Assembly: GCF_008124715.1 (NCBI RefSeq)
Contig: NZ_VNHO01000025.1
Coordinates: 1 to 32,075, forward strand
Source: Thermosediminibacter litoriperuensis
GTDB lineage: Bacteria; Bacillota; Thermosediminibacteria; Thermosediminibacterales; Thermosediminibacteraceae
DNA: 32,075 nucleotides
Reading direction: 5' to 3'
A program made the translations under genes and the position numbers. The first letter of the stretch is position 1. Each line of letters starts with the position of its first letter. Positions 1-32,075 of the stretch are shown piece by piece. A model generated the notes under the pieces. That model saw only the letters and a program-made list of their open reading frames with translations. It did no database searches and was not told the origin of the DNA.

Positions 1-43
1 CTTTACATTCGTTTTTCTTAAAAATTTTCTTCGCCTTCAACAA

Positions 44-81
44 AAAGCCGCTTTTAGGATGCATAACCTAAAAGCGGCTTT
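44..81 (-). terminator. Strong hairpin, terminator-like on the minus strand
   Basis: A perfect 15-bp inverted repeat (arms 44-58 and 67-81, 8-base loop). Read on the minus strand the stem is followed by TTTTTG, so it looks like an intrinsic terminator for transcripts running leftward. On the plus strand no U tract follows. The gene it serves is not in view: it may stop antisense transcripts coming from the right, or mark the end of a unit beyond the window. Confidence 0.6.
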
Positions 82-93
82 GTCTACAAGCTG

Positions 94-126
94 GAGCTTT
101 GATTAATTCAAAGCTCTTATTTTATT
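94..126 (+). terminator. Terminator-like hairpin before cas6
   Basis: Inverted repeat GAGCTTTGA (94-102) / TCAAAGCTC (108-116) with a 5-base loop, followed by TTATTTTATT. This fits a weak intrinsic terminator on the plus strand for a gene ending to the left of the window. It isolates cas6 from anything upstream. The T tract is interrupted, so the assignment is moderate. Confidence 0.45.
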
Positions 127-187
127 GGCAGGATATTGCCGGTAAAATGTCGAAGAAATAAAGTGAGTTTATACAGGCGGTGGCCTT

Positions 188-940
188 ATGAGGATGAAGC
201 TTACTTTTAACTCCGAAAGCCCGGTGGCGCTACCGGTTCATTACAACCACATAATCCAGGGGATGATTTACTCAAACCTGACGCAGGAATTCGCAGAGTT
301 CCTGCACGAGTGCGGTTTCCCCTGGGAAAAGCGCAGGTTCAAGCTCTTTACCTTTTCCAGGCTTGAGGGCAGGTTCAGGATGGCGGAAGGCGGCAGGATC
401 GAGTTCGAACCACCCTTCCACCTCACAGTATCGTCGCCCCTGGAGCGCTTCCTGCGGGAGCTGGCGGGAGGGCTTTTGAAGAACGATGACCTTTCCCTCG
501 CGGGCCGGCGCGTAGTGCTGGAAAACGTGACGGTTTACGGGCCTGTGGAAGAGCCCGACTTCGGCGACAGGATAAAGATTAAGATGCTCTCGCCGGTGGT
601 GGCCTACAAAACCCTGGTCGAGGGCGAGAAAAAGAGGACTTTATACCTTACCCCGCTGCAGGAGGAATTTGGAGAACTCCTGAGGAACAACCTGCTGAAG
701 AAATACGCGGTGCTGACCGGAGAAGAGCCGGGTGAACCGGAATTCGAGATCAAGCCTGCTTTCCCCTTGAGCGAAAAGTACTGCAAGAAAATAAAGTATA
801 AGGATGTTATAATAAAGGGATGGATGGGCGTATATATCCTCAGAGGAGACCCGGCTCTTTTGAAAATAGCCTACGACGCCGGGCTGGGCAGCAAAAATTC
901 CCAGGGCTTCGGGTGTTTTGATATTCTGGGAAGGGGTTAA
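188..940 (+). CDS. cas6: CRISPR-associated endoribonuclease Cas6
   Basis: A 250-residue RAMP-type protein that in this family cuts CRISPR precursor RNA within the repeat to give crRNAs. Visible family signs are the N-terminal LPVHYNHIIQGMIYSNL segment, which has His residues in the zone where many Cas6 enzymes carry their catalytic His, and the C-terminal glycine-rich loop GLGSKNSQGFGCFDI. Length is normal for Cas6 (about 230-260). The ATG at 188 is preceded by AGGCGG at 175-180 with 7-base spacing. It is oddly placed: no other cas gene and no CRISPR repeats are in the window, and the next gene, 25 bases downstream, is an unrelated membrane protein. It may serve CRISPR arrays elsewhere in the genome. 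The family call is firm; activity on a given repeat is inferred. Confidence 0.9.
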   Translation: MRMKLTFNSESPVALPVHYNHIIQGMIYSNLTQEFAEFLHECGFPWEKRRFKLFTFSRLEGRFRMAEGGRIEFEPPFHLTVSSPLERFLRELAGGLLKNDDLSLAGRRVVLENVTVYGPVEEPDFGDRIKIKMLSPVVAYKTLVEGEKKRTLYLTPLQEEFGELLRNNLLKKYAVLTGEEPGEPEFEIKPAFPLSEKYCKKIKYKDVIIKGWMGVYILRGDPALLKIAYDAGLGSKNSQGFGCFDILGRG

Positions 941-965
941 AGGCTGATCTATAGGAGGGCTAAAT

Positions 966-1286
966 ATGAGAAAGTTGATCCGGGCGATGCTGCTTTCGCT
1001 CGTGGGGTTTATCCTGATGGAGGCCGGCAGGAGTTTTAACAGGGAGGTAAAAGGGGAAGGCAAAACCCGCGTGGATCTGAGCCCCCTTTACCTTGGTGGA
1101 ATTCTGCTGCTTCTGACGGCGGCCGCTGCGGTAATAAAAGGGATGTGGCCGCTTATCGCGCTGGGAGGCCTCGCCTGGTACCTGTTCAAATCCCGGAAAA
1201 AAATACCGGGTGAAAGGCGAAAAGGTGAAGACAAAAGTATAGATATGGAATACGACGAACGCACCGGTACCTGGAAGCGAAGTTAG
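966..1286 (+). CDS. Small membrane protein of unknown function
   Basis: A 106-residue protein I do not recognise. It has a hydrophobic N-terminal segment (about residues 7-20), then two closely spaced hydrophobic stretches near residues 41-57 and 60-74 (LYLGGILLLLTAAAAVIKG, then WPLIALGGLAWYLF), and a charged C-terminal tail of about 30 residues with many Lys, Arg and Glu. It is therefore probably an inner-membrane protein with two or three spanning segments and a cytoplasmic tail. AGGAGGG at 953-959 lies 6 bases before the ATG. It starts 25 bases after cas6 and is probably co-transcribed with it. Nothing in the sequence ties it to CRISPR function. Confidence 0.7.
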   Translation: MRKLIRAMLLSLVGFILMEAGRSFNREVKGEGKTRVDLSPLYLGGILLLLTAAAAVIKGMWPLIALGGLAWYLFKSRKKIPGERRKGEDKSIDMEYDERTGTWKRS

Positions 1287-1388
1287 GATGGGGGGATTTA
1301 GATAAAAAGCACTGGCAGGATCATCAAATTTTTAACCAACCGAGCGGGAGAAACCCCGACGCGGATCGAATACATTGATGTCGGCGGG

Positions 1389-2525
1389 ATGGAAGTACCC
1401 CGGTTCGTAGGCGAATTCTGGACTTCCCGGCAGCGGCAGGCTTCTTCCATCCACGAGATTTCCTACAGGGCCTGCTTTAAACCCCAGCTCCCTGCCTTTT
1501 TCATCCGGCTTCTGACCCGGAAGGGGGACGTGGTGTACGACCCCTTCAGCGGTCGCGGTACTACCGTCGTGGAAGCGGGGCTGCTGGGCAGGCGAGTTAT
1601 ATCCAACGATGTAAACCCTCTTAGCGAAATCCTGTGTCGTCCCAGGTTCTTCATCCCGTCGCCGTCCGAGGTGGAGGAAAGGCTCCGCCGGGTGCCGGTT
1701 TATACCGGAGCCCGGGCGGAGATGGACCTTTCGATGTTTTACCACCCGGATACCGAGGCGGAAATAGTTTCTTTGAGGAATTACCTCAACCGGAGAAGGC
1801 AGGAAGGGACGGAAGACGACGTCGACCGCTGGATAAGGATGGTAGCCACCAGCAGGCTGACGGGGCATTCGCCCGGCTTTTTTTCGGTCTATACATTGCC
1901 CCCTAACCAAGCCGTGACCCCCGAAAGGCAGGTAAAGATAAACGAGAGGCTGGGGCAGAAGCCCGAGTACCGGGATACCAGGGCCATCATCCTGAAAAAG
2001 ACCAAGAGCTTGCTCAGAAGACTCGAACTCCGGGAAAGGCTCAACCTCTTAAAGGCCGGCAGGACGGGGCTCTTTTTATGCTGCGACGCCCGGCATACAC
2101 CCAAGATCGAATCCGGGTCGGTAAATCTTACAGTCACTTCGCCTCCTTTCCTCGACGTGGTGGATTACGCCACCGACAACTGGCTCCGCTGCTGGTTTAA
2201 CGGTATAGACCCCCAAGACATATCAAAGAGGGTGACGGTAGCCCGCGATCTGGCCGACTGGTGCGGCATAATGCAGGAGGTTTTTTGCGAGCTTTACAGG
2301 AAAACGGCGCCGGGGGGATGGGTGGCCTTCGAGGTGGGAGAAGTGCGAAGGGGATCCATCAACCTGGACGAATACGTGGTGCCCTTGGGCCTGAGGGCCG
2401 GATTTGAATGCCCGGGCATAGTGGTCAACCTGCAGCACTTCACCAAAACCTCCCATATATGGGGTATAGACAACAACAATTACGGGACAAACACCAACCG
2501 GATCGCGCTTTTCCGCAAGTGTTAA
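1389..2525 (+). CDS. Orphan site-specific DNA methyltransferase (N4-cytosine/N6-adenine class)
   Basis: A 378-residue SAM-dependent DNA amino-methyltransferase. Motif I, DPFSGRGTT, is near residue 50 and the catalytic motif IV, TSPPF, is near residue 250, with about 200 residues between them that probably hold the target-recognition part. This order is that of alpha- or gamma-class enzymes. No restriction endonuclease gene is adjacent, so it is an orphan or housekeeping methylase. The ATG at 1389 is the first canonical start in this frame but has no well-spaced ribosome binding site. The same frame is open back to 1302 and encodes a plausible continuation (ETPTRIEYIDVGG), and an upstream ATG at 1288 can be joined only by frame changes in G runs. 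The 5' end is therefore uncertain and may be frameshifted (see findings). It ends 16 bases from the stop codon of the convergent dnaE. Confidence 0.85.
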   Translation: MEVPRFVGEFWTSRQRQASSIHEISYRACFKPQLPAFFIRLLTRKGDVVYDPFSGRGTTVVEAGLLGRRVISNDVNPLSEILCRPRFFIPSPSEVEERLRRVPVYTGARAEMDLSMFYHPDTEAEIVSLRNYLNRRRQEGTEDDVDRWIRMVATSRLTGHSPGFFSVYTLPPNQAVTPERQVKINERLGQKPEYRDTRAIILKKTKSLLRRLELRERLNLLKAGRTGLFLCCDARHTPKIESGSVNLTVTSPPFLDVVDYATDNWLRCWFNGIDPQDISKRVTVARDLADWCGIMQEVFCELYRKTAPGGWVAFEVGEVRRGSINLDEYVVPLGLRAGFECPGIVVNLQHFTKTSHIWGIDNNNYGTNTNRIALFRKC

Positions 2526-2541
2526 TCGGACCTTACAGGCG

Positions 2542-5500
2542 CTAGCCTTCCCGGGCGGCTGCAAGACCGCAGCCTGTAAAAGGCCGGATTTCCTCCACCA
2601 CCACGGTCCGGCGGCCGTCGTCGTTCAGGTCCACCCAGCCCGCCACCGATACTATGGAGCCCGTATAAATGTAGGGAGCAAACAGGCGCAGCTGCCGGGG
2701 GAAAATTACGAGCTCCACCGAGCCGGTGAGGTCTTCCAGCCTGGCGAACAGCATGCGCTCGCCGCTGCGGGTCCTGCCCGACCGGAGATCCAGCAGTATA
2801 CCGGAGAGTCTGACCTTTTGCTTTTCCCCGATTTCCTCCACTTCCGATGCGGTATGGGTACAGATTTCGTCCAGCCCTTGTTTTATAAATTCCATCGGGT
2901 GGGCTGTAATGTAGTAACCCATCGACATCATCTCCTGGGCCAACTTCTGGCTGGGGGTGAAGTCGGCCAGGGAGAGGTCTGCGGCCAGGGTTTCAGCGTC
3001 CGGATCCTCGTTCAGGAGGCAGAGCTGGTTTTGGGGCTGGGCGGCGTGCCCGGAAAGCACCCATTTCAGGGAAATGAGGAGTGCGGGACGGGGTATGCCG
3101 AAGGAATCGAAGGCTCCCGAGAACACCAGGGATTCCAGAGCCCTGGCGTTTATGATCCTCCGGTCCACCCGGCGGCAGAAATCGAAAAACCCTGTAAAGG
3201 GGCCGTTCTCGCGGGCCCGCAGGATTTCCTCGATCCCCCGGGGGCCCAGGTTTTTTATCAGGGCGAGGCCGGTTCTTATGGCGCACTGGTGCGGTTCGCC
3301 CTCGGGCCTAAAACCCGCGCCGCTCCTGTTTATGTCAGGCAAAAGCAGACGAATTCCCCGGCGGCGGGCCTCGCACAGGTAAAGCTGCAGGCGCGACGGT
3401 GCGTCCATATAAAGGTTGAAGAGCGACGAAAAATATTCCAGGGGGAAATGCTCCCGCAGGTAAACGGTGCGGTAGGCCATGACGGCGTAGGATATGCTGT
3501 GGGACTTGTTGAAACCGTAGTCCCCGAAGGCCTCCAGGGTGGCGAACAATTCCCCGGCGGTATTTTCATCTATGCCCCTTTCCACCGCCCGCTTCAAGAA
3601 CCGGGGCTTTTCCCTCTCTATCTCATCTTTTTTCTTTTTGGCGATGGCCCGGCGCAGCAGGTCCGCTTCTCCGGGCGTATAGCCGGCTATCAGGCAGGCT
3701 GCCTGCATGAGCTGTTCCTGATAGACGAATACGCCGTAAGTATCCCTGAGGACCGGTTTCAGGGCGGGGTGGATATACGAAACCGGTTTTCTGCCCTGGC
3801 GGCGGGCTATGAATTCTTCGGCCATGCCGCTCTTTAAAGGACCGGGGCGGTACAGGGCCAATACGGCGGACAGATCCTCGATGTTTCTGGGCCTTATCCT
3901 CCTCAGCATGTTCCTCATGCCTCCAGATTCCAGCTGGAAACAGCCTCCCGTATCTCCCCGGGCCAGGGCTAGATAGGTGCTTTCGTCGTCAAGGGGTATT
4001 TCCTCCGGTTTCATAGCGACGCCGTATCGCTCCTGGACCAGCTTCAGCGTCTCCCCGATGACAGTCAAAAACCTGAGCCCCAGCAGGTCTATTTTCACCA
4101 GGCCCAGCTCTTCCAGGGCGTACATGTCCGCCTGGGTTATTATCTCCTCCCCCGATGCGCGCTGGAGCGGCACGTATTCGGTAAGGGGCCTGTCGGCTAT
4201 TGCCACCCCTGCCGAGTGCTGGGTCATATGGCGCGGCAGGCCCTGGAGCTTGCGGGCTATGGTAAAGGCCCGGCGGACCCCGGCGTCGTTTTTGACGAGG
4301 GATGCCAGGTGCAGGCTCTCTCTTAACGCATCCTCCAGATTTATGTGGGAGTAAGGGATGTGGGAGCAGGCGGCGTCTATTTTTTCGTAGGCAAGACCCA
4401 GGGCGCGCCCCGTGTCCCTGAACGCCGCCCGCGCCTGAAGGGTGGAAAATGCGCCCACGTGGGCGATTCGCTCCCTGCCGAAGCGGTGCCTTATGTATTC
4501 CAGCACTTCTCGCCTCCCCAGGTGGCACAGGTCGATGTCGATATCCGGCGGGCTTATCCTCTCGGGATTTAAAAACCTCTCGAAGATGAGGCCGTATTTT
4601 ACGGGGTCCACGTCGGTTATGCCGAGCACGTAGGCTGCCAGGCTCCCGGCCGCTGAGCCGCGCCCTGCCCCTACGATGATTCCCCTTTCGCGGGCAAAAT
4701 CCACGATGTCTTTGACTATGAGAAAGTAGCCAGCGTAGCCGGTGTTTTTTATCACCGAAAGCTCGTGCGCCAGTCTATCCCTCACCTCCTGCGGCAGCGG
4801 GCGACCGTAGCGCGCCATTGCCCCCTGAAAACAAAGCTTTCTCAGGTAGTCGTCGGCGCTAACCCCTTCGGGCAGGGCTATTTCCGGCAGTTTAGTCCCT
4901 CCCAGGGGAAGGCGTACATCACACCTCTCCGCTATGGCTACGGTGTTTTCGAGGGCCTCGGGGATCTCACGGAACAAAGCCTCCATTTCCGCGGGGCTTT
5001 TGAGGTAATGCTGGTTTCCCGGCAGAGACGCCGCTTCGCCCAGAGCGGAGAGGGTCTGGACCGCGAGCAGCACCCTGTGGGTTCCGGCGTCCGAGGGCTG
5101 CAGGTAGTGGACGTCGTTGGTGGCCACGAGCCCGATTCCCAGCCTTTCGGCGATGGACCTCATCCAGAAGTTGGCCTTTTTTTCGGCGGCGAGCCCGTGG
5201 TACTGGAGCTCCAGGAAGAAGTTGTCCCGGCCGAAGATGTCCGCATACTCTTTTGCCGCCTCCTCGGCAGCTTTTGCGTCTCCGCGAAGTATGAGATCCG
5301 CCACCTCGCCCCGGATGCAGCCGCTCAGAGCTATGAGACCCCTGGCGTGCGATGCGAGGAGCTTTTTGTCGACCCGGGGGCGGTAGTAAAAGCCGTCCAC
5401 ATGGGAACGGGTGACCAGGGAGAGCAGATTTTTCAACCCTTCCTGGTTTTCCGAAAGCAGCACCAGGTGGTGGGGCGATTCCTTCCCCCGCCTGCAGGTT

Positions 5501-5718
5501 ATATCCTCGACCACGTATACCTCGCACCCCAGGATGGGCTTTACGCCCGCCTCCAGGCACAGCCTGTAAAAGGGGACCATGCCGTAAAGGCCGCCGTGGT
5601 CGGTTAGGGCTATGGCGGGCATAGCAAGTTCCGCCGATTTCTTTACCAGCAGGGGCAGGCGGCACAGGCCGTCGAGAAGGCTGTATTCCGAATGGACGTG
5701 CAGGTGACAGAAGCCCAT
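2542..5718 (-). CDS. dnaE: DNA polymerase III alpha subunit (DnaE)
   Basis: Replicative DNA polymerase catalytic subunit, 1058 residues, slightly shorter than the usual 1100-1160. Order: N-terminal PHP domain (HLHVHSEYSLLDG, ITDHGGLYG, NDVHYL); polymerase core with the paired catalytic aspartates in PPDIDIDL and the third in LVKIDLLGL; helix-hairpin-helix region; C-terminal OB fold (VRLSGILLDL onward). The PHP metal-ligand motifs look intact, so a PHP-linked exonuclease is possible. I chose the start at 5718 because the minus strand has AGGAGG 7 bases before that ATG (plus positions 5726-5731); an in-frame ATG at 5736 lies upstream of that site and lacks one. It is convergent with the methyltransferase, with only 16 bases between stop codons and no terminator there. 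Confidence 0.96.
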   Translation of the reverse strand: MGFCHLHVHSEYSLLDGLCRLPLLVKKSAELAMPAIALTDHGGLYGMVPFYRLCLEAGVKPILGCEVYVVEDITCRRGKESPHHLVLLSENQEGLKNLLSLVTRSHVDGFYYRPRVDKKLLASHARGLIALSGCIRGEVADLILRGDAKAAEEAAKEYADIFGRDNFFLELQYHGLAAEKKANFWMRSIAERLGIGLVATNDVHYLQPSDAGTHRVLLAVQTLSALGEAASLPGNQHYLKSPAEMEALFREIPEALENTVAIAERCDVRLPLGGTKLPEIALPEGVSADDYLRKLCFQGAMARYGRPLPQEVRDRLAHELSVIKNTGYAGYFLIVKDIVDFARERGIIVGAGRGSAAGSLAAYVLGITDVDPVKYGLIFERFLNPERISPPDIDIDLCHLGRREVLEYIRHRFGRERIAHVGAFSTLQARAAFRDTGRALGLAYEKIDAACSHIPYSHINLEDALRESLHLASLVKNDAGVRRAFTIARKLQGLPRHMTQHSAGVAIADRPLTEYVPLQRASGEEIITQADMYALEELGLVKIDLLGLRFLTVIGETLKLVQERYGVAMKPEEIPLDDESTYLALARGDTGGCFQLESGGMRNMLRRIRPRNIEDLSAVLALYRPGPLKSGMAEEFIARRQGRKPVSYIHPALKPVLRDTYGVFVYQEQLMQAACLIAGYTPGEADLLRRAIAKKKKDEIEREKPRFLKRAVERGIDENTAGELFATLEAFGDYGFNKSHSISYAVMAYRTVYLREHFPLEYFSSLFNLYMDAPSRLQLYLCEARRRGIRLLLPDINRSGAGFRPEGEPHQCAIRTGLALIKNLGPRGIEEILRARENGPFTGFFDFCRRVDRRIINARALESLVFSGAFDSFGIPRPALLISLKWVLSGHAAQPQNQLCLLNEDPDAETLAADLSLADFTPSQKLAQEMMSMGYYITAHPMEFIKQGLDEICTHTASEVEEIGEKQKVRLSGILLDLRSGRTRSGERMLFARLEDLTGSVELVIFPRQLRLFAPYIYTGSIVSVAGWVDLNDDGRRTVVVEEIRPFTGCGLAAAREG

Positions 5719-5752
5719 GGGAATTCCTCCTGGCAAACATGTGTTTGTACAT

Positions 5753-5782
5753 ATTATATACTCGGCCGTCGTTTTTTAGAAG
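5753..5782 (-). promoter_or_regulatory. Candidate vegetative promoter of dnaE
   Basis: On the minus strand a perfect TATAAT (plus positions 5753-5758) lies 35 bases before the dnaE ATG. The hexamer 17 bases upstream, TTCTAA, is a poor -35 match. Location and the perfect -10 support a promoter; the weak -35 keeps confidence modest. Confidence 0.45.
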
Positions 5783-5877
5783 GGGAAAATTATGGTATTT
5801 ACCGGCGTGAAATTTATGATTTTTGGCGGCCTTTATGGGATAAATTAATTATGACGCGAAAAATTGGAGGGAATGCT

Positions 5878-6291
5878 TTGGATCAGAGCGCAGGATACGG
5901 TGTGGCGGCGGGCCTTTTATCGGCCCTCTTTTCCCTGGTTTTAAATACGAAGCTGGCCAGGGTGGTGAAGGAGGAGGCGATAACCCTTGGGGCTCCTGTG
6001 TTTGAAGAAATCTTCAAGACGGGCATAGCAGCGCTGCTGGGAGGGGATATACTTTCGTCCCATGTTACCTTCGGCGTGGTGGAAGCCTTTTACGATGCAG
6101 CCCGGAGCCGGGGCGGCCGTTCGTACCTGGCAGGAGCCCTTGCCCTGCTGAGCCACGCCTTTTTCGGCGCCGCCGCGGTCCTGGTGGTGGACCGTTCCGG
6201 GAGCCTGGCCGCGGGGATTTTTATATCCGCACTGCTTCATATGAGCTGGAACCGTTGGGTCATGGGGGATAGGGTTCAACCAAAAAAATGA
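5878..6291 (+). CDS. Small PrsW-like (CPBP-superfamily) membrane protein
   Basis: A 137-residue hydrophobic protein. It carries, in order, EE at residues 43-44 with Lys 47 (VFEEIFKTG), Glu 69 in GVVEAFYD, His 93 in SHAFFG, and His 121 / Asn 125 in HMSWN. This arrangement of EExxxK, a central E, H and HxxWN in membrane segments resembles the intramembrane metalloproteases of the PrsW/CPBP group, whose members cleave membrane anchors such as anti-sigma factors. It is shorter than typical PrsW (about 200 or more residues). I chose the TTG at 5878 because GGAGGG (5866-5871) stands 6 bases before it; an in-frame ATG at 5851 has no good site. Proteolytic function and substrate are inferred. The next gene is a GerMN lipoprotein, about 50 bases downstream. 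Confidence 0.6.
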   Translation: MDQSAGYGVAAGLLSALFSLVLNTKLARVVKEEAITLGAPVFEEIFKTGIAALLGGDILSSHVTFGVVEAFYDAARSRGGRSYLAGALALLSHAFFGAAAVLVVDRSGSLAAGIFISALLHMSWNRWVMGDRVQPKK

Positions 6292-6339
6292 AAATAAGAA
6301 CAGACTGGTGTTGAAGTAAATTGCAAGGAGTGATTGGCG

Positions 6340-7245
6340 ATGAAAAAAATCCTGGCTGTGTGTCTTTTGCTCTGCCTCCTGGCGACCCTGGCCGCGTGCG
6401 CGCCGGGAAAACGAACCGCCAGGATAAACCTTTACTACAACAATGAGGATAACAGCAAGATCCTCATAGAGGAGAGGACCGTCGAGGTGCCGCAGGGCAA
6501 GACCTTGCCCCAGGTGGCTGTGGAAGAGCTGCTCAAGGGGCCAAAAAAGGAAGGGCTGAAGTCCAACATCCCGGGAAACACGAAACTTTTGGGCATTAAG
6601 GTGGAGGATAAACAGGCGACCGTGAACTTTTCAAAGGAATTCGGCAGTTTCCCCGGCGTGATGGCGGAGAGCTTTGCGGTGATCTCGGTGGTGAACACCC
6701 TGGCCGACCTGCCGGATATAGAGAAAGTGCTTATACTCGTGGAGGGGAAGGAGCTTACCGCACCCAGCGGCGCCCCTTACGGGCCGCTCGCCAGGTACGA
6801 CATAGAAAAGATAAACCGGGACCTGAATAAGGTGGCGGTGACGCTGTACTTCACCGATGAAAACGCCATGTACCTGGAGCCGGAAGTCAGGGAGGTGGAA
6901 AGGGGCGAAAAACCCCTGGAGCAGATCGTGGTGGAGGAACTCATAAAGGGCCCCACAAAACCGGGTCTCTCCAGGACCATCCCCGAGGGGACGAAACTGC
7001 TGTCGATAGAGGTGAAAGACGGCATCGCCTACGTCAACTTTTCAAAGGAGTTTAAGGAAAATCACTGGGGCGGCTCCACCGGCGAGGCCATGACCATCAA
7101 TTCCGTAGTGAATTCCCTCACGGAACTTCCCGGGATCGAGAAGGTCCAGTTCCTGATCGAGGGCAAAAAGGAAGGAACCCTTGCTGGTCACATGATCTTC
7201 AACGAACCTTTCTCCAGGAACGAAAACATCATAAAGAAGAAATAA
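6340..7245 (+). CDS. Lipoprotein with two GerMN domains (GerM-like)
   Basis: A 301-residue secreted lipoprotein. A signal peptide ends in LAAC, with Cys 20 as the lipidation site. Two homologous GerMN units follow; each contains VEELxKGP, a TKLLxIxV segment, VNFSKEF, a VVNxLxxLPxIEKV stretch and EGK. In B. subtilis GerM has the same two-domain form and acts in sporulation and germination, with peptidoglycan-related roles. A role at the membrane-cortex interface is likely but not shown here. I chose the ATG at 6340, which has AAGGAG (6325-6330) 9 bases upstream; the in-frame TTG at 6334 is too close to that site. Confidence 0.88.
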   Translation: MKKILAVCLLLCLLATLAACAPGKRTARINLYYNNEDNSKILIEERTVEVPQGKTLPQVAVEELLKGPKKEGLKSNIPGNTKLLGIKVEDKQATVNFSKEFGSFPGVMAESFAVISVVNTLADLPDIEKVLILVEGKELTAPSGAPYGPLARYDIEKINRDLNKVAVTLYFTDENAMYLEPEVREVERGEKPLEQIVVEELIKGPTKPGLSRTIPEGTKLLSIEVKDGIAYVNFSKEFKENHWGGSTGEAMTINSVVNSLTELPGIEKVQFLIEGKKEGTLAGHMIFNEPFSRNENIIKKK

Positions 7246-7252
7246 TGAAGAT

Positions 7253-7275
7253 GCGCCGGGTTAAAAGCCCGGCGC
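7253..7275 (+). terminator. GC-rich hairpin after the GerMN gene
   Basis: An 8-bp perfect stem, GCGCCGGG / CCCGGCGC, with a 7-base loop lies 7 bases after the GerMN stop codon. No U tract follows, so it may act as a weak or factor-aided terminator or protect the mRNA 3' end. Confidence 0.4.
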
Positions 7276-7310
7276 CGGCCTGATTTATAAAATGCCCTGG
7301 CTGCATTGAG

Positions 7311-7339
7311 TTGCCATGTGATATAATATTGTATATAAT
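7311..7339 (+). promoter_or_regulatory. Vegetative promoter of mfd
   Basis: TTGCCA (7311-7316), a 17-base spacer and a perfect TATAAT (7334-7339). Transcription would start near 7346, inside a 13-bp palindrome (AGCCGA-A-TCGGCT, 7345-7357), leaving a leader of about 138 bases before mfd. A hairpin lies in that leader at 7402-7435. Confidence 0.65.
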
Positions 7340-7401
7340 ATAATAGCCGAATCGGCTGAACTTAATAAAAGACCGGTAAAACGGCGATAATAATAAAAGC
7401 G

Positions 7402-7435
7402 ACCGGCATAACCCTTAAAATAAGGGCTTGCCGGT
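7402..7435 (+). promoter_or_regulatory. Hairpin in the mfd leader
   Basis: Nested inverted repeats: outer ACCGGCA (7402-7408) / TGCCGGT (7429-7435), inner CCCTT / AAGGG (7412-7416 / 7422-7426). The structure lies downstream of the mfd promoter and 48 bases before the mfd start. Only ATTTGTC follows, so it is a poor intrinsic terminator; it may be a regulatory leader element or a worn terminator. Confidence 0.4.
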
Positions 7436-7483
7436 ATTTGTCAGAATATTAAAAAATATATTGGATGCTAAAGGGAGTAAAAT

Positions 7484-10400
7484 ATGGATATATGTTCCTT
7501 ATCAAGAGAAATAACCGAATTTAATAAACTGGCCGGCGACCTGGAAAGGGGGCTGTCCGGGCTCTTCGCCTACGGGCTGTCGGATTCCCAGAGGGCTTTC
7601 CTGGTAGCTGCCGTCAGGAAAAGGATCTCAAAACCCGTGCTGGTAGTGACCGCCGATTCACTGGACGCCAGGAAGCTGGTCGACGACCTGTCGTATTTCC
7701 TGGGGACCGGGAACGTTGCCATGTTCCCGGCGAGCTCCGTGATACCTTACGAGACCGCCGCCAGGAGCCCGGAATTTACCGCCCAAAGGCTGAAGGTGAT
7801 GGAATCCCTGGTTACCGGAAAACAGCCGGTGGTCGTGGCTCCGTTACAGGCTCTTACCAACAGGATGATGCCGCCCGAAATTGTTAAAAAATTCACAATA
7901 AGGTTCCGGGTGGGAGAGTCGGTGCCGCTGGAAGAGGCGGCTTTAAAGATTTCCTTCATGGGATACGAGAGGGTGGACACCGTCGAAGGCAGGGGGCAGT
8001 TCGCCGTAAGGGGCGGTATCCTGGATGTGTATCCCATGACGGTGGAAAATCCGTACCGCCTGGAGTTTTTCGGGGATGAGGTGGACTCCATCCGGGAGTT
8101 TTCAGTAGAGGACCAGCGATCTATGGATAAGCTGCAAGAGGTGTTTATATTCCCCGCCCGTGAAGTGGTGTTCGACAGAGAAACGGCCAAAAGCGCCGCC
8201 ATAAGTATAGCCCGGGAGCTGGAGGCCAGGAAAAAGGCTTTTGAGCTTACGGGGTCTGCCCAGATAGCCGCACAGCTGGAGGAAAAGATAGTAGAACACA
8301 TAGAAAAGCTGGAAAACGGCCAGTTTTTCGAATCGGCCCAGCTTTACATTTCCCATTTTTATTCGCGCCTTTCGTCTTTGACCGATTATTTCGCTTCGCC
8401 TCCCCTCGTGATACTGGTTGAGCCGGGGAAGATCGTAGAGAGCACCAAGACCTCGGCCTTTGAAATAGAAGAGACTTACAAGGGCCTTCTGGAAAAGGGG
8501 CAGGTGCTCCCTTCGGTTTCGGAAATGTATTTCACCCCTTTTGACATCCTGGAAAATCTGAGAAAGGCGAAAACCGTTTACATCTCCATGCTCCCCCGGA
8601 TTCCCGGGGAATTCGAAATAGGCGGTCTATACTCCTTCCAGTTCCGTTCGGTTACCTCCTTCCACGGCAAGGTGGACCTGCTGGCGGAGGAGACAGCGCA
8701 TTTGAAGAAAAAGGGATACCGCATCGTTATCCTTTCGGGAACCGGCGAGAGGGGAAAACATCTTAGCAGGGCCCTGAGGGAAAGAGGCCTTGACGCCGCC
8801 TTTTACGGTACTCTTGGTGAGGAACTGCTGCCGGGACAGGTGGTAATAACCCCGGGTTCTCTGGAAAAGGGGTTCCAGATTCCCGAGATAAAGTTCGCCT
8901 TGATTTCCGACCTGGACGTATACGGACAGCCCAAGATAAAGCAAAAAAGGCCGAAGGTGCGCACTGGGGGCAAAAAAATTACTGCGATAGAAGAGCTTTC
9001 GGCCGGAGACTATGTGGTGCATATATCCCACGGTATCGGCAGGTACCTGGGGATAGAGACCCTGGAGGTGGAGGGGCAAAAGAAGGATTACTTTGCCATC
9101 CAGTACGCCGGAGGGGATAAACTGTACGTACCTACCGACCAGGTGGAGATGCTCCACAAATACGTGAGTCCCGAGGACAGACCGCCGAGGTTGAACAAGC
9201 TGGGGAGCGGCGAATGGGCCAAGGCCAAAGCCCGGGTCAAGGAATCGGTAAAGGAGATGGCGAAAGAACTGCTGGAGCTTTACGCCGCCCGGCAGACCAT
9301 GAAGGGCTTTGCCTTTTCGCCCGATACGGTGTGGCAGAAGGAGTTCGAGGATATGTTCCCGTATGAGGAAACGCCGGACCAGCTTACGGTCATTGAGGAA
9401 GTAAAAAGGGATATGGAGAGCGACAAATGTATGGATAGGCTCCTCTGCGGAGACGTGGGCTACGGCAAGACGGAAGTCGCCATGAGGGCGGCCTTTAAGG
9501 CGGTCATGGACGCCAAGCAGGTGGCGGTGCTGGTGCCCACCACCATTCTGGCCGAGCAGCACTACCGCACCTTTTCCGAAAGATTTGCCCCGTTCCCGGT
9601 AAGGGTCGAGGTGATAAGCCGTTTTAAATCAAAGGCTGAACAGAAGGCTATAATAAAAGACCTGAAGAACGGAGCGATAGATATAATTATTGGTACCCAC
9701 AGGCTGCTGCAGAAAGATGTGAGGTTCAAAGATCTGGGGCTCCTTGTTATAGATGAGGAGCAGAGATTCGGCGTCGCCCACAAGGAAAAGATAAAACAGC
9801 TCAAAAAGAACGTGGATGTGCTCACCCTGACCGCGACGCCTATACCCCGGACATTGCATATGGCGATGACCGGCATAAGGGATATGAGCGTCATCGAGAC
9901 TCCGCCGGAAAACCGCTATCCCATACAAACCTATGTGGTGGAGTACAGCGACTCCCTTATAAGGGACGCCATAATGAGAGAACTTTCAAGGGGAGGGCAG
10001 GTTTATTACGTCTACAATAGAGTAAATACCATCTATGAAGAGGCTAAAAGGCTCTCAGCTCTGGTGCCGGAGGCCAGGATAGCAGTGGCCCACGGACAGA
10101 TGCATGAGAATGAGCTGGAAGAGGTGATGATGGATTTCTACGAGCACAAGTACGACGTGCTGGTGTGCACCACCATCATCGAGACGGGGCTCGACATACC
10201 CAACGTCAATACCCTTATTGTAATATCGGCCGACCGGTTTGGTCTTTCCCAGCTTTATCAGCTGCGGGGGCGCGTCGGCAGGTCCAGCGCCCAGGCCTTC
10301 GCGTACTTTACGTACAGGAAGGACAAAACGCTGAGCGAGGCAGCGGAAAAGCGCCTGGCGGCCATAAGGGATTTCACCGAATTCGGCGCCGGGTTCAAGA

Positions 10401-11017
10401 TAGCACTGAGGGACTTAGAGATCCGGGGCGCCGGTAACATCCTAGGCGCCGAACAGCACGGCCATATGATGGTCGTGGGTTACGACCTCTACTGTAAACT
10501 GCTGGCCGAGGCCGTCCGGGAGCTCAGGGGAGAACCGGAAAAGGAAGAGGTCCAGCCCGTTATAGATCTCAAGCTGAGCGCTTACATCCCCGACGATTAC
10601 ATCCGGAATACCGCCCAGAAGATAGATATTTACCGGCGCATCGCTGCGGTAGAGACCCTGGAAGAGGCCGGCGACCTGGAAGAGGAGATAGAAGACAGGT
10701 TCGGGGATATACCGGAACTCACCAGGAATCTTTTATCCATAGCGCGCCTTAAAGTTCTAGCAAAAAAATTAAAATTGTCCAGTATTATCCAGCAAAACGA
10801 TTTAATAACTTTCAAGTTTCAGTCCGCTTATGCTATGTCTCCGGAGCAGTTTTTCGCCCTCAGCACCGCCTTTCAAAATAGAGTAAATTTCCTGGGCACT
10901 ACAGTGCCGGCCTTTACTTTTAAGGTCAGAAATATGTCCGGGCACAAACTGTTTTTGCGGATTCAAAAGCTGCTGGAAGAGATGGCGGAATTTCTACAAC
11001 TTCCCTCCAATGAATAA
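7484..11017 (+). CDS. mfd: Transcription-repair coupling factor Mfd
   Basis: ATP-dependent translocase that removes RNA polymerase stalled at DNA lesions and recruits the UvrA repair complex. The 1177 residues are full length for the family. Order: N-terminal UvrB-like region; RNA polymerase interaction domain around residues 500-560 (YVVHISHGIGRYLGI, YVPTDQVEMLHKY); RecG-like helicase with Walker A GDVGYGKTE, Walker B variant VIDEEQRFG and motif TLTATPIPRTL; second helicase lobe with GLDIPNVNT and QLRGRVGRS; C-terminal TRCF domain. The ribosome site AAGGGAG precedes the ATG. mfd followed by spoVT is the conserved Firmicutes order, so the identification is secure. Confidence 0.98.
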   Translation: MDICSLSREITEFNKLAGDLERGLSGLFAYGLSDSQRAFLVAAVRKRISKPVLVVTADSLDARKLVDDLSYFLGTGNVAMFPASSVIPYETAARSPEFTAQRLKVMESLVTGKQPVVVAPLQALTNRMMPPEIVKKFTIRFRVGESVPLEEAALKISFMGYERVDTVEGRGQFAVRGGILDVYPMTVENPYRLEFFGDEVDSIREFSVEDQRSMDKLQEVFIFPAREVVFDRETAKSAAISIARELEARKKAFELTGSAQIAAQLEEKIVEHIEKLENGQFFESAQLYISHFYSRLSSLTDYFASPPLVILVEPGKIVESTKTSAFEIEETYKGLLEKGQVLPSVSEMYFTPFDILENLRKAKTVYISMLPRIPGEFEIGGLYSFQFRSVTSFHGKVDLLAEETAHLKKKGYRIVILSGTGERGKHLSRALRERGLDAAFYGTLGEELLPGQVVITPGSLEKGFQIPEIKFALISDLDVYGQPKIKQKRPKVRTGGKKITAIEELSAGDYVVHISHGIGRYLGIETLEVEGQKKDYFAIQYAGGDKLYVPTDQVEMLHKYVSPEDRPPRLNKLGSGEWAKAKARVKESVKEMAKELLELYAARQTMKGFAFSPDTVWQKEFEDMFPYEETPDQLTVIEEVKRDMESDKCMDRLLCGDVGYGKTEVAMRAAFKAVMDAKQVAVLVPTTILAEQHYRTFSERFAPFPVRVEVISRFKSKAEQKAIIKDLKNGAIDIIIGTHRLLQKDVRFKDLGLLVIDEEQRFGVAHKEKIKQLKKNVDVLTLTATPIPRTLHMAMTGIRDMSVIETPPENRYPIQTYVVEYSDSLIRDAIMRELSRGGQVYYVYNRVNTIYEEAKRLSALVPEARIAVAHGQMHENELEEVMMDFYEHKYDVLVCTTIIETGLDIPNVNTLIVISADRFGLSQLYQLRGRVGRSSAQAFAYFTYRKDKTLSEAAEKRLAAIRDFTEFGAGFKIALRDLEIRGAGNILGAEQHGHMMVVGYDLYCKLLAEAVRELRGEPEKEEVQPVIDLKLSAYIPDDYIRNTAQKIDIYRRIAAVETLEEAGDLEEEIEDRFGDIPELTRNLLSIARLKVLAKKLKLSSIIQQNDLITFKFQSAYAMSPEQFFALSTAFQNRVNFLGTTVPAFTFKVRNMSGHKLFLRIQKLLEEMAEFLQLPSNE

Positions 11018-11041
11018 AACAGGTTACTGGGTTGTATACTA
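11011..11041 (+). promoter_or_regulatory. Predicted sigma-G promoter of spoVT
   Basis: TGAATA (11011-11016), an 18-base spacer and TATACTA (11035-11041). This is close to the B. subtilis sigma-G consensus (TGAATA, 17-18 bases, CATACTA). spoVT is known to be sigma-G dependent in B. subtilis. The -35 overlaps the last codons of mfd, and the -10 is about 44 bases before the spoVT start. The assignment is pattern based. Confidence 0.55.
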
Positions 11042-11084
11042 TTGGTGAGAGAATTGATGCTTTTGAATATAAGGAGGGACAACA

Positions 11085-11651
11085 TTGAAAGCAACAGGAA
11101 TTGTGCGACGTATTGACGACCTAGGGCGAGTCGTGATTCCGAAAGAAATCCGGCGAACCCTGAGAATTCGTGAAGGTGACCCTCTTGAGATATTCACCGA
11201 CCGTGAAGGTGAGGTCATCCTGAAAAAATACTCCCCCATAGGAGAACTGGCGGATTTTGCGAAAGAGTACGCCGAAGCCCTCCATGATTCCCTCGGCCAT
11301 ATTGCCTGCATAGCCGATAGGGATGCAATAATAGCTGTATCCGGTACTCCTAAAAAAGAGCTCATCGATAAACCGCTGAGTTCAAACATGGAAGCCATAC
11401 TGGATGAACGCAGGACCGTCCTCATAGATAGGACCAGCGAAAAGGAATACGTGAAGATCACCGCTGACGATGAGGACGGCAAGGTGAGATACACCAGTCA
11501 GGTAATCGTCCCGATTATCGCCGACGGCGATCCCATAGGGGCCGTCATACTGCTCTCCAAGGACCCGAACGTTTCGATGGGGGAGCTGGAGCTCAAGGTG
11601 GCCGAAACCGCGGCCGGATTTTTGTCGAGACAGATGAATATATATCAATAA
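11085..11651 (+). CDS. spoVT: Stage V sporulation protein T, forespore transcription regulator
   Basis: A DNA-binding regulator of late forespore gene expression. Residues 1-50 form an AbrB/MazE-type swapped-hairpin domain (GIVRRIDDLGRVVIPKEIRR, EGDPLEIF), and the rest is a GAF-like domain, as in B. subtilis SpoVT. At 188 residues it is slightly longer than the B. subtilis protein. The start is TTG at 11085, with AAGGAGGG (11071-11078) 6 bases upstream. It lies directly after mfd and is followed by a strong bidirectional terminator that separates it from the convergent pckA. A sigma-G-like promoter lies just upstream, matching its known control. Confidence 0.96.
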   Translation: MKATGIVRRIDDLGRVVIPKEIRRTLRIREGDPLEIFTDREGEVILKKYSPIGELADFAKEYAEALHDSLGHIACIADRDAIIAVSGTPKKELIDKPLSSNMEAILDERRTVLIDRTSEKEYVKITADDEDGKVRYTSQVIVPIIADGDPIGAVILLSKDPNVSMGELELKVAETAAGFLSRQMNIYQ

Positions 11652-11680
11652 AAAATAGCAGCGAAAAGGCTGCTATTTTT
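11651..11680. terminator. Bidirectional terminator between spoVT and pckA
   Basis: A perfect 12-bp inverted repeat, AAAAATAGCAGC / GCTGCTATTTTT, with a 6-base loop (11663-11668). A-rich and T-rich flanks give a U tract in both directions, so it can end spoVT rightward and pckA leftward. It abuts both stop codons. Confidence 0.9.
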
Positions 11681-13251
11681 TATTTCGCCACCCTGGGACC
11701 GGCGGCGGTTACCTCCGGCCAGTCGATAGAAAACTTCTTGAAATTTTCAACAAAGCTCCGGGCTAGTTTCATCGCCGTCTCGTCATACGCCCTTTTGTCC
11801 CGCCAAGTATTTCTTGGATTGAGAATCTCCGGGGGCACGCCGGGGCACGTCCTGGGTATCATCAGCCCGAATACCGGGTCTTCTTCATACTCGACGCCGG
11901 AGAGTTTCCCGCTAAGAGCGGCTCTCACCATGGCGCGGGTGTAGTTGAGGTCCATTCTCTGCCCGACGCCGTAAGGCCCGCCGGACCAGCCTGTGTTTAC
12001 AAGGAAGACTTCGGTGCTGTATTTTTTTATCTTTTCCCCTAAAAGTTCCGAATAAACCAGAGGTGACAGGGGCAGGAACGGAGCTCCAAAACAGGCGGAA
12101 AACGTTGCCTGAGGTTCCGTTACCCCGCGCTCGGTGCCTGCCAGCTTGCTGGTATATCCCGATATGAAGTAATACATCGCCTGTTCTATGGACAGCCTGG
12201 CGATCGGCGGCAGCACGCCGAAGGCGTCGGCGGTAAGGAAGATCACCGCACGAGGGTGACCTCCGGTTCCCGGTATCACCGCGCCGGGTATGTAGTCCAC
12301 AGGGTATGCCGCCCTGGTGTTTTCGGTTATGGCGTCGCTGCCGTAGTCCGGCTCTCGGGTCGTATCGTCGAACACCACGTTCTCCAGCACCGTGCCGAAT
12401 CTTATAGCGTGGTATATCTGCGGTTCCTTTTCCCTGGAGAGGTTTATGCACTTGGCGTAGCAGCCGCCTTCAAAGTTGAAGACGCCCTCGTCCGACCATC
12501 CGTGTTCGTCGTCGCCGATTAACAGCCTTTCCGGGTCGGCCGAAAGAGTGGTTTTTCCCGTGCCGGAAAGCCCGAAGAACAGCGCCGTAGAACCGTCCCG
12601 CCCCATGTTGGCCGAGCAGTGCATGGAAAGCACTCCTGCCTTGGGCATGATGTAGTTGAGCATTGTAAACACCGATTTTTTTATTTCGCCGGAGTAAAGG
12701 GTGCCGCCGATCAGCACCATTCTTTTTTCGAAGCTCAGTATGATGAAAGCCTCGGAATTGGTCCCGTCGATTTCGGGTTGGGCTTTAAAGCCGGGGGCGG
12801 AGATTACAGTGATTTCAGGGCAAAAGCCCTTTAGTTCCTCGCCGGCAGCCCTGATGAAAAGCTGTCTGGAGAAGAGGTTCTGGTACGCGTACTCGTTGAC
12901 CACCCGCAGGGGGATCCGGTATCTGGGATCTGCACATACAAAGCCGTCAAAGACGAAGACGTCCCTGTTCTGGAGGTAGGCGGCCATGCGGCGTAAAAGA
13001 GCGTCGAATTTTTCGCGGGAAAAGGGCTTGTTGTTGCCCCACCATATTTCATCTCGCACCTGCGGTTCGTCGACGATGAACTTGTCGTTTGGTGAGCGGC
13101 CGGTGTATTTTCCCGTGTGGACTACCAGGGCGCCGTTGGATGCCAGAACCCCTTCGCCTCTGGCAACTGCTTCCTCCACCAGGCGGGGTACCGGCAGGTT
13201 GTAATGCACTTTCTTCAGGTTAGCCAGCAGCAGGGATTTTAAATTATCCAT
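11680..13251 (-). CDS. pckA: Phosphoenolpyruvate carboxykinase (ATP)
   Basis: Interconverts oxaloacetate + ATP and PEP + CO2 + ADP, the entry to gluconeogenesis; in anaerobes it can also run toward oxaloacetate. The 523 residues match the ATP-dependent family. Visible motifs: [17 protein letters not shown] near the N terminus, the nucleotide P-loop [13 protein letters not shown], the metal-binding [14 protein letters not shown], and [12 protein letters not shown]. On the minus strand GGAGGG stands about 9 bases before the ATG at 13251. It is the only gene inverted within the otherwise conserved mfd-spoVT-spoVB-mazG order, so it is probably an insertion in this lineage. Its promoter must lie in the 236-base gap shared with spoVB, where I found no convincing minus-strand -35/-10 pair. 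Confidence 0.97.
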
Positions 13252-13270
13252 ATTATGGTTCCCTCCCCCA

Positions 13271-13299
13271 GTTAGCGCTTTATTTTTTCTGATGCTAAC
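13271..13299. repeat. Short inverted repeat in the pckA 5' region
   Basis: GTTAGC (13271-13276) and GCTAAC (13294-13299) are inverted, 17 bases apart, just upstream of the pckA ribosome site. It could be an operator or a weak leader hairpin; a 6-bp repeat in AT-rich DNA is not strong evidence. Confidence 0.3.
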
Positions 13300-13341
13300 A
13301 GCGCGTTATACAATATAATAATATTACTTAAAATAATCCTG

Positions 13342-13411
13342 TTCAAGGAAAATTTAATAAAACGCAAAAAAAGTTTGACAAAAAACATAATTTCCTTCAA
13401 GGAAAATTTAA
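13342..13411 (+). repeat. Pair of exact 16-bp direct repeats upstream of spoVB
   Basis: TTCAAGGAAAATTTAA occurs at 13342-13357 and again at 13396-13411, 54 bases apart centre to centre (about five helical turns). The second copy overlaps a 13-bp palindrome, TTCCTT-C-AAGGAA (13392-13404), and reaches the -35 of the spoVB promoter. This looks like a paired regulator-binding site in the divergent pckA/spoVB region. The regulator is unknown. Confidence 0.55.
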
Positions 13412-13443
13412 ATATTGAAGGACTGAATCAAATAGAATATAAT
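13410..13443 (+). promoter_or_regulatory. spoVB promoter, readable as sigma-E and sigma-A
   Basis: Sigma-E reading: AAATATT (13410-13416), 14 bases, AATAGAAT (13431-13438). Sigma-A reading: TTGAAG (13415-13420), 17 bases, TATAAT (13438-13443). Both give a start near 13445-13450, about 40 bases before spoVB. spoVB is sigma-E dependent in B. subtilis, which favours the first; the sequence alone cannot choose. Confidence 0.55.
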
Positions 13444-13487
13444 TAAGGGGCGTAGTATGAAGCAAGCCAGGAAAGGCGGGGTCCTCT

Positions 13488-15092
13488 TTGACGGAAAAAC
13501 GAAATTCCTTCCTCAAAGGAGCCATCATCCTCACTGCAGCGGGCTTTCTGGTAAAGATCCTGGGTGCCGTCTACAGGATTCCACTGGCTATGATGATAAA
13601 GGACGAAGGCATGGGCCTTTATCAAATGGCCTACCCCATATACGTGACACTGCTGTCCGTCTCCACCGCCGGCCTTCCCACGGCTATATCCAAGATGGTG
13701 GCCGGGGATGTGGCCGTAAAGAGGTATCGAAACGCTCACAGGGTATTCAAGGTGTCGCTGGTCGTCCTGACGCTGGTAGGAGCCGTGCTGACGGTGTTTT
13801 TAATGCTAAGCGCTAGGGTTTTGTCCGAGAAGGTACTAGGCAACCCGAAAGCCTTTTACCCGCTGATCAGCATTTCTCCGGCGATTTTTTTCGTTTCGAT
13901 TATGTCCAGCTTTCGCGGGTTCTTCCAGGGACTGCAGGATATGACGCCCTCGGCTGTATCGCAGGTAATTGAACAGGTGGGCCGGGTGGTAACCGTATTC
14001 GTACTGGCGACTCTGCTGCTTCCCAGGGGCGTCGAATACGCCGCCGCCGGAGCCGCTTTCGGGCCCGTCGTGGGTTCGTTAGCAGGGTTACTGCTGCTGA
14101 TGGCTGTTTACAGGAGGAGAAAGAGGGATCTTTTCGATTCCCTCAGGGCCGGCTCCGACGCCGTGTTGGAAAATCCGGTACATATAGCCTGGAGGCTTTT
14201 TGCCTTCGCCATACCCATAACCCTCGGAGGGCTTATTATTCCGGTTATGAACCTGGCCGACGCGGCCATTGTCACGAGGAGGCTGCAGGACGCCGGCTTT
14301 TCGGTGATCAGAGCCACCGAGCTATACGGCCAGCTCACCGGCATGGCGGCGCCGCTCATAAACCTGCCTGCGGTGATGACCATGAGCATGGCGGCCAGCC
14401 TAGTGCCGGCCGTCTCGGAGGCCGTAGCGCTGAAAAACGCTAGAATGGTGGCGGCCAGGGCCGAGACCGGAGTGAGGGTGACCTTTATTTTTGCCCTGCC
14501 GGCGGCTATGGGATTGTTCGTGCTGGCCGAGCCGGTGTCGGTGCTGCTCTACAAGAATCCACAGGCCGGGATTCCGCTGTCAATTCTATCCTGGGGTATC
14601 ATATTCCTGGCACTGCAGCAGACTACCACGGGGTTACTACAGGGCGTGGGGAAAACCGCCATACCGGTGAGAAACCTGGCAGTAGGGGCGGTTTTCAAGG
14701 TATTCATAAATTACACCCTGACCGCGGTCCCGGGGATAAACATAAAGGGGGCCGCTCTGGGAACTGTCGTCGGGTATCTGGTTTCATCGCTCTTAAATTT
14801 CGTTTCGGCGATGAAATGGACCGGAATGGCCCTGGATCTGAACCGCATGATAGTAAAGCCTTCTCTGGCTACAGCAGTCATGGGAGGGGCCGTATATTAC
14901 TGCTACGAAGCGATGAGAGCGGCGGGCGCGGGCAACAGTGCGGCCACTCTGGCGTCGGTAGGCTTGGGCGCCTTTATATACCCGTTGCTGCTCCTCGCCG
15001 CCGGGGGCCTAGGGGAAGAGGAACTGAGCCTTATACCCGGAGGATCGCGTATAATCCGCTGGCTGCAGAAAATGGGTGCTATTAGGAGGTGA
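13488..15092 (+). CDS. spoVB: Stage V sporulation protein B / MOP-family lipid flippase
   Basis: A 534-residue multi-spanning membrane protein of the MOP (MurJ/MATE/Wzx) superfamily, with roughly 14 hydrophobic segments. The N terminus FLKGAIILTAAGFLVKILGAVYRIP followed by GLYQMAYPIY is typical of SpoVB/YabM. SpoVB is needed for spore cortex synthesis, presumably by moving a lipid-linked precursor. The only usable start in frame is TTG at 13488, with a modest AGGCGGGG site; the frame is closed by TGA at 13458. An ATG at 13457 with a better site (AAGGGG) opens a different frame and could act as a coupled leader. The gene is followed by mazG with a 4-base GTGA overlap. Confidence 0.93.
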   Translation: MTEKRNSFLKGAIILTAAGFLVKILGAVYRIPLAMMIKDEGMGLYQMAYPIYVTLLSVSTAGLPTAISKMVAGDVAVKRYRNAHRVFKVSLVVLTLVGAVLTVFLMLSARVLSEKVLGNPKAFYPLISISPAIFFVSIMSSFRGFFQGLQDMTPSAVSQVIEQVGRVVTVFVLATLLLPRGVEYAAAGAAFGPVVGSLAGLLLLMAVYRRRKRDLFDSLRAGSDAVLENPVHIAWRLFAFAIPITLGGLIIPVMNLADAAIVTRRLQDAGFSVIRATELYGQLTGMAAPLINLPAVMTMSMAASLVPAVSEAVALKNARMVAARAETGVRVTFIFALPAAMGLFVLAEPVSVLLYKNPQAGIPLSILSWGIIFLALQQTTTGLLQGVGKTAIPVRNLAVGAVFKVFINYTLTAVPGINIKGAALGTVVGYLVSSLLNFVSAMKWTGMALDLNRMIVKPSLATAVMGGAVYYCYEAMRAAGAGNSAATLASVGLGAFIYPLLLLAAGGLGEEELSLIPGGSRIIRWLQKMGAIRR

Positions 15093-15886
15093 TTTTTACG
15101 TCCGGGTATTCGATGAAGGACCTGATTGAAATAATGGCCCGGCTTAGGGGTGAAAACGGCTGTCCGTGGGACAAGGCCCAGACTCACGAGACGCTCAAAC
15201 CCTTTTTGCTGGAAGAAGCCTATGAGGTGATCGACGCCATTGACGGCGGCGATCCCGGGGAGCTTTCGGAAGAACTGGGCGACCTCCTTTTACAGATAGT
15301 TTTTCACAGCAGGATCGCCGAAGAAAACGGGCGCTTTTGCTTTGACGATGTGGTTGACGGCATCTGTAAAAAGATGGTACGCCGTCACCCCCATATATTC
15401 GGCGATTTAAAGGTCAGTGGTGCCGCCGACGTACTAAAAAACTGGGAAGACATAAAAAAAGAGGAAAAAGAAGTGAACTCCTATGCCGAGACGATGGACA
15501 AGGTGCCCGAGATCTTCCCCGCGCTGATGAGGGCTTACAAGGTTCAGGAGAAGGCTGCCAGGGTGGGTTTCGATTGGGAAAATGTGGAGGGAGCCCTGGA
15601 AAAGGTGTACGAAGAGCTGAAAGAGCTGAAGGAAGTATATAAAAGCAATAATAGTGATAAAATAAGGGAAGAGATAGGGGATCTCCTTTTTGCGGTAGTC
15701 AACGTGGCGCGGTTTTTAAGCGTAAACCCGGAACTTGCCCTGAGGGAAGCTACCAGAAAATTTATCCGGCGGTTTAAATATGTCGAAGAGGCTGCGTCAA
15801 AAATCGATAAAAATTTACAGGAAATGTCACTAGAAGACATGGACCGGTTATGGAACGAAGGGAAAAATAAAGAAAAAAAGTTATAA
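15089..15886 (+). CDS. mazG: Nucleoside triphosphate pyrophosphohydrolase MazG
   Basis: Hydrolyses (d)NTPs to NMPs and pyrophosphate, clearing abnormal nucleotides. About 265 residues with two tandem MazG repeats: the first has GCPWDKAQTHETL and EEAYEVIDAI...EELGDLLLQIVFH, with the E-rich metal-binding helices; the second has EIGDLLFAVVNVARFL. It corresponds to the C-terminal part of B. subtilis YabN, without the methylase domain. The start is uncertain. GTG at 15089 overlaps the spoVB stop as GTGA, which suggests coupling, but the strong AGGAGGTGAT (15084-15093) is best spaced for an ACG at 15098. ATG 15113 is another option. Identity is secure. Confidence 0.95.
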   Translation: MIFTSGYSMKDLIEIMARLRGENGCPWDKAQTHETLKPFLLEEAYEVIDAIDGGDPGELSEELGDLLLQIVFHSRIAEENGRFCFDDVVDGICKKMVRRHPHIFGDLKVSGAADVLKNWEDIKKEEKEVNSYAETMDKVPEIFPALMRAYKVQEKAARVGFDWENVEGALEKVYEELKELKEVYKSNNSDKIREEIGDLLFAVVNVARFLSVNPELALREATRKFIRRFKYVEEAASKIDKNLQEMSLEDMDRLWNEGKNKEKKL

Positions 15887-15973
15887 ATTTCCTAGAGACA
15901 AGAAGGAATTTCCCAATTCGCGGAGAATAGACTAAATATGATACTTACAGTTATTTAAGAGGAGGGAATTTGG

Positions 15974-16249
15974 GTGAACAAAGCTGAACTGATCTCCATA
16001 ATGGCGGAAAAAAGCGGTTTGACAAAAAAAGACTCGGAGAAAGCTCTGAACGCCTTTATCGAAGCTGTATCCGAAGCTCTGTCGAAGAGGGATAAGGTGC
16101 AGCTGGTGGGATTTGGCACCTTTGAGGTAAGAGAGAGAAGCCAAAGGAAGGGTCGCAATCCCCAGACCGGTGAAGAAATCAACATTCCCGCAGCCAGCAT
16201 CCCTGCGTTTAAAGCTGGCAAGGCCCTGAAAGACAGCATAAACAAGTAA
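15974..16249 (+). CDS. hup: HU family DNA-binding protein
   Basis: A 91-residue histone-like protein that bends DNA and compacts the nucleoid. The N-terminal dimerisation helices (NKAELISIMAEKSGLTKKD) and the signature VGFGTFEVRERSQRKGRNPQ, with the DNA-contacting arm through INIPAASIPAFKAGKAL, are typical; length is standard. The start is GTG at 15974, with AGGAGGG about 7 bases upstream. It follows mazG, an order also found in other Clostridia as I recall. A terminator lies about 40 bases after it. Confidence 0.97.
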   Translation: MNKAELISIMAEKSGLTKKDSEKALNAFIEAVSEALSKRDKVQLVGFGTFEVRERSQRKGRNPQTGEEINIPAASIPAFKAGKALKDSINK

Positions 16250-16286
16250 GATCGCAATCATATTTTGTAATTTTTAATGGATTATT

Positions 16287-16313
16287 ATAGGCTCAACAGG
16301 GCCTATTTTTTTT
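16287..16313 (+). terminator. Intrinsic terminator after hup
   Basis: A 6-bp stem, ATAGGC / GCCTAT (16287-16292 / 16301-16306), with an 8-base loop, followed by a run of eight T. It ends the mazG-hup unit, so the next gene needs its own promoter. Confidence 0.8.
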
Positions 16314-16398
16314 CCTCCCGCGGGATAATAATTTACTCCTCGAGAACAATACTAATATTGCAACCGTTAAATTTTTTTATTTTGCGGGAGGATTTGGT

Positions 16399-17373
16399 AT
16401 GAAACACAGGACATTGACGGTGTTGTTGGTGCTGGCCGTAATAGCAGCGTTAATACTTTCCGGGTGTGCTAGGTGGCGGCCCGATGAAAAAAAACCCGCC
16501 CTGCCCGAAATTCCGGATAAAATCAGCCGGGGCCGGGGGAAAGAACCCCAGCTCACCGTATACGAAGTCAGTACCAATACCAGGAAAAAGATGAATCTGG
16601 AGGATTACGTAGCAGGAGTGGTGGCCGGCGAAATGGAAAACAACTGGCCGGTGGAAGCCCTGGCAGCCCAGGCCATACTGGCCAGGACCTACGTGCTGGA
16701 GTTTGTGGCCGACAAGGGCCAGTCCAAATACGGCAACGCCGATATATCCACCGACTTCGAAGAGGCCCAGGCCTGGAATCCCTCCAATATCAACGACAGA
16801 GTGAAAAAGGCCGTCCAGATGACCAGGGGTAAAGTAATAACTTACCAGGGGAAATACATCAAGGCCTGGTTCCATTCCCACTCGGGCGGCATGACGGCCA
16901 CCCCGAAGGAGGGGCTTAATTACAAGGAAGAGGAGCCGCCGTATATTACTGTTGTAAAATCTCCCGATGAGAACGCCGGTCCCGAAGGCAAGAAGACGTG
17001 GTCGGCCACCTTCACCAAAGAGGAGCTGAGGCGGGTGATAAAAGAAAAGCTGGGCCAGGATACTGGGCCCATCGATGAAGTATCCGTAGTCGAGAGAGGC
17101 CCCTCCGGCAGAGCAACCAAAATTAAAATAGGCAACGCCACCGTGCCCGCGCCCGATCTCAGGACAGCCCTCGACCCCATGAGGATGAGGTCGACCTTCC
17201 TGACAGGTCTGAGGGTTGAGGGAGAAAACGTTGTCATGGAAGGTAAGGGGTTCGGCCACGGCGTTGGGCTATCCCAGTGGGGCGCCAACGTCCTAGCCCG
17301 GCAGGGCAAATCACCGGAAGACATAATAAAGTACTACTTTAAAGGTGTGGATATCGTCAAATTGTGGGACTGA
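16399..17373 (+). CDS. SpoIID/LytB-domain lipoprotein
   Basis: A 324-residue secreted protein of the SpoIID family, lytic transglycosylases that cut glycan strands of denuded peptidoglycan during engulfment. A signal peptide ends in LSGC (lipid Cys 23). The domain contains YVAGVVAGEM with Glu 78 at the position of the SpoIID catalytic Glu, EALAAQAILARTY, the substrate-site region FHSHSGGMT, and the C-terminal GFGHGVGLSQWGA. It is not a clear spoIID orthologue by position: spoIID normally lies elsewhere and has an uncleaved anchor. It may therefore be a paralogue. The start is ATG 16399 with GGGAGGA upstream. It sits where the S4-domain gene rqcP would be expected. Confidence 0.88.
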   Translation: MKHRTLTVLLVLAVIAALILSGCARWRPDEKKPALPEIPDKISRGRGKEPQLTVYEVSTNTRKKMNLEDYVAGVVAGEMENNWPVEALAAQAILARTYVLEFVADKGQSKYGNADISTDFEEAQAWNPSNINDRVKKAVQMTRGKVITYQGKYIKAWFHSHSGGMTATPKEGLNYKEEEPPYITVVKSPDENAGPEGKKTWSATFTKEELRRVIKEKLGQDTGPIDEVSVVERGPSGRATKIKIGNATVPAPDLRTALDPMRMRSTFLTGLRVEGENVVMEGKGFGHGVGLSQWGANVLARQGKSPEDIIKYYFKGVDIVKLWD

Positions 17374-17385
17374 ATATCATAAAAT
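17357..17385 (+). promoter_or_regulatory. Predicted sigma-E promoter for yabPQ
   Basis: TCAAATT (17357-17363), a 14-base spacer and CATAAAAT (17378-17385). This is one mismatch from the sigma-E -35 pattern with a good -10. The -35 lies inside the end of the SpoIID-like gene. yabPQ are sigma-E dependent in B. subtilis. The yabP start is about 56 bases downstream. Confidence 0.45.
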
Positions 17386-17441
17386 AAGGCCCTCCCTAAT
17401 ATAATTTCCTAGGGGAAGTTGTATGAAGGGGGGGCTTTTTC

Positions 17442-17723
17442 TTGGATGAAAAAAAGTCTACAAAGCACAGGCTCACTTTGCAGGACAGGGAAATTCTCGA
17501 GATAGACGGTGTGCTTAACGTAGAAAAATTCACCGATGAAGATATTGTGCTTTCGACGGAGAAAGGCATGCTCAACATAAAGGGAGAAAAAATGCATATG
17601 AAACAGCTGAACCTGGACCAGGGCCTGATTATTGTTGAGGGTTACGTGAAGATGCTGGCATATACAGAGGAAATCTCCGCCACGGAGAAGGGCAAGGGCC
17701 TTTTAAATCGGCTGTTCCGGTAG
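17442..17723 (+). CDS. yabP: Sporulation protein YabP
   Basis: A 93-residue member of the YabP family, a small sporulation protein made in the mother cell; its mechanism is not known. Family features are HRLTLQDREILEIDGVLNVEKF, the following DEDIVLSTEKGMLNIKGEKMH, and LIIVEGYV. The start is TTG at 17442, with a G-rich site (AAGGGGGGG, ending at 17434) 7 bases upstream. A short ATG frame at 17423 (8 codons) runs through the G7 run and ends overlapping the yabP start, which could couple translation. It precedes yabQ by about 30 bases, as in other spore formers. Confidence 0.93.
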   Translation: MDEKKSTKHRLTLQDREILEIDGVLNVEKFTDEDIVLSTEKGMLNIKGEKMHMKQLNLDQGLIIVEGYVKMLAYTEEISATEKGKGLLNRLFR

Positions 17724-17754
17724 TATACAGCAAGCGGAAGGAAACGAGGCCTGT

Positions 17755-18192
17755 ATGAATTTAGCAGATGTGGATACCCAGCTCCTTTTCCTAGCGGGTG
17801 CCCTGGCCTCGGGAGCGGTAGCTGGGCTGGTCTTCGACGTTTACAGGCGGATCAGGAATTTTTTGAGGCCCGGCCCTTTTTTGACGGCGTTGGGGGACCT
17901 GGCGTACTGGGCGTTGACGGCGGCCTTCACCTTTTACATAACCTACCGGATCAATTACGGACAGGTCAGGGGATATCTTTTTCTTGGATTCGGCGTCGGG
18001 CTTTTGTTTTACATTACCGCCGTAAGTCCCCACGTCATAAGAATTTTTATAATTCTGGAACGGGTCTTGTCAAAAACCTTCAGCCTTCCCGGAGAAGCCT
18101 TCCGGCGCGCATCTCGATTAAAGGGAGTGAGGCTAGTAAAGAGGATAATAAGCGATGCCCGCCGCGTGTTTTTTAAAATAAAAAAGGGTTAA
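17755..18192 (+). CDS. yabQ: Spore cortex protein YabQ
   Basis: A 145-residue membrane protein with three or more hydrophobic segments: near residues 10-28 (FLAGALASGAVAGLVFDVY), 44-62 (ALGDLAYWALTAAFTFYIT) and 74-90 (YLFLGFGVGLLFYIT). A basic C-terminal tail follows. The family is required for cortex formation and localises to the forespore outer membranes in B. subtilis. It lies between yabP and divIC, the diagnostic position. The AAGGAAACGAGG site upstream of the ATG is only moderate, so coupling to yabP is likely. Confidence 0.93.
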   Translation: MNLADVDTQLLFLAGALASGAVAGLVFDVYRRIRNFLRPGPFLTALGDLAYWALTAAFTFYITYRINYGQVRGYLFLGFGVGLLFYITAVSPHVIRIFIILERVLSKTFSLPGEAFRRASRLKGVRLVKRIISDARRVFFKIKKG

Positions 18193-18202
18193 AGGAGGAT
18201 TT

Positions 18203-18256
18203 TTGAATATTTTATCGAATGTAATACCCAAAAGGGGGACTTGCGGTGGGAGGTAA
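18203..18256 (+). CDS. Possible 17-codon leader ORF overlapping divIC
   Basis: A strong AGGAGGA site at 18194-18200 is followed by TTG at 18203 and 17 codons (NILSNVIPKRGTCGGR after the start), ending in TAA at 18254-18256. The end overlaps the GTG start of divIC in another frame. It may be a leader peptide for translational coupling. It could also be chance, since no conservation can be judged here. Confidence 0.3.
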   Translation: MNILSNVIPKRGTCGGR

Positions 18257-18533
18257 GAAGAGATTCAAGCTGGGGAGAATAATATTCATCCTTTTTCTGG
18301 TATACTTCGTATACACTTTTACAGTGCAACAACTCAAAATCAACGACCTGCGCCGGCAGGAGCTGGAGCTCAGTCAGGAGATGAGCCGGCTCGTAGAGGA
18401 AAGGGATAGGCTTAAAAAGGAGATTGAGCTTTTAAATACCGAAAGCTATATAGAAAAGCTGGCCAGGGACCAGCTGGGGCTGGTCAAGCCCGGGGAGATT
18501 CTCTATAAAATATCATCGCCCCGCGGCGATTAG
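18246..18533 (+). CDS. divIC: Septum formation initiator family protein (DivIC/FtsB)
   Basis: A 95-residue bitopic division protein. It has a short basic cytoplasmic tail, one membrane segment near residues 10-27 (GRIIFILFLVYFVYTFTV), a coiled coil rich in Leu, Glu and Arg (about residues 30-70), then the conserved YIEKLARDQLGLVKPGE. DivIC joins FtsL and DivIB/FtsQ in the divisome. The GTG start at 18246 has AAGGGGG about 8 bases upstream, and a short upstream frame overlaps it. Position after yabQ and before yabR confirms the identity. Confidence 0.93.
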   Translation: MGGKKRFKLGRIIFILFLVYFVYTFTVQQLKINDLRRQELELSQEMSRLVEERDRLKKEIELLNTESYIEKLARDQLGLVKPGEILYKISSPRGD

Positions 18534-18538
18534 CATTA

Positions 18539-18568
18539 TTGACTTTGGACTGATTTGTAGAGTATAAT
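18539..18568 (+). promoter_or_regulatory. Vegetative promoter of yabR
   Basis: TTGACT (18539-18544), an 18-base spacer and TATAAT (18563-18568), starting 6 bases after the divIC stop. It gives the S1-domain gene an independent transcript. Confidence 0.65.
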
Positions 18569-18611
18569 TAACTCATTAAGCGCAATGTTTTAAAGGAGGA
18601 ATACTTTTAGA

Positions 18612-18989
18612 ATGCCTGTTGATGTGGGCCAAATCGTAGAGGGGAAAGTTACCGGAATTACCAGATTTGGAGCTTTCGTGGAGCTACCCGACGGCGCTAC
18701 TGGCCTGGTGCATATATCGGAGGTGGCCGACGGTTTCGTAAAGGACGTCAGAGATTATTTGAACTGCAACGACATCGTGAAGGTCAAGGTGATCGCCGTA
18801 TCCGAAGACGGCAAGATCAGCCTGTCCATCCGCAAGACCAAGGAAAACCAGAGGCACCGGAGGATGAGCAACCTGAGCTTTGAGGAAAAATTAGCCAGAT
18901 TCTTGAAGGAAAGCGAAGAACGCCAGCAGGATCTGAGGCGCTACGAGTCCAAAAAGGGTTCCGGGGGGTATAAGCGCAGGGCCTATTGA
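18612..18989 (+). CDS. yabR: S1 RNA-binding domain protein YabR
   Basis: A 125-residue protein. Residues about 3-75 form one S1 OB-fold domain (GQIVEGKVTGITRFGAFVEL, GLVHISEVADGFVKDV, VKVKVIAVSEDGKISLSI), followed by a basic, charged C-terminal helix and tail. Family members bind RNA or ribosomes; the exact role is unclear. ATG 18612 is used although AGGAGG (18594-18599) stands 12 bases away, a long spacing; no better start is in frame. It ends the divIC cluster and has a terminator after it. In B. subtilis spoIIE follows; here it is ppx. Confidence 0.92.
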   Translation: MPVDVGQIVEGKVTGITRFGAFVELPDGATGLVHISEVADGFVKDVRDYLNCNDIVKVKVIAVSEDGKISLSIRKTKENQRHRRMSNLSFEEKLARFLKESEERQQDLRRYESKKGSGGYKRRAY

Positions 18990-19029
18990 TAATTTGACAT
19001 TCACGTAATATTCTAGAATGGTTAAAATC

Positions 19030-19055
19030 ATCCAGGGCGAAGACCCTGGATTTTT
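19030..19055 (+). terminator. Intrinsic terminator after yabR
   Basis: An 8-bp stem, ATCCAGGG / CCCTGGAT, with a 6-base loop, followed by TTTT. It separates yabR from the Ppx/GppA gene. Confidence 0.85.
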
Positions 19056-19103
19056 AGTGTATATGAAAAAGGGAGAGCCAAATACTGTACCGGGAGGTGT
19101 CCC

Positions 19104-20015
19104 ATGAAAGCGGCTGTCATAGATCTGGGGTCGAATTCCGTGAGACTTCTTGTAGCCGAAGTCGAGGGAGGAAGGGTAATGCCGGTATTCAAGGACCTGG
19201 TGACCACCCGCCTCGGCGAAGGCGTCGCCGAAACGGGCTTATTGAGCCCAGAATCCATGGAAAGCACCCTGACCGCCGTCCTCGAATTTCAAAAAGCAGC
19301 CCTGTTCGCCGGCTGCGAGAGGATAACGGCCTTTGCCACTAGTGCCGTGCGGGAAGCCGGAAACGGTCAGGAGTTTCTGAAATCGATTAAAGAGCGGGTG
19401 GGGATCGAGGTCCGGCTGCTTTCGGGCCAGGAAGAGGCCGAGCTCTCCTTCCTGGGGGCAAGGGAGGGCCTGGGACTCCAAGGGCAGGCCCTTGTCGTAG
19501 ATATAGGCGGAGGCAGCACCGAGCTTGCCCTCGGATCCGAAAAGGTCGAGATGAGCGTAAGCCTTCCCATGGGAGCCGTCAGGTGGACGCAGAGGTTTTT
19601 AAAATCTGATCCTCCACAGGCGGAGGAAATAACCGCCCTTCGGCATGAAGCCCGCAGCCTGCTTTCGAATTTCAAAGACCGCTTCGGAGGTATGAAAAGT
19701 CCCCAGGGCGTGACTGCCGTAGGGGTTGGAGGCACGCTCACATCCCTGGCGGCCGTATCCCTGGAGTTGAAGGAATACCACTGGTCAAAGGTGCACGGAT
19801 GCGTCCTGGGGCTTGACGCGATGGAAGCCATCACCGGAAAGCTTTGCCGCCTCGCGCCCCTGGAAAGAAAAAAGATCGCCGGCCTTGCCCCTGGCCGTGC
19901 GGACATCATAGCGGCGGGAGCCCTTATAGCTCTTGAGATAATGAAGTTTCTCGAGCTGGGGTCCATAATCGTGAGTGAATCTGACCTCATGGAGGGAATT
20001 TTGTTGACAAATTAA
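19104..20015 (+). CDS. ppx: Ppx/GppA family phosphatase
   Basis: A 303-residue enzyme of the sugar kinase/Hsp70/actin fold, either exopolyphosphatase or pppGpp 5'-phosphohydrolase. The phosphate-1 motif is VIDLGSNSVRLLV at the N terminus, phosphate-2 is VVDIGGGSTELAL near residue 135, and the adenosine-side motif VGVGGTLTSLAA is near residue 210. It has only the catalytic core, without the C-terminal HD-like extension of E. coli Ppx. GGGAGGTG precedes the ATG. Its last codons contain the -35 of the rpoB promoter. Substrate choice (polyphosphate or pppGpp) cannot be read from the sequence; a link between stringent signals and rpoBC is only suggestive. Confidence 0.9.
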   Translation: MKAAVIDLGSNSVRLLVAEVEGGRVMPVFKDLVTTRLGEGVAETGLLSPESMESTLTAVLEFQKAALFAGCERITAFATSAVREAGNGQEFLKSIKERVGIEVRLLSGQEEAELSFLGAREGLGLQGQALVVDIGGGSTELALGSEKVEMSVSLPMGAVRWTQRFLKSDPPQAEEITALRHEARSLLSNFKDRFGGMKSPQGVTAVGVGGTLTSLAAVSLELKEYHWSKVHGCVLGLDAMEAITGKLCRLAPLERKKIAGLAPGRADIIAAGALIALEIMKFLELGSIIVSESDLMEGILLTN

Positions 20016-20032
20016 CTTCCGTATGATATTAT
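20004..20032 (+). promoter_or_regulatory. Strong vegetative promoter of rpoBC
   Basis: Perfect TTGACA (20004-20009), a 17-base spacer ending in the extended -10 TGA, and TATTAT (20027-20032). The -35 overlaps the end of ppx. Transcription would start near 20039, giving a leader of about 170 bases that contains a terminator-like hairpin. Confidence 0.8.
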
Positions 20033-20138
20033 TATAAACTGCACGATTATGGACAAAGTTGGTCAAACTGCCTTACGCTGAATATAATAGACTGAAAATG
20101 GTAAATATTATATAGATGGAAAACTGTAACGGCAAAAA

Positions 20139-20187
20139 CCAAAAGCAGGTTTTTTGTTGGGGGCCTCGCTTTTGGCTATTTTTACTT
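20139..20187 (+). promoter_or_regulatory. Terminator-like hairpin (attenuator) in the rpoB leader
   Basis: CCAAAAGC (20139-20146) pairs with GCTTTTGG (20168-20175), extended inward by AGG / CCT (20147-20149 / 20164-20166). The stem is followed by CTATTTTTACTTTT. It lies about 100 bases after the rpoB promoter and some 23 bases before the start codon, with no promoter between. Every rpoBC transcript from the visible promoter must pass it, so it fits a transcription attenuator. Confidence 0.6.
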
Positions 20188-20209
20188 TTATAAAGGGGTG
20201 AAGGAAAGG

Positions 20210-23839
<3,630 letters not shown>

Positions 23840-23904
23840 TATGATAAATCCCTGACTGGCTGTCCCGAAATGATGCTCAATAATAATGAAGGGAGAGACA
23901 CCCT

Positions 23905-26900
23905 TTGCTTGAGCTTAACTTTTTTGATTCCATAAAAATAGGTCTTGCATCTCCAGAACAGATAAGGGAATGGTCAAAGGGTGAGGTTAAAAAACCCGAG
24001 ACGATAAACTACCGCACTTTGAAACCGGAAAAGCAGGGGCTGTTCTGCGAGAGGATTTTTGGGCCCGTCAAGGACTGGGAGTGCCACTGCGGAAAATACA
24101 AGAGAGTTAAGTACAAGGGCGTTATCTGCGACCGCTGCGGCGTCGAGGTTACCAAGTCTAAGGTGCGCCGCGAGAGGATGGGGCACATAGAACTTGCCGC
24201 TCCTGTGTCCCACATCTGGTTCTTGAAGGGCATCCCGAGCCGGATAGGCCTCATGCTCGACATGTCCCCCCGCTCCCTGGAAAAAGTTATATACTTCGCT
24301 TCATATATAGTCATCGACCCGGGCAACACGCCGCTGGCCAAGAAACAGCTTCTCACTGAAAAGGAATACCGGGAGTACAGGGAAAAATATGGTAACGCCT
24401 TCAAGGCCGGCATGGGGGCCGAGGCTATAAAGGAGCTTTTGGAAGAGATCGACCTGGAGAAGCTGGCTAAAGAGCTAAGAGCCGAGCTAAAGGAGGCCAA
24501 CGGTCAGAAAAAAGTACGGATCCTGAGAAGGCTTGAAGTAGTGGAGGCCTTCAGAAAGTCGGGTAACAGGCCCGAGTGGATGATACTCGAGGTCATACCG
24601 GTCATACCGCCGGACCTGCGTCCTATGGTGCAGCTGGACGGCGGTCGTTTTGCCACCTCCGACCTGAACGACCTCTACCGCAGGGTTATCAACAGGAACA
24701 ACCGCCTGAAGAGGCTCCTGGACCTGGGGGCTCCCGATATAATAGTGCGCAATGAAAAGAGGATGTTGCAGGAAGCGGTTGACGCGCTCATAGACAACGG
24801 CAGGCGCGGAAGGCCGGTTACCGGGCCGGGCAACAGGCCTTTGAAGTCTTTGAGCGACATGCTCAAGGGAAAACAGGGACGCTTCAGGCAAAACCTCTTG
24901 GGTAAGCGCGTCGACTACTCCGGCCGTTCGGTAATAGTGGTCGGCCCCGAGCTTAAGCTCTACCAGTGCGGCCTTCCAAAGGAGATGGCACTGGAGCTCT
25001 TCAAGCCCTTTGTGATGAAAAAGCTGGTGGAGGACGGCCACGCCCACAACATAAAGAGCGCCAAGCGCATGGTGGAAAGGGTTAAGCCCGAAGTATGGGA
25101 CGTGCTGGAGGAGGTTATCAAGGAGCATCCGGTGCTCTTAAACAGGGCTCCCACGCTGCACCGCCTGGGTATTCAGGCCTTCGAGCCGGTGCTGGTTGAG
25201 GGCCGGGCCATACAGATTCACCCGCTGGTGTGCACCGCTTACAACGCCGACTTCGACGGCGATCAGATGGCTGTGCACGTGCCCCTTTCGGCGGAGGCCC
25301 AGGCCGAGGCGAGGCTTCTTATGCTTTCCGCCAACAACATGCTGAAGCCTGCCGACGGCAAGCCGGTGGTTACGCCGACGCAGGATATGGTGCTCGGAGT
25401 CTACTACCTTACCATTGAGCGCGACGGCGAAAAAGGTGAGGGCAAGTACTTTTCCTCTCCCGAAGAAGTCGTCCTGGCCTACAATATGGGTGAGGTGTCC
25501 CTCCACGCCAAGATAAACGTGAGGATAACAAAGGAAATCGACGGAAAAAAGCGTTCGAAAATTATCACGACGACTCCGGGCCGTATCATATTAAACGAAT
25601 GTATACCACAGGATCTGGGATTTGTGGACAGGAGTAAAGAGGAAAACCTCTTCGAACTGGAGCTCAACACCCTGGTCGACAAGGGCAAACTGGGAGAAAT
25701 AGTAGACCGCTGCTACAAAAAGCACGGCACTACGGTGACCGCCCAAGTCCTCGATAAAATAAAATCAGTAGGTTTTCATTACGCCACAAAAGCCGGTATA
25801 ACCATAGGCATTACCGACATAGAGATACCGGCGGACAAGGAGAAGATCCTTTCCGAGGCGGAAGAACAGGTTGACCAGGTAGAACTCATGTACAGGCGAG
25901 GGCTTATTTCCGACGAAGAACGCTACGAAAAAGTCATCGAAATTTGGGCCAATGCCACCGATCGCGTCACCGAAAGCCTTATGAACAGCCTCGACAGACT
26001 GAATCCCGTCTACATGATGGCCAATTCCGGTGCCAGGGGTAACAAACAGCAGATAAGGCAGCTGGCCGGCATGAGAGGTCTTATGGCTGACACAGCGGGC
26101 CGGATCCTTGACCTGCCGATAAAGGCCAATTTCCGCGAAGGCCTTACAGTACTGGAATACTTCATATCAACCCATGGCGCCAGAAAAGGTCTTGCCGATA
26201 CGGCCCTCAGGACCGCGGACTCCGGATACCTCACCAGGCGCCTGGTAGACGTCAGCCAGGACGTGATAGTGAGAGAACTGGACTGCGGCACCACCGAAGG
26301 GATAACGGTAAGGGCCATAATGGACGGCAAAGAGGTAATAGAGCCGCTGAAGGAGCGCATCGACGGGCGCTATGCTCTGGAAGATGTAATAGACCCCAAT
26401 ACCGGTGAGGTGTTGGTGCGCGCCGATGAGATGATCACCGACAGCATCGCCGACAGGATTATCGCCGCGGGCATTAAAGAAGTCAAGATCAGGTCGGTGC
26501 TCACTTGCAGGACGCGCCACGGGGTCTGTGCCAAGTGTTACGGCAAAAACCTGGCTACCGGCAGGCCCGTGGAAGTGGGTGAAGCTGTGGGTATCATAGC
26601 GGCTCAGTCCATCGGCGAACCGGGTACCCAGCTTACCATGAGAACTTTCCATACCGGCGGAATTGCTGGACACGACATAACTCAGGGTCTTCCCAGGGTA
26701 GAGGAGCTTTTTGAAGCCCGCAGGCCCAAGGGGCAGGCGGTCATCACCGAAAATTCGGGGGTCGTTAGGATTCTCGACACCAAGAAGAAAAGGGAAGTCG
26801 AGGTCACCAGCGACGACGGGGAGGTCAGGGTATACCAGATTCCTTACGGCGCAAGGCTTACAGTGGAGAACGGCAGCCGGGTGGAAGCCGGAGACTCTTT

Positions 26901-27459
26901 ATGCGAAGGCCCCATCAACCCTCACGACATACTCAGGATAAAGGGTGTGCGCGGCGTCCAGACCTATCTCCTGCAGGAAGTGCTCAAGGTTTACAGGATG
27001 CAGGGCGTCGATATCAACGATAAACACATAGAGATTATAATCCGCCAGATGCTGCGCAAAGTAAAAGTGGAGGACCCGGGTGAAACGGACCTCTTACCGG
27101 GCGAGCTGATAGACATTTTTGAGTTCGAGAATATAAACGAGCAGGCCAGGCGGGAAGGCAAGAAGCCGGCCGAAGCGAGAAGAGTCTTGCTGGGCATAAC
27201 CAAGGCTTCCCTTGCCACCGATTCGTTCCTGTCAGCCGCTTCCTTCCAGGAGACCACGAGAGTATTGACTGAAGCGGCAATAAAGGGCAAGGTAGACCCG
27301 CTGCTGGGCTTAAAGGAAAACGTTATAATAGGAAAGCTCATACCCGCCGGTACCGGAATGAAGCGGTACAGGGGTATCAGAATATACATCGAAGGACAGG
27401 AACCCGGGGAGGAAAACCAGCCGCCGGCGGAGGCTGTGAATGCCCCGGAGGGAGCGTAA
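23905..27459 (+). CDS. rpoC: DNA-directed RNA polymerase beta' subunit
   Basis: Catalytic beta' subunit, 1184 residues. The N-terminal zinc site is [20 protein letters not shown]. The active-site magnesium loop [12 protein letters not shown] is intact, and the second zinc site is in [13 protein letters not shown]. The trigger-loop/bridge-helix region is recognisable ([21 protein letters not shown]). Start TTG 23905 has GAAGGGAG upstream at about 10 bases; no ATG fits better. The gap after rpoB is 65 bases with no terminator, so the two are co-transcribed. The length is typical of Firmicutes without large lineage insertions. Confidence 0.98.
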
Positions 27460-27466
27460 ATCCTTA

Positions 27467-27495
27467 TTGACAGCCATCAGCGATAATGCTAAAAT
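27467..27495 (+). promoter_or_regulatory. Vegetative promoter of the str operon
   Basis: Perfect TTGACA (27467-27472), a 17-base spacer and TAAAAT (27490-27495), just after the rpoC stop. The start site would be near 27502, so the mRNA begins almost directly with the hairpin at 27509-27538. Confidence 0.75.
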
Positions 27496-27508
27496 ATATA
27501 GGTGCGTG

Positions 27509-27538
27509 CTCAAGCTTCATAAAAAGCATGAGCTTGAG
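27509..27538 (+). promoter_or_regulatory. 5'-end hairpin overlapping the ribosome site of the L7Ae-like gene
   Basis: CTCAAGCT (27509-27516) pairs with AGCTTGAG (27531-27538), continued by CAT / ATG around a single bulged T, with a 7-base loop. The 3' arm runs into AGGAGG (27537-27542), so folding could hide part of the ribosome site. It has no three-base bulge with tandem GA pairs, so it is not a standard kink-turn. It may control translation or stabilise the mRNA. Confidence 0.5.
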
Positions 27539-27549
27539 GAGGGCATGAG

Positions 27550-27798
27550 ATGCTTAACAAATTAAAAGGTGCCCCCAAAAAGACAGTAGGGACAAAGCAG
27601 ACGCTGAAAGCAGTGGAAAAGGATCAGGCAGCCGTAGTATTTATAGCCCAGGATGCCGAAGAACATGTGGTGGCCGGCTTGAAGGAACTGTGCCAGTCAA
27701 AGGGCATAGAAGTAGTTCCGGTGGCTACAATGAAGGAATTGGGGGAGGCATGCGGTATTGATGTAGGGGCAGCATCGGCTGCAATTTTAAATCAATAA
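27550..27798 (+). CDS. L7Ae-like kink-turn RNA-binding protein (YbxF family)
   Basis: An 82-residue protein of the L7Ae/L30e/S12e/Gadd45 fold, equivalent to B. subtilis YbxF, which binds kink-turn RNAs and sits at the head of the str operon. Visible features: a basic N terminus, VVFIAQDAEEHVVAGLKELCQ, IEVVPVATMKELGEACGIDVGAA. ATG 27550 is preceded by AGGAGG. It is the first gene of the unit with rpsL, rpsG, fusA and tuf, and a terminator-like hairpin separates it from rpsL. The hairpin at its own 5' end makes autoregulation worth testing. Confidence 0.93.
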   Translation: MLNKLKGAPKKTVGTKQTLKAVEKDQAAVVFIAQDAEEHVVAGLKELCQSKGIEVVPVATMKELGEACGIDVGAASAAILNQ

Positions 27799-27809
27799 GA
27801 AAATATTGG

Positions 27810-27837
27810 ATGCCCCTCTTATGGGGCATTCTTTTTT
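27810..27837 (+). terminator. Terminator-like hairpin between the L7Ae-like gene and rpsL
   Basis: ATGCCCC (27810-27816) / GGGGCAT (27823-27829), 6-base loop, then TCTTTTTT. No promoter fits in the 24 bases between it and rpsL, so rpsL-rpsG-fusA-tuf must be transcribed by read-through. It therefore acts as a partial terminator or attenuator. Confidence 0.7.
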
Positions 27838-27861
27838 GATGTATAGGAAGGAGGTGTAACG

Positions 27862-28236
27862 ATGCCGACGATCAATCAGCTGGTGAGGAAAGGAAGGCAG
27901 AAGATTGAGCAGAAGTCCAAGGCTCCCGCATTGAGGGGCTGTCCCCAGAAGCGCGGGGTGTGCACCGTAGTAAAGACCACCACGCCCAAGAAGCCCAACT
28001 CCGCTCTTAGAAAGATAGCCAGGGTAAGGCTTACCAACGGCGTGGAGGTTACCGCGTACATCCCGGGCATAGGGCACAACCTGCAGGAACACTCGGTGGT
28101 TCTCGTGAGGGGAGGCAGGGTAAAGGACCTTCCCGGTGTGAGGTATCACATCATCCGCGGCGCTCTGGATGCAGCAGGAGTTGCTAACAGGAAACAGGGG
28201 CGTTCCCTTTACGGAGCCAAAAGGCCGAAGTCTTAA
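27862..28236 (+). CDS. rpsL: 30S ribosomal protein S12
   Basis: A decoding-centre ribosomal protein of 124 residues. The N terminus [11 protein letters not shown] and the universal [13 protein letters not shown] loop are present. Both lysines of the streptomycin-site PKKPNS motif are unchanged, the sensitive form. The later loop with [15 protein letters not shown] is intact. A strong AAGGAGGTG site precedes the ATG. It is the second gene of the str operon and lies downstream of an attenuator-like hairpin; rpsG follows after 17 bases. Confidence 0.98.
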
Positions 28237-28253
28237 GTGAAGGAGGGAAGAGG

Positions 28254-28727
28254 ATGCCAAGAAAGGGTCATGTTGCGCGCAGGGATGTACCCGAGGATCC
28301 CATATATAAGAGTAAGCTGGTGACAAAGCTCATCAACAAACTCATGTACGACGGCAAGAAGAGCATTGCCCAGAAAGCCTGCTACGGGGCTTTTGAGATA
28401 ATCAGGGAAAAGACGGGCAAGGACCCCCTTGAGGTCTTCCAGGAGGCCTTAAAAAATGTAATGCCCGTGCTGGAAGTAAGGCCCCGAAGGGTGGGCGGCG
28501 CCACCTATCAGGTGCCCATCGAGGTTCCCGAGCCCAGAAGGCTTTCCCTGGGTATCAGGTGGCTTGTGGAATACGCCCGCCAGCGCAGTGACAAAAAGAC
28601 CATCAGGGAAAAGCTGGCCGCCGAGATCATGGATGCGGCCAACGGCACCGGCGGCGCCGTTAAGAAGAAAGACGAAACCCACAGGATGGCAGAAGCCAAC
28701 AGAGCCTTTGCCCATTACAGGTGGTAA
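28254..28727 (+). CDS. rpsG: 30S ribosomal protein S7
   Basis: A primary 16S rRNA-binding protein that nucleates assembly of the 30S head; in several bacteria it also represses its own operon. The 157 residues include the typical start [39 protein letters not shown], the [11 protein letters not shown] helix, and the C-terminal [30 protein letters not shown] precedes the ATG. The 57-base gap to fusA has no hairpin or promoter that I can support. Confidence 0.98.
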
Positions 28728-28784
28728 GTCGTTAAAGTATCGAGGGCATTTTTTTGGTATTCGTTACAGAAAGGGGTGTAGCAT

Positions 28785-30851
28785 ATGCCTAGACAGATTC
28801 CGCTGAACAGACTAAGGAATATAGGTATAATGGCGCACATAGATGCCGGTAAAACCACCACTACCGAGAGGATTCTCTTTTACACCGGAAAAGTGCATAA
28901 ACTGGGAGAAGTCCACGAAGGCACCGCTGTTATGGACTGGATGGAGCAGGAGCAGGAAAGGGGCATTACCATAACATCGGCTTCTACAACCTGCTACTGG
29001 AAGGATCACCAGATTAACATTATCGATACGCCAGGCCACGTGGATTTCACGGTGGAAGTAGAGCGGTCCCTACGGGTTCTCGACGGAGCCGTTGCGGTAT
29101 TTTGTGCAAAAGGCGGTGTTGAGCCGCAGTCCGAGACGGTCTGGCGCCAGGCCGACAAATACGGGGTTCCCAGGATCGCCTATGTAAACAAGATGGATAT
29201 AATGGGCGCTGATTTTTACAATGTGGTGAAGCAGATAAAGGAAAGACTGGGAGCCAATCCCGTGCCCGTCCAGATCCCCATCGGCAGCGAGGACACCTTC
29301 AGGGGAATCGTGGACCTGGTAGGAATGAAGGCCTACATTTATACCAACGATCTGGGCACCGACATCCAGGTGACGGAAATCCCTGACGAGATCAGGGAGA
29401 AGGCCGAGGAGTACAGGGAAAAGATGCTGGAGTCGCTGTCCGACGTCAACGAAGAAATAATGGAAAAATTCCTGGAAGGCCAGGAGATCTCCGAAGCCGA
29501 ACTCAAGGCAGCCATCAGAAAGGCCTGCGTTGAAGTAAAGGCCGTTCCCGTGTTCTGCGGTTCCTCTTACAGGAACAAAGGCGTACAGCTTCTCCTGGAT
29601 GCAATAATCGACTACCTGCCTTCACCCCTTGATATCCCGGCTGTTAAGGGAGTCGACCCCGAAACCGGCGGGGAAATCGAAAGGCAGCCCAGCGACGATG
29701 AAGCGTTTTCCGCTCTTGCGTTCAAGATCATGAGCGACCCCTACGTGGGTAAGCTGACCTACTTCCGAATTTACTCGGGAACGCTGAAAGCCGGTTCTTA
29801 CGTTTATAACTCCACCAAGAACAAGAAAGAAAGGATCGGCAGAATCCTCAGGATGCACGCCAACCATAGGCAGGAAATGGAAGAAGCCATGACCGGCGAA
29901 ATCGTCGCCGCCGTCGGCCTCAAGGATACCACGACCGGCGATACGCTGTGCGCTGAAGAAAAACCCATCATCCTGGAGTCCATGCAGTTCCCCGAACCGG
30001 TCATATCGGTGGCCATAGAGCCCAAGACCAAGGCGGACCAGGAAAAGATGGGCATCGCCCTTCAGAGGCTGGCCGAAGAGGACCCCACCTTCAGGACGTA
30101 CACCGACCAGGAGACCGGCCAGACCATAATAGCCGGTATGGGCGAGCTGCACCTGGAGATAATAGTCGACAGGATGTTCAGGGAGTTCAAGGTTCAGGCC
30201 AACGTGGGCAAACCCCAGGTGGCCTACAAGGAGACCATCAAAAAGGCCGTCAAGGCGGAAGGCAAGTACATCCGCCAGACCGGCGGTCGCGGCCAGTACG
30301 GCCACGTATGGCTGGAGATCGAACCCCTGGAGCCCGGCAAGGGTTACGAGTTCGTCAACAGGATCGTCGGCGGCGTAATACCCAAGGAATATATACCCGC
30401 CGTGGACGCCGGTGTGCGTGAAGCCCTACAGAACGGCGTGCTCGCAGGATATCCGGTCGTCGATGTAAAGGTGACGCTGTTCGACGGTTCCTATCACGAA
30501 GTGGACTCTTCGGAAATGGCCTTCAAGATCGCCGGATCGCTGGCGTTCAAGGAAGCCATGAAGAAGGCCGAACCGGTACTTTTAGAACCCATTATGAAAG
30601 TGGAAGTGGTGGTGCCCGAAGAATACATGGGCGACGTTATAGGCGACCTCAACTCGAGGAGAGGCCACATAGAGGGTATCGAGCTGCGGAGCGGAGCCCA
30701 GGTTGTGAGGGGCTACGTGCCGCTGGCTGAAATGTTCGGTTACGCCACAGACCTGAGGTCCAAGACTCAGGGCAGGGGCACCTACACCATGCAGTTCTCC
30801 CACTATGCGGAAGTGCCCAAGAATATAGCGGAGTCCATTATAAACAAATAA
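28785..30851 (+). CDS. fusA: Elongation factor G
   Basis: A translocation GTPase of 688 residues, standard length. G motifs: [14 protein letters not shown] (P-loop), [17 protein letters not shown]. Domains II-V follow, with [12 protein letters not shown] in domain III and [26 protein letters not shown] at the start of domain IV; the C-terminal domain has [14 protein letters not shown]. It is a canonical translational EF-G rather than a ribosome-protection paralogue, judging by operon position. GAAAGGGGTG stands before the ATG. tuf begins 20 bases downstream. Confidence 0.98.
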
Positions 30852-30871
30852 ATTTCAAAGGAGGAAATACG

Positions 30872-32074
<1,203 letters not shown>

Positions 32075-32075
32075 A

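Follow-up and report, generated by a model that had tools for sequence, protein, structure and literature searches.

The mechanisms that set the amount of RNA polymerase (RNAP) are incompletely understood, according to the available part of PMC4670729, and this old open question about bacteria has mostly been studied in E. coli. In the excerpts available of PMC4670729 and PMC1242208, a terminator-like structure in the E. coli rpoBC leader, the rplL-rpoB attenuator, is described as uncoupling the RNAP genes from the genes upstream of them. A conserved element was also predicted in a cyanobacterial rpoBC leader (cluster 245 of a 2005 screen), and the available part of that report set it aside as no novel type of ncRNA (PMC1242208). 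In B. subtilis, as excerpts of PMC12288461 and PMC8060035 state, NusG pauses RNAP at a TTNTTT motif that spans positions −11 to −6 relative to the RNA end, an N and a T in NusG being the pause residues; the RNA end lies 11–12 nt from the hairpin at pauses and 7–9 nt from it at terminators, and the stem base is weak and the U-tract interrupted in terminators that depend on NusG and NusA. Known already are, in short, rpoBC attenuation in E. coli, its prediction in cyanobacteria and Nus-dependent pausing in B. subtilis.

The locus described here lies in a window of 32,075 nt, the whole stretch of DNA that was analyzed, from the 2.34-Mb genome of the thermophile Thermosediminibacter litoriperuensis. 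Like E. coli, it has a terminator-like structure in the rpoBC leader, but the E. coli attenuator sits after rplL within one operon, whereas the Thermosediminibacter hairpin follows its own promoter and unrelated upstream genes, and its stem is conserved over many families (a comparison by description). The hairpin is not located in an rplL-rpoB intergenic region here, where ppx/gppA precedes rpoB; some relatives do have rplL in that place. The cyanobacterial element belongs to another phylum and is likewise likened by description. With the NusG-type sites of B. subtilis (trp leader, ktrD, and yetJ), as far as the available text describes them, the hairpin shares an adjoining T-motif in the non-template strand, a predicted pause end at the 11–12-nt spacing, a weak A-U or interrupted U-tract, and the NusG residues N81/T82. 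In that text, those sites have a motif common to many genes, and no common stem sequence is mentioned, whereas the stem of the rpoB leader is private and fixed; the NusG likeness is one that we infer by analogy. Ribosomal-protein leaders and Rfam cis-regulatory RNAs also place a conserved, structured leader before a gene for gene expression. Unlike Rfam cis-regulatory leaders, the element is a single hairpin with no conserved folding beyond it, and Rfam 15 contained no family that matched the window at gathering score and gave no convincing weak matches in the leader or in 20 related loci. In relation to all these known kinds, the unexplained feature is the fixed sequence of the stem. No description of the hairpin was found in searches of open-licence PMC papers, and a term look-up found no mention of rpoB in PMC7247131, PMC8040213, PMC8632094, and PMC2965389.

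The genes upstream of the leader are arranged in the order spoIID, yabP, yabQ, divIC, an S1-domain gene, and ppx/gppA, and the operon reads rpoB-rpoC-L7Ae-rpsL-rpsG-fusA-tuf, where rpoC, rpsG, fusA, and tuf were assigned from size and order only. The nusG gene of Thermosediminibacter is apart from rpoBC, on another contig, and ppx/gppA takes its place before rpoB; in a relative (G250), nusG is found 3 kb upstream of rpoB. The hairpin and the promoter remain with rpoB in Thermosediminibacter despite the distant nusG. The coordinates of the features are collected in the table.

Table. Features of the rpoB leader and flanking genes (positions in the window).
Feature	Position	Strand	Remarks
ppx/gppA	19104-20015		Last gene before rpoB; 3' end overlaps P1
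Promoter P1 of rpoBC	20004-20032	+	TTGACA (20004-20009)-17-TATTAT (20027-20032); 11/12 match
Initially transcribed region, TGCAYGATTAT...	20040-20066	+	Conserved; predicted transcription start ~20040
Mid-leader motif, AAAATGGTAAATATTATATAGAT	20089-20117	+	Counterpart of GGAGATAGTATAATAGAT in sister family
Conserved rpoB-leader hairpin	20139-20175	+	5' arm 20139-20149, loop 20150-20163, 3' arm 20164-20175
T-rich tail, CTATTTTTACTTTTAT	20176-20191	+	U-rich but interrupted; identity 1.00 in 9 family members
CTATTT, NusG-type YTNTTT motif	20176-20181	+	Predicted pause end 20186; predicted termination window 20182-20184
Shine-Dalgarno region of rpoB, AAGGGGT	20193-20199	+	Direct reading
rpoB (RNAP beta subunit)	20210-23839	+	ATG at 20210; first gene of operon

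An initial annotation of this DNA had proposed that a hairpin and a U-rich run come some 100 bases after a near-consensus promoter, and that no other promoter intervenes before the rpoB start. The promoter scan agreed with the first point, the −10 element of P1 being of the extended type with TGn in front, and P1 was present in the rpoB leaders of the relatives. A Gibbs search of these leaders returned the extended −10 together with the start region as the top motif (information 12.8 vs 7.5–7.9 in shuffled leaders). As to further promoters, the claim held from 20185 to rpoB, where the scan found no forward promoter-like site, but between P1 and the hairpin there was a second promoter-like site, TGGTCA-17-TATAAT (20060–20088, 10/12). 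Since relatives do not conserve its −10, this match is probably due to chance, and we rejected it as a second promoter. Every transcript from P1 must pass the hairpin, as had been proposed, and the leader RNA predicted from the sequence (~20040 to 20182–20186) is about 143–147 nt long, close to the 140 bases expected in the annotation.

Within the leader, the region 20040–20066 had an identity of 0.87 among nine family members vs 0.54 at the fourfold-degenerate sites of rpoB. The first transcribed bases after the −10 (TGCA, TGCC, or TGGCA) are kept in the rpoB leaders of many families; they may have a role in start-site choice or, in some families, in 5' pairing with a TTGCCAT sequence before the hairpin. 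The purine-rich mid-leader motif, with an identity of 0.75 in the family and nearly invariant in the sister family, is GGAAAGAATAGACAGATAAGG-like elsewhere and recurs upstream of the hairpin. It is loosely −10-like, and the Gibbs search chiefly recovered P1 instead. The segments 20067–20088 and 20118–20134 are poorly kept (0.54–0.60 in the family), and the entire leader (20040–20197) folded no better than chance (z = −0.61).

The hairpin itself is formed by CCAAAAGC-AGG in the 5' arm and CCT-C-GCTTTTGG in the 3' arm, giving 11 Watson-Crick pairs and one bulged C (20167), to which the apex adds G-U pairs. In its 3' arm, the source copy departs by one base (CCTCGC) from its own family, and this accounts for the bulged C. 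The minimum free energy of 20133–20191 was −18.2 kcal/mol, compared with −10.5 ± 2.4 kcal/mol for the shuffled sequences (z = −3.18), 1 of 200 shuffles being equally good, and the probability of the hairpin in the whole ensemble was ~0.98. The hairpin and U-rich run of the initial annotation were thus recovered at the expected distance from P1, with the reservation that the U-run is interrupted.

An ordinary intrinsic terminator that is switched by a competing fold or a ligand, as in a riboswitch-like attenuator, would agree with the stability of the hairpin, its A-rich 5' flank, the six U among the nine nucleotides after it, and the length of the leader. The alternative fold that the annotation had offered as one possible basis of conditional termination was, however, not borne out: the best duplexes that the 3' arm and tail could form with upstream leader sequence were at chance level in 21/21 relatives, where 32 to 198 of 200 shuffles did equally well. 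The lack of a competing fold among these relatives speaks against such a switch, as do the poorly kept parts of the leader and the fixed stem sequence, which is unlike that of ordinary terminators, and we consider this explanation unlikely. A putative antiterminator duplex of 13–14 bp, noticed in some family members, failed the shuffle control.

To describe the conservation of the element, we searched every one of the 26 class genomes and compared 26 rpoB leaders from 25 of them; one genome contributed two rpoB copies, and one was without an identified rpoB start. By eye, the CCAAAAG...CTTTTGG hairpin or a near variant of it was present in 22 of the 26 leaders. Among nine family members, the identity was 0.98 and 0.96 in the arms, 0.62 in the loop, and 0.54 in the stretch just before the hairpin, and it was 1.00 in the tail and the start of the ribosome site, 20192–20199 being invariant in 9/9. 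Because the arms and tail are near-identical while the fourfold-degenerate sites of rpoB are at 0.54, the hairpin and tail are under strong selection.

The hairpin was lost or replaced at 4 of the 26 class loci (L008, L035, L036, and L037), which belong to two genera of the sister family, and these four leaders retain the promoter, the start region, and the mid-leader motif. In one of the genomes without the hairpin (G301), the residues of NusG are those seen in the hairpin carriers. In view of these losses, the element is not indispensable. The two genera that lack the hairpin and keep the promoter and 5' leader offer a natural comparison for hairpin function. G301 and G302, of a genus that lost the hairpin, each contain an additional, divergent member of the NusG family that scores ~91 bits and so falls short of the nusG cut-off; G250, a hairpin carrier, has a weaker second NusG-family match. 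Another genome, G309, contained two rpoB matches (L041 and L047, 76% and 67% identical to the query); the hairpin of the latter has diverged, and this locus represents either a second copy or contamination.

We then compared 74 distinct hairpins (79 before the removal of duplicates) out of 145 leaders, 40 of which had been picked because a covariance model matched them. Hairpins were included when they had at least 17/20 matches to the arm consensus, with L002, L155, L028, and L126 anchored by hand and L172 re-anchored, and copies below this score, for example those in sister family f2, were left out. The stem base AAGCGAGG/CCUUGCUUU was nearly invariant. In the 3' arm, CCTTGCTTT, each position had the same base in 72–74 of the 74 copies, and variation was found in the 5' arm. 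The choice of rows by arm match favors invariance, not pairing. The nine rows of the source's own family, in which a one-base deletion shifts the register, were omitted from the pairing count, leaving 65 distinct copies in which 520/520 base-pair cells paired. All of the 20 changes in the 5' arm were compatible with pairing, and the 3' arm had 4 changes. Most arm changes were A-to-G opposite U, which preserve the pair in the sense RNA but would disrupt it in an antisense RNA. As they pair only in RNA transcribed toward rpoB, it is the sense transcript that is constrained. When the 3' partner was slid by 1–3 columns, pairing fell from 92.8% to 39–69%. The classical covariation score was weak, since the columns hardly vary, and was reached by 94 of 500 shuffles of a 30-row alignment. 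The argument for pairing, made from the alignment, rests on compatible changes and sliding controls, not on many double changes.

The distribution of the element was examined with sixty further leaders, nearly all from separate families and chosen by rpoB position alone. Many distant leaders carried AAGCGAGG-loop-CCTTGCTTTT. Among 105 leaders, 35 had at least 17/20 arm matches and 23 at least 18/20, whereas among 2,100 shuffled leaders, 17/20 was reached by 2 and 18/20 by none. With a covariance model built from 30 rows, we searched 299 whole genomes, a sample of the phylum, and compared the matches with the rpoB positions. The source hairpin, with 44.1 bits, was the sole match at E ≤ 0.05 in its own genome. 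At 40 bits or more, 39 of 42 matches were located directly upstream of rpoB on the same strand, as were 47 of 51 at 38 bits or more. At 36 bits or more, 55 of 69 were linked to rpoB, 13 were elsewhere, and 1 was at the site before rpoB but on the other strand. Chance matches rise below 36 bits, and at 32 bits there were 77 linked matches, 4 on the opposite strand, 34 elsewhere, and 3 unassigned. These counts refer to 121 matches down to 31.7 bits, three of which had no rpoB position and were not counted as linked. When the genomes from which the model was made were removed from the linked matches, 24 of 27 at ≥40 bits and 30 of 34 at ≥38 bits remained linked, and the model reached 10 families without any training row. 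Among the matches listed, at least 78 genomes in at least 32 families carry the hairpin before rpoB.

An exact DNA pattern (the CCAAAAG...CTTTTGG form with the ribosome site) was run on 84,980 species and found 71 places, of which 63 lie 49–83 nt before the rpoB start, three were truncated at the edge of the available sequence yet read alike, and five were unrelated. The carriers include Thermovorax, Fervidicola, Tepidanaerobacter, Thermoanaerobacter, Caldanaerobacter, and Thermoanaerobacterium, as well as Tissierella, Schnuerera, Anaerosalibacter, Sporosalibacterium, and Lutispora. It is conceivable that the hairpin, which follows an upstream gene, is only the terminator of the preceding operon (ppx or rplL) and has been carried along. 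However, P1 stands between the upstream gene and the hairpin, direct reading of the Thermoanaerobacterium-like loci shows a separate terminator for rplL ahead of the rpoB promoter, and the hairpin accompanies rpoB where the upstream genes differ, so that this explanation is hardly credible. The hairpin is a conserved, rpoB-specific leader element.

The tail was analyzed without the pattern rows, since the exact pattern had fixed part of it. Across families, the sequence reads GCTTTT, two bases, and then Y, T, any base, T, T, T at a fixed phase. With one copy per family, 14 of 37 families had T at each of the four motif positions (mean 1.8, maximum 7 in 2,000 shuffles); the four positions were picked after the columns had been seen, and they coincide with the published motif. 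The strict TTNTTT was found in 14 of the 74 hairpins (shuffled mean 6.7, maximum 12), a modest enrichment. The source motif has one mismatch to TTNTTT, with C at −11, and the Thermoanaerobacter form is TAATTT. If the motif sets the RNA end, the distance from 20175 to the predicted end at 20186 is 11 nt, a spacing of the pause type. NusG reads RNTPGVTGFVG in 10/10 class sequences (the source genome and nine class members), and we take the N and T of this segment to be the counterparts of N81/T82 of B. subtilis. Judged from the sequence, a strong terminator agrees less well with the predicted 11-nt spacing and the interrupted U-tract than does a Nus-stimulated pause or a weak terminator that depends on Nus factors.

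Our preferred explanation, to which we give a probability of about one half, is that the rpoBC leader contains a pause-attenuator responsive to NusA and NusG. The hairpin would form while RNAP leaves the leader, and NusA and NusG would hold RNAP at the hairpin and T-motif. A fraction of the complexes would be released at 20182–20184 by weak, Nus-dependent attenuation, the remainder proceeding into rpoBC. The production of beta and beta' would in this way be metered, and it would respond to the condition of the elongation machinery (NusA, NusG, RNAP, and NTP). We infer pausing or termination, the action of NusA and NusG, and the feedback on RNAP. NusG leaves the fixed stem sequence unexplained. 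A more far-reaching version, which we put forward tentatively, is that the sequence-fixed hairpin is read directly by RNAP with NusA and NusG at the exit channel, and that it serves as an autogenous gauge of beta and beta' and is a widespread element of Bacillota.

Since a terminator or NusG pause needs no fixed stem sequence, the best rival is a hairpin bound in a sequence-specific manner by a protein (RNAP, NusA, an L7Ae-like protein, or another), which would mediate autogenous repression or antitermination and make the T-motif secondary. The stem sequence, nearly fixed over 32–37 families and thus beyond what a terminator or NusG pause would need, points in this direction, as do the one G-U pair kept in most copies and the L7Ae-family gene within the operon. 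No known binding site and no Rfam family was matched, however, and the variable distance from the hairpin to rpoB (14–224 nt, median 44) argues against occlusion of ribosome binding; we regard protein binding as possible, though doubtful. It is rather improbable that the hairpin is a processing or stability element that is cut or that shields the 5' end of the rpoB mRNA. Leader hairpins often act so, and the title of one paper, the part of it available, has the E. coli rplJL-rpoBC RNA both processed and attenuated, but the fixed T-motif and the pause-type spacing are not predicted by such a role. A further candidate is a boxA for NusB-S10 that is sequestered in the 3' arm and controls antitermination. 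The boxA consensus is UGCUCUUU; UUGCUUUU resembles it, and a few copies read TTGCTCTT. The rRNA leaders of three class relatives (those of the source genome are cut by contig ends) have ATCCTTGAAAACT or GGTCTTTGAAAACT, to which neither the arm nor the tail corresponds, making this explanation very improbable.

A near letter-for-letter hairpin before rpoB in at least 32 families provides a concrete cis-acting site for Bacillota, and GCGAGG/CCUUGC together with YTNTTT is a sequence whose binding partner can be sought. If the NusA/NusG explanation is true, the genes of RNAP itself would be regulated by a Nus-dependent pause of deep conservation. In three leaders (L153, L156, and L168), a different hairpin is followed by TTTTTCTTTTTGTCTT or a near form, which also contains NusG-type motifs. 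Judged from the rpoB start, we take these leaders to be Bacilli-like, and their hairpin with TTTTTCTTTTTGTCTT may be the Bacilli counterpart of the element.
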